Source of the DNA: Balneolales bacterium
Lineage (GTDB): Bacteria > Bacteroidota > Rhodothermia > Balneolales > HLUCCA01
Assembly: GCA_024711145.1 (NCBI GenBank)
Contig: JANJTJ010000001.1
Location: forward strand, 1 to 60,158
Reading direction: 5' to 3'
Length of the DNA: 60,158 bases
A model generated the notes under the pieces. The model searched no databases. It saw only the letters and a list, made by a program, of their open reading frames with translations, and was not told the DNA's origin. Below, in pieces: positions 1-60,158 of this stretch (positions are counted from its first letter, which is position 1; each line of letters starts with the position of its first letter). Made by a program: the position numbers and the translations under genes.

Positions 1-13
1 AAAGAAGCCCAGC

Positions 14-144
14 CACTAACAGCGGTTTGGCAAAAGTGGCGGTTCAGTGCTTCGTATGACAGTTTTTCGTAAATTTGAAGTGTGTGCTTCGTATGAACAT
101 TTGTGGTTAAATCGCCACCTTCGCCAAGCCGCAAAACGTTAGCG
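14..144 (+). repeat. attC-like integron recombination site (left)
   Basis: The site begins with CACTAAC (14-20) and ends with GTTAGCG (138-144), the complementary AAC/GTT core boxes expected of integron attC sites. Inside are two nested imperfect inverted arms: GCGGTTTGGC (22-31) against GCCAAGCCGC (123-132), and GTGGCGGTT (36-44) against AATCGCCAC (110-118). The centre holds a 13-bp direct repeat, GTGCTTCGTATGA, at 47-59 and 84-96. It matches the site at 2174-2268 in order and spacing of arms, but with compensating base changes. Bases 1-13 would be the tail of a preceding cassette. No integrase gene is in the window, so activity is inferred. Confidence 0.75.
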
Positions 145-192
145 GTCATTGTAGGACGACCAGAAACAACATCAAAAATTGACAAATAGAAT

Positions 193-675
193 ATGGCAAA
201 AAGTAAATTAATGGAGATGCACAATGTAGGCATTGTTGTAGAATCACTTGACAATGCAATTGCATTCTTCACAGAAATTGGGTTGACACTTGAAGGGCGA
301 ATGATGGTTGAAGGCGAATGGGCAGGACGAGTAACTGGGCTTGGTGACCAATCTGTTGAAGTAGCTATGATGGTTACTCCTGACGGACACTCCCGACTTG
401 AACATTCACAATTTCTGCGTCCGCAAACGATAGCTGACCACAGAACGAATCCTGTGAACTCACTTGGTTATCTAAGAGTAATGTTCAGGGTTGACAACCT
501 TGACGAGCTTTTGGGCAGACTTGAAAAACACGGTGCTAAAGTCGTAGATGAAGTTGTTCAGTTTGGTGACGTTTATAGACTCTGCTACATTCGTGGAGTA
601 GAGGGATTACTTATTGGTTTAGCTGAACAAATTGGTAGCAAAACAGCGACAGACATTTTAGAGGACAATAATTGA
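193..675 (+). CDS. VOC (glyoxalase/bleomycin-resistance fold) family protein
   Basis: A 160-residue protein with the beta-alpha-beta-beta-beta repeats of the vicinal oxygen chelate superfamily. The first half opens with HNVGIVVESLDNAIAFF and the second with LGYLRVMFRVDNLDELL, each with the metal-face strand pattern typical of glyoxalase I and dioxygenase relatives. Substrate cannot be told from sequence; cassette-borne VOC proteins often give resistance to a drug or electrophile by binding or conjugating it. The gene starts 49 bases after the left attC-like site, the usual position for a cassette's first gene, and has no Shine-Dalgarno but an A-rich leader. Its low GC and codon use differ from the chromosome to the right. 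Confidence 0.85.
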   Translation: MAKSKLMEMHNVGIVVESLDNAIAFFTEIGLTLEGRMMVEGEWAGRVTGLGDQSVEVAMMVTPDGHSRLEHSQFLRPQTIADHRTNPVNSLGYLRVMFRVDNLDELLGRLEKHGAKVVDEVVQFGDVYRLCYIRGVEGLLIGLAEQIGSKTATDILEDNN

Positions 676-752
676 AAAAACAACGACACTGCAATCATTA
701 AGCAGACACACTAAAATCATATTCAATCTGCTACAATTGAATGAATGAAAAC

Positions 753-1115
753 TTAGGCCTTTTTCAACACAGACTTTCTATGTTCTATTCCCCATTCTAT
801 CATTTTATCTAGGACTTCTGTGATTTGTTTTCCTGTTTCAGACAACTCATATTCAACAGATACAGGTGTTGTGTCATATACCGTTCTGACCAACACGCCA
901 TTTAATTCCAATTCTTTCAGTTCTTTGCTCAACATTCTGGGTGTAATTTTTGGAATATTGCGTTGAATATCGGTAAACCGTTTTTTACCAAACAGTATTG
1001 ATCCTAAGATTGGCAACTTCCATTTACCACTAATAACATTGAGCGTATCGTTGATGTTTAGCACATATTCAACGGGACAAGACTTAATCTCTTTTAAACT
1101 TAGCTGCTTTTTCAT
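753..1115 (-). CDS. HxlR-family winged-helix transcriptional regulator
   Basis: The 120-residue protein has the HxlR signature: a Cys near the N-terminus (CPVEYVLNIN), then the WKLPILGSILFGKKRFTDIQ helix and the ITPRMLSKELKELELNGVLVR recognition helix, then the wing with VEYELSETG. HxlR proteins are dimeric repressors or activators that sense aldehydes, quinones or disulfide stress through that N-terminal Cys. The gene is divergent from the qorB-like gene at 1212, and the 96-base interval holds a perfect dyad that is a likely operator, so auto-regulation and control of the neighbour are likely. E. coli ytfH/ytfG has the same layout. It is part of the AT-rich cassette. Confidence 0.9.
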   Translation of the reverse strand: MKKQLSLKEIKSCPVEYVLNINDTLNVISGKWKLPILGSILFGKKRFTDIQRNIPKITPRMLSKELKELELNGVLVRTVYDTTPVSVEYELSETGKQITEVLDKMIEWGIEHRKSVLKKA

Positions 1116-1131
1116 TTTCCTGACTTTTGTT

Positions 1132-1184
1132 ACTATACTTTAGTATAGCACTATACTTTAGGAAGCAAATATAGTGTATCTTTG
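1132..1184. promoter_or_regulatory. Divergent promoters and HxlR-type operator
   Basis: CTATAC (1133-1138) and GTATAG (1143-1148) form a perfect dyad with a 4-base spacer. The half-site context ACTATACTTTAG occurs twice in direct orientation, at 1132-1143 and 1150-1161, 18 bases apart. Two Bacteroidota-type -7 boxes flank them: TATCTTTG (1177-1184) for the qorB-like gene, and TATATTTG on the minus strand (1166-1173) for hxlR. The operator lies where bound regulator would block or contact polymerase in both directions. The pairing of this site with the adjacent HxlR protein is inferred from position. Confidence 0.7.
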
Positions 1185-1211
1185 CAATTCACAATTAAAA
1201 AAAATAAAAAA

Positions 1212-2084
1212 ATGATTTTAGTAACAGGAGCAACAGGACATTTTGGAAAGGCAACCATTGACTTTCTATTAAAAAAGGGTATTTCAGCAAACAGCATTTC
1301 GGCTTTAGTAAGAGATGAGGCGAAAGCGGAAGACTTGAAAACAAAAGGCATTAACTTAAAAATTGGCGATTACGACAATTACGCTTCATTGGTAGAAGCA
1401 TTTAAAGGCGTTGACAAGTTGTTATTGGTTTCAAGTTCTGATGTTGTTAACCGTGGACAACAACACGAGAATGCAGTGAAGGCTGCTAAAGAAGCAGGTG
1501 TAAAACATATATTTTATACCAGTTTTGAGCGAAAAAACGATACCGAAACTTCACCTATTTACTTTCTTGCAAAATCGCATATCGACACAGAAAACCTAAT
1601 CAAGGCAAGTGGAATGACTTACACCATTTTTAAAAACAATCTTTATCTTGATGTGTTACCGATGTTTTTTGGAGAACAAGTTTTAACAACAGGTATATTT
1701 TTACCAGCAGGAGAGACAAAATCGGCTTTTGCTTTGCGTAATGATATGGCTGAAGCTACTGCCAGTGTATTGACAAGCGAAGGACACGAAAACAAAGCAT
1801 ATTCTTTAAGCAATACCGAAAGTGTATCGATACAAGAAATTGCTGAAGATTTAAGTGAAATAGTTGGTAAACAAATCAATTATGTAAGCCCGCCTAAAGA
1901 TATTTACGTGAAAACATTAACAGAAGCAGGCGTTCCAGCAGAATATGTTGGAATGTTTGCAGGTTTTGCCGAGGCTATTAAGCAAGGGGAATATTCAACT
2001 GAAAAAACAGATTTAGAAAATCTTTTAGGCAGAAAGCCAACGACAACAAAAGACTTCCTGAAAGTAGTTTACGCATCTAAATAA
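1212..2084 (+). CDS. QorB/YtfG-like NAD(P)-binding quinone oxidoreductase (NmrA family)
   Basis: The 290-residue protein starts with the Rossmann motif MILVTGATGHFGK and follows E. coli QOR2 (YtfG, 286 residues) along its length: LLLVSSSDV, QHENAVKAAKEAGVKHIFYTS, then a C-terminal LGRKPTTTKDFL. QOR2 reduces quinones with NADPH; the same atypical short-chain fold also includes redox sensors such as NmrA. I chose ATG 1212 because it begins the Rossmann strand and follows an A-rich leader. An upstream TTG at 1182 is in frame but lies inside the promoter -7 box. Divergent from hxlR, which probably controls it in response to an electrophile or quinone. Confidence 0.88.
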   Translation: MILVTGATGHFGKATIDFLLKKGISANSISALVRDEAKAEDLKTKGINLKIGDYDNYASLVEAFKGVDKLLLVSSSDVVNRGQQHENAVKAAKEAGVKHIFYTSFERKNDTETSPIYFLAKSHIDTENLIKASGMTYTIFKNNLYLDVLPMFFGEQVLTTGIFLPAGETKSAFALRNDMAEATASVLTSEGHENKAYSLSNTESVSIQEIAEDLSEIVGKQINYVSPPKDIYVKTLTEAGVPAEYVGMFAGFAEAIKQGEYSTEKTDLENLLGRKPTTTKDFLKVVYASK

Positions 2085-2108
2085 TATCTTTAAATTATGT
2101 TTTTTATA

Positions 2109-2143
2109 GCGGACAGTTTTAGAACTGTTCGCTATTTTTTTTA
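2109..2143 (+). terminator. Intrinsic terminator after the qorB-like gene
   Basis: An 11-bp stem (AGCGGACAGTT with AACTGTTCGCT, one G-U pair) closes a TTAG loop and is followed by A and seven T. It lies 24 bases past the stop codon and before the right attC-like site, so the cassette ends its own transcript. Confidence 0.88.
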
Positions 2144-2173
2144 TTCTACAACTCGACAGACAAAAACGCCAGC

Positions 2174-2268
2174 AGGTAACAGCAGTTTGGCAAAATGGCG
2201 GGTTCAGTGCTAAATTGAAAGTAAGTGCTTCAAAATCCGCCACTTAGCCAAGCTGCAAACCGTTAGCG
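2174..2268 (+). repeat. attC-like integron recombination site (right, array end)
   Basis: Core boxes are AGGTAAC (2174-2180) and GTTAGCG (2262-2268). The arms are GCAGTTTGGC (2182-2191) against GCCAAGCTGC (2247-2256) and TGGCGGGTT (2196-2204) against AATCCGCCA (2234-2242). Compared with the left site, a G to A change in one arm is matched by C to T in its partner, so the hairpin rather than the primary sequence is conserved. The site is 95 bases against 131 on the left; the centre is shorter. Composition becomes chromosomal immediately after it, so it looks like the last attC of an array. Confidence 0.75.
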
Positions 2269-2311
2269 CACCCACACCCTTACATTGAAGGCCTCACTAG
2301 AAGGCACGCTC

Positions 2312-2779
2312 ATGACTGCTCAAAAAATCACACCGTCGATCTGGGTTGAAACAACGGATGCCAAAGCGGTAGCCGATTATTATCTCTCGATATTTGCGGA
2401 TGGCAGGCTCAAGGAACACCATGCGTACACGAATCCGCCGGAAGCGGGTGGCGGGGCCTTCGAAACGGCGATCATCGAAATCGCCGGCATGGAATTGGGC
2501 ATTCTGGCGGCGGGTCCGTTTCAGAAGTTCAACGAGTCGGTCTCATTCGTCATCAACACGAAGGACCAGGCCGAAACGGATTATTTTTGGAATGCCCTGA
2601 CGGAAAACGGGGGCCAGGAAGGTTCTTGCGGATGGTGCACCGACAAATATGGACTGTCGTGGCAGGTGGTTCCGGTCGACTATTTTGCCCTGATCAACCA
2701 CGCCGACCCGAAGGTTCGGGAAAAGGCCATGAAGAACACGTTGCAGCAGAAGAAGATCATTCTGGATGAACTGAAATAG
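2312..2779 (+). CDS. PhnB-like VOC family protein
   Basis: A 155-residue single-domain protein of the PhnB/3-demethylubiquinone methyltransferase-like branch of the VOC fold. Hallmarks are the N-terminal TPSIWVETTDAKAVADYYLSIF, the central METGI-like strand MELGILAAGPFQKFNESVSF, and the C-terminal WCTDKYGLSWQVVP. Metal ligands and substrate are not clear. I took ATG 2312 rather than the upstream TTG at 2285, because family members start just before this strand and AAGG precedes it. It has chromosomal GC content, so I place it outside the cassette, although it begins only 43 bases past the attC-like site. It is 7 bases from the next gene and probably co-transcribed. Confidence 0.83.
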   Translation: MTAQKITPSIWVETTDAKAVADYYLSIFADGRLKEHHAYTNPPEAGGGAFETAIIEIAGMELGILAAGPFQKFNESVSFVINTKDQAETDYFWNALTENGGQEGSCGWCTDKYGLSWQVVPVDYFALINHADPKVREKAMKNTLQQKKIILDELK

Positions 2780-2786
2780 GTCACGG

Positions 2787-3212
2787 ATGCACGCCAAAGC
2801 CGCCATACAGATCCGCAAGCCGATCGAAGAGGTATTCGAAGGCATCGTGGATCCGTCCATCCTCACCCGGTACTTCATATCGGAGAGCGACGGCCGCCTG
2901 GAGTCGGGGGTCACGCGCATGTGGGCGTTTCCCGAATTCGAAGGGGCGTTTCCGGTAGAGGTTGTGCGCGTGGAGGCGCCGCATACCATCGAATTCGTGT
3001 GGGACTCGGAAACGGTGGTCACCATCACCTTGGAAGCGCGCCCCGATGCCGGAACCGTGGTTCGGGTGGTGGAAGACGGCAAACCCGACACCCCCGAAGC
3101 CATCGAGTGGGCCATCGGCACCACCGAGGGTTGGGCCAACTTCCTGGCCTGCATGAAAGCCCACCTGGAATACGGCATCAACCTGCGCGCCGGCGCCTTC
3201 GACTTCCGCTAA
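2787..3212 (+). CDS. SRPBCC/AHSA1-like ligand-binding domain protein
   Basis: The 141-residue protein resembles activator-of-Hsp90 ATPase homologue 1 (AHSA1)-like members of the START/Bet v1 superfamily. It opens with AAIQIRKPIEEVFEGIVDPSILTRYF, the usual first strand and helix, and ends with the long helix EGWANFLACMKAHLEYG that lids the cavity. Such proteins bind hydrophobic ligands, and small stand-alone ones are often annotated as ATPase or polyketide cyclase without proof. Seven bases separate it from the VOC gene upstream; pairs of these two families are frequent in environmental bacteria. Function unknown. Confidence 0.82.
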   Translation: MHAKAAIQIRKPIEEVFEGIVDPSILTRYFISESDGRLESGVTRMWAFPEFEGAFPVEVVRVEAPHTIEFVWDSETVVTITLEARPDAGTVVRVVEDGKPDTPEAIEWAIGTTEGWANFLACMKAHLEYGINLRAGAFDFR

Positions 3213-3240
3213 CCGTCTCCCGTTACCCGTCTCCCGTTAC
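3213..3240. repeat. Perfect 14-bp tandem duplication
   Basis: CCGTCTCCCGTTAC occurs twice head to tail (3213-3226 and 3227-3240) in the short gap between the convergent SRPBCC and uvrB stop codons. No hairpin with a T-run is visible here, so it is not an obvious terminator. Confidence 0.9.
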
Positions 3241-3243
3241 TCC

Positions 3244-5301
3244 CTACCTCAACTCCCGCTCGAGTACTTCGATCTGGTCGCGGATACGGGCGGCTTCCTC
3301 GTATTCCAGGTTGCGGGCCGCTGTGAGCATGGCCGTGCGCAGGTGCTCGAGCAAGGCGTCTTTGTCGTCGAAGACCACTTCCTGCATGGCCGGGTTGGGT
3401 TTGTACCGCAGCCCGTCGTCGGCCGCCCGCACGTAGCTGAGCGCGGGGGAGTTGTCGCCGTAATCGAAGGGTTTGTCGAGGTCGATTTTCTGGGTGCTGA
3501 TGAGGGCCGGATCGACCAGGGGCTTGAGCTCCTTGACGATGGTCTGTGGCGTGATGCCGTGCTCGAGGTTATACGCCCGCTGGATCTCGCGCCGACGGTC
3601 GGTTTCTTCGATCACTTTCCGCATGCTGTCGGTCACTTTGTCGGCATAGAGGATGGCCAGGCCGTCCGCGTTCCGCGCCGCCCGCCCCGTGATCTGCATG
3701 AGGCTGGTCTGGCTCCGAAGGAAGCCCTCTTTGTCGGCGTCGAGCACCGCTACCAGGCTCAGTTCGGGGATGTCTATGCCTTCGCGCAGCAGGTTGATGC
3801 CTACGAGCACGTCGAAGTCGCCCCGCCGGAACCGGTACAGGATTTCGATGCGCTCGATGGCGTCCAGGTCGCTGTGCATGTAGGCCGCCCGGATGCCCAG
3901 ATTCCGAAGGTATTCGCTCAACTCCTCGCTCATGCGTTTGGTGAGGGTGAGCGCCAATACCCGCTCCCGCTTTTCGATGCGGATGCGGATTTCTTCGATG
4001 AGGTCGTCGACCTGGTTCTTGAGGGGACGCACCTCGATGCGGGGTTCCATGAGTCCCGTGGGGCGGATGATCTGCTCTACGAAGGCGCCTTCAGACTTCA
4101 CCAATTCGTAGTCGGCGGGGGTGGCGCTCACGAAAATGCCCTGGGGCACCAGGCCTTCCCATTCTTCGAAGGTGAGGGGGCGGTTGTCCATGGCCGAGGG
4201 CAGGCGGAATCCGTGTTCCACCAGGGCCAGTTTGCGGCTGCGGTCGCCCCCGTACATGGCCCCGATCTGCGGTATGGTCTGGTGGCTTTCGTCCACCACC
4301 ACGAGGAAATCCTCGGGGAAATAATCCATGAGGCAGTAGGGACGCTCCCCGGGCTTGCGGGCGGCCAGGTACCGCGAGTAGTTCTCGATGCCGGAGCAGT
4401 ACCCGATTTCCTGGATCATCTCCAGATCGAACTGGGTGCGTTGCTCCAGGCGGGCCGCTTCCAGGAATTTCTCTTCTTCGCGGAGCTGTTCCAGGCGCTG
4501 GTTCAGCTCGTTGCGGATGAGGATGATGGATTCGTCGAGGCGGGCCTTGGTGGTGACGTAATGGCTGGCCGGATAGATCTGGAACTGCTGTACCCGCTCG
4601 CGTTCCTTGCCGGTATCCGGGTCGAAGAGGGTCATCTTCTCGATTTCGTCGCCCCAGAACTGGATGCGCAACGCGTACTCGGAATAGGCCGGTACCAGGT
4701 CCACCACGTCGCCCCGCACCCGGAAGGTGCTGCGCGAGAATTCAGCGTCGTTGCGGGTGTAGTGCAGGTCCACCAGGTCGTAGAGCAGCTTGGACCGGCT
4801 GATGTGCTTGCCCTCGTGCAGGCTGATGACCATGGCCGCGTATTCGCTGGGCGACCCGATGCCATAGATGCAACTTACGCTTGATACGATGATGACATCG
4901 CGCCGGCCGGAAAGCATGCTGCTGGTGGCCCGCAGGCGCAGGCGCTGGATCTCTTCGTTGATGGCCAGGTCTTTTTCGATGTACTTGTCCTGGGCCACCA
5001 TGTAGGCCTCGGGCTGGTAGTAATCGTAATAGCTGATGAAGAACTCCACAGCCGCATCGGGGAAGAAATCGCTCAACTCCCGATACAACTGGGCCGCCAG
5101 GGTCTTGTTATGCGACATCACCAGGGTGGGGCGGTTCACCTGTTGGATCACTTCGGCCACGGTGCGGGTCTTGCCCGAGCCGGTAATGCCTAATAGGGTT
5201 TGAAAACGCACCCCCGCCTTCAGACCGGAAACCAGGGCTTCTATGGCTTTGGGTTGGTCCCCGGCGGGTTGATAGGGCGATACGAGGCGGAAATCGGACA
5301 T
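3244..5301 (-). CDS. uvrB: Excinuclease ABC subunit UvrB
   Basis: UvrB is the damage-verifying helicase-like subunit of nucleotide excision repair, loaded by UvrA and nicked by UvrC. The 685-residue product has all expected parts: PYQPAGDQPKAI at the N-terminus, Walker A GITGSGKT near residue 40, the beta-hairpin YYDYYQPEAY, helicase motif DESH, motif VI region QITGRAARN, and a C-terminal UVR domain (AARNLEYEEAARIRDQI) that binds UvrC. Length is normal. The start ATG lies five bases after the stop of the PIN toxin gene and has no clear Shine-Dalgarno, so translation may depend on ribosomes finishing the toxin gene. No LexA-like box was seen upstream. Confidence 0.98.
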   Translation of the reverse strand: MSDFRLVSPYQPAGDQPKAIEALVSGLKAGVRFQTLLGITGSGKTRTVAEVIQQVNRPTLVMSHNKTLAAQLYRELSDFFPDAAVEFFISYYDYYQPEAYMVAQDKYIEKDLAINEEIQRLRLRATSSMLSGRRDVIIVSSVSCIYGIGSPSEYAAMVISLHEGKHISRSKLLYDLVDLHYTRNDAEFSRSTFRVRGDVVDLVPAYSEYALRIQFWGDEIEKMTLFDPDTGKERERVQQFQIYPASHYVTTKARLDESIILIRNELNQRLEQLREEEKFLEAARLEQRTQFDLEMIQEIGYCSGIENYSRYLAARKPGERPYCLMDYFPEDFLVVVDESHQTIPQIGAMYGGDRSRKLALVEHGFRLPSAMDNRPLTFEEWEGLVPQGIFVSATPADYELVKSEGAFVEQIIRPTGLMEPRIEVRPLKNQVDDLIEEIRIRIEKRERVLALTLTKRMSEELSEYLRNLGIRAAYMHSDLDAIERIEILYRFRRGDFDVLVGINLLREGIDIPELSLVAVLDADKEGFLRSQTSLMQITGRAARNADGLAILYADKVTDSMRKVIEETDRRREIQRAYNLEHGITPQTIVKELKPLVDPALISTQKIDLDKPFDYGDNSPALSYVRAADDGLRYKPNPAMQEVVFDDKDALLEHLRTAMLTAARNLEYEEAARIRDQIEVLERELR

Positions 5302-5306
5302 AGGAA

Positions 5307-5732
5307 TCAGTCGGGAGTGAGAGACAACAATTCCCAGAGTTGGCGTGGGTTCATGATCCTGATTCCGGCTGATTCGAAGTCAAGGTCCAGTAAATCCCGA
5401 TCGCCGGAGACCAACACATCGGCACCAGAAACACGGGCCGAGGCGAGTACCCAGCGGTCGTCTGGGTCATTTGCAGGAATATCTGCCGGAATATCCGGGA
5501 GAGGAACTATGGTATGCTTCCGCAGATAGCGGTCGATATCGTCCACATGCGAACCGGGCATGTTCAGTTTCGCACGTAAGATGCGCGTCAATTCCGAAAG
5601 ATTGAATTCTCCGGTAACCAACTCATGCCGAGAAATGATCAGTTGGAACAGATCGGCTGAGAGACCCCGAGTGGCGAAGGCGCTGAAAAGCACATTCGTG
5701 TCCAAAAATACCCTCACGAAATCAGGCGCCAA
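5307..5732 (-). CDS. PIN-domain toxin of a type II toxin-antitoxin pair
   Basis: A 141-residue PIN nuclease. The acidic metal ligands are visible: the first Asp in VFLDTNVLFSAF, a Glu in FNLSELTRIL, and the Asp cluster in NDPDDRWVLASARVSGADVLVSGDRDLL. It belongs to the putative toxin component family (COG1569-like) that pairs with ribbon-helix-helix antitoxins; PIN toxins are ribonucleases cutting tRNA, rRNA or mRNA. It overlaps the antitoxin gene by 19 bases, the classical coupling. Unusually, the next gene in the same direction is uvrB, five bases away. Confidence 0.88.
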   Translation of the reverse strand: MAPDFVRVFLDTNVLFSAFATRGLSADLFQLIISRHELVTGEFNLSELTRILRAKLNMPGSHVDDIDRYLRKHTIVPLPDIPADIPANDPDDRWVLASARVSGADVLVSGDRDLLDLDFESAGIRIMNPRQLWELLSLTPD

Positions 5733-5932
5733 GCATCATCATCGGTCAGAAGACCCTGTGCTTCTGCGAAGGGGAGTACCCGATTTCGTAGCGATTGGAA
5801 CGATTCGATGTGCAGTTGGCGGCGCAATGCATCACGTACGAGGTCGCTTTTTGCCCTGCCGGTCTGTTTCGAGACCGTTTCGAGCAGTGCGACGAGTTCT
5901 TCATCGAGGCGAATGGATAGGGTGTCTGCCAT
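5714..5932 (-). CDS. CopG/ribbon-helix-helix antitoxin
   Basis: The 72-residue protein starts with the RHH fold: strand MADTLSIRLDEELVALLETVSKQTGRAKSDLVRDALRRQL, with TLSIRL as the DNA-contacting strand. The tail (LRNRVLPFAEAQGLLTDDDAWRLIS) should wrap the PIN toxin active site. I chose ATG 5932 because the RHH strand follows at once; an upstream in-frame ATG at 5968 adds residues that do not fit. Two copies of ACAATG ten bases apart (5938-5943 and 5948-5953) lie next to the start and suit an RHH operator with one dimer per helical turn, giving auto-repression. Confidence 0.88.
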   Translation of the reverse strand: MADTLSIRLDEELVALLETVSKQTGRAKSDLVRDALRRQLHIESFQSLRNRVLPFAEAQGLLTDDDAWRLIS

Positions 5933-5937
5933 GTGTG

Positions 5938-5953
5938 ACAATGTAATACAATG
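5938..5953. promoter_or_regulatory. Candidate RHH antitoxin operator
   Basis: ACAATG repeats at 5938 and 5948, exactly one helical turn apart, between the antitoxin start (5932, minus) and tyrA start (6002, plus). RHH antitoxins bind short direct or inverted repeats just before their own gene. Position and period fit; binding is inferred. Confidence 0.45.
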
Positions 5954-6001
5954 GTGGAGGTTGGGCAACGCACGGCAATCCGTGGTATTTTATCGGGTTC
6001 C

Positions 6002-7129
6002 ATGCCCGAATCATCCCTTACCGCCCATCGTGACCGGATCGACGCCATCGATCGGCAGATTCTGGACCTCCTGCGCGAGCGCAACGAGGTGGTGAAAGGG
6101 GTGTTGGCGACCAAAATCGCTCACAAATTGCCCATTTATGTGGCCGGGCGCGAAGAGCGCAAGGTGCAGGCCTTCCGCGAAGACGCCCTCCGGCGGGACC
6201 TCGACCCCGACTGGGCCGAGGATTTCCTGCGCATGATCATGAGCGCCTCGCGTGCCAGCCAGAGCACCACTACGTTTCCCATGGCCACCGTGGAGCCGCG
6301 TACCTGGCTGTTCGTGGGCGGCCGGGGCGGCATGGGCACCCTGTTCGCCCGGTATGCCGAGCAATCGGGGCACGAGGTGCGCATATTGGACCGGGACGAT
6401 TGGGACCGGGTGGCCGAACTGGCCGCCGGTGTGCACGTGGCGGTGGTCACCGTGCCCATCCATGTGACCGAAGCCGTAGTGCGCCGGTTGGCGCCGCATC
6501 TGCCGGCCACCGCCATCCTGGCCGATTTCACCTCGAACAAAGCCGATGTGTTGGCCGCCATGCTGGCCGCCCACGCCGGCCCTGTGCTGGGGCTGCACCC
6601 CATGCACGGCCCCGACGTGCAGAACCTCTCCAAACAGCTCCTGCTGGTGAGTCCCGGCCGCGACGCCACCGCCGCCGAGTGGGTGCTCAACCAGTTCGCG
6701 CTTTGGGGCATGCGGTTGGTAAGCGTGGATCCAGATCGCCACGACCGTGCCATGCACCTCATCCAGGGGGTACGCCACTACATGGCCCTACTGCATGGCA
6801 GTTTTCTGAAAGCGCAAGGTCTGAAACCGGAAGAGATCCTCGATTTCTCGAGCCCCATCTACCGCGCCGAGCTCATGATGACCGGCCGGATCTTCGCACA
6901 AGACGCCGGCCTGTACGCCGACATCGTCTTTTCCTCGGCCGAACGTCGGGCCTTGCTTCTGGCCTTTCTGGAGCACCATGCCGCCTTGGCTCGCCTGGTG
7001 GAAGCCGACGACAAAGCCGGATTCGTGCGCGAGTTCGAAGCCATATCCTCCTTTTTCGGCGAGTTCGCCGAAACGGCCCTCCGCGAAAGCGGATACCTCA
7101 TCCACCGGCTGGCCGACCGGTTCGCATAA
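6002..7129 (+). CDS. tyrA: Bifunctional chorismate mutase/prephenate dehydrogenase (T-protein)
   Basis: The protein converts chorismate to prephenate and then to 4-hydroxyphenylpyruvate in tyrosine synthesis. It has 375 residues against 373 in E. coli TyrA and follows that protein throughout. Residues 9-90 are an AroQ chorismate mutase (HRDRIDAIDRQILDLL, LPIYVAGREE). From about residue 95 there is an NAD-binding GGRGGMGTLFARYAEQSGHEVRIL, then VPIHVTE, the active-site HPMHGPD and the dimer segment FSSPIYRAELMMTGRIFAQDAGLYADI. I chose ATG 6002 over in-frame ATG 5951, which would overlap the toxin-antitoxin operator. It lies 11 bases before the transporter gene and probably heads a tyrA-CNNM-metH operon. 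Confidence 0.95.
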   Translation: MPESSLTAHRDRIDAIDRQILDLLRERNEVVKGVLATKIAHKLPIYVAGREERKVQAFREDALRRDLDPDWAEDFLRMIMSASRASQSTTTFPMATVEPRTWLFVGGRGGMGTLFARYAEQSGHEVRILDRDDWDRVAELAAGVHVAVVTVPIHVTEAVVRRLAPHLPATAILADFTSNKADVLAAMLAAHAGPVLGLHPMHGPDVQNLSKQLLLVSPGRDATAAEWVLNQFALWGMRLVSVDPDRHDRAMHLIQGVRHYMALLHGSFLKAQGLKPEEILDFSSPIYRAELMMTGRIFAQDAGLYADIVFSSAERRALLLAFLEHHAALARLVEADDKAGFVREFEAISSFFGEFAETALRESGYLIHRLADRFA

Positions 7130-7140
7130 TCAAACCCTGA

Positions 7141-8429
7141 ATGGAAATCCTCATCCTCACGGTCCTGCTCCTGGTGAACGGAGTGTTCGCCATGTACGAG
7201 ATCGCGTTGGTATCCTCGTCCAAATCCCGCCTCGAAGCCCTGGCCCAAAAAGGCAGCAGCACCGCCCGAACGGTACTGCACGTGTTGGAAGAACCTGAAA
7301 AGATGCTCTCGGCCATCCAAGTCGGCATCACCCTCATCGGCATCGTGTCGGGTGCGTACGGCGGGGTGGCCCTGGCCGACGACGTGAAACCCTTCTTCGA
7401 AGGATTCCCGGCCATGGCACCCTATGCCGGCCAATTGGCACTGGCCTCCGTCATTTCCATCATCACCTATTTCTCGTTGGTAGTGGGCGAACTGGTGCCC
7501 AAATCGGTGGCCTTGAGCGCCCCAGAGCGCATCGTACTGGCACTTACGCCCTTCATGCTCGTGCTCACCCGCATCGCCTATCCCTTCGTGTGGCTGTTGA
7601 GCGTGAGCACCAAAGGCGTGAACCGCCTCATCGGGGTGAAAGCCAGCGACGAGCGGGCCATGACCGAAGAAGAGCTCAAATTCCTGCTCCAGCAGAGTTC
7701 CGACAGCGGCGTGATCGACCAGCAGGAATCGGACCTCATCAAAGAAGTATTCCGCTTCAGCGACAAACGGGCCAGCGAGATCATGACCCATCGGAAAGAC
7801 GTGGTGTACCTCACGCCCGACATGTCGGTGGAGACCATCCTGGACATCCTCCGCCGCGAACCCTATAGCAAGTACCCGGTTTGCGAAGAAAGCATGGATG
7901 ATGTGATGGGGATCGTGACCGTGAAAGACCTGCTGCTGGCCGGCCGGTCCGAACACGGGTTCGACCTGCGCGAGCTGGCATCGCCTCCCTTGCTCATTCC
8001 CGAGAACGTATCGGCAGGCAAGGCCTTGGAGCATTTCCGCAACAAGAAGAACGGATTCGGCATCATCATCGACGAGTACGGATCCGTGCAAGGCATCCTC
8101 ACCCTGCACGACCTGGCCGAAACCCTGCTCGGCGACATCCCCGAAGAGACCGAAGAAATCGAAACCGAGATCGTTCGCCGGGCCGACGGTTCCTGGTTGG
8201 TGGACGGTTCCATGAACATCTGGGACTTCCTGGAAGAAGCCGGCATGGGCGATGCGGAAGACCTCGAGGAGGGCGATTTCAACACCGTGGGCGGGTTCGC
8301 CATGTTCAAGCTGGACAAAGTGCCCACCGAAGGCGACCTGTTCGCCTACCGGAACCTGAAATTCGAAATCGTGGACATGGACAAGAGCCGGGTGGACAAG
8401 CTCTTGGTCACCCGAACAGACCCGGACGA

Positions 8430-8433
<4 letters not shown>
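7141..8433 (+). CDS. CNNM/CorC-type transporter (DUF21, CBS pair, CorC_HlyC domain)
   Basis: The 430-residue inner-membrane protein has a DUF21 membrane region (residues 1-190, starting [34 protein letters not shown]), two CBS domains (about 200-330, with FKVPVC-like [25 protein letters not shown] and [29 protein letters not shown]), and a C-terminal CorC_HlyC domain (about 340-425, containing [22 protein letters not shown]). Family members export Mg2+ or Co2+/Na+ with ATP sensed by the CBS pair; many are mislabelled haemolysin. Its stop overlaps the metH start by four bases (ATGA), so the two are translationally coupled. A link between a metal transporter and a cobalamin/zinc enzyme is suggestive only. 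Confidence 0.93.
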
Positions 8434-12112
<3,679 letters not shown>

Positions 12113-12116
<4 letters not shown>

Positions 12117-12673
12117 CGGGGGCGCGGTGCGGGCAGCAGGGCTTCCACCGCGCTCACCAGGGCCGCGTCGGTAGGTTTCACATCGCTGCGGAAGCGGCGC
12201 ACCAGGTTGCCGTTTCCATCAATCAGGAACTTCTCGAAATTCCAACGGATCTCGCCCGTGAAATCGCGGTTGGCCGCCGAGGTCAGATGGGCGAACAGCG
12301 GATGTTGGTCGTTTCCTTTCACACTCACTTTGGAGAAGAGCGGGAAGGTGACCCCATAGTTCACCTGGCAGAATTCGGCGATCTCCTCGTCGCTGCCGGG
12401 CTCCTGTCCCATGAAATTGTTGGCCGGGAAGCCCAAGATCACCAAGCCGCGATCGCTGTATTTGGCATACAATTCCTGCAGCTCCTTGTATTGGGGCGTG
12501 TAACCGCAGCGCGAGGCCGTGTTCACTACCAGAACTACTTTGCCTTGATAGGCGGAAAGTGCGACGTCGCGGCCGCGGATGTCCTTCACGGTGAAGGTGT
12601 GCAGGCCGCCGGTGGCGGAAGGGTTGCTAAGCATGGCCGTAAGGCTCAGAATCAAGGTTGCCAGTATTTTCAT
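12113..12673 (-). CDS. Glutathione peroxidase-family thiol peroxidase, exported
   Basis: A 186-residue protein with an N-terminal signal peptide ([22 protein letters not shown]), so it probably acts in the periplasm. The catalytic tetrad is intact: peroxidatic Cys in [12 protein letters not shown], Gln in NFMGQEPGS, Trp and Asn in [13 protein letters not shown]. The Cys rather than selenocysteine and lack of the tetramer loop place it with bacterial thioredoxin-dependent GPx/BtuE-like enzymes that reduce hydroperoxides. I chose ATG 12673 since the signal peptide begins there; longer frames run into the divergent barrel gene. Three bases overlap the metH end. Confidence 0.92.
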
Positions 12674-12729
12674 CGTAATTTCTCCGGATGGATCGTTTTC
12701 ATAAGGTACTACCCGCGCGGATTCGTTCC

Positions 12730-13449
12730 ATGCGCGTGGCCGTTCTGGGGCTGATGCTCGCGGCGGCGGCACCCACCGCTTCCGCACAGATGTTTTCGGT
12801 GCCCAGCGCCCGCTCGGGCATCACCATGCCCAGCCTGCGGCTTTCTGCCGGGATCGAAGCCACGCAATGGGGTTTCTCCAGCGTACCGTCCAAGGCCGAC
12901 ATCTTCATCCAGTATGAGTTCTCGTCGCCGTTGCTGCGCCTGGAGGCCAGCCTGGAGTCGGTGAAGCTGCATGGCACCTTCGGCCGCAAGTTGGGCTCCT
13001 TGGCCATCGATTACACCGAAATCGGGGTGGAGATGGGCGACGGCATTCCGGTGTTCGCACGCGGGAACTGGGTAGTAACGGTGCCATTCCGCCTGAACAC
13101 GGTGTACACGCTGGTACGCAATTCGGTGACCGAGAACACCGCCCGCGAATTCAACCAGAACGCGGTGGCCGGCGGCACGGGCATCGGCATTTCGGGCCGC
13201 ATGGGCACGCGGGTCCGGTTCGAGGCGGAAGCGCTGGCCCGCTATGGCTATTCCTCGAACGGCTTCAACGGTACCGGCGGCGCCACCCGCATGCTCGAAG
13301 CGACCGGGCGGCTGCATGTGGACCGGTTGTTGGGCCCGGCCGGGTTGTCGGTCGGCGCCGGATACCGCTGGCGCGATTACCTGCTGGACACCGAGTCGCT
13401 GAACCACAGCCATCGGGGCACCCACCTCACCGTGGGGCTCACGTTCTGA
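12730..13449 (+). CDS. Predicted outer-membrane beta-barrel protein
   Basis: The 239-residue product has a signal peptide (MRVAVLGLMLAAAAPTASA) and then alternating polar/aromatic strands ending in HLTVGLTF, a C-terminal Phe typical of BAM substrates. No specific family is recognised. Starting at ATG 12730 gives a clean signal peptide; in-frame ATG 12688 would add 14 residues before it. It leads an apparent three-gene operon: a 99-residue unknown begins seven bases later and the PhnP-like gene follows. Nothing indicates its cargo. Confidence 0.78.
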   Translation: MRVAVLGLMLAAAAPTASAQMFSVPSARSGITMPSLRLSAGIEATQWGFSSVPSKADIFIQYEFSSPLLRLEASLESVKLHGTFGRKLGSLAIDYTEIGVEMGDGIPVFARGNWVVTVPFRLNTVYTLVRNSVTENTAREFNQNAVAGGTGIGISGRMGTRVRFEAEALARYGYSSNGFNGTGGATRMLEATGRLHVDRLLGPAGLSVGAGYRWRDYLLDTESLNHSHRGTHLTVGLTF

Positions 13450-13456
13450 GGCGGCC

Positions 13457-13756
13457 ATGAAACCCGACAAACTGTTGCCTGAATTGGAAGACCTGGTACA
13501 GCGTTTCGGCTACCGGGTGCGGCGCGAGCGGGGCAGTTTCCGCGGGTCGAGTTGCGTGTTGGAAGGCGAAAACCTCATCGTACTGAACCGGAACCAGCCG
13601 GTGGAGGTGCAGGTGGCCACGTTGGCGCGGCTGATCCGCCAGCTCGACCACGGCTCCGTGTTTGTGAAACCGGCGGTACGCCGCGAACTGGAAGCCCTGT
13701 GGGACCGGTTCGCCGGTGCCGAGGAACCGGCGTTGCCCTTCGAGGACCCGGCCTGA
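13457..13756 (+). CDS. Small conserved-looking protein of unknown function
   Basis: A 99-residue soluble protein I do not recognise. It is basic in the first third (LVQRFGYRVRRERGSF), then has the strand-rich SCVLEGENLIVLNRNQPVEVQVATLARLIRQLDH and a charged helical tail. There is no signal peptide or membrane helix. Its stop codon overlaps the start of the next gene (TGATG), so it is translationally coupled to the PhnP-like hydrolase. Short proteins of this kind with an N-terminal helix-strand motif occur in Rhodothermales beside similar hydrolases, but I cannot verify that here. Confidence 0.75.
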   Translation: MKPDKLLPELEDLVQRFGYRVRRERGSFRGSSCVLEGENLIVLNRNQPVEVQVATLARLIRQLDHGSVFVKPAVRRELEALWDRFAGAEEPALPFEDPA

Positions 13757-14541
13757 TGGTGCCCATGACCCTCACGTTCCTGGGCACGGGTACCAGCATG
13801 GGCGTACCGGTTGCCGGCGGATTCGGCCGCGAAACCCCCTCTACCGATCCACGCGACCAACGCTGGCGCACCTCGGCCTGGGTGCGCACGGCGCATACCT
13901 CCGTCGTGATCGATGCCGGCCCCGAGTTCCGTCTGCAGACCCTGAGGGCGGGTATCCGCCGCATCGACGCCCTGCTCATCACGCACGAGCATACCGACCA
14001 TGTGGGTGGCCTGGACGACCTGCGTCCCTTCAACTACACCCAACGCGCACCCATACCGGTGCTATGCCATCCGCGCACGGAAGCGCATATCCGCCGCCGG
14101 TTCGATTACATGTTCGAACCCGACAAAACCCCGGGTTCCGTGGATATGGCGTTCATGCCGGTAGGCCCGACCCGGATCGGAGACCTGGAGATCCGGCCGG
14201 TGCCGGTCATCCACGGCAATCTGGACATCCTGGGGTTCCGGATCAACGACCTGGGCTATGTGACCGATGCCTCCGAATTGGACGACGAGGCCATCGGGTT
14301 GCTCGCCGGTTGCGACACCCTGGTGCTCAACGGCCTGCGTTGGGAGCCGGAGCACCCCACGCATTTCACCATACCGCAGGCGGTGGAGGTGGCGCGCAGC
14401 ATCGGCGCCCGCCGCACCTGGCTGGTACACATGAGCACGCCGGTACGCCATGCCGACACCGACCGGCGGTTGCCCGAAGGCATCCGCCTGGCCTACGACC
14501 AACTCACGGTCAGCGTAGGTGGTCCTTCGGCGAGTCCTTGA
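13756..14541 (+). CDS. PhnP-like metallo-beta-lactamase-fold hydrolase
   Basis: A 261-residue protein opening with LTFLGTGTSMGVPVAGG, the first motif of the PhnP/COG1235 branch. The zinc ligands follow: THEHTDHVGGLDD (HxHxDH), the Asp in YVTDASELDDEA and the His in PTHFTIPQA. PhnP opens phosphoribosyl cyclic phosphates; relatives in this branch are tRNA or cyclic nucleotide phosphodiesterases, so the natural substrate is open. It may start at ATG 13756, overlapping the stop of the preceding gene, or at ATG 13765. The last 32 bases overlap the convergent manC. Confidence 0.9.
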   Translation: MVPMTLTFLGTGTSMGVPVAGGFGRETPSTDPRDQRWRTSAWVRTAHTSVVIDAGPEFRLQTLRAGIRRIDALLITHEHTDHVGGLDDLRPFNYTQRAPIPVLCHPRTEAHIRRRFDYMFEPDKTPGSVDMAFMPVGPTRIGDLEIRPVPVIHGNLDILGFRINDLGYVTDASELDDEAIGLLAGCDTLVLNGLRWEPEHPTHFTIPQAVEVARSIGARRTWLVHMSTPVRHADTDRRLPEGIRLAYDQLTVSVGGPSASP

Positions 14542-15589
14542 GGGCGTCCACCACTTTTTTGACGTCCTGAGCCGCATCCAGGCGGCAGACCATGAGGGTG
14601 TCGTCGGTTTCCACCAGGGCGATACCATCCAACCCGACCAGCGCCACAAAGCGGTCGCTGGAGGTTTTCACCAGGCAATTGGCCGAGCCGATGAACAGGG
14701 CTCCGGCGCTTCGGTCCACGTTTCCGGCCGGGTCTTTGCGGCCGAGTTCATGTACCGCCGTCCAGCTTCCCACATCGCTCCAGCCGAAATCTCCGGGTAC
14801 CACCCGCACATGGCCGGCTTTCTCCATGATGCCGTAATCGATGGAGATGGAGTTGACAGACCGGTAGAAGGTGTCGACGGCGGTGGTGAACCCGGGGTCG
14901 GCGCGGTCGGGCAGGGCCTGGGCCAGCACATGCATGTCGGGCAGGAGGCGGGCGAATTCGGCCTCCACGGTGTCGGCCCGCCAGATGAACATGCCGCTGT
15001 TCCATAGGAAATCGCCCGAAGCGAGGAACCGGAGCGCCGTGTCCAGATCGGGTTTTTCGGCGAAGGCTTTCACCCGATGGGCCGCGAAGGCCCCGCGCCG
15101 CTCGGTGGCCCGTTCGTCGGCCTGGATGTACCCGTAGCCGGTTTCGGGCCGGTGCGGGGTGATGCCGATGGTGACCAGGTCGGTGCCGGCCTCGGCTTGT
15201 TCGAACGCGGCATCCACTACGGAGAGGAATACCTCGGGCCGGGCGATGTGGTGGTCGGCCGGCAGCACCAGCATGGTGGCGTCGGCATCGCGCAGGCGCA
15301 GGATACGGGCCGCCAAAGCCACGCAGGGGGCCGTGTTTTTGGCCACCGGTTCGCCGATGATGTTCTCGGCCGGCAGATCGGGCAGCTGCTCCCGCACCAA
15401 GGCCACATAGGTCGCATTGGTGACCACCAGGATGCGGTCGGGGGTGAACCGGGACCGGATGCGGTCCACGGTCATTTGTATCATGCTCCGTTCGCCCAAC
15501 AGGTTCAGGAACTGTTTGGGCTTGGCGGAACGGCTTTCGGGCCAAAAGCGCGAACCCACGCCACCGGCCATGATAACGGCATATCTCAT
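14510..15589 (-). CDS. manC: Mannose-1-phosphate guanylyltransferase
   Basis: The enzyme makes GDP-mannose from mannose-1-phosphate and GTP for polysaccharide and glycoprotein synthesis. The 359-residue protein begins with the nucleotidyl-transferase loop MAGGVGSRFWPESRSAKPKQFLNLLG and has the ADHHI motif, EKP (FAEKPDLDTA), and the metal site FGWSDVGSW. It is the short form without a fused phosphomannose isomerase. Transcription probably starts almost at the ATG: TATCTTTG sits on the minus strand at 15594-15601, four bases before it. The 3' end runs 32 bases into the convergent hydrolase gene. Confidence 0.96.
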   Translation of the reverse strand: MRYAVIMAGGVGSRFWPESRSAKPKQFLNLLGERSMIQMTVDRIRSRFTPDRILVVTNATYVALVREQLPDLPAENIIGEPVAKNTAPCVALAARILRLRDADATMLVLPADHHIARPEVFLSVVDAAFEQAEAGTDLVTIGITPHRPETGYGYIQADERATERRGAFAAHRVKAFAEKPDLDTALRFLASGDFLWNSGMFIWRADTVEAEFARLLPDMHVLAQALPDRADPGFTTAVDTFYRSVNSISIDYGIMEKAGHVRVVPGDFGWSDVGSWTAVHELGRKDPAGNVDRSAGALFIGSANCLVKTSSDRFVALVGLDGIALVETDDTLMVCRLDAAQDVKKVVDALKDSPKDHLR

Positions 15590-15593
15590 GCCG

Positions 15594-15601
15594 CAAAGAT
15601 A
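15594..15601 (-). promoter_or_regulatory. Promoter -7 box for manC
   Basis: TATCTTTG, a perfect match to the Bacteroidota consensus TAnnTTTG, lies four bases before the manC ATG. A start site at the usual distance would give a leaderless or nearly leaderless transcript. It sits in the 15-base gap behind phoR. Confidence 0.6.
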
Positions 15602-15604
15602 GCG

Positions 15605-16657
15605 CTAGGCCTGCGCCCGATCGGCATTCGGCAGAGTAAAGGAAAACACCGAACCCTTGCCCACCTCGCTTTCAATCATCAACCGCTCCCCATGCGCTTC
15701 GATGATGTGTTTCACGATGGCCAGGCCCAATCCGGAACCGCCCTGCTCCCGCGCGCGCGATTTTTCGGTGCGGAAGAAACGCTCGGTAACCCGGTTCACA
15801 TCCTGCGGGTCTATGCCCATGCCGGTGTCGCGCACACTGATCAACAGTTTGGCCGGGTTCTTGGGGTAGGTTTTGGCACCCACGTCCACCATGCCGCCCG
15901 GTTGGTTGTACTTGATGCCGTTTTCGACCAGATTGACCAACACCTGCCGGAGGGTGACCGGATCGGCCAATACCCGGATGCCCGGATCGAACCCCGCCAC
16001 CCGGATGGTGACCTGCGCGTCGAGGGCTTTCATCTGCAGGGAATCGACCACCTCGAGCACGGCTTCCTTCAGGAAAACGGGTTCTTTGGGGGGTTTGACC
16101 TCACCCGATTCGATGCGGGCGATTTCCAACAGGTCTTCGGTGAGTTCGATGAGGCGGCTCACGTTGCGGTCGGCCCGTTCGAGGAACCGGCGGTTCACGC
16201 GGGGGTCGTCCAATGCGCCGTTGAGCAGGGTTTCTATGAAGCCCTGGATGGCGAAGATGGGGGTTTTGAGCTCGTGGGAGATGTCGCCTATGAAATCCTT
16301 GCGGTAGGTTTCGAGCCGGTTGAGACGCAACAGCTCGGTACGGATGGTTTGCGAGGTGCGGCGGGTTTCCAGCAACAGTTCGTCCACCTCGTCGCGGGGT
16401 GCGAAGGGCTCGTCGGGCGTATCGAACCGACGCTCGGCAATCTGTTGCCAGGCATCGGTGATGCGTCGGAACCGGCGCCGCAGCAGTCGCCGCGCGTGCC
16501 AATACGTGGCCGAAAACACCACCACACCCCCGATGACGGCGTATTGGGCGGCCTCGCGCAGGGGCATGGTGGCCCAGAACGCGAGCCACAACACCACGGC
16601 CGATACCGTGGCCGTAGCCGAAGCCAGCCGCAAACCGGTTTGGAAGAGTTCGCTCAT
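15605..16657 (-). CDS. PhoR-like sensor histidine kinase
   Basis: A 350-residue inner-membrane kinase. Two N-terminal hydrophobic segments span about residues 10-52, with a very short periplasmic loop, followed by a HAMP-like linker (RRFRRITDAWQQIAERRF). The dimerisation/phosphoacceptor motif is FIGDISHELKTPIFAIQGF. The ATPase domain has the N box VENGIKYNQ, DTGMGID and GSGLGLAIVKHI. There is no PAS domain, unlike E. coli PhoR, so the signal is probably sensed by the membrane segment or a partner. It overlaps the response regulator by four bases. Phosphate control is the common role of this family but no pst or phoU genes are nearby. Confidence 0.93.
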   Translation of the reverse strand: MSELFQTGLRLASATATVSAVVLWLAFWATMPLREAAQYAVIGGVVVFSATYWHARRLLRRRFRRITDAWQQIAERRFDTPDEPFAPRDEVDELLLETRRTSQTIRTELLRLNRLETYRKDFIGDISHELKTPIFAIQGFIETLLNGALDDPRVNRRFLERADRNVSRLIELTEDLLEIARIESGEVKPPKEPVFLKEAVLEVVDSLQMKALDAQVTIRVAGFDPGIRVLADPVTLRQVLVNLVENGIKYNQPGGMVDVGAKTYPKNPAKLLISVRDTGMGIDPQDVNRVTERFFRTEKSRAREQGGSGLGLAIVKHIIEAHGERLMIESEVGKGSVFSFTLPNADRAQA

Positions 16658-17337
16658 TCCCGGAACCGGTAACCGACCCCCTTCACCGTTTCGATGTATT
16701 CCTCACCCAGCTTCTCACGGATCTTTCGGATGTGGACGTCCACGGTGCGGTCGATCACGAACACGTTGCTTCCCCATACTTCGTTGAGCAGGGTCTGCCG
16801 GTCGATCACCTTGCCTTTGCGCGCGGCCAGGAACCACAACACCTCGAATTCCTTGCGGGGCAACTGGAATTCGGTGGCGCCCCGGAGAACCAGGTACCGG
16901 TCCCGGTTGATGACCAGGTCGTGCGCGAGGATCTCGTTGCCCGGCTCCACCGCCTCGCCGATGCGGCGCAGCACGGTCTTTATGCGGCTCACCAGTTTGG
17001 CGGTGCTGATGGGTTTCTGCAGGAAATCGTCGGCTCCCACATCCAACCCTTCGATCTCGGTCTCTTCGTCGGCCCGCGCGGTGAGGAACATGACGGGGGT
17101 TTTGCGCAGGTCGGTACTTTCCTTGAGCTGACGCACCACGTCGATGCCGGTCATGCGCGGCATCATGATGTCCAGAATGATGAGGTCGGGATGATGCTTC
17201 CGTGCCAGACGCAACCCTTCCTGGCCGTTCTCGGCCGTAAGGACGTTGTAGCCCTCACGCTGGAGGTTGTATTCGATGAGTTCGAGCAGGTCGGCCTCGT
17301 CGTCCACAACCAGGATGGTTTCCTTCGCCACGCCCAA
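16654..17337 (-). CDS. PhoB/OmpR-family response regulator
   Basis: The 227-residue protein has a receiver domain (ILVVDDEADLLELIEYNL with the acidic pair, phospho-Asp in DLIILDIMMPRMTG, switch Thr in MFLTARA, Lys in DDFLQKP) and a C-terminal winged helix (LPRKEFEVLWFLAARKGKVIDRQTLLNEVWG, DRTVDVHIRKIREKLGE, VKGVGYRF). It is the cognate partner of the histidine kinase with which it overlaps. The winged helix should bind direct repeats upstream of target genes; none was matched in this window. The ruvA gene upstream ends 34 bases before its start. Confidence 0.95.
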   Translation of the reverse strand: MGVAKETILVVDDEADLLELIEYNLQREGYNVLTAENGQEGLRLARKHHPDLIILDIMMPRMTGIDVVRQLKESTDLRKTPVMFLTARADEETEIEGLDVGADDFLQKPISTAKLVSRIKTVLRRIGEAVEPGNEILAHDLVINRDRYLVLRGATEFQLPRKEFEVLWFLAARKGKVIDRQTLLNEVWGSNVFVIDRTVDVHIRKIREKLGEEYIETVKGVGYRFRE

Positions 17338-17371
17338 AAGTATCTCCGGCTGGTTAAGCGAATGTTACGGT

Positions 17372-17959
17372 TCAGCGGTGCAAGAGCTGTAAGGCTTTTT
17401 TGACCAGGTCGCTTACGGGCAGGTTGTCGGCCCCTTCTTTGGCCAAGGTGGCCAAGGCTTTGTCGGCGTCGGCCCGGCGGTAGCCGAGGGCTTCGAGGGC
17501 CGATGCGGCCTCGGTGCGGGCGTCGGAACCGCCCCCGCCGGGTATGCCGGCACCGGGAGCTCCCATCTTGTCGCGCAGTTCGATGACCATGCGTTCCGCC
17601 GTCTTTTTGCCGATGCCGGGCACCCGCGAAAGTGCGGCCACGTCCTGCCGGGCGATGGCCCCGCCCAGGGCGTCGGCATCCAGACCGCTGAGGATGGTGA
17701 GCGCCGTTTTGGGACCTACGCCTTTTACCGTGATGAGCAGCTCGAACAGGCGTTTCTCGGTGGTGTCGAGGAACCCGAAGAGGCGTTGGTCGGCTTCGGT
17801 GATGTGGTGATGCACCCAGAGCCGCACGGCCTGGCCCGGCGCCGGCAGTTTTTGGGCGCAGGTGACGGTGATGCCTGCTTCGTACCCCACGCCGTGGCAA
17901 TCGATCCAGGCCCGGTCGGGGTGTTTTTCGATGAGGATGCCGTGCAGGAAGACGATCAT
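17372..17959 (-). CDS. ruvA: Holliday junction branch-migration subunit RuvA
   Basis: RuvA binds Holliday junctions and loads the RuvB motor. At 195 residues it has the N-terminal OB fold (IVFLHGILIEKHPDRAWIDCHGVGYEA), two helix-hairpin-helix motifs (ITVKGVGPKTAL, SRVPGIGKKTAERMV) and the C-terminal domain III (AASALEALGYRRADADKAL) that contacts RuvB. ATG 17959 overlaps the ruvC stop by four bases (ATGA), so ruvC-ruvA are coupled. RuvB is not in this cluster. Confidence 0.97.
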   Translation of the reverse strand: MIVFLHGILIEKHPDRAWIDCHGVGYEAGITVTCAQKLPAPGQAVRLWVHHHITEADQRLFGFLDTTEKRLFELLITVKGVGPKTALTILSGLDADALGGAIARQDVAALSRVPGIGKKTAERMVIELRDKMGAPGAGIPGGGGSDARTEAASALEALGYRRADADKALATLAKEGADNLPVSDLVKKALQLLHR

Positions 17960-18525
17960 GAGCGGATGCGTTCGGGGTTGTCGGCGGCGAAGCGGGCCCA
18001 GGCGTCGCCGCGGCGGCGGGTGGAACGGTCGCGTTCGGTCACGGAGCCGGCGCCACCGCGCTGCAGGTGGCACCAGGCCACGGCGAGCGCATCGCTGGCG
18101 TCGCGGGGCAGGTCGCCGTGGTCGTAGCGGAGCACGTGGCCTACCATGCGTGCCACCTGCTCCTTGCCGGCGTTGCCCAAACCGGTGATGGACTTCTTGA
18201 CCATTTTGGGCAGATACTCGGTGACGGGCAAGCCGGCGTTCGCGGCGGCCAGGATGGCCGCCGCCTGGGCCCGCCCCAGCTTGAGCAGGGCGGTGGGGTC
18301 TTTGCCATAGACGGGCGTCTCCACGGCGCAGGCCGTGGGCCGGAAGGCCGCCACCAGGGCCTGCACTTCGCGGTAGATCTCCTGGATGCGGACGGCGTGG
18401 TCGGCATGGCTCAGGCGCAAGACCGAACAATGCTCCACCCGGTAGCCGTCCGGTCCGCGCACCACCACGGCCAGGCCGGTCACGCGCGAGCCGGGGTCTA
18501 TCCCCAGCACGCGTTCTTCATCCAT
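17956..18525 (-). CDS. ruvC: Holliday junction resolvase RuvC
   Basis: RuvC cuts Holliday junctions after RuvAB migration. The 189-residue protein opens with RVLGIDPGSRVTGLAVV (first catalytic Asp), has the CAVETPVYGKDPTALLKLGRAQ segment (Glu) and ends the fold with VARMVGHVLRYDHGDLPRDASDALAVAWCHLQ (Asp pair). The C-terminal 30 residues are longer and Arg-rich compared with E. coli (173 residues). Its start overlaps the end of fabI by eight bases, so fabI-ruvC-ruvA form one transcription unit. Confidence 0.97.
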   Translation of the reverse strand: MDEERVLGIDPGSRVTGLAVVVRGPDGYRVEHCSVLRLSHADHAVRIQEIYREVQALVAAFRPTACAVETPVYGKDPTALLKLGRAQAAAILAAANAGLPVTEYLPKMVKKSITGLGNAGKEQVARMVGHVLRYDHGDLPRDASDALAVAWCHLQRGGAGSVTERDRSTRRRGDAWARFAADNPERIRS

Positions 18526-19369
18526 TTCCGTTGTCGGCGCTGCGCGCGGCGTCGAGCGCGGCCAGGTCGTTCATCAACTCTTCGGAAATGCCGTTGCTGG
18601 AGAACCCGCCATCGTGGAACAGGTTCTGCATGGTCACCTTGCGGGTGAGGTCGGAGAACAGGGTGATGCAGTAATCGGCGCAGTCGTCGGCCGAGGGGTT
18701 GCCCAGTGGCGAGAGCTTTTCGGCGAAATCGAACATGCCGTCGAAGCCTTTGATGCCGCTGCCGGCGGAGGTCTTGGTGGGCCCCTGCGAAACGGTGTTC
18801 ACACGGATGCCCCTGGCCCCCAAGCGCGAACCGTAGTTGCGTGCGATGCTTTCCAACAAGGCCTTGGCATCGTTCATGTCGGAATATTTCGAGAAGATGC
18901 GCTGGGCGCCGATGTAGCTGAGGGCCACCACGGACCCGCCGTCGGCGATCATGTCGTGCACGTAGTGGGCATGGTGCAACACGCGGTGCAGGGAGATGGC
19001 CGAGATGTCGAGCGTCTGATGGAACCAGTCGTAATCGATGTCTTCGTAGGGTTTCTTCTTGCGGATGTTGGGCGACATGCCGATCGCGTGCAGGATGAAA
19101 TCGACCTTGCCGAACCGGTCTTTCACCTGCCGCAGGAGGGCATCCACCTCTTCGTCTTTCGAGACGTCGCAGGGAATGATGGGTGCACCCGTGGCTTCTC
19201 CCAGGGCGTTGAGTTCGCCCATGCGCAGGGCGATGGGGGCGTTGGAGAGTACGAACTCGGCCCCTTCGCGGTGGCAGGCCAGTGCGACCCGCCATGCGAT
19301 GGAGCGCTCATCCAGGGCGCCGAAAATGATGCCTTTTTTGCCTGTGAGAAGACCGTGACCGGTGGACAT
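18518..19369 (-). CDS. fabI: Enoyl-[acyl-carrier-protein] reductase (FabI type)
   Basis: FabI reduces trans-2-enoyl-ACP with NADH in the last step of each fatty-acid elongation cycle. The 283-residue protein has the FabI variant of the Rossmann loop (GKKGIIFGALDERSIAWRVAL), the motif HAIGMSPN, and the catalytic Tyr and Lys as KYSDMNDAKALLESIAR (Y-x6-K). The ending DDCADYCITLFSDLTRKVTMQNLFHDGGF is typical. I chose ATG 19369; in-frame ATG 19435 would add a non-homologous leader. A possible minus-strand -7 box TATCCTTG lies at 19406-19413. It heads the unit with ruvC and ruvA. Confidence 0.96.
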   Translation of the reverse strand: MSTGHGLLTGKKGIIFGALDERSIAWRVALACHREGAEFVLSNAPIALRMGELNALGEATGAPIIPCDVSKDEEVDALLRQVKDRFGKVDFILHAIGMSPNIRKKKPYEDIDYDWFHQTLDISAISLHRVLHHAHYVHDMIADGGSVVALSYIGAQRIFSKYSDMNDAKALLESIARNYGSRLGARGIRVNTVSQGPTKTSAGSGIKGFDGMFDFAEKLSPLGNPSADDCADYCITLFSDLTRKVTMQNLFHDGGFSSNGISEELMNDLAALDAARSADNGNG

Positions 19370-19448
19370 GACTGTGGGAGCTAATGTGGTACTGATGGTT
19401 CCGAACAAGGATAGGGAGGCGGAAGGCATTTTCACAAACCCCGCTGTT

Positions 19449-19480
19449 GTTGATAAGCGGTTGATAAAGCGGTATCTTTG
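19449..19480 (+). promoter_or_regulatory. Promoter of ffh
   Basis: TATCTTTG (19473-19480) matches the Bacteroidota -7 box, with a TTG-containing -33 region at 19449-19451, 21 bases upstream. Two near-copies of TTGATAA(A)GCGG lie between. It precedes ffh by 67 bases in a region with no other gene. Confidence 0.65.
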
Positions 19481-19547
19481 GCGTCTGCCTGCCGTTCGCG
19501 GCGGGCTGTTTGTCCCTGATTATTCGTAATCAACCTCAAACCGAACC

Positions 19548-20891
19548 ATGTTCGACGACCTTTCCGGCCGGTTGGCCGGCATCTTCAAGGATCTTTCCGG
19601 CCAGAGCCGCATTCGCGATGTGAACATCGCGGAGACGGTGCGCGAAATCCGCCGCGCCCTGCTCGACGCCGACGTGAACCTCGAGGTCGCCAAGGAATTC
19701 ACCCGCCGGGTGAAGGAGCAAGCCGAGGGCGAAGCCGTTCTGAGCACCGTTTCGCCGGGCCAGATGTTCACCAAGATCGTGTACGACGAATTGGTGCGGG
19801 CCCTGGGCTCCAAGAAGGAAGACCTGCGCATGGCTTCCGTGCCGCCCACGGTCATCCTCATCGCCGGTTTGCAGGGTTCCGGCAAGACCACCTTCGCCGG
19901 CAAGCTGGCCAAGTATTTCAAAGACAAGAAACAGACGCCCATGTTGGCCGCCGCGGACGTGTACCGCCCGGCCGCCGTGGACCAGCTGAAGACCCTGGGC
20001 GGGCAGATCGGGGTACCGGTGTTCTCCATCGTGGAAAAAGACGCCGTGAAAGTGGCCCGCGAAGCCCTGGCCGAAGCCCGTCGCACGGCCTGTTCGGTGC
20101 TCATCGTGGATACGGCCGGCCGCCTGCACGTCGATTCGGACATGATGACCGAGGTATCGCGCATCAAGGATGCCGTGAAGCCCAACGAGATCCTGTTCGT
20201 GGTCGATTCCATGACCGGCCAGGACGCGGTCAACACGGCCAAGGCCTTCCACGACGTGCTCGATTTCGACGGGGTGGTACTTACCAAGCTGGATGGCGAC
20301 ACCCGCGGTGGCGCGGCCCTCTCCATCCGGTCCATTGTCGAAAAACCCATCAAATTCGTCTCCACCGGCGAAAAACTCGACGCCCTCAGCGAGTTCCATC
20401 CCGAGCGCATGGCGCAACGGATCCTGGGTATGGGCGACGTGGTCTCTTTGGTGGAGAAGGCCCAAGAGCAGTACGACGAGACCGAGGCCCGCAAACTCCG
20501 CAAGAAGCTCTCGTCGGATTCCTTCGACCTGGACGACTTCTTCGCCCAGTTGCAGCAGATCAAGAAAATGGGATCCATGAAGGATCTGCTCGGCATGATG
20601 CCCGGTGTGGGCGCGGCCGTGAAGAACATGGATGTGTCGGACGACATGCTCAAACCCGTGGAGGCCATCATCCAATCGATGACACCCCGGGAGAAGGCCG
20701 ATCCGGACATCCTGAACGCGAGCCGCCGCCGCCGCATCGCCGACGGCTCGGGCACCACCGTGCGCGAAGTGAATGAGCTGATCAAGAACTTCGAGCAGAT
20801 GAAGAAGATGATGAAGGTCCTTTCGTCGCAAGGCGGAATGGCCAAGGCCATGCAGGCCATGAAGAACATGCCGAACATGCGTCGGCGCTGA
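19548..20891 (+). CDS. ffh: Signal recognition particle protein Ffh (SRP54)
   Basis: Ffh binds signal sequences emerging from ribosomes and, with SRP RNA and FtsY, delivers them to SecYEG. The 447-residue product has the N domain helices, the GTPase G domain (GLQGSGKTTFAGKLA, DVYRPAAVDQL, DTAGRLHVD, TKLDGDTRGGAALS) and the Met-rich M domain (LGMMPGVGAAVKNM, ending QMKKMMKVLSSQGGMAKAMQAMKNMPNMRRR). Length and order are standard. It is followed 36 bases later by rpsP, a common neighbour, and may be co-transcribed with it. No 4.5S RNA gene was identified nearby. Confidence 0.98.
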   Translation: MFDDLSGRLAGIFKDLSGQSRIRDVNIAETVREIRRALLDADVNLEVAKEFTRRVKEQAEGEAVLSTVSPGQMFTKIVYDELVRALGSKKEDLRMASVPPTVILIAGLQGSGKTTFAGKLAKYFKDKKQTPMLAAADVYRPAAVDQLKTLGGQIGVPVFSIVEKDAVKVAREALAEARRTACSVLIVDTAGRLHVDSDMMTEVSRIKDAVKPNEILFVVDSMTGQDAVNTAKAFHDVLDFDGVVLTKLDGDTRGGAALSIRSIVEKPIKFVSTGEKLDALSEFHPERMAQRILGMGDVVSLVEKAQEQYDETEARKLRKKLSSDSFDLDDFFAQLQQIKKMGSMKDLLGMMPGVGAAVKNMDVSDDMLKPVEAIIQSMTPREKADPDILNASRRRRIADGSGTTVREVNELIKNFEQMKKMMKVLSSQGGMAKAMQAMKNMPNMRRR

Positions 20892-20927
20892 CCCTACCCG
20901 AACCAACCACCACCGAAGGAGACTCCC

Positions 20928-21539
20928 TTGGTAAAACTCCGCCTCCAACGCTACGGCCGCAAGAAGTTGCCGTACTACCACCTGGTAGCCGCCGACAGCC
21001 GTTCCCGCCGGGACGGCCGGATCATCGAAGATCTGGGCCGCTACAATCCGGTAGGCTCGCTCGAATCCGTCAAGATCAACACCGACCGTGTGATCTACTG
21101 GCTGAACAACGGCGCCCAACCGTCCGACACCGTCCGTGCCATTCTCAAAAAAGAAGGCGTGTACTACCGGTTGCACCTGCTGCGCTGGAAAAAGTCGGCC
21201 GAAGAGATCGAAGCCACCATTTCCGCTTGGAAAGCCGAGCGCGATTCCGCCAAACCTGCCGTTACCCGCGCCGCTGTCCGCAAGGCTTTGGTGAAGAACG
21301 AAGAAGGTGAAGTGAAGAAACGCCAGGCCGCCGCGGCCGTGGAAGCCGAAAAAGCCGCTGCCGCCGCCGCTGCCGCCGCCGCTACCGCCGCTGTGGCCGC
21401 CGCCGAAGTGGTGGAGGAAGCCCCGGTTGCCGAAGAAGTGGTAGCTGAGGAAGCACCTGTTGCCGAAGCTGCCGCCGAAGCTCCCGCTGTGGAAGCTGCC
21501 GAAGAAGCACCCGCTTCCGAAGAAGAACCCACCGCCTGA
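20928..21539 (+). CDS. rpsP: 30S ribosomal protein S16 with long Ala/Glu-rich tail
   Basis: Residues 1-85 are a normal S16 (VKLRLQRYGRKKLPYYHLVAADSRSRRDGR, LGRYNPV, GAQPSDTVRAILKKEG). The remaining half of the 203-residue protein is a charged linker followed by a low-complexity Ala/Glu/Val/Pro tail, including long runs of alanine encoded by imperfect GCC repeats. Extended S16 tails occur in Bacteroidota; this one is strongly biased. The start is a TTG with AAGGAG seven bases before it, which explains why an ATG-only search would miss it. First gene of rpsP-rimM-trmD-rplS. Confidence 0.95.
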   Translation: MVKLRLQRYGRKKLPYYHLVAADSRSRRDGRIIEDLGRYNPVGSLESVKINTDRVIYWLNNGAQPSDTVRAILKKEGVYYRLHLLRWKKSAEEIEATISAWKAERDSAKPAVTRAAVRKALVKNEEGEVKKRQAAAAVEAEKAAAAAAAAAATAAVAAAEVVEEAPVAEEVVAEEAPVAEAAAEAPAVEAAEEAPASEEEPTA

Positions 21540-21553
21540 ACCATAGGAACCCT

Positions 21554-22069
21554 GTGAACGGCTACGCCCGCATCGGTCGCATCCTGCGCGCGCATGGCAC
21601 CACAGGGGAACTGGTCGTCGATCCCGAGCTCGACCTCACCGAGGTGCTCGGTCCCGACCGATTGGCCTATCTGACCGACCCAAGGGGCGGTCCCGTTCCC
21701 GTGAGGGTCGGGGCGCTCCGTCCGGTATCCAAAGGGGACCGGCTTTCGTTCTTTCTCACACTGACCACCGTCACAACCCGGACCGACGCCGAAAAGCTCA
21801 AGGGCCGCTACCTGTTCCTACCCGAGGACGAACTCCCCGAGTATGAAGACGAGGAAGCCGCTTTGGATGGCTACCGGCTCATCGGCACCGACGGCACGGA
21901 GTACGGTACCGTACTCGACGTGATGGAAAACCCCGCCCACCCGCTTCTGGAAGTGGCCGGCCCGAACGGGCGATTCTTCGTTCCTTGGGTCGATGCCTAC
22001 GTCCTGGAGATCGACGACGACGAGGCCACCATCACCGTTGCGGACCTGACCGCGCTCATGGAGCTCTGA
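21554..22069 (+). CDS. rimM: 16S rRNA processing protein RimM
   Basis: RimM aids 30S head maturation by binding S19. The 171-residue protein has the N-terminal RimM barrel (GYARIGRILRAHGTTGELVV) and the C-terminal PRC barrel (YRLIGTDGTEYGTVLDVMENPAHPLLEVAGPNGRFFVPWVDAYVLEID). The start is GTG at 21554, which begins the family's first strand. It sits between rpsP and trmD, four bases before the latter, as in most bacteria. The sequence is acidic compared with E. coli. Confidence 0.96.
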   Translation: MNGYARIGRILRAHGTTGELVVDPELDLTEVLGPDRLAYLTDPRGGPVPVRVGALRPVSKGDRLSFFLTLTTVTTRTDAEKLKGRYLFLPEDELPEYEDEEAALDGYRLIGTDGTEYGTVLDVMENPAHPLLEVAGPNGRFFVPWVDAYVLEIDDDEATITVADLTALMEL

Positions 22070-22072
22070 CCC

Positions 22073-22789
22073 ATGCGCATCGATCTGGTATCCGCCGTTC
22101 CCGACCTGCTCCACAGCCCGCTGGAGCACAGCATCGTCAAACGGGCCCGCGAAGGCGGGTACCTGGAGGTGCATGTGCACAACCTGCGCGATTGGAGCCA
22201 GGACCTCAAGCACCGGAAGATCGACGATTACGCGTATGGAGGCGGCGCCGGCATGGTGCTGCAAGCCCAACCCATCTTCGATTGCCTGGAAAGCCTGATG
22301 GCCGAACGTGCCTACGACCATGTGATCTTCCCCTCGCCCGACGGAATCCCGTTCCGTCAGGAGCATGCGAACCGGTTGTCGCTTTGCGGCAACCTGCTCA
22401 TCCTATGCGGGCATTACAAAGGGGTGGACCAACGGGTCCGCGATGTGCTCATCACCGACGAATACTCCCTCGGCGACTACGTGTTGTCGGGTGGGGAGCT
22501 TCCGGCTTTGGTCATCACCGATGCGGTTGCCCGGCTCATACCGGGTGTGCTGGGTGATGCCGAAAGCGCCCTGGAAGATTCGTTCATGGACGGTCTGCTC
22601 GGGCCACCGGTGTACAGCCGGCCCGAGGACTTCCGTGGGCACCGGGTGCCCGATGTGTTGCTTTCGGGCAACCACAGGAAAGTAGCCGAGTGGCGGTATC
22701 AACAAGCGACGGAACGGACGCGCACCCGACGACCCGACTTATTCGACGAGTATCAAAACCCATCCAACCCTGGAAACGACCATGGATAA
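22073..22789 (+). CDS. trmD: tRNA (guanine-N1)-methyltransferase TrmD
   Basis: TrmD methylates G37 of tRNAs with GG before the anticodon end, preventing +1 frameshifts. The 238-residue protein carries the trefoil-knot SPOUT motifs: [34 protein letters not shown], and [31 protein letters not shown]. The end [23 protein letters not shown] is typical. It overlaps rplS by eight bases. The tRNA-Pro(GGG) in this window has G37 following GGG and is a direct substrate type. Confidence 0.97.
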
Positions 22790-23123
22790 ACTGACCTTAG
22801 TGGAACAGACGCAGGTCACCGACAACCTGCCCCCCTTCAATGTGGGCGACACGGTGAACGTGCACTACAAAGTGCGCGAAGGCGACAAAGAGCGCATCCA
22901 GCAGTATGAAGGCGTGGTGATCGGCATCAAAGGATCCGGTGCCAACAAGACCTTCATGGTGCGCAAAATCTCCAACAACGTCGGTGTGGAGCGGATTTTC
23001 CCGTTCTACACGCCGGCCATCGCGAAACTGGAAGTGAAGAAAGCCGGCAAAGTGCGCCGCGCAAAACTCTTCTACCTGCGCGAACTCCGCGGCAAAGCGG
23101 CCCGCATCAAAGAAAAAGGCTGA
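22782..23123 (+). CDS. rplS: 50S ribosomal protein L19
   Basis: L19 sits at the 30S-50S interface. The 113-residue protein has the family's signature [58 protein letters not shown] and ends with [18 protein letters not shown]. Length is normal. The start overlaps the trmD end, and an intrinsic terminator follows 26 bases past the stop, closing the rpsP operon. Confidence 0.98.
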
Positions 23124-23149
23124 GCCCCCACGGCTTGCCCGGAAACACA

Positions 23150-23180
23150 CCCCGGTCGGTTCGCCGACCGGGGTTTTTTC
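23150..23180 (+). terminator. Intrinsic terminator of the rpsP-rplS operon
   Basis: CCCCGGTCGG (23150-23159) pairs perfectly with CCGACCGGGG (23164-23173) around a TTCG tetraloop, followed by six T. It ends just before the dnaX start at 23195. Confidence 0.95.
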
Positions 23181-23194
23181 GTTAGTTTGAACCC

Positions 23195-24919
23195 ATGGCC
23201 GATACCTACAAGGCGCTGACTCGGAAGTACCGTCCGAAGTCGTTCGAAGACATTGTCTCCCAACAACATGTGCGAGACACCCTGCGCAACGCCATGACGG
23301 ATGGGCGCCTTTCCCATGCCTATCTGTTCACGGGCCCGAGGGGAGTTGGCAAAACCACCATGGCGCGGGTGTTGGCCCGCCTGATCAACGGCGTCGATGC
23401 CGATGTGGACGGCGAGGCATTGGGCAACACCCTGGACATCATCGAGATCGATGCGGCCTCCAACAACAAGGTGGAGGATGTGCATTTCCTGCGCGACACC
23501 GTCCGTGTGCCGCCTCAGACCGGTACCCACAAGGTGTACATCATCGACGAGGTGCACATGTTGAGCAAGTCGGCGTTCAACGCCCTGCTCAAGACCCTGG
23601 AAGAGCCGCCGCCCTACGTGGTGTTCATTTTCGCCACCACCGAGCCGCACAAACTGCCGGCCACCGTGCTTTCGAGATGCCAACGGTTCGATTTCCGTCG
23701 CATCAAGGTGTCGGAAATCGTGGCGCGCCTCAAGCATATCTGCAAGGAGGAAGCCGTCACCATAGACGACGAGGCCCTGCATGTGATCGCCTCGCGGGCC
23801 GATGGCGCCCTGCGCGACGCCCTCTCCCTGCTCGACCAGGCCATCGCCTTCTGCGGCACCACCATTACCGAAGAGGCTCTGGTGCGCGCTTTGAACGTGG
23901 TGAGCACCGAGCGCCTGTTCGCGTTCATGGAGCAGGTGGCCGCCCAGGACACGCCGGCGGGCATGATCCTGCTCGACGACCTTCTCCTGCAAGGGCACGA
24001 CCTCCAGGAGATACTGGGAGGGTTGATGGAGTTGCTCCGGAACCTGTACCTGGCCCGCGACCAGAAGAACCTGTATCTGATCGAAGTGACCGAAGAAACC
24101 ATGGTCCGGTACCGGAAGGTCACCCAACGGTTCAGTGCCGACGACCTGTTGCGCATGTTGCACCTGGTGGGAGAGGCGCAGGTACGCGTGCGCGATGCCA
24201 CCCAGCCGCGCATCGTGGTGGAAGTGCTGTGGATGAAGCTGCTGCGCATGCCGCGCACCGAAGGGTTGCAGGAACTGCTGGCGGCGTTGCGCGGCATGCC
24301 GGCCGCAGGGCCGCCTGCCGCCGCGGGGCCCACGCATGTGCCCAAGGCGGCCCCGGCGGCCCCCGCGGCGCCTCAGCCGGCGCGCCAAACCCGGGTCGTG
24401 GACGATGGCGACGTACTCGGCGCGCCGGCCATCCGGCGGCCGAAGGCCCTGCACGCCGTCGATCTCGACGGCGTGGCCGCCGTTTCCGGCGGCCTGGAGG
24501 GCAGCCTGGCCGTGGCCATGGCTCCCGAACCGGAGCCCGAGTCGGCCCCGGAAGCCCTCTACCTGCATGATGTGCAGGCCCGATGGGACGAATGGCTGGC
24601 CCGGGTGATGGCCGAAGCCGGCAAGATGATGCACGGGGCCGCCGCCAAGGCTCGGCCTGTGGATCTCAACGGCGAGCGGTTGTTGGTCGAGGTGCCCGAC
24701 CGTTTCACCGAACAGGTGCTGCAGCAGAACCAACGGCTGTTGAGCGGCGTGTGGAAATCACTCATCCGCCATCACCTCTACCTGGATGTGCGGGTGGTGG
24801 AATCGGGCGCCCCGCCCAAAGCCGACGACCCCTATACCCGGTTCAAACAGCTTCAGAAACAGAATCCCAAGTTGCGCATGCTGGTGGATCTGCTGGGTGC
24901 CGAACTGGATTATTCCTGA
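23195..24919 (+). CDS. dnaX: DNA polymerase III subunit gamma/tau, lacking the zinc cysteines
   Basis: The clamp-loader subunit of the replicase. The 574-residue protein has AAA+ motifs: Walker A GPRGVGKTTMARVLARL, Walker B IIDEVHML, sensor 1 ATTEPHKLPATVLSRCQRFDF, and the IDAASNNKVEDV segment. The usual four-cysteine zinc module between Walker A and IDAASN is shortened to INGVDADVDGEALGNTLD with no cysteine. The tail (about 365-574) has an Ala/Pro linker and a tau-like C-terminal domain. I saw no A-rich slippery site for a gamma frameshift. Its stop overlaps the recR start (TGATG). Confidence 0.95.
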   Translation: MADTYKALTRKYRPKSFEDIVSQQHVRDTLRNAMTDGRLSHAYLFTGPRGVGKTTMARVLARLINGVDADVDGEALGNTLDIIEIDAASNNKVEDVHFLRDTVRVPPQTGTHKVYIIDEVHMLSKSAFNALLKTLEEPPPYVVFIFATTEPHKLPATVLSRCQRFDFRRIKVSEIVARLKHICKEEAVTIDDEALHVIASRADGALRDALSLLDQAIAFCGTTITEEALVRALNVVSTERLFAFMEQVAAQDTPAGMILLDDLLLQGHDLQEILGGLMELLRNLYLARDQKNLYLIEVTEETMVRYRKVTQRFSADDLLRMLHLVGEAQVRVRDATQPRIVVEVLWMKLLRMPRTEGLQELLAALRGMPAAGPPAAAGPTHVPKAAPAAPAAPQPARQTRVVDDGDVLGAPAIRRPKALHAVDLDGVAAVSGGLEGSLAVAMAPEPEPESAPEALYLHDVQARWDEWLARVMAEAGKMMHGAAAKARPVDLNGERLLVEVPDRFTEQVLQQNQRLLSGVWKSLIRHHLYLDVRVVESGAPPKADDPYTRFKQLQKQNPKLRMLVDLLGAELDYS

Positions 24920-25521
24920 TGCAGCTCACGTCCGAAACCCTCGAGGCGGCCATCGAACAGCTGGCCAAACTGCCCGGTGTGGGGCGCAAGTCGGCCCAAC
25001 GCCTGGCCATGTTCCTGGTCAAACAACCCGAAGAACCGGTGTTGCGCCTGGCCCAGAGCCTGATCGCCCTCAAACGGACCATCCGCAGCTGCTCGGTGTG
25101 CCACACCATCACCGATGGCGAGACCTGCCCCATCTGTGCCAACCCCAAGCGTGCCAACGGCATGGTTTGCGTGGTGGAAGAACCCAAAGATGTGTATGCC
25201 ATCGAGAAGACCGGCGAGTTCAAGGGCCGGTACCACGTGCTGGGCGGGGTCATTTCGCCATTGGAGAACATCGGCCCGGAAGACATCCGGGTGAAGGAGC
25301 TGCTGGCGCGCATCCATGGCGACGAAGGCATCACCGAACTCATACTGGCGCTGAACCCCGACGCCGAGGGCGAGGCCACCACCTATTATCTGCACAAGCT
25401 GGTGTCGCCGCTGGGGGTAACACTCACGCGCATCGCCCATGGCATACCCATGGGTGCCGAGCTGGAATACATCGACGAAGCCACCCTCAGCAAGGCATTG
25501 GCGGGAAGACGGGGGTTCTAG
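24919..25521 (+). CDS. recR: Recombination mediator protein RecR
   Basis: RecR works with RecO/RecF to load RecA at gaps. At 200 residues it has the N-terminal helix-hairpin-helix (LAKLPGVGRKSAQRLA), a zinc finger (CSVCHTITDGETCPIC), and the Toprim domain (VCVVEEPKDVYAIEKTGEFKGRYHVLGGVISPLENIGPEDI) ending with HGIPMGAELEYIDEATL. ATG 24919 overlaps the dnaX stop, giving the dnaX-recR coupling seen in many bacteria. Note that the zinc cysteines missing from DnaX are all present here. Confidence 0.97.
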   Translation: MQLTSETLEAAIEQLAKLPGVGRKSAQRLAMFLVKQPEEPVLRLAQSLIALKRTIRSCSVCHTITDGETCPICANPKRANGMVCVVEEPKDVYAIEKTGEFKGRYHVLGGVISPLENIGPEDIRVKELLARIHGDEGITELILALNPDAEGEATTYYLHKLVSPLGVTLTRIAHGIPMGAELEYIDEATLSKALAGRRGF

Positions 25522-25532
25522 GGCGGGCTGCT

Positions 25533-25540
25533 TACCTTTG
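25533..25540 (+). promoter_or_regulatory. Promoter -7 box for the malic enzyme gene
   Basis: TACCTTTG matches TAnnTTTG and lies four bases before the ATG at 25545, in a 23-base gap after recR. The implied transcript has almost no leader. Confidence 0.6.
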
Positions 25541-25544
25541 GCCC

Positions 25545-26726
25545 ATGTCCGATACCAATTCCTATGCCGCGCGGGCCCTGGTGGCCCACCGCGAAGCGAG
25601 AGGCAAAACGGCCATCGTGTCGAAGATGCCGCTCGAAACCAAAGACGATCTCTCCATCGCATACACCCCCGGGGTTGCGGCGCCCTGCCTGGAAATCGCC
25701 GCCGACGTGTCCAAAGCGTACGAATACACGGCGAAAGGCAACACGATCGCCGTGGTGAGCGACGGTACCGCCGTGCTCGGCCTGGGCGACATCGGCCCTG
25801 AGGCGGGCCTGCCGGTGATGGAAGGCAAGGCGGTCCTCTTCAAGAAATTCGCCGGGGTCGACGCCATCCCCATCGTGCTTTCCGTGAAGGGGGTGGAGGA
25901 GATCATCGCCGCGGTGAAAGCCATAGCCCCCACGTTCGGCGGCATCAATCTGGAGGATATCGCCGCACCGAAGTGTTTCGAGATCGAAGACCGGTTGAAG
26001 CGGGAACTCGACATCCCGGTCATGCACGACGACCAACACGGTACCGCCATCGTGACCCTCGCCGGCATGATCAATGCCTGCAAGGTGACCGGCCGACGGA
26101 TGGAAGACCTGCGGGTGGTTATCAATGGTGCCGGTGCGGCCGGCGTGGCCGTCATCCGGCTGTTGCAACATGCCGGGGTGCGGGAAGTGATCATGGTGGA
26201 CACCATGGGCATCATCCACGAAGGCCGTGCGAACCTGAATCCGGTGAAGGAGGCCATGGCCAAGCTCACCAACCGCGGCATGCGCAAGGGAAGCCTGGCC
26301 GACGCCCTCGTCGGCGCCGACGTGTTCATCGGCGTGTCGGCACCGGGTGTGCTCACCCAGGCCTTGGTGCGTACCATGGCGCCCGATCCGTTCATTTTCG
26401 CCATGGCCAATCCCACCCCCGAGATCATGCCCGACGAGGCCCGCGCCGCGGGGGCCCGCATCATCGCCACCGGCCGCAGCGATTTTCCCAACCAGGTGAA
26501 CAACGTGCTGGCCTTTCCCGGCATCTTCCGAGGCGCGTTGGACTGCCGTGCCAAGAACCTCACCCGTGCCATGTACATGGCGGCGGCCCACGCCATCGCC
26601 GATTCGGTGGCCAATCCAGATCCCGAACACATCATACCGAGTCCGTTCCAGGCCGATGTGCCCGGCCGGGTGGCCGATGCCATAGTCCGGATCTACCGAG
26701 AACTGGGAGATGCCCCCGATGCGTGA
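25545..26726 (+). CDS. NAD(P)-dependent malic enzyme, short (MaeB-core) form
   Basis: It decarboxylates malate to pyruvate, linking the TCA cycle to pyruvate and reducing power. The 393-residue protein covers the malic domain (LSIAYTPGVAAPCLEI, the catalytic Tyr/Lys region, SDGTAVLGLGDIGPEAGLPVMEGKAVLFKKFAGVDAIPI, HDDQHGTAIV with metal ligands) and the NAD-binding domain (INGAGAAGVAVIRLL, GVSAPGVLT, FAMANPTPEI, NQVNNVLAFPGIFRGALD). It lacks the phosphotransacetylase-like extension of full MaeB (about 750 residues). I chose ATG 25545 because a TAnnTTTG box ends just before it. The 3' end overlaps the ChaN-like gene by eight bases. Confidence 0.95.
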   Translation: MSDTNSYAARALVAHREARGKTAIVSKMPLETKDDLSIAYTPGVAAPCLEIAADVSKAYEYTAKGNTIAVVSDGTAVLGLGDIGPEAGLPVMEGKAVLFKKFAGVDAIPIVLSVKGVEEIIAAVKAIAPTFGGINLEDIAAPKCFEIEDRLKRELDIPVMHDDQHGTAIVTLAGMINACKVTGRRMEDLRVVINGAGAAGVAVIRLLQHAGVREVIMVDTMGIIHEGRANLNPVKEAMAKLTNRGMRKGSLADALVGADVFIGVSAPGVLTQALVRTMAPDPFIFAMANPTPEIMPDEARAAGARIIATGRSDFPNQVNNVLAFPGIFRGALDCRAKNLTRAMYMAAAHAIADSVANPDPEHIIPSPFQADVPGRVADAIVRIYRELGDAPDA

Positions 26727-27555
26727 GTTGTTCCTCGTGCTGCTGCTGGCGGCACCCGCCCTGCAAGCCCAGGATGCCGCCTTCAAATGGATATCGGCAC
26801 GGACCGGCACCGAAGTACCCTTCGATTCGGTGGTCGCCGCCGCATCGCGCGTCCAGGTGGTCTTTTTCGGTGAATCGCACGACAATCCCGTGGCGCATTT
26901 CCATCAGCTGCGCCTGCTCAAATCCCTGGCGCCGGCCGCCGGCTCGCAGTGGGCGTTGGGAATGGAGATGTTCGAAACCGACCGCCAGGTGGTGATCGAC
27001 GAATATCTGGCGGGCATCGTGAACCGCACCACGTTCGAATCGGACGCCCGCGCCTGGCCCAACCACAAGACCGATTACCGGCCACTGGTGGAGTACGCCA
27101 AATCGGTGGGCATGCGGGTGGTGGGCACCAATGTCCCCCGGCGGTACGCCTCCCTCGTCTATCAGAAAGGATTCGACGCGCTGGAGGCGCTTCCGGCCGA
27201 AGCCAAGGCCTGGCTACCTCCCTTGCCCATCGCCTACGATCCCGAATTGCCCGGCTACAAAGGCATTCTCGAAGCCGCCGGCGGCCATGGCGGTGCGAAT
27301 CTGCCCATGAGTCAGGCGCTGAAGGACGCCACCATGGGGTGGTCCATCGGTCGCATGCTGCGCAACGGGTTGCGGGTATTGCATGTGAACGGCTCGTACC
27401 ACAGCGACGGGTACGAAGGCATCGTATGGTATCTGAAGCGGGAGGTGCCCGGCACCCGCATGGTCACCATAACGGCCCAATACGGCGGGGAACCGGACCT
27501 TTCGAAGGCGGATTTCATCCTATGGACCCATCCCGACATGACCCGCACGCATTGA
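26719..27555 (+). CDS. ChaN-like exported protein (DUF399)
   Basis: A 278-residue exported protein with signal peptide MRELFLVLLLAAPALQAQ and the ChaN fold motifs VVFFGESHDNPVAHFHQLRLLKSL, WALGMEMFETDRQVVIDEYLAG, and VLHVNGSYHSDGYEG near the end. Campylobacter ChaN is a haem-binding lipoprotein; this one has no lipobox Cys, so it should be soluble in the periplasm or secreted. The ATG at 26719 follows GGGAG at proper spacing; ATG 26710 is an alternative. It overlaps the malic enzyme gene, and the sigma factor gene starts 12 bases later. Haem binding is not shown here. Confidence 0.88.
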   Translation: MRELFLVLLLAAPALQAQDAAFKWISARTGTEVPFDSVVAAASRVQVVFFGESHDNPVAHFHQLRLLKSLAPAAGSQWALGMEMFETDRQVVIDEYLAGIVNRTTFESDARAWPNHKTDYRPLVEYAKSVGMRVVGTNVPRRYASLVYQKGFDALEALPAEAKAWLPPLPIAYDPELPGYKGILEAAGGHGGANLPMSQALKDATMGWSIGRMLRNGLRVLHVNGSYHSDGYEGIVWYLKREVPGTRMVTITAQYGGEPDLSKADFILWTHPDMTRTH

Positions 27556-27567
27556 CTCCCTGATGCC

Positions 27568-28137
27568 ATGACACCCGTTTTTTTCCTGCTGGCGGTATTG
27601 GCCGACGCTTCGGCCGACGACCGGGACCTGGCCATCGCCATCCGGAACGGGGACCATGCCGCCTTCCGCGTCTTCTTCGACCGCCACCACGGGGCCTTGT
27701 CGGCCTACCTCATGCGCCGGGGGGTATCGGCCGAAGAAGCCGCCGACCTGCTTCAGCACGCCTTCGTGACCATTTGGGAGAAGCGGGATACGCTCGATCC
27801 GGAGCTGTCTTTGCGCGGGTACCTGTTCCGCATCGGGTTGAGCAAGGCCTACAACCGATTCCGCGATACGGCCCGGCTCACGCCCCTGGAGCCGCACCAC
27901 GCCGAAGAGCAGGCCCGGACCCCCGACGAGGACATGCACTGGGACGAGATGCGCATGCGCATCCATGCGGCCATCGCTTCATTGCCCGAAAAACGGCGGT
28001 TGGTCTTCGAACTGCGGTACCTGCAGGAACTGAGCATTCAGGAAACGGCCGATGCCCTGGAGCTTTCGCCCAAGACCGTGGAGAACCACATGACCATGGC
28101 CCTCAGGGATTTGCGCGAACGGTTGCGCGAACTCTGA
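27568..28137 (+). CDS. ECF sigma factor (RpoE-like)
   Basis: A 189-residue sigma-70 family protein with region 2 (AIRNGDHAAFRVFFDRHHGALSAYLMRRGVSAEEAADLLQHAFVTIWEKRDTL) and region 4 (AIASLPEKRRLVFELRYLQELSIQETADALELSPKTVENHMTMALRDLRERL). This is the Bacteroidota ECF type often controlling SusCD or FecI-like systems. The ATG at 27568 adds an odd hydrophobic leader (MTPVFFLLAVLA); TTG 27598 gives a conventional N-terminus and may be the real start. There is no adjacent FecR-type anti-sigma gene. The last 35 bases overlap the convergent membrane protein gene. Confidence 0.9.
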   Translation: MTPVFFLLAVLADASADDRDLAIAIRNGDHAAFRVFFDRHHGALSAYLMRRGVSAEEAADLLQHAFVTIWEKRDTLDPELSLRGYLFRIGLSKAYNRFRDTARLTPLEPHHAEEQARTPDEDMHWDEMRMRIHAAIASLPEKRRLVFELRYLQELSIQETADALELSPKTVENHMTMALRDLRERLREL

Positions 28138-28705
28138 ACCGGATGCGGCGCACGCACCCGACGACCACCATGGCCAGCGTGTAGCCGGGGAAGAGCACCC
28201 CGAAGAACCAGCCATTCATTTCGAGATAGCCCGTTCCGAAAAAATTGGCCAGGTTGATGATGAAATCGCAGCAATACAGGTAGATCCATCGCGCCTGTTC
28301 GTCGGAAAGCGGTATCAACCCGAGCAAGGGAATGGCCGAAACGGCCACCGGTGCGGGTTTTTTCCCGAGCGGCCAGAAAGCCCAACTGGTGAGCATGGCC
28401 ATGCATAACGGCCACAGGAGCGCATAAAACACCACATCGTTGCGCATGCCTTGCAAGCCACCGGCGTCGCCTGTAGCCATCACCATAGCCCCCACCATGC
28501 CATATGCCAGCAACGCCACCGGATGGGCGTCTCGCACGAAATCCGGATCGGTGAACTCGCTCACCCGCTCCTGATACCGGGTGATTCGGCCCTCGACCTT
28601 CTCCCAGGTGGGTTCCGGGGAAACGGTATTCACAACCACCATGATGCCGACCGAAGCCAGACCTATCCAGACGGGGAGCAGCAAGGCATGTAGGCGGGTT
28701 TTCAT
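28103..28705 (-). CDS. Predicted integral membrane protein of unknown function
   Basis: The 200-residue protein has about five hydrophobic helices: 3-24, a central pair (VALLAYGMVGAMVMAT, DVVFYALLWPLCMAMLTSWAFWPL), AVSAIPLLGLIPL, and a C-terminal WFFGVLFPGYTLAMVVVGCV. An extra-membrane loop follows the first helix. I know no family. ATG 28705 starts the first helix; the frame upstream runs into the tRNA. A TACCTTGG box lies four bases before the ATG on the minus strand (28710-28717). The gene is convergent with, and overlaps, the sigma factor gene. Confidence 0.75.
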   Translation of the reverse strand: MKTRLHALLLPVWIGLASVGIMVVVNTVSPEPTWEKVEGRITRYQERVSEFTDPDFVRDAHPVALLAYGMVGAMVMATGDAGGLQGMRNDVVFYALLWPLCMAMLTSWAFWPLGKKPAPVAVSAIPLLGLIPLSDEQARWIYLYCCDFIINLANFFGTGYLEMNGWFFGVLFPGYTLAMVVVGCVRRIRFRVRATVRANP

Positions 28706-28717
28706 GGAACCAAGGTA

Positions 28718-28751
28718 AAAAAAAGGCCCCTTCCGGTTGGAAGAGGCCTTT
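28718..28751 (-). terminator. Intrinsic terminator downstream of tRNA-Pro
   Basis: On the minus strand AAGGCCTCTTCC pairs with GGAAGGGGCCTT (one G-U pair) around AACC, followed by a run of T. It ends tRNA transcription seven bases past the tRNA, before the membrane protein's own promoter. Confidence 0.9.
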
Positions 28752-28756
28752 GCTCG

Positions 28757-28830
28757 TCGGGATGACAGGATTTGAACCTGCGACCCCTTGCACCCCATGC
28801 AAGTGCGCTACCGGGCTGCGCTACATCCCG
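28757..28830 (-). tRNA. tRNA-Pro, anticodon GGG
   Basis: The minus-strand product folds as a cloverleaf: acceptor stem CGGGATG with CATCCCG plus discriminator A, anticodon stem CTTGC/GCAAG around loop ATGGGGT giving anticodon GGG, and T arm GCAGGTTCAAATCCTGT-type. CCA is not encoded. A terminator follows. GGG reads CCC and CCU proline codons; G37 is the TrmD target. Confidence 0.95.
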
Positions 28831-28920
28831 AGCTAGACCCCAAAAATACGGCAGTTTGTCCCATTTCGCCAAACCGAAGGCACCTGCATGCGTAGCCCCG
28901 CGCCATTACATTCCGATCGT

Positions 28921-31900
28921 ATGGTACGCACCCACCTGTTGGCCGTCCTTTTGGCGACGGCCTTTTCCATTTCCGCCCATGCCCAAACCACTGTGCAGGT
29001 GGGAGGGCGGCCGCACATTCCCGGCAATGACACCCTCTCGACCCGGAATTATTGGGTCGAATTCGTCGAACCGCCGCTGTTCGAGTCCTTGCGGCAACCG
29101 GGTGTGGCTGCGGTGCCCGACTACCGGATCCGTTTCGACACCTTCGAGGCAGACCTGGCCCAGGCGCTACCCGAGGTCTCGCGCCGCAAAATACGCACCG
29201 GAGCCCGGTTCCACCGCTTGTTCACCGGCATGCAGGTAACGGCAGACTCGATCGCATTGCTGGTCATCCGGTCGTTGCCGTATGTGAAAGCCGTGCATCC
29301 CGACCGGGAATACCACACCATGGAAAGGGGCGTAGCCAGCCGAACCGGCCAGCGGATCCGTGTGGATGGCACCCCAAGCGGCCGTGGAGCCGGGGTCCGG
29401 GTGGCGATCCTGGACAGCGGGGTGGACTACCTGCATCCGGATCTGGCCGGCATCGGCGGGTATGATTTCGTGGACGGGGATGCCGACCCCATGGATCTCA
29501 ACGGGCATGGAACCCATGTGGCCGGCATCGTGCGGGATATCGCACCCGAAGCGGCCCTGTATGCCGTGCGGGTTCTGAACGACCGCGGCCGGGGGTTGGT
29601 ATCGGACATCCTGGCCGGCATAGAGCATGCGTTGGATCCCAATGGCGATGGCGACCCGACGGACCGGTTCCACATCGTGAACATGAGTCTGGGCAGCGAC
29701 TACGGGTTGCCTACCGACCCCACCTCCGTAGCCGTGCAGAACGCCTCGGCCTGGGGTGTGCTGTTCGTTGTGGCGGCGGGCAATGCCGGTGCCCCGTTCC
29801 CCGTGGAAGGGCAAATACCCGGTTATTTCACCGATGCATCCAGCTCGGTGGGTTCGCCCGCCGTGGCTCCGGCGGCACTGGCGGTTGGTGCCATAACGAA
29901 CGACGGGCGCCTCGCACCGTTTTCGGGAAAAGGACCGGTAGGGCTCACCTTCGCCATCAAACCGGAAATAACCGCTCCCGGGGTGGATATCATATCCACC
30001 TTGCCAGGTGGCACCTATGGCCGCAAATCGGGTACCTCCATGGCCGCACCCCACGTGGCCGGCATGGCCGCCGTCCTACGGTCGGAACATCCGGAGTGGG
30101 AGGGGCCGGCCCTGAAATCGGCATTGGTGCAAGGCGCGCTTTCTTTGGGGGCGGTACCGCTGATGCACCAGGGCAACGGGCAGGTGGATCTGATCCGCGC
30201 CCGTGCCACAACGACGCATGTGGTACCTGCCGTCTTGTCGTTCGGTATGAACCGCTCGCTGGGAGCCACCTGGACCGCATCGCTACCCTTCACGCTTCAC
30301 AATGGAAGCCCGGCGGCGGTGAGCTACCAGATATCCGTTTCGGGCAATACCGGAGCGTACCAGGTACACATTTCCGAAACCGCTTTCGGTTTGGATCCGG
30401 GCGAGACCAAGACACTCACGGCCACAGTGTCGGTAAACCAGGCCGCATTGCCCAATCCGCTTGCCGATATCCGCACCCTGGAGGGAAGCGTGGTGGTCGC
30501 CAGAAGCACGGGCGACCCGATCCGCATCCCCTGGGCTTTTTCGAGGGCCACCGTGTTGCGCATGAGACACGGCGCTCCCTATCAATACCAATTGGGGTTG
30601 TCGGACGAGGCGTACTTCACCTCCGGTCCTTACCATCTCTACAACACCTATGTACCGGTATCGGCCACCGAGGCGGAAGCATACGGATTGGCGCCGGGGT
30701 CCTACCTGATGGCTACGGTGTATCCGGATGCCGGCGAGGGGCCCGCCGTGGTGGTCCATACCGGGTTCGAACTCCCACTGCAGGGAGCCGAGTGGGAAGC
30801 GGGCCCCGAGGAAGCGCGGCATACCGTGGAGTTCGCCGCTACCGATACCGAAGGTCGTGCCCTGGCCGATTACACCGACCAAAGCCAACAGGTATTGGCG
30901 CTGTTTCCCGAAGGGGCCTGGCTCAACATCTTCAATCGGAACAGGGGCGGGCGTATCCGCCTGAGCGACCTTTCGGCGGGAACGCAGGTCCTGGCCCAGC
31001 ATTCGGCGTACGAGCCGGGCCTCCAGCCCCGCTACACGACCTACCAGTTTCCGGTGCGCGAGGGGGTTTGGGGAGACATCCGCTACGGCAATCCGCCCGG
31101 CGATCCGGTATCGGTACAGCTTCGGCACCGGGTGCCTGCTGGTTCGGCGACGGCCACGCTGCTTATCCGGCCCTACCTGATGAAATCGACCGATGCGGGC
31201 GATACGGAGTATGGTGCCACACACCATCTGGCCGAGGTGCCGGTGACAGAAGGCGCCACCTCGCTCCGTGTCACCATGGGTGCCCGGAACCATGAGACCT
31301 GGTTCCAGTCGGTTTCGGTGGACCGCGTACAGGAAGAGCGGCCGGAATACTATCGGATCCTCATGGAAGGGCCCGATCTGACCCGGGTGGGCGGGCGCAT
31401 CGTTCCGTCGTTGCCCGTCACCGCATCCGGCATGTTGCTGTCGTACGGGCAAGGCGATACCATCCGGCTGGGGCATACCCCGGTCAGCCCGCTCCTCCGA
31501 ACGGCGAACGGATATTTCGGCAACCGATCGGCCCAATTCGAATTCGGCATCCGGGGCCAGAACCGGGAGTGGTATTTCGGCGACGAGATGGCCGGAACCT
31601 GGAAGTATGTGGATCCCGAGGGCGCTGTGCTCCATTCCGGCAACCTGCGCGATATCCGTCCCATGCTCGAACTGCCGGATGGCCGCAACCGACTGGAAGC
31701 GGAATTCACCGGCCATGTGGTGGTGGAACAGGTGGCGGGTACCCGTGCGCGGGTCGAATTCGACAACCGCAACCCCAACAGGGATGCCCCCTTCATCGGC
31801 AGCGTGTACCTGACCGACGGAGCCGGTAGGCCGGCCGAGCGTTTCGCGGCCGACGCGCCGGTAGTGGTCCGTTTCACCGCCCGCCGTCTGCCCTTCCCCG

Positions 31901-32469
31901 GCACCGAGCCATCGTATGTGGATGCGGGTCGGACCCGGGTCTGGTTCCGTCGGTTCGGGTCTGATGAACCGTGGACGGAAGCGCCCGTTTCGGTAAGCAC
32001 CCCCGCACAGCCGTTTCTCGAAGGACAGATCTTCACGGCCGACCTATCCGCCGCCACACGCCTGGGCGACACCGGCATTTCGGTACGCATATTGGCCACC
32101 GAACCCGGAGGAAACCTCACGGAATTCATCTATGAACCGATGTTCGGGGTAGGAGGGTGGAAGAAAACGACCCGTAGCCCCGATGATCCAGACAACGGAA
32201 TACCGTCGCATGCGGAACTGGTGGGCGCCTATCCGAACCCGTTCAATCCGACCACGGTGATCCGGTACCGGTTGCCGGCGTTCGGGCGGGCCCGGGTGGT
32301 GGTATATGATCTGATGGGGCGCGAAGTGGCGGTACTGGCCGATGGGTACCTGCCCGCGGGTACCCATTCGGTGTCGTTCGAAGCCGTCGGATTGGCCAGC
32401 GGAATCTATATGGTCCGGTTGGTCACCGAAGCCGGAACATCGGTGCGCAAAGTGACCCTGCTGAAATAG
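28921..32469 (+). CDS. Secreted S8 (subtilisin-like) peptidase with C-terminal sorting domain
   Basis: The 1182-residue protein has a signal peptide (MVRTHLLAVLLATAFSISAHAQ), an N-terminal propeptide-like region, and an S8 domain with Asp in VAILDSGVDYLHPDL (about residue 164), His in NGHGTHVAGI (about 198) and Ser in SGTSMAAPHVAGMAAVL (about 372). A long beta-rich part (about 420-1090) follows, with no domain I can name. The last 80 residues (AYPNPFNPTTVIRYRLP, VVVYDLMGREVAVL, GIYMVRLVT, KVTLLK) are the type A C-terminal sorting domain used by type IX secretion. ATG 28921 was chosen for the signal peptide. It likely digests external protein. Confidence 0.93.
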   Translation: MVRTHLLAVLLATAFSISAHAQTTVQVGGRPHIPGNDTLSTRNYWVEFVEPPLFESLRQPGVAAVPDYRIRFDTFEADLAQALPEVSRRKIRTGARFHRLFTGMQVTADSIALLVIRSLPYVKAVHPDREYHTMERGVASRTGQRIRVDGTPSGRGAGVRVAILDSGVDYLHPDLAGIGGYDFVDGDADPMDLNGHGTHVAGIVRDIAPEAALYAVRVLNDRGRGLVSDILAGIEHALDPNGDGDPTDRFHIVNMSLGSDYGLPTDPTSVAVQNASAWGVLFVVAAGNAGAPFPVEGQIPGYFTDASSSVGSPAVAPAALAVGAITNDGRLAPFSGKGPVGLTFAIKPEITAPGVDIISTLPGGTYGRKSGTSMAAPHVAGMAAVLRSEHPEWEGPALKSALVQGALSLGAVPLMHQGNGQVDLIRARATTTHVVPAVLSFGMNRSLGATWTASLPFTLHNGSPAAVSYQISVSGNTGAYQVHISETAFGLDPGETKTLTATVSVNQAALPNPLADIRTLEGSVVVARSTGDPIRIPWAFSRATVLRMRHGAPYQYQLGLSDEAYFTSGPYHLYNTYVPVSATEAEAYGLAPGSYLMATVYPDAGEGPAVVVHTGFELPLQGAEWEAGPEEARHTVEFAATDTEGRALADYTDQSQQVLALFPEGAWLNIFNRNRGGRIRLSDLSAGTQVLAQHSAYEPGLQPRYTTYQFPVREGVWGDIRYGNPPGDPVSVQLRHRVPAGSATATLLIRPYLMKSTDAGDTEYGATHHLAEVPVTEGATSLRVTMGARNHETWFQSVSVDRVQEERPEYYRILMEGPDLTRVGGRIVPSLPVTASGMLLSYGQGDTIRLGHTPVSPLLRTANGYFGNRSAQFEFGIRGQNREWYFGDEMAGTWKYVDPEGAVLHSGNLRDIRPMLELPDGRNRLEAEFTGHVVVEQVAGTRARVEFDNRNPNRDAPFIGSVYLTDGAGRPAERFAADAPVVVRFTARRLPFPGTEPSYVDAGRTRVWFRRFGSDEPWTEAPVSVSTPAQPFLEGQIFTADLSAATRLGDTGISVRILATEPGGNLTEFIYEPMFGVGGWKKTTRSPDDPDNGIPSHAELVGAYPNPFNPTTVIRYRLPAFGRARVVVYDLMGREVAVLADGYLPAGTHSVSFEAVGLASGIYMVRLVTEAGTSVRKVTLLK

Positions 32470-32551
32470 GTACCTGCCGTTTCATCCGGGGAAACTATCT
32501 TCGGTCGCCCGAGCGTTATGCCCGGACCCGAACAAAACCGAAGGTGTCGAT

Positions 32552-33442
32552 ATGCATTCATCCAGACGGAATTTTCTGAAAACGGCCGCTTTGTTCGCGG
32601 CCGCCAGCGCCTTGCCGCTACCCAGATTGTGGGCCCAGAGTGCGGGTCGGTTCACCGCGTTGCGCCGCAACGTGGGCATCTACACGAACAGCGGGGGCAC
32701 CATCGGATGGATGGTGAATCGGGACGCCACCGTGGTGGTCGATTCCCAGTTTCCCGAAAATGCCGCCGACTGCCTGAAAGGTCTGACGGAGCGGCGCGAA
32801 GCCCAGGTGGATGCCCTATTCAACACGCATCACCATGGGGACCACACCGGTGGCAACGCGGCCATCAACGCCAGAAAGATCGTGGCGCACAAAGGTGTGC
32901 CCGACCTGCAGCGGGCGGCCGGCAACCCCCGGGGCGAAGTGGTTACCGCCACGGCCGTTTTCGAGAACACCTGGTCTGAAAACTATGGCGACGAACGGGT
33001 TACGGCCCGCCACCTCTACGATGCCCATACCTCGGCCGACAGCATCGTGCATTTCGAGAAAGCCAACGTGGCCCACATGGGCGACCTGGTCTTCAACCGG
33101 GTGTATCCGTTCATCGACCAGGCCTCGGGCGCATCGGTACGCGGATGGATCCGCACGTTGGAGACGGCCGCCGCCGATTTCGATGCGGACACCCTCTATG
33201 TGTTCGGCCACGGGCAACCGTCGTTCGGCATGACCGGCTCGAAGGAAGACGTGCTGCACTTCCGTGATTTCCTGTCGGCGTTGTATGCCACCGCCGAACG
33301 GGGCGTGAAAGCCGGCCGCTCCAAAGAGGAAGTGACCAGCCTGATGACCCTGCCGGGGTTCGAGGACTATGTGAGTTTCGGACCGCGCTTGTCGCTGGCG
33401 GCCAACCTGGGCGTGGCTTACGACGAAGCCGCCGGTCAATGA
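32552..33442 (+). CDS. Tat-exported metallo-beta-lactamase-fold hydrolase
   Basis: The 296-residue protein starts MHSSRRNFLKTAALFAAASALPLPRLWA, a twin-arginine signal with SRRNFLK. The zinc motif is NTHHHGDHTGGNAA, with later ligands in HLYDAHTSADSIVHF, VAHMGDLVFNR and FGHGQPSFG. It resembles the SoxH/quinoprotein-relay family of periplasmic MBL proteins, but the substrate is unknown. A TATCTTCG box at 32496-32503 may be its promoter. The last seven bases overlap the convergent gamma-glutamyltransferase gene. Confidence 0.88.
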   Translation: MHSSRRNFLKTAALFAAASALPLPRLWAQSAGRFTALRRNVGIYTNSGGTIGWMVNRDATVVVDSQFPENAADCLKGLTERREAQVDALFNTHHHGDHTGGNAAINARKIVAHKGVPDLQRAAGNPRGEVVTATAVFENTWSENYGDERVTARHLYDAHTSADSIVHFEKANVAHMGDLVFNRVYPFIDQASGASVRGWIRTLETAAADFDADTLYVFGHGQPSFGMTGSKEDVLHFRDFLSALYATAERGVKAGRSKEEVTSLMTLPGFEDYVSFGPRLSLAANLGVAYDEAAGQ

Positions 33443-35100
33443 CCGGCTGAAGCCCCGTACCCGCGCGGGTCGGCTGCGCCCACCCGCGCGCCATCGGCCC
33501 GCACGAAAATGAAGTGCGCCCGGGAGGTCGGCCCTGCGGTCTCGACCACCCGGTGCCCCATGCCTTCCAACCGGGCCGCCACGGCCGGCGGAATCCATCC
33601 CGGATCGGCCGAGATCCGGTCGGGCAGATGTTGGTGATGGAACCGGGGTGCCGCTACGGCCGCTTCGGCATCCATCCCGAAAACGGCCCCGTTCAGATAC
33701 CCGTGCAATACGGCCGTGATGATGCGGGGGCCGCCGGCCGCACCGAGCACCATGCGGATGTGTCCGTCGCGGGCCACGATGGTAGGTACCATGCTGCTGA
33801 GCATGCGTTTGCCGGGTGCGATGGCGTTGGCTTCGCCCATTACCAGCCCGAACATGTTGGGTGCGCCGGGTTTGGCGGTGAAATCGTCCATCTCGTTGTT
33901 CAACAGGAACCCGGCTCCCCGTACTTCCGCGAAGCCGCCGAAGGTGCCGTTGAGGGTGGTGGTTATGCCGACGGCCATGCCGTCGCGGTCCACCACGGAG
34001 AAATGGGTGGTCTCGGGCGACTCGTACGCCGGTGCGTCGCCGGCACCGACCTGGGAGCTGGGTGTGGCGGCGCCCGGGTTGAAGCCGGCCCACCGGTCTT
34101 TCAGGTAGTCGGCGTGCACCAGGCCGGCCATGGGCACCCCCACGAAATCGGGGTCGCCCAACCACCGGTTGCGGTCGGCGAAGGCGCGGCGTTGGGCTTC
34201 GGCCATGAGGTGCAGGAATTCGGCCGAGGCGGGCCCCATGCCGGCCAGGTCGTAGGGTTCCAGGAATTTCAGGACCTGGGTGAGTACCAACGAGCCGCTG
34301 CTGGGCAGCGGCATCATCCAGATGTCGTCGCCGCGGAAGGTGGTGTGCGCCGGTTGGCGCCAAACCGGCTGGTAGGCGGACAGATCCGCCTCGGTGATGC
34401 GCCCGCCCAACCGCTGCATGGTGGCGATGATGTGGGCGGCGGTTTCGCCCTGGTAGAAGCCCGCCGGGCCCCGTTCGGCAATGCGTTCCAAGGTGGTGGC
34501 CAGGTCGGGTTGGCGGAAGAGGTCGCCGGTTTCCCAGATCGAATCGCCCGGGGCGATGAACCCGGTGGAACCGAAACGGGCGAAATACCTGCGGTTGCCG
34601 TTCAAACCGGCCGCCAGCTCCCGCGGCATCGCAAAGCCGTCGCGGGCGGCGGTGATGGCCGGCGCCAGCAGTTCCGCCCAGGGCCGTGTGCCGTGTTTCC
34701 GGTGGAAAGCCCATACGCCGGCCACCGAACCCGGCACTCCGGCCGCCAAGGCACCGAGTTGGCTCATGTCCGGGTCGTGCTCGCCGGCCGCATCCAGGTA
34801 CATGTCGCGATGGGCGGCGGCCGGCGCTTTCTCGCGGAAATCCAACGCCTCCACGTCGCCTTCGGCCGTGCGCACCAGATAGAAACCGCCACCACCCAGG
34901 TTGCCGGCTTGCGGATAGGTGACCGCCAGCATGAAGAAGGTGGTGACGGCCGCATCGGCGGCATTGCCCCCGGCCCGCAATACGGCGGCACCGGCTTCGG
35001 AAGCCAAAGGCTCGGCACTGCTCACCACCCCGTGGGGAAACGGTTGTGCGGCCAGGCTACCGGTGAGCAGCAGTAGGGCAAGTACGGTTCTAATAATCAT
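33436..35100 (-). CDS. ggt: Gamma-glutamyltransferase
   Basis: An exported N-terminal nucleophile hydrolase that cleaves glutathione and other gamma-glutamyl compounds, autoprocessed into two chains. The 554-residue protein has a signal peptide (MIIRTVLALLLLTGSLAAQ), the segment PHGVVSSAEPLASEAGAAVLRAGGNAADAAV, and the processing/nucleophile Thr in SPETTHFSVVDRDGMAVGITTTLNGTFG. The oxyanion and substrate motif follows as MLSSMVPTIVARDGHIRMVLGAAGGPRIITAVL. The start overlaps the tamB stop by 11 bases, so it appears to be the third gene of a tamA-tamB-ggt unit, an unusual partner. Confidence 0.95.
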   Translation of the reverse strand: MIIRTVLALLLLTGSLAAQPFPHGVVSSAEPLASEAGAAVLRAGGNAADAAVTTFFMLAVTYPQAGNLGGGGFYLVRTAEGDVEALDFREKAPAAAHRDMYLDAAGEHDPDMSQLGALAAGVPGSVAGVWAFHRKHGTRPWAELLAPAITAARDGFAMPRELAAGLNGNRRYFARFGSTGFIAPGDSIWETGDLFRQPDLATTLERIAERGPAGFYQGETAAHIIATMQRLGGRITEADLSAYQPVWRQPAHTTFRGDDIWMMPLPSSGSLVLTQVLKFLEPYDLAGMGPASAEFLHLMAEAQRRAFADRNRWLGDPDFVGVPMAGLVHADYLKDRWAGFNPGAATPSSQVGAGDAPAYESPETTHFSVVDRDGMAVGITTTLNGTFGGFAEVRGAGFLLNNEMDDFTAKPGAPNMFGLVMGEANAIAPGKRMLSSMVPTIVARDGHIRMVLGAAGGPRIITAVLHGYLNGAVFGMDAEAAVAAPRFHHQHLPDRISADPGWIPPAVAARLEGMGHRVVETAGPTSRAHFIFVRADGARVGAADPRGYGASAGH

Positions 35101-38100
35101 ATTTCCATTGGATGTCGATCCCCGTCTTCCGTGAATCGGAGCCGGTGATCACCAGGTTGAGATTTTGCCGAAGGGCGTATTCGAAGATGATCTGGCTGCC
35201 GGTGGTGTTGCCCAGTTCCTGCAATATGGCCACGAACAGGCGGTCGTTCACATATTTGCCCGCCCGGATGGTGGTTCCGGTTCCCCCTCCCGACCGGGTG
35301 TTGTCGATCTGCACCACATCCAGTCCCAGGCGGCGGGCGGCCATGTCGCCCACGCGGTCGCCCAGAAGGTCCAGGGCCGGGTTGCCCGTACCCGAAGCGC
35401 CCGATAGGGTCTGCTCCAATCCGCTCAAGGCGTTGAAGGGTCTGCTGAACAGGGTATAGCTGATGATGTCTTGCAGTTCCATCTCGGGGTCGCTCTCGTA
35501 CCGGAACCCCGGTTCCTCCAGCGACCCTCCGATCACATACCAGATGCGCACATCGGACGGTTGACGCAGGGCGTACAGTGCCCGGATGTCGAGTTCCGGG
35601 TTTTCCGGGTCGCCATCGAACTGGGCGTTGCCCCGTTCCAACACGAAGGGTTTGCCCAGCTGGGTCACGGTGCCCCTCGAGGTGCCCATGGAGCCGAAAA
35701 GCATGAGGGGGCCGCCCACATCTTTGACCAGGTCCAGCTCGCCATCCAATTCCAGGTCCATCTCGGGGCCGCTCCGGTTGAGCACATGGAACCCGCCATC
35801 GGTGGTGAGGCGCATCTCCAGGCGGGTACGGTCGAAGAGGTCGGTACTGTCGGCTGTTTCGCCCTCCAGGGTGATGTCTTCCACGGAGCCGGCGCCGAAT
35901 TCGTCCAGTTGGAAGCGGCCCCGCTCCAGATCCACGATTCCGGTGAGTACGGGTGCCCCCCAGGTGCCGCTGAGGCGGGCATCCAGATTCACGAAGGCCT
36001 GGGCCTGCCGCGTGTTGGCGGCTTGGAAACGCTGGGCGCGGATGCGGATGGCGACGGTGTCGGTTGTCGCGCCGGATATGCCGATGGCGCCTTGGGCGGT
36101 GAGCTCGCCGTTGCTGACGGCGCGGAACCGGCTCAGCCGGATCCGGCCGGGTTCGAAATCCAGCTCGGCGCTGATGTCCTGCACGGTAATACCGGCCTGC
36201 ACGAGCTGCAGGGAGGCGCGGGATAACCGTGTGGTGCCGGTCAGCACGGGTGTTTCCATGGTGCCGCCGATGCGCAGGTCGGCGTCCAACCGGCCGGCCG
36301 GTTGGCGTACCACGGCCGGATCGGTGAACGCGGCCGCACTCCGAAGGTCGAAATCGGTGGTGGTCAGGCGTAGGTCCAGATTGCCGGTCTGCATGTCCGG
36401 CCCGAAGGGGATGGTGCCCCCGAGGACGGCCGCTTTCTGGCCCGAACTCATCCAAACGCCGTTCAGGGCCAGGCGGTCGGTACGGGGATCGCCCTGCCAT
36501 CCGATGCCAATGGAATCGACCGGTACGCCACCCAGGCGCGAAGCGGTGAGGGCGCCGGACCCGGATATGCGCGGTTCGGCCGCCGTGCCGTCCAGGCGGG
36601 CAGCCATGCGGAAAACGCCGGGTATGGGGTCGTAACCGAACGATTGGAACAGGGCCGCGGCCGAATCGAGCGGGAAGGGTTCGACCAGCAGCTGGCCGCT
36701 GAGGGATTCGGGACCCGCCTCCAGCGGATAGGGGAGGTCGGCCGCGAGGGTGAGCCAGGTGCTGCCATGGCGGATCCCGTTGGCGGATAGGGTGATGCGG
36801 TGGTCGTCGAGGCGGGCGGCGGCATCGAGATGGTCGAGCGCGAAATTCCGGATGGACAGCTTCTCGAAACGGAGGTCGGCATCGGCGCGGAGCGAATCGC
36901 CGGCGGAGGCGAGCCGGAACCGGGCGTGCAGGCGCCCGGAAGCGGGGGTATCGTCGCCGGCCAGGTGCAGGAGCGTGCGTACGTCGCCACTGCGGATGGC
37001 GCCTTCCGCTTCGAGCCGCCCGCCGATCATGCGGCCGGAAACCCATACCTGGGCATCCGATTCGCCGGCCAATACGAGCGAATCCAGGCTGGATGCCTCG
37101 GGAGCATGGCGGATGGTGAAGGCATGGGCTAGATCGTAGGCATGCCCGTCGAGCCGGAGGTCGAGGCGGTCGCCCCGGATGATGTGGGTGGCATTGCGGA
37201 AGCCGCCGCGACCGGCAAGTTCCAGTTTCTGGATGATGCGGCCTTGGTAGCGGATCATGTCGGCGGTGGTCTCGAGCCGATAGGTGAGCGAATCGGCCAC
37301 CCAGCCGTCGATGGCTCCGGACAGCCGGTCGAGATGGAGTTGATCGTACACGATGTCGTCGAACCGCCAACGGGCCGTTACCTGCTGCCCGGCCGGCGTG
37401 GGAGCCAGAGAGGCGGTCAGCGAACCGGTGGCTTCGAGCCGGTCGGCCCCGACGAGCACGGCCAACGGATGCGGATCCTTGAGGGTGAGGTCGATCTGGA
37501 GCAGATTGCCGACATGCAGGGGGTCGGCGAGGTTGCGCACTCCCGAGAAGCCGGCATCGGCGATGTCGCTCCGCAGAAAGCCGGGCAGAAGTACGAGCTG
37601 TCCGTTCCGGAAGGAGAATGGGGCATGAAGGGAATCGAGGGTGGAACCGTTGAGGTCGGAAATGCCCAGGCGGGCGGCGCCGTCGAAAGCCCATGAACCG
37701 GACCGGCTGTTGCCGGCCACCTCGAGGCGGCCGTTGAGGATGGTGGGAAACGGTTCGAAGCCTTCGATACCGGCCAGGTTGAACCGGACGAGATCCACGG
37801 CGGCGGTGAAGGGGGTGCCGGCGTCGTCGAAATGCCAGGAAGCGGTGATGGGAGTCGGATTGCGGCGCAGGGTCAGGGCGCCCGTGAGCCGGAGGACCCG
37901 GTTGCTGACGGTGGTGGCCAGGGTCAGGTCGCGGATGGATTGGGAGTCGATGCGGCTGTCGTGGAGGCGGAAGGAAGCGGCCCAGGAGTCGTCGGGCCGA
38001 AGGCCGGCGCCGCAGGCGTCGAAGCGGAAGCTGAGGTCGGTGGACGGCGCCGGCCCGGTGAGGAAAGCGCCGGCGTCGAGGCCGGCGGCCGAGAGGGAGG

Positions 38101-39238
38101 CGGCCCAGGCCGGCCGATCCCCGAAGGGGTCGGCCGCCGAGAGGCTGGCGCGCACGGTGTGCGCGCCAGCCCGTGCCGTGAAGGGCGCCGTGAGGCGCCC
38201 TTCACGCAGGGTGGCGTCGCCGGCCAGGCGGTCCACCCGCCAACCGGCACCGCGCAGGCCGGCGACGCTCCAGGCCGCCTCGCCCTCGGACCGGGCGATG
38301 CTGTCGAGGCGCAGGGCGCCGCGGAAGTCGGCGCCGGCTTGACGCCAAGCCGGCAGGCCCGCCAAGGCGGGCAGGGAATCGGGGCGCACGGCGCCGGTAA
38401 CCAGCCGAAGCCCGGTTACGGTCGGCGCTCCGGCCATGGACCCCTCCAGGTCCACCACCACGTTCCGCGCGCCGGGCGCCGACACCCGCACGCCCAGCCG
38501 CAGCTCCGACATCGGCCCGGTGAGGTCGGCATCCAACGTGATGGTGCCATCCCACAAGGCCGCGGCGGCCAGGTCCAACCGCTCCTCATGCCGGTTCCAC
38601 CAACCGGTGGCTTCGAAGGCGTTCCGCCCGAATGCCACCACCAACCGCTCCAAGGTCATCAGTCCCCGGTCTTCGCTGCCGGCCGCGGATACCGAAACGG
38701 ACGCCATCCGGAACCGAAGATCCCGGATCTCTCCCCAAGGAACGGCATCCACATAGCTGCCGGCACCATCGAAATGCAGATCACGCACCGAACGGAGGCT
38801 GTCGGGCAAGGCATCCACCCCGGTCAGGGTGGCCGAACCCCGGCGTATGGTGACCGAACGGATGTCGAGGTCTACCGGCAAGGGCTCCATGGCGGCGGTA
38901 TCGGTCGGGGTGGCCACATACCGATAGATCACGTCCAACCCGGCAAAGGCCATGGTATCCACCCGCACGGTTCCGCCGATCAGGGGCCACAGCCGGTAGC
39001 GCACCTTCAGGGTGTCTATGGTCACGGTGAGGGTGGAATCGGCATATCGCACCTCGGTGAGCACGAATCCATGCGCCAGGTCGCCGGTGAATCGGCCGAT
39101 CTCGAGACCCGGCACCGACCCGGTTGCCAAAGAGCCGACCCAGTTCCTCACACGGTCGGTATCGAGCAGCAGGCGGACGGCCACGGCCAGCAGCAGCAAC
39201 ACGCCCAGGGTCCACAGCAGAAGGGTCCGGATGCGCAT
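35090..39238 (-). CDS. tamB: TamB/AsmA-like translocation and assembly module (DUF490)
   Basis: The 1382-residue protein has one N-terminal membrane anchor (RTLLLWTLGVLLLLAVAVRLLLDT) and then a very long beta-rich repeat region forming the hydrophobic groove of AsmA-like bridges; such proteins carry phospholipids or help barrel insertion across the periplasm. The C-terminal 250 residues are the diagnostic DUF490 end (GTSRGTVTQLGKPFVLERGNAQFDGDPENPELDIRA, LQDIISYTLFSRPF, GKYVNDRLFVAI, WKYDY). Its start is one base past the tamA stop. A cluster of perfect hairpins sits in its 5' half (38143-38372), where GC content is higher. Confidence 0.93.
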   Translation of the reverse strand: MRIRTLLLWTLGVLLLLAVAVRLLLDTDRVRNWVGSLATGSVPGLEIGRFTGDLAHGFVLTEVRYADSTLTVTIDTLKVRYRLWPLIGGTVRVDTMAFAGLDVIYRYVATPTDTAAMEPLPVDLDIRSVTIRRGSATLTGVDALPDSLRSVRDLHFDGAGSYVDAVPWGEIRDLRFRMASVSVSAAGSEDRGLMTLERLVVAFGRNAFEATGWWNRHEERLDLAAAALWDGTITLDADLTGPMSELRLGVRVSAPGARNVVVDLEGSMAGAPTVTGLRLVTGAVRPDSLPALAGLPAWRQAGADFRGALRLDSIARSEGEAAWSVAGLRGAGWRVDRLAGDATLREGRLTAPFTARAGAHTVRASLSAADPFGDRPAWAASLSAAGLDAGAFLTGPAPSTDLSFRFDACGAGLRPDDSWAASFRLHDSRIDSQSIRDLTLATTVSNRVLRLTGALTLRRNPTPITASWHFDDAGTPFTAAVDLVRFNLAGIEGFEPFPTILNGRLEVAGNSRSGSWAFDGAARLGISDLNGSTLDSLHAPFSFRNGQLVLLPGFLRSDIADAGFSGVRNLADPLHVGNLLQIDLTLKDPHPLAVLVGADRLEATGSLTASLAPTPAGQQVTARWRFDDIVYDQLHLDRLSGAIDGWVADSLTYRLETTADMIRYQGRIIQKLELAGRGGFRNATHIIRGDRLDLRLDGHAYDLAHAFTIRHAPEASSLDSLVLAGESDAQVWVSGRMIGGRLEAEGAIRSGDVRTLLHLAGDDTPASGRLHARFRLASAGDSLRADADLRFEKLSIRNFALDHLDAAARLDDHRITLSANGIRHGSTWLTLAADLPYPLEAGPESLSGQLLVEPFPLDSAAALFQSFGYDPIPGVFRMAARLDGTAAEPRISGSGALTASRLGGVPVDSIGIGWQGDPRTDRLALNGVWMSSGQKAAVLGGTIPFGPDMQTGNLDLRLTTTDFDLRSAAAFTDPAVVRQPAGRLDADLRIGGTMETPVLTGTTRLSRASLQLVQAGITVQDISAELDFEPGRIRLSRFRAVSNGELTAQGAIGISGATTDTVAIRIRAQRFQAANTRQAQAFVNLDARLSGTWGAPVLTGIVDLERGRFQLDEFGAGSVEDITLEGETADSTDLFDRTRLEMRLTTDGGFHVLNRSGPEMDLELDGELDLVKDVGGPLMLFGSMGTSRGTVTQLGKPFVLERGNAQFDGDPENPELDIRALYALRQPSDVRIWYVIGGSLEEPGFRYESDPEMELQDIISYTLFSRPFNALSGLEQTLSGASGTGNPALDLLGDRVGDMAARRLGLDVVQIDNTRSGGGTGTTIRAGKYVNDRLFVAILQELGNTTGSQIIFEYALRQNLNLVITGSDSRKTGIDIQWKYDY
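38143..38171. repeat. Perfect 13-bp inverted repeat inside tamB (first of a cluster)
   Basis: GGCTGGCGCGCAC pairs without mismatch with GTGCGCGCCAGCC around loop GGT. It encodes part of the sequence AGAHTVRASL. No T-run follows. Confidence 0.85.
38177..38206. repeat. Perfect 13-bp inverted repeat inside tamB (second of a cluster)
   Basis: CGTGAAGGGCGCC pairs without mismatch with GGCGCCCTTCACG around loop GTGA, five bases after the first repeat. It encodes EGRLTAPFTA. Confidence 0.85.
38333..38372. repeat. Two further small hairpins inside tamB
   Basis: GCCGGCTTG (38333-38341) pairs with CAAGCCGGC (38346-38354) around ACGC. Directly after it, GCCCGCC (38357-38363) pairs with GGCGGGC (38366-38372). 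Confidence 0.7.
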
Positions 39239-39239
39239 G

Positions 39240-41099
39240 TCAGAAGGGGTTCCCGATGCTGAAGTGGATGCCCCATCGGCCGAGGGGGCCGTCGGTCTCG
39301 CCCGGACCCGGATTCAACTTGTACCCCACATCCAGCCGCACGGGGCCTACCGGAGAGCGGTAGCTGAGGCCGGCGCCGGCCGCATACCGTAGGTCCCGAA
39401 CGCCCGATTGGTCGAGGCGGCGCCAGACCTGGCCTCCATCGAAAAAGACCCCGAAACCGATGCCGTTCACCAGATTGTCGAGTTCCTGCCGCCATTCGGT
39501 GTTGAAAGTGAGCACGGCGCGGCCGCCTTCGGGTACGGGGCCATCCACCGTCTGGCGTTTCGGGCCCAGTTCCCAACGCCCGTAGCCCCGCACGCTGGAG
39601 GTGCCGCCGGCATAAAACCGCACGTTGGAGGGTAGTTCGTCGATTTCGGCGGCGAACAGGGCACCGGTTTCCACCCGAAGCGCGAGCTGGGTGGTGCGGT
39701 TCAGGTTCACATATCGCCGCACCTCCATGCGCACCTTGTGGTATTCCACCGAGCCCATGCCGAACAGGCCCGACCATTCATAGAACGGGCGGATGGCCCA
39801 CCCTTCGTTGCGTTCCACCAGGGTGCGTTGGTAATAACCCGACAGTTGCACGGCCGATTGGTTGTACAACTGGGTGGTGTCTTCCAGCGCCACGGATGAG
39901 CTACGTACTTCCCGGTTTTGGGAGATCTCATAGCTGGCGGTGGCGGCCAGGTCCTGGTTGTACCGGTAGATCAGGCTGTTGGTGCTGCCCGCACGGTACA
40001 GGATGAAGGCCTCTTCCACCCGGCGTTGCCCGAACGGAGATACCAGAAAACTGCTGCTGGTATTGAAGGCGTAGGGAATGAGGTAGTCCAGGTTGAGGCG
40101 TTGCTCCAGGTAGGACGCCCGTGCCGAGGTGCTCAGGCTGTGCGCGTTCCCGAACGGGTTGCGGTGGGTCCAGGAAAGCTGCGCCCGGGCATATTCCTCG
40201 TTGCCCAACCCCACCTGCGCCCGGATGCTGCGCAAAGGGAATTCCCGAACCCGGACCACGAGATCCACGGTGGTGTCGGCCGGTTGGTCCGGAATGGCTA
40301 CCGTGGCGAACCGGAACAGATGGTGCGAGAAGAGTTCGCGCTGGGCACGGGCCATGGCCCGTTTGGAAAACCTGGTACCGGTCCGCAACCCGGATTCGCG
40401 GATCACGAGCCGGTCCGGTACCGACACGTTGCCCTCGGTATGCACGGTCCCGATCATGGCGATGGGCCCCGGTTCCATGCGCAGAAACACGTGGGCTTCG
40501 CTGCGGGCGGTATCCACACGGGCATCCACCCGCACCACCCCGAACGCATGGCCGGTGTTCTGCAGATATTCGACCAGGGCGGTTTCGGTGTCGGGCAGGA
40601 GCAAGGGCTCGTAGCGCCGGTTCACCCGCAAGGGCAGCCGGGCCAGCCGCCGCTGGAACCCGCGATCCAAGGCGAAAGCGGGGATGGAATCGGCCGGAAG
40701 GAAGACGGGTTCGACCGAAACCACGCGGATGGGCCGGCCCTCGCTGATGCGGAAACGGATTTCCCGCTTCCAGGGGTGTTCCGATATCACCGTCGGTGTG
40801 ATGCGCACATCCGGAAACCCGCGGCGTTGGTAGAACCGGTTGAGGCGCACCACGTCGCGCCTCAATTCGATCTCATCGAAATATTGGCCGGTATGCCTCC
40901 AGAAGGTGGCGCGTTGGCCCCAGGTACGGCTTCGGGCCATCACCACTTCCCGCAATTCCCGGTCGGAGAAGGTCTCGTTCCCGTCGAACCGGACCTTATG
41001 GATGCGAAGATTCGATTCCTGGCCGGCTGCGGCGGTAGGCAACCAAACAAGGATTGCCACCACAATGGCATACAGCCTAATATGGGAGGGGCTTCGCAT
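39240..41099 (-). CDS. tamA: BamA/TamA-family outer-membrane protein (Omp85)
   Basis: The 619-residue protein has a signal peptide (MRSPSHIRLYAIVVAILVWLPTAAAGQ), POTRA domains (LRIHKVRFDGNETFSDRELREVV, GRPIRVVSVEPVFLPADS, GPIAMIGTVHTEGNVSVPDRLVIRESGL) and a 16-strand barrel with the lid-lock motif region VRGYGRWELGPK, GIGFGVFFDGGQVW, YRSPVGPVRLDVGYKLN, ending SIGNPF. It is the outer-membrane partner of the TamB protein encoded next. ATG 41099 starts the signal; a TATTTTCG box sits four bases before it on the minus strand (41104-41111). It is divergent from ndh. Confidence 0.93.
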   Translation of the reverse strand: MRSPSHIRLYAIVVAILVWLPTAAAGQESNLRIHKVRFDGNETFSDRELREVVMARSRTWGQRATFWRHTGQYFDEIELRRDVVRLNRFYQRRGFPDVRITPTVISEHPWKREIRFRISEGRPIRVVSVEPVFLPADSIPAFALDRGFQRRLARLPLRVNRRYEPLLLPDTETALVEYLQNTGHAFGVVRVDARVDTARSEAHVFLRMEPGPIAMIGTVHTEGNVSVPDRLVIRESGLRTGTRFSKRAMARAQRELFSHHLFRFATVAIPDQPADTTVDLVVRVREFPLRSIRAQVGLGNEEYARAQLSWTHRNPFGNAHSLSTSARASYLEQRLNLDYLIPYAFNTSSSFLVSPFGQRRVEEAFILYRAGSTNSLIYRYNQDLAATASYEISQNREVRSSSVALEDTTQLYNQSAVQLSGYYQRTLVERNEGWAIRPFYEWSGLFGMGSVEYHKVRMEVRRYVNLNRTTQLALRVETGALFAAEIDELPSNVRFYAGGTSSVRGYGRWELGPKRQTVDGPVPEGGRAVLTFNTEWRQELDNLVNGIGFGVFFDGGQVWRRLDQSGVRDLRYAAGAGLSYRSPVGPVRLDVGYKLNPGPGETDGPLGRWGIHFSIGNPF

Positions 41100-41103
41100 G
41101 GTG

Positions 41104-41111
41104 CGAAAATA
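41104..41111 (-). promoter_or_regulatory. Promoter -7-like box for tamA
   Basis: TATTTTCG differs from TAnnTTTG at one base and again lies exactly four bases before the ATG. It is in the short divergent gap to ndh. Confidence 0.45.
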
Positions 41112-41146
41112 CCACCCCCGACTCAACCGCTTGGTATGGATGTCTG

Positions 41147-42394
41147 ATGGAACCTTACAAGAACCCGACCATTATCGTGATCGGTGGAGGCTTTGCCGGC
41201 CTCACCACGGTGCGAAGCCTGCGGAAGGCGCCGGTGCGCGTGATCCTCATCGACAAGACCAACCACCATGTATTTCAGCCGTTGCTGTACCAGGTGGCCA
41301 CGGCGGCATTGGCTCCGGGCGACATCGCGGCACCGTTGCGGGGCCTGTTGGCCGACCAGGCCAATGCGGACACCGTGCTGGGCGAAGTGGTGGCCATCGA
41401 TCGGCAGGAACGGAGCGTGACCTTGGCCGACGGCCGCCGGTTCGGGTACGATTACCTCGTGGTAGCGCCGGGGGCACGGCATCATTATTTCGGAAATGAC
41501 GGATGGGAAGCCCACAGTCCCGGCCTGAAAACCCTGGGCGATGCCTTGAACATCCGCGACATGATCCTGAGGAACCTGGAGGAAGCGGAGCAACGGGGGC
41601 CTGCCGCATCGTTGGCCTATCTGAACTTCGTGGTGATCGGGGGAGGGCCCACGGGTGTGGAACTGGCCGGTGCCATCGCCGAAATCTCCCGCAAAACCAT
41701 GATGCGCGATTTCCGGCGGATCACGCCGGGCATGGTGCATGTGTACCTGGTGGAAGCCATGCCCCAGGTGTTGGGCACCTATTCGGCAGACCTGTCGGAG
41801 AAGGCGAGGGAAGCGTTGGAGCGGCTCGGCGTGAAAGTGCTGACCAACACGCGTGTGTCGAATGTGGATGCGGACGGCGTGGTGACCGACAACGGCTCCA
41901 TCCCCAGCAAAAGCGTGATCTGGGCGGCGGGCAACCAGGCCTCGCCGCTGGTGCGCGCCATGGGCGCGGACACCGACCGCGCCGGGCGCGCACGGGTCAC
42001 GGGGCGCCTGACCCTGCCCGACGACGACCGGGTCTTCGTGCTGGGCGACGCGGCCTACCTCGAGCAGAACGGGCGCCCCGTGCCGGGAGTGGCGCCTGCC
42101 GCCACCCAGATGGGGCGCTACGCCGGCGCGGCCATCGGCCGCGCCGTGGCCGGGCAGGCGCCACCGGCCGACTTCCGCTACGTGGACAAAGGCAGCATGG
42201 CCACCATCGGTAGGGCCAAGGCCATCGCCGACATCAAAGGGTTCCGGTTCAGCGGGTTTCCGGCCTGGCTCATGTGGTCTCTCATCCACGTTTTCTATCT
42301 CATCACCTTCCGGAACCGGGTGCGGGTGTTCCTCGAGTGGATCTGGTACTACCTCACCTTCAAAGGCGGGTACCGCTTGCTCATCAAGCGGTGA
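41147..42394 (+). CDS. ndh: Type II NADH:quinone oxidoreductase
   Basis: A peripheral membrane flavoprotein that passes electrons from NADH to quinone without pumping protons. The 415-residue protein has FAD motif IIVIGGGFAGLTTVRSLRK, HVFQPLLYQVATAALAPGDIAAPLR, NAD motif FVVIGGGPTGVELAGAIAEI, the AAGNQASPLVRAMG region, second FAD site DRVFVLGDAAY, and the APAATQMGRYAGAAI segment. The end (FSGFPAWLMWSLIHVFYLITFRNRVRVFLEWIWYYLT) is the amphipathic/hydrophobic membrane-binding part. A hairpin spans its last codons. The 3' half is more GC-rich than its 5' half. Confidence 0.95.
   Translation: MEPYKNPTIIVIGGGFAGLTTVRSLRKAPVRVILIDKTNHHVFQPLLYQVATAALAPGDIAAPLRGLLADQANADTVLGEVVAIDRQERSVTLADGRRFGYDYLVVAPGARHHYFGNDGWEAHSPGLKTLGDALNIRDMILRNLEEAEQRGPAASLAYLNFVVIGGGPTGVELAGAIAEISRKTMMRDFRRITPGMVHVYLVEAMPQVLGTYSADLSEKAREALERLGVKVLTNTRVSNVDADGVVTDNGSIPSKSVIWAAGNQASPLVRAMGADTDRAGRARVTGRLTLPDDDRVFVLGDAAYLEQNGRPVPGVAPAATQMGRYAGAAIGRAVAGQAPPADFRYVDKGSMATIGRAKAIADIKGFRFSGFPAWLMWSLIHVFYLITFRNRVRVFLEWIWYYLTFKGGYRLLIKR
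42372..42392 (+). other. Hairpin at the ndh stop codon
   Basis: ACCGCTTG (42372-42379) pairs perfectly with CAAGCGGT (42385-42392) around CTCAT and ends in the first base of the TGA stop. There is no T-run after it. Confidence 0.6.
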
Positions 42395-42413
42395 GAACGG
42401 GCGTCGGCATGGC

Positions 42414-42421
42414 TACATTTC
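42414..42421 (+). promoter_or_regulatory. Promoter -7-like box for the 5'-nucleotidase gene
   Basis: TACATTTC differs from TAnnTTTG at one base and lies exactly four bases before ATG 42426. Confidence 0.45.
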
Positions 42422-42425
42422 GGCC

Positions 42426-44264
42426 ATGATCGCCACCCTATTGCTCACCGCGGCATTGGTGCAGCCGCCGCAAGCCGCACCGCCCACCCGTTTCACCCTG
42501 TTGCACACCAACGACGAGCACGCCTCGTTGCTGCCTGCGCCGTTGACCGCCGCCGACCGTTCGCGCGGAGGTGCGGCCCGCCTGGCCACCAAAGTGCGGG
42601 AATGGCGCGCCGTGAAAGACGCCCAGGGCGAAAGCACCCTGCTGCTTTCGGCCGGCGATTTCAGCACCGGTTCGCCGTTCAATTGGTTGGTCTTCGAGGA
42701 CGAATCGCCCGAGCTGCAGACCATGGTGGATGTGGGCTACGACGTGGTGATCCTGGGCAACCACGAATTCGACCACGGGCCCGACGAACTGGCCGATTAT
42801 CTGGAACGGGTGGGGTACCCGGCCCTGGCGGAACGCATCCCCTTGTTGTCGGCCAACATCCGCATTCCGGAAGGGCATCGGTTGGGTGGCATGGGTATCG
42901 GAAGCACGCATCTGGTCACCTTGCCGAACGGCCTCACCCTGGGATTCATCGGTCTGATGGGGAAACAAGCCGCCGAGTTCGTGCCCCAGAAAGCGCCCGT
43001 CGAATATGAGGCTCCGGCCGAAACGGCGGCGCGGTTGGTACCCGAATTGAGAGCCGCCGGGGCCGATGTGGTCATCGCCATCACCCACCTGGGTGTGGCC
43101 GAAGACCGGGAATTGGCCACCGCCGTGCCCGACCTGGACGTGATCGTGGGTGGCCATTCGCATACCGAATTGCCCGAACCCATCCTGATCGGCAAAACCG
43201 TGATCGTACAGACCGGGGAGTTGCTCAACAACCTGGGGGTTTTGGAATTGGAATATCTGGCGGATGAGGGCCGCGTGCGGGTGCGCAACCAGGAAAACGG
43301 TACCGCCTTCAATCATCCCTTGGATGCTTCCGTGCCCGAAGATCCGGCTTTGGCAGCCCGCGTGGCCCGGTACGAGGCCCGGCTCGACTCGGTGGTGGCG
43401 GCCATGACCGACGGCCGCGTGGGCAGCCTGCGCCAGGTGGTGACCCATGCCGGGTTTCCCTTGGCCAACCAACCCGAAAAAGCGGAGACGCCCATGGGCG
43501 ATTTCATAACCGATGCGGTGCGCCAAGGCGTGAGCCGGGTGAGCGGCCGGCCGGTGGATGTGGCCTTCATGGCGAACGGGGTCATCCGTGGGGCCATTCC
43601 GGCCGGAGACCTGTCGTTCTACGATCTGGCATCGTTGGTAGGTCTCGGTTCCGATGCCGATGGCAAGCCGGGGTATCCGTTGGTAAGCGTGTATTTCACC
43701 GGCCGGGAATTGCGCCGCATACTGGAAATCACCGTGCTGCTCTCCGAACTGAGGGGCGATACCTACTACCTGCAGGTATCCGGCGTGCGGTTCGCATACG
43801 ACAAAGACAACATGCTATGGCTGCGGGTGCCCTTTGCCGGTACGCCGGTGCCATCGGCCAAGGCCGTGCACAGCGCGGCCTTCGAGAATGGCGAGGCGCT
43901 GGAGTGGGACGACGACCGCCTCTATCATGTCGTGTCGGATTATTACAACGCCTCCTTCCTGCCCTTCATCGGCACCTTGGTACCCAGTCTGGAATTGGTG
44001 ATCAAGGATGAGCAAGGCAACCCCACATCCATCGATACGCGGGTGGTGCGCGATGCCCAAGGCCGGCCCTATCGGGTGTGGCAGGCGGTGGTGGAGCATG
44101 CCATGGCGGAAGCCGCCATACCGGAGCGGTACCGGGAGCCCCAGGGGCGCATAAGTCAGGAGAACCGCCTGCCCATCCAGCTGGTGCCTGGCATCGGCGT
44201 GGTCGCCGTGGTGCTGGTGCCGATCTGGTGGTGGCGCCGGCGTCGCATCCGCGCCGCATCCTGA
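42426..44264 (+). CDS. 5'-nucleotidase/metallophosphatase, membrane-anchored
   Basis: A 612-residue UshA-like enzyme that hydrolyses nucleotides outside the inner membrane. It has an N-terminal signal (MIATLLLTAALVQPPQA), metallophosphatase motifs (LLHTNDEHASL, SAGDFSTGSP, VILGNHEFDHGPDELADYL, ITHLGVAED, VIVGGHSHTELPEPI), and a C-terminal 5'-nucleotidase substrate domain (GDFITDAVRQ, VAFMANGVIRGAIPAG, LSFYDLASLVGLGS). The end is a hydrophobic stretch then four arginines (VPGIGVVAVVLVPIWWWRRRRIRAAS), an anchor not found in soluble UshA. The stop overlaps the methyltransferase start. Confidence 0.93.
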   Translation: MIATLLLTAALVQPPQAAPPTRFTLLHTNDEHASLLPAPLTAADRSRGGAARLATKVREWRAVKDAQGESTLLLSAGDFSTGSPFNWLVFEDESPELQTMVDVGYDVVILGNHEFDHGPDELADYLERVGYPALAERIPLLSANIRIPEGHRLGGMGIGSTHLVTLPNGLTLGFIGLMGKQAAEFVPQKAPVEYEAPAETAARLVPELRAAGADVVIAITHLGVAEDRELATAVPDLDVIVGGHSHTELPEPILIGKTVIVQTGELLNNLGVLELEYLADEGRVRVRNQENGTAFNHPLDASVPEDPALAARVARYEARLDSVVAAMTDGRVGSLRQVVTHAGFPLANQPEKAETPMGDFITDAVRQGVSRVSGRPVDVAFMANGVIRGAIPAGDLSFYDLASLVGLGSDADGKPGYPLVSVYFTGRELRRILEITVLLSELRGDTYYLQVSGVRFAYDKDNMLWLRVPFAGTPVPSAKAVHSAAFENGEALEWDDDRLYHVVSDYYNASFLPFIGTLVPSLELVIKDEQGNPTSIDTRVVRDAQGRPYRVWQAVVEHAMAEAAIPERYREPQGRISQENRLPIQLVPGIGVVAVVLVPIWWWRRRRIRAAS

Positions 44265-44881
44265 TGGGCTGGTACGGACGGGTGCTGTTCCCCTGGTTGA
44301 TGGACATGGGCATGCGAGACCGGCCGTTCGACGGGTACCGGAAGGCGGTGACCGCTGGATTGTCCGGTATCGGCCTGGAGATCGGCGCCGGCACCGGATT
44401 GAATCTGCCGTGGTATCCGTCCACCGTGCGCGAACTGCATGTGGTGGATCCGAACCCCGGCATGGACGGCCGGTTGAAGCGCCGTGCCGAAGCGGTGGCG
44501 TTTCCGGTCCATCATGCCCGGCTTTCGGCCGAGCGCTTGCCCTATGCCGACGGGACCTTCGATTTCGTGGTGTCGACGTGGACGTTATGCAGCATTCCGG
44601 ATGCGGGGGCGGCCCTTGCGGAAGTGCGCCGGGTTCTGAAACCGCAGGGGGAGTTCCGGTATGTGGAACACGGAACGGCGCCCGATGCATCGGTGCGCCG
44701 GTGGCAGCGCTGGCTGAATCCGGTGCAGAAACGGGTGGCCGACGGCTGCCACCTCGACCGCGACATCCCCAAACTGGTGGTGGACGCCGGTTTCGCGCTG
44801 ACGGAGCGCGAGGAAGGGTATGCGGTATCGGTGGGGCGACCCTACGGCTATTTCTACCGGGGTCGCGCGGTCAACGGCTGA
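44264..44881 (+). CDS. Class I SAM-dependent methyltransferase
   Basis: A 205-residue protein with the Rossmann SAM motif LEIGAGTGLNLPWYP, acidic motif II (LHVVDPNPGM), DFVVSTWTLCSIPD and the late HGTAPDASVRRWQRWLNPVQKRVADGCHLDRDIPKLV, typical of the UbiE/METTL7-like group that methylates small lipids or thiols. N-terminal residues (MGWYGRVLFPWLMDMGM) are hydrophobic and may contact the membrane. ATG 44264 overlaps the nucleotidase stop (TGATG). The 3' end overlaps the convergent amidohydrolase gene by 11 bases. Confidence 0.9.
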   Translation: MGWYGRVLFPWLMDMGMRDRPFDGYRKAVTAGLSGIGLEIGAGTGLNLPWYPSTVRELHVVDPNPGMDGRLKRRAEAVAFPVHHARLSAERLPYADGTFDFVVSTWTLCSIPDAGAALAEVRRVLKPQGEFRYVEHGTAPDASVRRWQRWLNPVQKRVADGCHLDRDIPKLVVDAGFALTEREEGYAVSVGRPYGYFYRGRAVNG

Positions 44882-46484
44882 TCGGTTCGCGCAGGGCGCG
44901 GCCGGCCCGGGCGCCGGTATGGCGGCCGTCGCGGATGGTGTGCAGGCCGTTCACCCACACATGCGCCACGCCGGTGGCGTATTGATGCGGCCGGGCGAAG
45001 GTGGCATGGTCGCGGATGGTGGCGGCATCGAATAGGACCACGTCGGCATAATGGCCCACCCGCAGAAACCCGCGCCGATGCAGGCCCAGGGTGGTGGCCG
45101 GCAACCCGGTGAGGCGGTGCACGGCGTCTTCGAGCCGAAGCACGCCTTCATCCCGCACATAATGCCCCAGTATGCGGGCGAAGGTGCCGTAGGCCCGAGG
45201 ATGCGGATGCCGGCGTAGGGCCGGGCCGAACGCCATGTAGCTGCCGGCGTCGGACCCCACCGAGACCCAGGGTTTGGCCAGGATGCGCCGCACGTCGGCT
45301 TCGGCCATGAGGAAGTACACGGCACCCACACGGGAGTCGTCCTCCAGGATGAGGTCCATGGCGGTATCTACCGGATGTTGCCCGCGATCGGCGGCGATTT
45401 CGGCCAACGACTTGCCGGCCAGATGCACCAGGGCCGGGTTGTCGAACCCGACCACCACGATGCGCGAGGGATCGCCGGCCAGGGCGTAGAAGTTCTCCCA
45501 ACGGTCCTGGTTTTCCAGCACGGCCGCTTTCAGCCGGGCGCGTTCGTCGGGGTCGCGCAGGCGGGCCAGCCAGGCACGGTGGCCCCCCTCCAACGCTTCG
45601 GGCGGGAAGATGGCCGTGAGGGACGTGGATGCGGCCGTATAGGGATAGATGTTGGCGGCTATGGAAATGCCGGCGGCCCGGGCCGCTTCGATGCGGTCCA
45701 GAATGAGGGGAAGCCGGTGCCAATTGCGCTCCCCGGCCGCTTTCAGATGGAAGATTTCGGTGTGGATGCCCGCTTCGCGGGCGATGGTGAGCACCTCGTC
45801 GAAGGCGTGGTCCAGGCGGTCGCCCTCGCTGCGGATGTGGGAGGCGTAGATGCCGCCCCGGGCGGCGGCGGTCTGCGCCAGAGCCACCAGCTCGTCGGTA
45901 GCGGCGAAGGCGCCGGGTGCATAGATGAGGGCGGTGCTGAGGCCGCGGGCGCCCTGGCTCATGGCCTGGTCTACCAACAGCCGCATGCTGTCGAGCTCGG
46001 CGGGGGTGGGCGCCCGGTTCTCGTGCCCCAACACGCGGATGCGCACGGTGCTGGCACCGATGTAGGAAGCCACGTTGGCCGAAACCCCTCGGCGTTCCAA
46101 CAGATCGAAGTAGGCGCCGAGGGTAGGCCCCTCGCTCCAGCCCTCGCCGATCACTTCGGTGGTGACCCCCTGCAGCAGGTCGCTCTTGGACCAGGGCTCG
46201 GTGCGGTAGGTGTCGCCGGCCCAGGACAGCATGTTGATGAAGCCGGGCGCCGCCACCAAGCCGTGCGCCCGCACGGTGGTGCCGGCCCTGGTACCGGCCG
46301 GCAAGGTGCCTATGAAGGCGATCGTGTCGCCACGGATGCCGATATCGGCGATGCGGAGAGCACCGCCGGTGCCGTCGGCGAGGGCCGCACCGAGGATCAC
46401 GGTGTCGTATTCGGGCGTGCGGAAACAGGCGGTTAGGCCGAGAATCAGCAGAATAAAGCAGCCGGAAGGGCGGAGTTGGGTCAT
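44871..46484 (-). CDS. D-aminoacylase-like amidohydrolase lipoprotein
   Basis: The 537-residue protein has a lipoprotein signal (CFILLILGLTAC, Cys 19). The fold is that of N-acyl-D-amino-acid deacylases: LVAAPGFINM, YIGASTVRIRVLG, GARGLSTALIYAPG, YASHIRSEGD, IFHLKAAGERNW, VGSDAG and the C-terminal GLPATTLGLHRRGFLRVGHYADVVLFD. The usual HTHxD metal site after PGFID is replaced by NMLSWAGD, while later His and Asp remain, so it may use one metal. The convergent methyltransferase gene overlaps the 3' end. It is divergent from susC, 211 bases away. Likely periplasmic or surface peptide/amide hydrolase. Confidence 0.87.
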   Translation of the reverse strand: MTQLRPSGCFILLILGLTACFRTPEYDTVILGAALADGTGGALRIADIGIRGDTIAFIGTLPAGTRAGTTVRAHGLVAAPGFINMLSWAGDTYRTEPWSKSDLLQGVTTEVIGEGWSEGPTLGAYFDLLERRGVSANVASYIGASTVRIRVLGHENRAPTPAELDSMRLLVDQAMSQGARGLSTALIYAPGAFAATDELVALAQTAAARGGIYASHIRSEGDRLDHAFDEVLTIAREAGIHTEIFHLKAAGERNWHRLPLILDRIEAARAAGISIAANIYPYTAASTSLTAIFPPEALEGGHRAWLARLRDPDERARLKAAVLENQDRWENFYALAGDPSRIVVVGFDNPALVHLAGKSLAEIAADRGQHPVDTAMDLILEDDSRVGAVYFLMAEADVRRILAKPWVSVGSDAGSYMAFGPALRRHPHPRAYGTFARILGHYVRDEGVLRLEDAVHRLTGLPATTLGLHRRGFLRVGHYADVVLFDAATIRDHATFARPHQYATGVAHVWVNGLHTIRDGRHTGARAGRALREPISR

Positions 46485-46695
46485 CTGAGGCGAAAGATTT
46501 CGAAAAATCGCCTAAAAAAGTAAGGCGATATGGGACCAAATGAAGAAAAAGCGGCGCAAATCGCATCGAATCGGGACGAAATGCGGGTTCTTGCCTTTCA
46601 ATTTAGGCTTTCGCTTGTTACCATCCGGCACTTGACGTACACATCGGGCTGGTCAGAACCAGTCGGGTCGAATTAAACCAACCAACCAATACGCT
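46485..46695. other. Divergent intergenic region between the amidohydrolase and susC
   Basis: This 211-base stretch holds the upstream regions of both divergent genes. A 7-bp inverted repeat (ATCGCCT 46507-46513 and AGGCGAT 46523-46529) lies near the amidohydrolase side and its minus-strand reading is T-rich. It is more AT-rich than its neighbours. I could not place a convincing TAnnTTTG promoter for susC. Confidence 0.6.
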
Positions 46696-49600
46696 ATGAA
46701 ACAGTTGATGCGCGCGTTCCTCGTGGGCGCGCTCTGCCTCCTTTCGGGTCAGGCTATGGCCCAGGGGCTGACGCTCTCCGGCGTGGTCACCGACCAATCC
46801 ACCGGTGAACCGCTCCCGGCCGTGAACATCTTCGTTCCCACCCTCAACCGGGGTGCCGTGACGGATGTAGACGGTAATTATTCCTTGGTGCTGCCGGCAG
46901 GCACCCACGAGCTGGTCATCTCTTCGGTGGGGTACAAACGTACCCGCCAGAACGTGACCCTGAGCCGCAACATGACGCTCAACATCGAGATGGAACCTGA
47001 TGTGGTCGGTCTCGACCAAGTCGTGGTGGTCGGTTTCGGTGAGGTATCGCGTCGGGATGTGACGGGCTCCATCAGCAGTGTGACCACCGACGACATCGCC
47101 TACCAACCGGTAAACACGGTGGAGAACGCCATCCAAGGCAAGATCGCCGGGGTGTTCATCCAGCAGGACAACGGGAAGTTGGGCCAGGGCATGACGGTCC
47201 GGATCCGCGGATCCTCCTCCGTTACGGCCGGCAACCAGCCCCTGTATGTCATCGACGGCGTACCGGCCATTTCCGACGATTTCTCCACCAACGGTGCCGT
47301 TACCAACCCGCTGGCCGACCTGAACTTCAACGATGTTGAATCCATCCAGATCCTGAAAGACGCATCGGCGGCCGCCATCTACGGTTCCCGTGCGGCGAAC
47401 GGAGTGGTACTGATCACGACCAAAAAAGGCCGTGCCGGTCGTACCCAGTTCACCTACAACTTCCAGACCGGTTTCAGCGAACCCACCAACAAGATGGAGT
47501 TCATGAATGCCACCGAGTATCGGGATTACTTCCGGCAGGCGGCCATCAACTCCGAGAACTACTATGGAGACGGATGTTCGGTAGTTCCCAACGACCCCAA
47601 CTGCTACGATTACATCGGTGATGTCGAGTTCTACTTCGGCTACATGGCCCAAGGCACCGACTTCGAGAACGCCGAAGTGAATTCGAACTGGCAGGACGAG
47701 GCCTTCCAGGATGCGGGCATGTTCTCGCACGACCTGTCGGCCATGGGTGGCAACGAGCAGACCCGTTTCTACGCTTCCGGTCATTTCAGCGACCAGGACG
47801 GTATCCTCATCCGCAACCGCTACCAGCGGATCAGCGGCCGGTTGAACGTGGACCACAAGGCCAGCGAGCGCATCGACCTGGGTGTGAGCGTGAACAGCTC
47901 CCGTACGCTGAACCAGCGTCTGGCGGCCGACAACGCCTTCTCCACGCCCCTGCAGTTGGTGGCGCAATCGCCCCTGAGCCCGATCTACATCCCGGGCACC
48001 GACGAGCTGAACCCGAACACGATCTACTACAACGGGTTGTTCGACCGCGACTTCGCCTCCTACAAGACGAAGACCTTCCGCACCCTGGCCAATGCCTACG
48101 GTACCTTCCGTTTCTCCCCGAGCCTCATGCTCCGTGGTGATCTGGGTGCCGACATCATGACCGTGAACGACGAAGAGTTCTATGGTCCCGAAACAGCCGA
48201 CAACTGGTCGAACAACGTAGGCGGCATCGGGTTCAACACCTGGCAGCAATCGGTAACCTACACGGCCAGCACCTACCTGAACTGGCAGGGCAGCCTGGCG
48301 CGCGACCATCGGGTTGACGCCACCGTGGGTACCAGCATGCAGTACAGCGACTACAACTACGCCGACGTATTCGGTCGCAACTTCACCGCTGCCGGTCTCA
48401 GAAACCTGATTTCGGCTGCCGAGATTCTCGGTGGCGGATCCAACGGTTCGGAGTACGCCTTCACCTCGTACTTCGCCCGCGCCAACTACAACTACAAGGA
48501 GAAGTACCTGGCCACCATCAGTGGTCGTGTGGACGCCTCCTCCCGGTTCGGTGCCGACAACCGCTACGGCTTCTTCCCCGCCGCCTCCTTCGGCTGGGTG
48601 ATCACCGAAGAAGACTTCAGTGCTTCCATCCGTGAGCAGCTCTCCTACGCCAAAATGCGTGTGAGCTACGGCCTTACCGGTAACGCCGAAATCGGCAACT
48701 TCCCGTACCTGGCGCTGTGGGGTGGCAACTCCTACGCATCGCTGCCGGGCCAGAGCCCCACGCAAACGGCCAACCCCGACCTGAAATGGGAGCAAACGAG
48801 CCAATTCAACGTGGGTATGGACTACGGCCTGTTCAACAACCGCGTAACCGGTGAGTTCGACTGGTATGTGAAAAAGACCGAAGACCTCTTGCTGAACGTG
48901 AACGTTCCGGCCACCACGGGCTTCCTGAGCGCCGTGAAAAACGTGGGCAGCCTGGAGAACAAAGGATGGGAACTGGTGATCAACACCTTCAACCTGACCG
49001 GCGACTTCAAGTGGAACTCCTCGTTCAACATCTCTTCGAACAAGAACAAGATCACGAACATCGACGGCCAGGTAATCACGGGCGGGTTCATCAACCGCGC
49101 CATCGAGGGGCAACCCATCGGGGTGTTCTATGGCAAGGAGTACGCCGGAGTTGACGAAACCAACGGCGACGCCCTCTACTACGTGTACGCTGCCGACGGC
49201 ACCCGCACCACCACGGCCAGCTGGTCTGCCGCCACCGACCGCGTGATCGGCGACCCGAACCCGGATTACGTGGGTGGTTTCACCAACGCCTTCTCCTACA
49301 AAGGGTTCGACCTGAGCGTGCTGTTCCAGTTCGTACAAGGCAACGACCGCTACTTCGGTGGCATGGGTCGTTTCGCGGTTGCCAACGGCGACTTCTTCGA
49401 CAACCAGACGCGCGACCAGCTCAACAGCTGGACGCCCACCAACACGAACACCAACGTTCCGGAAGCCCGCCTCTATGGTGGCAACGGTACCCGCCATTCC
49501 AGCCGGTACATCATGGATGGTTCGTACGTGCGTCTCAAAAACGTGACCCTCAGCTACAACGTGCCCCGCACGCTGCTGCAAGGTACCGGCATGTCGAAAG

Positions 49601-49767
49601 TCCGTCTGTACACCACCGGCATCAACCTGCTGACCTGGACCGACTACAAAGGTTGGGATCCGGAAGTGGACACCGACTTCATCGGCGGCAACATCGGTCT
49701 GGGCAACGACTTCTACTCGGCGCCTCAAGCCAAAACCATCACCTTCGGGGTTGAGATCGGTTTCTGA
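46696..49767 (+). CDS. SusC/RagA-family TonB-linked outer-membrane transporter
   Basis: The 1023-residue protein has a signal peptide (MKQLMRAFLVGALCLLSGQAMAQ), a carboxypeptidase-regulatory-like domain (LTLSGVVTDQSTGEPLPAVNIFVP, about 25-105), the SusC signature and plug (QVVVVGFGEVSRRDVTGSI, VENAIQGKIAGVFIQQ, PLYVIDGVPAI, DASAAAIYGSRAANGVVLITTKKG) and a 22-strand barrel ending FGVEIGF. With the SusD lipoprotein encoded 40 bases downstream it should import an oligomeric substrate. No glycoside hydrolase or anti-sigma gene is next to it; the neighbouring hydrolase is D-aminoacylase-like, which would suit a peptide substrate but does not prove it. Confidence 0.95.
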   Translation: MKQLMRAFLVGALCLLSGQAMAQGLTLSGVVTDQSTGEPLPAVNIFVPTLNRGAVTDVDGNYSLVLPAGTHELVISSVGYKRTRQNVTLSRNMTLNIEMEPDVVGLDQVVVVGFGEVSRRDVTGSISSVTTDDIAYQPVNTVENAIQGKIAGVFIQQDNGKLGQGMTVRIRGSSSVTAGNQPLYVIDGVPAISDDFSTNGAVTNPLADLNFNDVESIQILKDASAAAIYGSRAANGVVLITTKKGRAGRTQFTYNFQTGFSEPTNKMEFMNATEYRDYFRQAAINSENYYGDGCSVVPNDPNCYDYIGDVEFYFGYMAQGTDFENAEVNSNWQDEAFQDAGMFSHDLSAMGGNEQTRFYASGHFSDQDGILIRNRYQRISGRLNVDHKASERIDLGVSVNSSRTLNQRLAADNAFSTPLQLVAQSPLSPIYIPGTDELNPNTIYYNGLFDRDFASYKTKTFRTLANAYGTFRFSPSLMLRGDLGADIMTVNDEEFYGPETADNWSNNVGGIGFNTWQQSVTYTASTYLNWQGSLARDHRVDATVGTSMQYSDYNYADVFGRNFTAAGLRNLISAAEILGGGSNGSEYAFTSYFARANYNYKEKYLATISGRVDASSRFGADNRYGFFPAASFGWVITEEDFSASIREQLSYAKMRVSYGLTGNAEIGNFPYLALWGGNSYASLPGQSPTQTANPDLKWEQTSQFNVGMDYGLFNNRVTGEFDWYVKKTEDLLLNVNVPATTGFLSAVKNVGSLENKGWELVINTFNLTGDFKWNSSFNISSNKNKITNIDGQVITGGFINRAIEGQPIGVFYGKEYAGVDETNGDALYYVYAADGTRTTTASWSAATDRVIGDPNPDYVGGFTNAFSYKGFDLSVLFQFVQGNDRYFGGMGRFAVANGDFFDNQTRDQLNSWTPTNTNTNVPEARLYGGNGTRHSSRYIMDGSYVRLKNVTLSYNVPRTLLQGTGMSKVRLYTTGINLLTWTDYKGWDPEVDTDFIGGNIGLGNDFYSAPQAKTITFGVEIGF

Positions 49768-49807
49768 CCGGCCAGCGAACACCATTTAGAGCAAGAACAA
49801 CAGAACT

Positions 49808-51184
49808 ATGAAAACACGTGCACATGCCATCATGGTCGTAGCACTCTCCGTGGGCTTGGCTGCCTGCGACGGGGTGCTCGATCTGGCACCGCAAGCCTCC
49901 ATCACGGATGAGGTTGCGCTCAGTACGCCCGAAGGGGTTCAGAACACCCTGGTAGGCGCCTACGACACCTTCGGTGGAACCAACGGCTACGGCGGTTCCT
50001 TCGTCTATGCCATGGAGCTGTATGGTTCCACGCAGAACGAAGTGATCTGGAACGGCACCTTCTTCGACCAGCGCGAAGTATGGCAGAAGAACATTCCCGC
50101 CACCAATGCGGTGATCACGGGAATGTGGACGGCCGGCTACAACACCATCAACCGCGTGAACAACGTGTTGAGTGCCTTGGATGTGGTATCGACCGACCCG
50201 GCCGACCCCGACCGCGTGCGCATCGAAGCGGAAGCCCGGTTCATCCGTGGCACCACCTACTTCGAGCTGGTACGCGCCTTCGGCAAAGCCTACACCAACG
50301 GCGACCCGGCCGTGAATCTGGGTGTTCCCCTGATCACGACCCCGACCCGTGCCATCGACGAGGCCTCCAATGTGAGCCGCGCCACGGTTGCCGCGATCTA
50401 CACGCAGATCGAATCGGACCTGACCTTCGCGAAAAACAACCTGCCCACCGACAACGACATCTATGCCACGACCTTTGCGGCCAGCGCCATGTTGGCTCGT
50501 GTGCACATGTCGAAGGGCACGGCGTCCGATTACACCGCGGCCGCCAACGAGGCCAACCGGGTGATCACCTTGGGCGGGTTCTCGCTGGAAGCCACCTTCG
50601 GCGATGCCTTCAACCAGGTTGAAAACGGCGACGAAACCGTCTTCTCCGTGGTCATCACGCCGTTGGATGGGACCAACAACAACCAGGTATACTATGCCTC
50701 CAGCGGATTCGGCGGTCGTGGCGATATCGATGTCGCCGACGTGCATCTCGATCAGTACGAACTGACCGACGTGCGTCGCGCCTTCTTCCATACGGACAGC
50801 GGCGAGCGCCACACCAACAAGTTCCGGAACTCCGGGCGCAACGTGGTGGTGGTCCGTTTGGCTGAAATGCATCTCACCCGCGCCGAAGCCAACTTCCGCG
50901 TAACCGGCACCGCCGCCGGTGTGGGTGGCGTAACGCCCCTGGATGATGTGAACACGGTTCGGGTGCGCGCGTCCGCCACCCCGCTACTGGCGGTCACCTT
51001 GGCCGACATCATGGCCGAGCGCCGTCGCGAGCTGTCCTTCGAGGGGCACATCTTCCACGACATGCGCCGCACGGGTGGCAACATCGACGGTGAAGCGTCC
51101 ACGTTGGACAAATTCGTGTTCCCGATTCCGGAGCGCGAGATCCTCGTGAACCCCAACCTGCAGCAGAACACGGGCTACAACTGA
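49808..51184 (+). CDS. SusD/RagB-family surface lipoprotein
   Basis: The 458-residue partner of SusC has a lipoprotein signal with Cys in VALSVGLAACDGVLDL. SusD features are visible: NAVITGMWTAGYNTINRVNNVLSAL, the TPR-like RFIRGTTYFELVRAFGKAYTNGD, and the C-terminal RRELSFEGHIFHDMRRTGGN and FPIPEREILVNPNLQQNTGY. It lids the SusC barrel and binds substrate outside the cell. It is on the short side for the family. It ends two bases before the convergent ABC permease stop, and a perfect 14-bp hairpin lies 62 bases downstream. Confidence 0.95.
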   Translation: MKTRAHAIMVVALSVGLAACDGVLDLAPQASITDEVALSTPEGVQNTLVGAYDTFGGTNGYGGSFVYAMELYGSTQNEVIWNGTFFDQREVWQKNIPATNAVITGMWTAGYNTINRVNNVLSALDVVSTDPADPDRVRIEAEARFIRGTTYFELVRAFGKAYTNGDPAVNLGVPLITTPTRAIDEASNVSRATVAAIYTQIESDLTFAKNNLPTDNDIYATTFAASAMLARVHMSKGTASDYTAAANEANRVITLGGFSLEATFGDAFNQVENGDETVFSVVITPLDGTNNNQVYYASSGFGGRGDIDVADVHLDQYELTDVRRAFFHTDSGERHTNKFRNSGRNVVVVRLAEMHLTRAEANFRVTGTAAGVGGVTPLDDVNTVRVRASATPLLAVTLADIMAERRRELSFEGHIFHDMRRTGGNIDGEASTLDKFVFPIPEREILVNPNLQQNTGYN

Positions 51185-51185
51185 G

Positions 51186-52580
51186 TCAGCCCTGTTTGAA
51201 CAACCGGTCGTAGAGCCGGTACCGGTATTCCGGATAGGATTCCTTCAAGCGCCTGGTGGTCCCCCACCAGGCGCTTGTCGTTAGGAGCACCAGGATCGGC
51301 CCGGGAACCCCCGCTTTCCATAGGCCGGCCAACAGTACGATCACCAGCATGCCGACCACTGTGACCCGCGTGGAGGTGTTGTTCTGGAAGCTGGTGAGGC
51401 TCTCGATGCTCAGGAAATGGGTGATGCGCCGGGGCTTCCAGAGCGATCCCCACAGCGCTACCGGCACCAATCCGAGGGCTACGGCCGCATACAGCCACAG
51501 GTAGTTCCACTCCAACACGCCGATGGCCTGCAAGGCCACCGCGGTGCAGAGCAGGTCGTAACCGAGCACGGGCCAGAGCACCCCGTAAAACGCCTTGCCC
51601 ACGCGGCCGGCGTTCCCGTGCGCCTGGTCGTGTGCCAGCCAGGTCTCCCGGTAGAAACCGGCCAGGTTGTTCTGGATGTAGGTGAACGGCGCTACCGGCA
51701 GAAACATGAGCATGGCGTAGTACTCGGTCCACCAGGCCATGGTATGCCATTGCCCCCCGTTCACCAGATAGGCATACAGCACGCCCACGAACTTGAGCAG
51801 GGGCAGGATGAGCAACAACGGGCGGATGCTGGCCCGGCGCAGGTAGATGCGCAATTCCTCGGGCAGGCGCCGGTCCCATCGCATGCGGTCGGGACGCACG
51901 CCGCGCCGGTCTTTGGTATGGGTGACGGCACCATCCAACCGGAGATATACCCAGACGGCCGCCCCGGCCCAAACCGCCGCCAAGCCGAGGCGGCGCCATT
52001 CATCCCACCATCCCATATAGCCCATGGCCGCGTATGCGATGAGGCCGACCGGTACCAGGCTCCATACCATCAGGTTCCCGACCCGATGCCGGATCTCCTG
52101 CTCGATGAAGATCTTGCCGGCCCGTTCGCCTACCAATGCCCCCGCGAACAACACCAGCGTGGTGAGGCAGGCCACCCATCCGAACAACAGGCTGCCCGCT
52201 TTCACCGCGAACAGGAATACCAGGGCGTACAGGTAATACAGGTGGATGAAATCGTGCGCGGCGTTGGCCGCCAACCGCACCGCTCGCGATATGGGATAGG
52301 TGTCGCGGATGAACCGGCCCGACGGCCGGTACCCGGGAAAATAGTTGACGAACACCACCATGCTGAGCACCAACAACTGCAGCAGGATGTCGGCCTGGGC
52401 TATGCTCACCTGCACCCGGTCGCTGGTGACCATGCGGTCGAACAGGTACCCGTAGTAGTACCCGTAAGCCGCCGAAAACACCACGGCACCCAGGCGCAGC
52501 ACGTTGAGCCAGCGGACCTCGCTGGCCAGGAACATGGCCCGCAGTTTCACGCGCACCAGAAAGGCTACCGTTTCAACCAT
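51186..52580 (-). CDS. ABC-2-type transporter permease
   Basis: A 464-residue membrane protein with many hydrophobic helices (for example WLNVLRLGAVVFSAAYGYYYGYLF, LLVLSMVVFVNYFPGY, LLFGWVACLTTLVLFAGAL, VTVVGMLVIVLLAGLW). It is encoded directly after, and overlaps by 16 bases, an ABC ATP-binding protein gene, so it is the membrane partner of a two-gene exporter. The substrate is unknown. I chose ATG 52580 as the start; longer frames lie inside the ATPase gene. Its coding sequence contains a perfect 14-bp hairpin near the 3' end. Confidence 0.82.
   Translation of the reverse strand: MVETVAFLVRVKLRAMFLASEVRWLNVLRLGAVVFSAAYGYYYGYLFDRMVTSDRVQVSIAQADILLQLLVLSMVVFVNYFPGYRPSGRFIRDTYPISRAVRLAANAAHDFIHLYYLYALVFLFAVKAGSLLFGWVACLTTLVLFAGALVGERAGKIFIEQEIRHRVGNLMVWSLVPVGLIAYAAMGYMGWWDEWRRLGLAAVWAGAAVWVYLRLDGAVTHTKDRRGVRPDRMRWDRRLPEELRIYLRRASIRPLLLILPLLKFVGVLYAYLVNGGQWHTMAWWTEYYAMLMFLPVAPFTYIQNNLAGFYRETWLAHDQAHGNAGRVGKAFYGVLWPVLGYDLLCTAVALQAIGVLEWNYLWLYAAVALGLVPVALWGSLWKPRRITHFLSIESLTSFQNNTSTRVTVVGMLVIVLLAGLWKAGVPGPILVLLTTSAWWGTTRRLKESYPEYRYRLYDRLFKQG
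51246..51277. other. Perfect 14-bp hairpin past susD, inside the permease gene
   Basis: CAAGCGCCTGGTGG pairs with its exact complement at 51264-51277 around TCCC. On the plus strand it is 62 bases after susD and could end or protect the susCD mRNA, but TCGTTAGG, not a T-run, follows. On the minus strand it lies in the permease coding sequence. Confidence 0.7.
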
Positions 52581-53320
52581 GCCAGTCCGGTGTCGTCTTT
52601 GGGTCTGTCGTTGAGCAGGTCGAACAGGGTTCGGTCCAACAACCCTTCGCCGCGTTCTTTGAATGCGGCCAGGCTGCCGTCGTACACCATGCGCCGTTCG
52701 TGCAGCACCCAGACGTGGTTGGCCAATTGCTCCACATAGTTGAGGTTGTGCGAACTGACCAGGATGCCCCGCTCCGGATGCATCCACCGCAACAGAAACC
52801 GGATGAGGGTCTGGCTGGCGGCCGGGTCGAGCCCCGAAAAGGGCTCATCGAGTATGAGGAGGTCCGGGTTGTGCAGCAGCGCGATGATGATGCCCATTTT
52901 TTTGCGCATGCCCACCGAAAACGACCCGCAACTCTGCAGCAACACCCGGGCATCGTCGAAGAAGTAGTCGAACAGGGTGCGGATGCGCAAGTGCCGCTCC
53001 GCTTTCGGGATGCCGTACAGCCGGCAGGAGAATTCGAGCTGTTCTTCGGCGGTCAGTTCGTCATGCAGCAGGTCCTCCTCGGGCATCACCCCGATGCGGC
53101 GGCGGATGGCCTGGGTCTCTTTCGGGTACCGCATGCCCATCATCTCCACAAACCCGGCATCGGCCGGTACCAGGTCCAGCAGGATGTGGATGAGGGTGGA
53201 TTTCCCCGCTCCGTTGTTGCCCAACAACCCGACCACCGTGCCCGGTTTCAGGTCGAGGTCCAGCCCGTCCAATACCTGGTTGGTTCCGAACGCCTTCCGG
53301 ATGCCCTCGGTTCGCAGCAA
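52565..53320 (-). CDS. ABC transporter ATP-binding protein
   Basis: The 251-residue ATPase has Walker A GLLGNNGAGKSTL, the Q-loop region, a signature segment SFSVGMRKKMGIIIAL (the LSGGQ-equivalent is FSVGM, as in BcrA/ABC-2 types), Walker B LLILDEPFSGLDP and the H-loop VSSHNL. The start is a TTG at 53320: GGAG lies six bases before it, whereas the frame continues upstream into the divergent thioesterase gene and lacks homology there. It partners with the permease encoded next. Confidence 0.92.
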   Translation of the reverse strand: MLRTEGIRKAFGTNQVLDGLDLDLKPGTVVGLLGNNGAGKSTLIHILLDLVPADAGFVEMMGMRYPKETQAIRRRIGVMPEEDLLHDELTAEEQLEFSCRLYGIPKAERHLRIRTLFDYFFDDARVLLQSCGSFSVGMRKKMGIIIALLHNPDLLILDEPFSGLDPAASQTLIRFLLRWMHPERGILVSSHNLNYVEQLANHVWVLHERRMVYDGSLAAFKERGEGLLDRTLFDLLNDRPKDDTGLAWLKR

Positions 53321-53347
53321 ATGCCCCTCCGTATATTCAAGGTTACC

Positions 53348-53845
53348 ATGACCAAACGCTACCAGGACACCCTCCCCGTTCCCACCGCCCACAACGAAAA
53401 AACCGTTGCGATGTCGAGGGTCCGCATGAATGAACTCGTGATGCCCAACGATACGAACCCCTTGGGCAACCTCATGGGCGGGCGTTTGTTGCATTGGATG
53501 GACGTATGTTCGGCCATTGCCGCCCAACGCCACAGCAACCGCAGCGTGGTTACGGTGTCGGTAGACAGCGTGGAGTTCAAACACGCCATCAAACTGGGCG
53601 AAGTGGTGGTGATCGAGGGCGAGGTGACCCGCGCGTTCCGCACGTCGATGGAAGTGGCCATGGAGGTGTGGGCCGAAAACCTGCGCACCGGGTCGCGGCG
53701 GCTGTGCACCACCTCGTTCTACACGTTCGTGGCGGTCGATTCGGACGGCAATCCCATACCGGTGCCCCCCATCATCACCGAAACGGAGCTGGAAAAGACC
53801 CGCTACGAGGAAGCCGCCAAACGCCGCGCCGCCCGCCTGGGCTGA
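53348..53845 (+). CDS. Acyl-CoA thioesterase (YciA/hotdog family)
   Basis: A 165-residue hotdog-fold protein that hydrolyses acyl-CoA. It has the YciA/BACH core RMNELVMPNDTNPLGNLMGGRLLHWMDVCSAIAAQRHSN with the active-site Asn/Asp region, then VVTVSVDSVEFKHAIKLGEVVVIEGEVTRAFRTSMEVAMEVWAENL. It is divergent from the ABC ATPase, only 27 bases away. ATG 53348 begins MTKRYQDTLPVPTAHNEKTV, slightly longer than usual N-termini. It ends against the convergent peptidase stop in the palindrome GCTGATCAGC. Confidence 0.92.
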   Translation: MTKRYQDTLPVPTAHNEKTVAMSRVRMNELVMPNDTNPLGNLMGGRLLHWMDVCSAIAAQRHSNRSVVTVSVDSVEFKHAIKLGEVVVIEGEVTRAFRTSMEVAMEVWAENLRTGSRRLCTTSFYTFVAVDSDGNPIPVPPIITETELEKTRYEEAAKRRAARLG

Positions 53846-56725
53846 TCAGCGCAGCAGGGTCACGTTCCGGTAACGAACCAGGTCGCCCGCCGACAGGCGC
53901 AGCCGGTACACACCGCTGGCCAGGCCTCGGGCATCGAACGGAATCTCGTGTTCGCCGGCACTGTAGAACCGGTCTGCCAGCACGCCCACGCGCCGCCCGA
54001 GCACGTCGTACACCTCCACCCGCACGGTTCCGTTGGTCGGCACGAAGAACCGGACGGTGGTTTCCGGGTTGAAGGGGTTCGGATAGGGCGCGTACAGGGT
54101 GGCCACCGTCGGGCGCGGCCCCGGCTCCTCGCCGGGTATGGTGAGCGGACTCACCGCCACTACACCCGCCGCTCGGGCGGCCGCCACTTGGGCGCGGAGG
54201 ATCTCCAGCGTTTCCCCGAAGGCCAATACGAACCCGGTGGTGAGGCTGTCTCCGTCGTTCAGCCGATATGGCCCCGTAGCGCTGAGCACGGCCACATCCA
54301 CTTGCTGGACCTGGGTGAACGCCCGGCCCACGGACACGGCGCCGCGCTTTTCGACCGGGGTGAAGCCGTCGTCGGTGGGGCTGCCCGCCGAGTAGTAGGT
54401 TCCGAAGCGCGACTCGGTTACCGGCCCGTCGTAGGCGTTGTCGATGGCCAGGGCCGCGCTGATCGGCCCCAGATGCGCCAGGGCCACATAGGGATAATCG
54501 GCAAGGCCGGCGGGATCATACACGTACTGCAGGCTGTCCGCTTCCACCCATCCCACATTGTTGGCGGTGTAATCGCCGATATCCCAATCCAGGAAAAGTC
54601 CCAGGTACAGGTCTTCGATGTCGGCGCCGTTGGGATCGGTATTCTTCACCTGGTATTTCAGGAAAACGGTGCGGTTGAGGGATTCCGAATCGAACGCGAA
54701 CACCTCGTGGCGGATTTCCAGATCGGGCGCCACCGGTAGACCCGAATTGGTGAAGAGGGTGGAGCCATCCAGATCGGCCACGATGCCGGGTCGGCGGGTG
54801 GTGAACCCACGGGACGGGCGGAAGTGGCGGTCGAAGCCGGACGTGGCCCTCATGGTATTGATGACATGGATGCTGCCGTCGGCGGTGCGGGCGGTGATGA
54901 GCAGGCCGCCTTCATACAACATGTTTTCGGAGGCGGTGGTATCGGTGCCCGAAACCCGCAAGGTGCTGAACCCGATGCCGTTGGCGCCGTTGGTGGCGTC
55001 TTCGAAGCCTACGGTACCGTTGGCGCCCACCGAGGTGCGTATGCGGTTGGCGTCGATGCGGTCGTAGGTGAAGTTTTCGTAGCGCACGTTGTCGAAATCG
55101 CGGTACCCCAGGCCGCTGTCTTCCCACTCCACACGCACGAGGGGTATGCGGGCGAAATTGTAACTGCCCGCAATGCGGATGGGAATCTCCACTACGGCGG
55201 TACCCTCGTTGCCGGTGGCCGGCAAGGGGGCCGTAGCCCCGGCCGGAAAAGTGATACCCGCTTCCAAGGCCGTAAACGATACGGACATGGCTCCGGAGGC
55301 CACCCCCCGGTTCACGAATTCGAGCCGGAGCACACCCGTCTCCTCCACATCCAGCTTGCGGCCCGAGGCGCTCAGGAACGAAGTGGTCACGATTTCCCAA
55401 CCGGGCAGGGGCACGGCGACAGCCCGGTAGGCGTCCACATACCCGTTACCCAGCTTGTAGGCATACAGGGGGTTGGTGTTGGCGGCGTACAGGTCGGTCC
55501 GGTTGGCGCTGGCACGGATCTGCAGGCGCACCCGGTTCGGGCTCCAATCGGGGTGTGCGGCACGTACCAACGCCGCAATGCCGGCCACCAGGGGGCTGGC
55601 CATGGAAGTGCCCGAATTCTGGACGTAACTGCCGGTTCCGATGGCGCCGAGCACGTCCTGCCCCCGGCTCATCACATCCACGGAGTAGCCGAAATTGGAG
55701 AAATTGGACCGCAGTTTGTCCTGGCGGATGGAGCCCACGTTCAACACTTCGGGGTAACTGCCCGGGTAGAAGGACCCCTCGCTGTTGTCGTTGCCGGCTG
55801 CGGCCACCACCAGGGAGCCGTTGGCCGTGGCGAATTTGACCACGTCGTGCCCGAATTGGGAATACCCGGGCCCACCAAAGCTGCAGTTGATCACATCGGC
55901 ACCGTTCAGGGTGGCGTACAGGATGCCGGGGTACCCGTAGCCGATGGCGGTGGGGTCGGCCATGGTGCCACCCACCCGCACCACCATGTACCGGCTGTCG
56001 AACCCGGTGCCGGCCAATCCGGTGGTGTTGTCGGTTTCGGCGGCGGCTATGCTGCCCACATGGGTGCCGTGCGTGCTGCCGTTCGGCCGCGGATCGGCGT
56101 TCTGCTCCGGGGTGTTGATGTCGCCGCTGTTCCAGAAATTCCAACCGATGGTATCGTTCTGGATGTGGGAGAACAGCTCGGACATCGACGCCGCCAGCCC
56201 GGGTGAAGGGTTGCGCCACAGGTTGCCGTCCAGATCCGGATGCCGGTATTCGGTGCCCGAATCCACGATGGCGATCACCACATCGGGGTTGGAGGTGCTC
56301 ACATCCCAGGCTTCGAACAACCGGTGCAGGCCGAAGAAGTCGTGCCCCGGCCGGCCGATGAGCGAATCGTTGGGTACCCGCGCCGTTCGCATCATATACA
56401 CGGGTTCGGCATAGGCCACGCCCGGCATGTTGGCGATCTTGGACGCCACGAAGGCCGGATCCAACCCCGAAACGTACCGCACCTGGTAGGTCCGCTCCAG
56501 GTCGTCGGGCAAGGCCCCACCCCCGGCTTTGCGGAATCCCGGGGTCATCACCGGTATCATTTCGGTCATGCCGAACACCCGCAACTGGTCGGCCACGGGA
56601 TCCACCGCCTTGGCCCGCCCGGCCGGTTCGTGGAATTTGACCATGATGCGGCCGGGAACGACCTCCTGGGCCGTGAGTGTGGGGGCTGCCGAAAGCAAGC
56701 CGAGCAGAAGAATGAGGTAGCGCAT
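53846..56725 (-). CDS. Secreted S8 peptidase with C-terminal sorting domain (second)
   Basis: The 959-residue protein has a signal peptide (MRYLILLLGLLSAAPTLTAQ), an N-terminal inhibitor/propeptide-like region (VPGRIMVKFHEPAG, PGVAYAEPVYMM), and an S8 domain with Asp in VVIAIVDSGTEYRHPDLDG (about residue 154), His in GSTHGTHVGSIAAAE (about 221) and Ser in NSGTSMASPLVAGIAALV (about 371). A beta-rich middle has no named domain. The tail APYPNPFNPETTVRFFVP to VTLLR is a type A sorting domain. It is unlike the first S8 protein outside these regions. ATG 56725 starts the signal; a TACTTTG-like box is close upstream. Confidence 0.93.
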   Translation of the reverse strand: MRYLILLLGLLSAAPTLTAQEVVPGRIMVKFHEPAGRAKAVDPVADQLRVFGMTEMIPVMTPGFRKAGGGALPDDLERTYQVRYVSGLDPAFVASKIANMPGVAYAEPVYMMRTARVPNDSLIGRPGHDFFGLHRLFEAWDVSTSNPDVVIAIVDSGTEYRHPDLDGNLWRNPSPGLAASMSELFSHIQNDTIGWNFWNSGDINTPEQNADPRPNGSTHGTHVGSIAAAETDNTTGLAGTGFDSRYMVVRVGGTMADPTAIGYGYPGILYATLNGADVINCSFGGPGYSQFGHDVVKFATANGSLVVAAAGNDNSEGSFYPGSYPEVLNVGSIRQDKLRSNFSNFGYSVDVMSRGQDVLGAIGTGSYVQNSGTSMASPLVAGIAALVRAAHPDWSPNRVRLQIRASANRTDLYAANTNPLYAYKLGNGYVDAYRAVAVPLPGWEIVTTSFLSASGRKLDVEETGVLRLEFVNRGVASGAMSVSFTALEAGITFPAGATAPLPATGNEGTAVVEIPIRIAGSYNFARIPLVRVEWEDSGLGYRDFDNVRYENFTYDRIDANRIRTSVGANGTVGFEDATNGANGIGFSTLRVSGTDTTASENMLYEGGLLITARTADGSIHVINTMRATSGFDRHFRPSRGFTTRRPGIVADLDGSTLFTNSGLPVAPDLEIRHEVFAFDSESLNRTVFLKYQVKNTDPNGADIEDLYLGLFLDWDIGDYTANNVGWVEADSLQYVYDPAGLADYPYVALAHLGPISAALAIDNAYDGPVTESRFGTYYSAGSPTDDGFTPVEKRGAVSVGRAFTQVQQVDVAVLSATGPYRLNDGDSLTTGFVLAFGETLEILRAQVAAARAAGVVAVSPLTIPGEEPGPRPTVATLYAPYPNPFNPETTVRFFVPTNGTVRVEVYDVLGRRVGVLADRFYSAGEHEIPFDARGLASGVYRLRLSAGDLVRYRNVTLLR

Positions 56726-56778
56726 GACGGATGGCAAAGTACGAAGCCGGTATATTAGCCCCGAACATTCCCACACGC

Positions 56779-58356
56779 ATGGACTCACCGCCGGAATCCC
56801 AACCCCGCGTGCGCCGGATCGCCGCCATCGATCTGGGTACCAACTCCTTTCATGCGCTGATTGTGGACATCCGCCCCGATGCCACCTATTCCATCGTGGA
56901 TTCGATCAAGGAGATGGTGTTTCTGGGCGAGGACGGCCTGGGTGGGTTCCTGTCCGAAGCGGCCTTCACCCGCGGGTTGGAAGCGCTGGCCAACATCCAG
57001 ACGCTCTGCACCAGCTACAAGGTGGAACATGTGCTGGCTTATGCCACCTCCGCCATCCGCGAAGCATCCAACGGCGGCGATTTCATCCAACGGGCCATCG
57101 ATGAGGTCGGCATCAAGATCATGGCCATTCCGGGCGTCACCGAGGCGGAGCTGATCGGTACCGCCGTGCAGCATGGCATGCACCTGGGCACGGCGCCGGT
57201 GCTCATCATGGACATCGGCGGCGGGAGCACGGAATTCATCCTGGCCAACCAACGCGATTTCCTGCACCTGGAAAGCCAGAAGATCGGCGTTTCGCGCATG
57301 CGGAAGGAGTTCATCACCTCCGATCCGCCGTCGAAAGCCGACATCAAACACCTGCAATCCCATTATCTGTCCCGTCTGAAAGGGTTGGTGGAAGCGGCCG
57401 AATCGTTCCGCCTGGAGACCCTGGTGGGCTGTTCGGGCACCTTGCAGACCATCGCCGTGATGATGGCCCACCTCACACGGACCGATGTATCGGTAACACT
57501 CAACGAATTCGAATACACCGCCGACGCCTACCGCCTGTTCCACAAACGGGTGATGGGCATGACCTCCGCCCAACGGGCCAAACTACCCGGTATGGACCCC
57601 AAACGGGTGGACCTCATCGTTCCGGGCATGGTCCTGCTCGACACCGTGCTCACCCTGTTCCGCATCCAACGGGTACGCACGTCGGTGCAGGCCATGCGGG
57701 AAGGCATCATCCTCCGGTACATCCGTCGCGAATACAAAGAGCTTCGGCGGATGGCCGAGATCGCCGACCCGCGCCGCCGCAGCATCTTCGAACTGTTGCG
57801 CAAATGCAACTGGCACGAGGACCATTCGACCCACGTGGCCCGGTTGGCCTTGCAGCTTTTCGACGACCTCAAGCCCTGGCACAACCTGACCCCCGAAGAC
57901 CGGGAACTGCTCGAATACGCCGCCCTCACGCACGACATCGGCTACCACATCTCCCATCACAAACATCATAAACATGCCCTGTACCTCATCCTGAACGCGG
58001 ATCTCAAGGGGTTCACGCAGGAAGAGATCGAGATCATCGGGCATGTGGCCCGGTACCACCGCCGCAGTGCCCCGAAACACAGCCACAAGCAGTTCGAGCT
58101 GCTTTCGCCCGAGCAGAAACGCCGGGTGAAGGCGCTTTCCGGCCTGTTGCGCGTAGCAGACGGGTTGGACCGCAGCCACTTCCAGAACGTGCAGGCCGTG
58201 GATGTGGTGGTCACCCAAAAGCAGGTGACCCTGCAAGTGCGCACCATGATCGACCCCCAACTGGAAATCTGGGGTGCCATGCGCAAACGGGAGCTGTTCG
58301 AAAAACTGTTCGATCGGGAATTGGCAATCGAACGGGTGGAATCCTTCGACGAGTGA
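56779..58356 (+). CDS. Ppx/GppA exopolyphosphatase family phosphatase with HD-like domain
   Basis: A 525-residue protein of the ASKHA fold with IAAIDLGTNSFHALIVDI (phosphate 1), YATSAIREASNG, GTAPVLIMDIGGGSTEFILANQ (phosphate 2) and a C-terminal HD-like helical domain (HEDHSTHVARLALQLFDDL, ALTHDIGYHISHHKHHKHA, LRVADGLDRSH). The family removes phosphate from polyphosphate or pppGpp; the two roles cannot be told apart by sequence. ATG 56779 gives MDSPPESQPRVRRIAAID; in-frame ATG 56731 would extend into the peptidase promoter. A hairpin covers the stop codon. Confidence 0.93.
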   Translation: MDSPPESQPRVRRIAAIDLGTNSFHALIVDIRPDATYSIVDSIKEMVFLGEDGLGGFLSEAAFTRGLEALANIQTLCTSYKVEHVLAYATSAIREASNGGDFIQRAIDEVGIKIMAIPGVTEAELIGTAVQHGMHLGTAPVLIMDIGGGSTEFILANQRDFLHLESQKIGVSRMRKEFITSDPPSKADIKHLQSHYLSRLKGLVEAAESFRLETLVGCSGTLQTIAVMMAHLTRTDVSVTLNEFEYTADAYRLFHKRVMGMTSAQRAKLPGMDPKRVDLIVPGMVLLDTVLTLFRIQRVRTSVQAMREGIILRYIRREYKELRRMAEIADPRRRSIFELLRKCNWHEDHSTHVARLALQLFDDLKPWHNLTPEDRELLEYAALTHDIGYHISHHKHHKHALYLILNADLKGFTQEEIEIIGHVARYHRRSAPKHSHKQFELLSPEQKRRVKALSGLLRVADGLDRSHFQNVQAVDVVVTQKQVTLQVRTMIDPQLEIWGAMRKRELFEKLFDRELAIERVESFDE

Positions 58357-58371
58357 CACGACCTGTCACTC
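58351..58371 (+). other. Hairpin at the Ppx/GppA stop codon
   Basis: GAGTGACA (58351-58358) pairs perfectly with TGTCACTC (58364-58371) around CGACC and contains the TGA stop. No T-run follows, and the next gene starts 20 bases later. Confidence 0.6.
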
Positions 58372-58391
58372 CGCATGCCTAGTTTCCCGGC

Positions 58392-60158
58392 ATGCCCATC
58401 CGCCTCCGTACCGCACCCGCCAGTGGCCCCTTGGCCGCCATCCTGACGGCAGAAGCCGCCCCTACCGACCTCGTTCTGGTGGGTTCCCAGCTCATGGAGC
58501 GCGAAACCCGCCGCGCCTTGCAGGCGGCCTTGCGGGGGCCCGCGCCGGATGTGCGCACCTTGGCGGCCTGGTTGGACGAGCAGGCCTGGCTGCAGGCCGA
58601 CGACACCTTTCCAGCCGTGGTGGTGGCTCCCCGGGAGCGGCCGTTGCTCATCGAGGAATGGATACGGACCGAGGGTGCCGCCTGGGAGGCCACCTGGGGG
58701 CATCCCGACATGGTGCGTGCCCTGAGCGACCTGCTGGCCCTGGCAGCCCGTGCGGGGGTGTCTGTCGCCGACCTGGATACCGCGGCCGAACCGGTGCGCG
58801 TACTGCGCGATTTCGACCGGTGGTTCCGTGGCCGGGGGTTCCGCTGGCGCGAATCCCTGCCGGGCCAACCCTTCACGCCCGATCCGGCCTGGCATGCCTG
58901 GCCCACGGTGTGGATCCATCAGATCGACCATCTGTTCCCCACGCAATGGGCGGCCATGGACCGCCTGGTGCGTTTCTGGGAATCGGTCGGCACCCGTGTC
59001 GAAATCCTGTTATGCGACACGGGGCTGCCCTATGTGCGCCGCACGGTGGCGCGTTGGGGGCTGCCCGCCGAACCCGTGGCTGGCACGGCGGCCGTTCCGG
59101 AACCCGTATTTCTGAAGGCGTCGAACCCCGTTGCCGAGGTGGAAGCCGTCTTCACGGCCGTTCTGGATGCCATGCAGGCCGATTCGAACCTGCGTCTGAC
59201 CGATTTCCGCGTGCTGGTGGGAGACCTTTCCACCTACCGGGCCGACATGGAAACCGTGGCCCGGGAATGGGACATACCCATCCGCATCACCCAGGGGGCG
59301 CCGTTCCGGTCGCATCCGGTTGCCGCCCGCTGGCTGCGGTTGTTCGCCTGGCGGCCACGGGGCTTCCGCATGGACGAGGCCTACGCCATCTTCGCCGACC
59401 GTACGCTCAAACCGCCCGGCGAGTCGCCCGACATGCGCGCCCTGCTCCGTGTGGCCCGCGAAATCAACGAACCGCTGATGGGCCGTTTCCGCCCCGATGG
59501 GAAGCGGGAGCAAGACCTGGCCTACCAGGAAGCCCATTTCCAGCGGTTGGTGGCCATCCGGGACCTGTTACCGCCCTCCACCGACGCGCCCATTGCCGAA
59601 TGGTGCCGACGCACAGCCGCCTGGATGGGCCGGTTCGACCTGCGGGCCAACGAGGAAGTACGAACCATCACCCGGCGTTTGGAAGACATCCTGAGGGGGT
59701 TGGGCGATACCTACACCCGGTTGGGCCTGGACCGCAGCGTGGACGAAACCACTTGGTTGCGCACCTTGGATGTGTGGTTGGCCGGATTTTCGCAACGTCC
59801 CGACGACCGGCCGGACGCCCTGTTGGTGACCGAAATCCACCATTTGCCCGATACCCACGGCAAAACCGTGTTCGCCATCGGCATGGCGGAGGGCCTGTAT
59901 CCCAGGTTCCATGAGAATCCGGTATTGAAGCGGTTCGGGTCGGGCTGGCGCAAGCCCCTGGATGCGGCCGAGCCGGACCCCTTGGAGGAAGCGCGGCACC
60001 ACCTGGCCCGGCTGGCCGCATCGGCGGAGGCGTGGCGGCTGAGCCGGCCGGCCCGGACCGGGAGCGGCGAGCGGGCGCCGGGGCTGTTGTGGACCGAATA
60101 CGCCGCTCCCTATGCGGAATCGGGCCTGCCGGCTTGGCCGCCGCGCCCGTCCGGTGGC
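58392..60158 (+). CDS. AddB-like helicase/nuclease subunit (partial, runs off the window)
   Basis: An open frame of 589 codons continues to the window edge. It looks like the N-terminal part of an AddB-type double-strand-break repair protein: WIHQIDHLFPTQWAAMDRL and late GMAEGLYPRFHENPVL match the GLxEGxFP-type motif of inactivated UvrD-like helicase domains. The N-terminus (MPIRLRTAPASGPLAAILTAEA) has no GxxGxGKS P-loop, so the helicase part should not hydrolyse ATP. The PD-(D/E)XK nuclease and iron-sulphur cysteines would lie beyond 60158. Because it has no stop inside the window it is easy to overlook; opposing and offset frames in the same stretch are not genes. Family assignment is moderate. 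Confidence 0.72.
   Translation, partial: MPIRLRTAPASGPLAAILTAEAAPTDLVLVGSQLMERETRRALQAALRGPAPDVRTLAAWLDEQAWLQADDTFPAVVVAPRERPLLIEEWIRTEGAAWEATWGHPDMVRALSDLLALAARAGVSVADLDTAAEPVRVLRDFDRWFRGRGFRWRESLPGQPFTPDPAWHAWPTVWIHQIDHLFPTQWAAMDRLVRFWESVGTRVEILLCDTGLPYVRRTVARWGLPAEPVAGTAAVPEPVFLKASNPVAEVEAVFTAVLDAMQADSNLRLTDFRVLVGDLSTYRADMETVAREWDIPIRITQGAPFRSHPVAARWLRLFAWRPRGFRMDEAYAIFADRTLKPPGESPDMRALLRVAREINEPLMGRFRPDGKREQDLAYQEAHFQRLVAIRDLLPPSTDAPIAEWCRRTAAWMGRFDLRANEEVRTITRRLEDILRGLGDTYTRLGLDRSVDETTWLRTLDVWLAGFSQRPDDRPDALLVTEIHHLPDTHGKTVFAIGMAEGLYPRFHENPVLKRFGSGWRKPLDAAEPDPLEEARHHLARLAASAEAWRLSRPARTGSGERAPGLLWTEYAAPYAESGLPAWPPRPSGG

Follow-up and report, generated by a model that had tools for sequence, protein, structure and literature searches.

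The first 2,268 nt of the window (the whole stretch analysed, 60,158 nt of contig JANJTJ010000001.1 from a Balneolales bacterium) very probably belong to an integron-like array, as its 3′ end; the assembly contains no recombinase for this array, which would use the family mechanism proposed below. With considerably less confidence, we lean towards a second, phylum-wide integron lineage, in which the recombinase is sister to IntI and predates the I2 insertion (or has lost it), and in which the hairpin sites lack extrahelical bases. In complete relatives, sites of this kind separate the cassettes, most of them with a single gene, of arrays that follow a dedicated tyrosine recombinase.

A preliminary description of this DNA had pointed to two sites about 2.1 kb apart with shared cores, and both are present (Table 1). 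The exact position of strand exchange within GTTA, taken from what is known of integrons, would be between G138 and T139 in site A, and probably between G2262 and T2263 in site B. The NmrA-like gene is divergent from the HxlR gene and has an alternative TTG start at 1182. An Rfam scan of positions 1–4000 at a permissive threshold returned chance matches only, and no attC family. When the window cassettes were compared at the DNA level with the retrieved loci, essentially just the sites and their edges aligned.

Table 1 Features at the left end of the window, with the evidence for each
Feature	Position	Strand	Evidence or remark
End of preceding cassette, R'' arm GCCCAGCCAC	7..16	+	Same end in cassettes of L070, L117 and L139
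attC-like site A, YAAC..GTTA hairpin, 125 nt	17..141	+	CM R1 106.2 bits, E 1.4e-22
Core GTTA of site A	138..141	+	Homology of relatives breaks at CGTTA
Cassette gene, glyoxalase/VOC-fold protein, 160 aa	193..675	+	Pfam Glyoxalase_4 2.4e-10
HxlR-type transcriptional regulator, 120 aa	753..1115	-	Pfam HxlR 3.3e-29
NmrA-like NAD(P)-binding protein, 290 aa	1212..2084	+	Pfam NmrA 1.8e-31
Terminator-like hairpin and T-run 3′ of the NmrA gene	2107..2143	+	Sequence; hairpin seen in a below-threshold Rfam alignment
attC-like site B, final site of the array; 89 nt with a short loop	2177..2265	+	CM R1 85.6 bits, E 1.6e-17
Core GTTA of site B, boundary of array and right flank	2262..2265	+	Sequence, GC step, homology breaks
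3-demethylubiquinone-9 3-methyltransferase-fold gene, GC-richer flank	2285..2779	+	Pfam 1.6e-31
AHSA1/START-like protein gene	2787..3212	+	Pfam; absent beside uvrB in relatives
uvrB	3244..5301	-	First gene with conserved synteny in relatives; adjoins the 5951-7129 gene

The array stretch has a GC content of 32–46%, and GC-rich DNA starts right after site B. The preliminary description took this step as the point at which foreign, AT-rich DNA meets the chromosome; the step is there, but conserved synteny begins further right. In same-family relatives, uvrB and its upstream neighbour are kept; the DNA downstream of uvrB varies between genera, and the 3-demethylubiquinone-9 and AHSA1 genes are absent from this position in three of these relatives. 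Because DNA just right of site B is also missing next to uvrB in relatives, gene order places the boundary of conserved synteny at uvrB (3244) rather than at 2268, and positions 1–3212 are a variable region. The proposed comparison of close strains at 2268 gave no clean orthologous empty site, since the sequence downstream of uvrB differs between genera.

Common to sites A and B are the YAAC...GTTA ends, the arm GCNGTTTGGC/GCCAAGCNGC and, further in, a GC-rich arm. The arm bases differ between the two sites yet pairing is kept; for example, position 8 has a G-C pair in one site and an A-T pair in the other. Fold z-scores of single sites were modest (−1.0 to −2.5), and significance therefore rests on the site family in relatives. 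We built a covariance model from 50 relatives' sites, chosen by sequence similarity, with a training set that includes A, B and the second of two sites on another contig of this genome (site C, C94:1852–1977), the first (C94:268–393) lying outside it. Among the 50 aligned sites, which are diverse, two-sided compensatory changes occur at 14 of 24 pairs and amount to 143 cells, compared with 37.8 ± 4.6 in shuffles, none of 500 shuffles being as high. One-sided changes account for about 2 of 1199 cells, which leaves almost no G-U path. The paired fraction, 72.3% in shuffled alignments, reaches 87.2% in the real one and falls to about 36% when the partner is slid by one column. The covariation originally described for the arms of A and B is real.

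The family hairpins share further features: R''/R' cores with the GTT crossover triplet, a conserved T.G pair (A.C on the bottom strand), and an unpaired, asymmetric central spacer between the R and L boxes, with 1 nt (A) on one side and about 5 nt (NNNAC) on the other. The R''-L'' arm has no insertion column in the 50 aligned sites, and so is without extrahelical bases there; the opposite arm carries an extra base in some of them. Folded with DNA parameters, the bottom strand was more stable than the top strand in 119 of 125 cases, and the circular form was more stable than the in-array form in all 125. About eight model hits in the arrays of G110 and G432 (L197, L198 and L217) have the left flank ATTGTAAACTTAAG rather than NNNNNNYAAC, and are either a separate repeated element inside arrays or a site variant with another end.

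In the arrays of relatives, the sites lie between genes in a single orientation, with a median spacing of 760 bp, and the intervals follow the integron rule by which a cassette circle pairs its own two ends. In 126 of 147 intervals, the first 10 nt of a cassette (GTTANNNNNN) form the reverse complement of the 10 nt that end it, scored on the 6 bases past GTTA with a match defined as at least 5 of 6; shuffled pairs would give 7.8 matches, and 9 of 175 sites have flanks that match each other. The complementarity is visible by eye in L049, L050, L071 and L135. Beyond 10 nt, position 11 pairs in 1% of intervals and positions 12–14 in 77–81%, position 11 being a conserved mismatch inside a longer stem. 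In arrays from the host's order (G010:C33 and G016:C44; L322–L324), the rule is obeyed less often.

Comparisons between cassettes also reveal where homology breaks. Where two cassettes share the end of the upstream gene and differ in downstream DNA, the sites are 93% identical (6 pairs) and homology extends no further than GTTA; if instead they share a downstream start, site identity is 65% (4 pairs), with a background of 60%, and homology begins at GTTA. These sequence comparisons show each site travelling with the gene upstream of it, with exchange at GTTA. The longest ORF is in the sense orientation in 92 of 106 intact cassettes and antisense in 8, with none in the other 6. A complementary start predicted from the end of the first cassette was found about 100 nt past the recombinase gene in most arrays. 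The motif where the first cassette starts is TATAAACRA/GTT (the slash marking the start), with TAT present in 15 of 15, and we take this motif, next to the recombinase gene in relatives, to be an attI-like site. We conclude that the organisation of sites and cassettes, as read from these arrays, follows integron logic. Own-end complementarity, crossover at GTTA, the attI-like site and the adjacent recombinase in relatives bear out the preliminary reading of the window as an integron-like array end with folded single-strand sites.

In this genome, the covariance model detects four sites and no more: A, B and the two on C94, of which the first scores 60.6 bits. Both the window contig (C56) and C94 start within an array and continue, from a GTTA core, into GC-rich DNA. 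On C94, the interval 393–1852 obeys the start/end rule and is an intact cassette with three genes. The interval between A and B breaks the rule, its start (GTTAGCGGTC) and end (CCAGCAGGTAAC) matching at 2 of 6 positions, and we rejected A–B as a single intact cassette because these ends do not pair. A site was therefore probably lost between fused cassettes within A–B, which holds the glyoxalase, HxlR and NmrA genes. A search by eye for a remnant site near 665–735 gave nothing convincing. There is no array recombinase on the window contig or elsewhere in the assembly, which has two Xer-like genes only; hence, of the integrase and further attC sites that the preliminary description led us to look for, the integrase is absent from the assembly but two further sites are present on C94, so that the preliminary reading is not refuted on this point. 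The recombinase may lie on missing sequence left of C56 and C94, or may have been lost, or the cassettes may have come from another Bacteroidota.

The assembly is a MAG of 138 contigs in which both array stretches are at contig ends, and this, together with the sharp GC step, would fit an assembly chimera or contaminant, in which a Flavobacterium-like array had been misjoined to the host contig near 2268. Site A also has exact sequence matches among the sites of other Bacteroidota genomes. L070 (Flavobacterium denitrificans), L117 and L139, which carry the site-A cassette end, have the left flank AAGCCCAGCCAC and a site 96–100% identical, with different DNA after GTTA. In addition, a strict sequence pattern matched none of 60 relatives. 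However, absence from relatives, as read from the strict pattern, was overturned by the covariance model, which finds sites in 9 of 11 same-family or same-order relatives, some with recombinases. Moreover, two independent contigs share the design and have their joins at the GTTA crossover, and the arms and loops of sites B and C differ in sequence from those elsewhere. We consider a chimera rather unlikely, and the joins to GC-rich DNA in the MAG are probably real; the family-level finding would stand regardless.

Sites of the family are widespread in Bacteroidota. At E ≤ 1e-6, 148 of the 396 genomes sampled have a site, as do 83 of the 172 genera. The strict pattern is found in at least 119 stretches of the species-wide collection; among the matches listed, all are from Bacteroidota in the broad sense, including Flavobacterium, Chitinophagales, Cytophagales, Bacteroidales and Ignavibacteriales. 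Arrays with recombinases are found in the host's own order (G010 and G016). Three IMG/VR viral contigs (L023, L024 and L025) carry one family site, which in L024 is beside a frame that by eye resembles a replicative helicase; this is possibly a phage-borne cassette site. The open literature on integrons of Bacteroidota and Flavobacterium contained no description of these arrays (closed-access papers and preprints were outside the scope of this search).

Array-bearing genomes encode a tyrosine recombinase, mostly of about 345–440 aa. Its gene adjoins the array in about 20 genomes, mostly reading towards the array; in G010, G016 and L222/L223 it is divergent from the array, as in classical integrons. 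In a tree of 52 sequences, 4 of them IntI, with an assumed root, 22 array recombinases form one group (support 100/99) that is joined to IntI against XerA/C/D (100/98). By alignment, the I2 insertion (~41 aa) is present in 0 of 22. The spacing from the KxKDR box to the RH box is 60–61 aa in the 20 array recombinases in which the motifs were located, 102 in the 4 IntI and 62–72 in most Xer proteins, and a C-terminal SP(F/L)D is found in all 22 and in IntI, and in no XerC/D/A. We conclude that the array recombinases, judged by these motifs and the tree, form a clade beside IntI that is neither IntI nor Xer.

An additional N-terminal domain of about 70 aa is usual in array recombinases. This small domain is predicted to have a beta-beta-alpha-beta-beta-alpha fold, and one such region searched against PDB sequences had no match; a known arm-binding or HARP-like domain was considered, but the one match was a sub-threshold hit to DUF5710. 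A predicted structure (pTM 0.52) matched the folds of XerA and IntI, with a low global TM, and the nearest solved structures are XerA (5HXY/4A8E) and an integron integrase (2A3V). Individual recombinases depart from the common form. L208 (G091:C65) encodes a 582 aa recombinase with three tandem N-terminal WSxxxKxWxLP-like modules, the module weakly resembling DUF5710; in G010:C33 and G016:C44 (L322–L324), the recombinase is shorter and divergent, and ends in SPIENL; and the Flavobacterium covae chromosome (L222 and L223) has a divergent array recombinase in two near-identical copies, each with its own sites. L227 and L228 (G075:C32 and G065:C5) come from genomes that encode, in addition to the I2-less recombinase, a classical IntI of full length (430 bits). 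An integron-like subgroup in which the CAT insertion is 'not fully conserved' has been described (PMC8138268), and possibly includes the array-recombinase lineage.

These recombinases match the integron integrase profile TIGR02249 at ~190–212 bits, and a few integrons have been reported in Bacteroidota (PMC9024848, PMC2426708, PMC8618304); one survey of Bacteroidetes initially found In0 elements only and afterwards a complete integron in a single strain of Salinibacter (PMC9024848). The arrays could thus be classical integrons, with IntI and canonical attC, that have merely diverged, and all the organisational features are indeed present. As in class 1 integrons and Vibrio superintegrons, a cassette is a gene with a downstream hairpin site, the crossover is in a GTT core, attI is beside the recombinase, and folding favours the bottom strand; the own-end complementarity seen here is shared with attC, for which 9–11 nt has been reported (PMC2727003). 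However, the TIGR02249 scores are under the cut-off of 265, and the array recombinases differ from IntI in lacking I2, in usually having the N-terminal domain, and in mostly reading towards the array. The family sites differ from attC in having the T.G pair and the 1-versus-5-nt spacer instead of R''-L'' extrahelical bases, and the attC sites of class 1 integrons are not recognised by the covariance model. Furthermore, the true IntI loci of G065 and G075 are without family sites in the 7.6–13 kb examined. We therefore regard a merely divergent classical integron as very improbable, and the term integron attC used in the preliminary description as apt for the organisation but not for a classical IntI/attC pair. 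Dispersed hairpin repeats (REP/RAYT-like or transcription terminators) with no cassette function would also put strong stems into intergenic DNA, but the uniform orientation within each array, the single site for each gene, crossover at GTTA and an adjoining recombinase and attI-like site all argue against them, and the cassette-specific start/end complementarity effectively refutes them.

We propose that the tyrosine recombinase captures circular cassettes at the attI-like site beside its own gene, where strand exchange would take place. In the circle, the first 10 nt of the cassette would anneal to the last 10 nt, extending the hairpin, mainly on the bottom strand. Exchange takes place at GTTA, as the homology break points show, and the genes have the orientation of the sites. 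Strand choice probably depends instead on the conserved mismatch and the asymmetric spacer. That the neighbouring recombinase catalyses cassette recombination is suggested by gene arrangement, and use of the bottom single strand by the modelled folding. The absence of I2 may be ancestral rather than a loss.

This mechanism has parallels in other systems. Like a CALIN, the window has two sites 2.0 kb apart and no recombinase on the contig; unlike in a CALIN, the sites belong to a Bacteroidota family, and the contig ends inside the array, so that a recombinase may lie beyond it. The array recombinases share a core fold with XerA, XerC and XerD, but are separated from them in the tree and by the C-terminal motif. 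Integration of the CTXphi type at dif (IMEX) relies on host XerCD, without I2, and uses a folded single-strand site without extrahelical bases (PMC4792948), whereas in the Bacteroidota family the recombinase is a dedicated one and the gene cassettes form arrays.

Integrons have been thought to need the IntI-specific I2 to read the extrahelical bases of attC, and the question of how I2 and attC could each have originated before the other existed is a stated paradox (PMC4792948). A system with neither I2 nor extrahelical bases is, from its sequences, a candidate answer to this paradox, and a natural intermediate if active. If the proposed lineage is real, it would be a living intermediate in which folded single-strand cassette recombination proceeds without I2, resolving the chicken-and-egg problem. 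A natural system with integron logic that lacks both elements makes the I2/attC question testable. Tools that require IntI and canonical attC are expected to miss these arrays, which, given their presence in more than a third of the sampled Bacteroidota genomes, would add a large pool of mobile gene cassettes that has so far gone mostly unseen.
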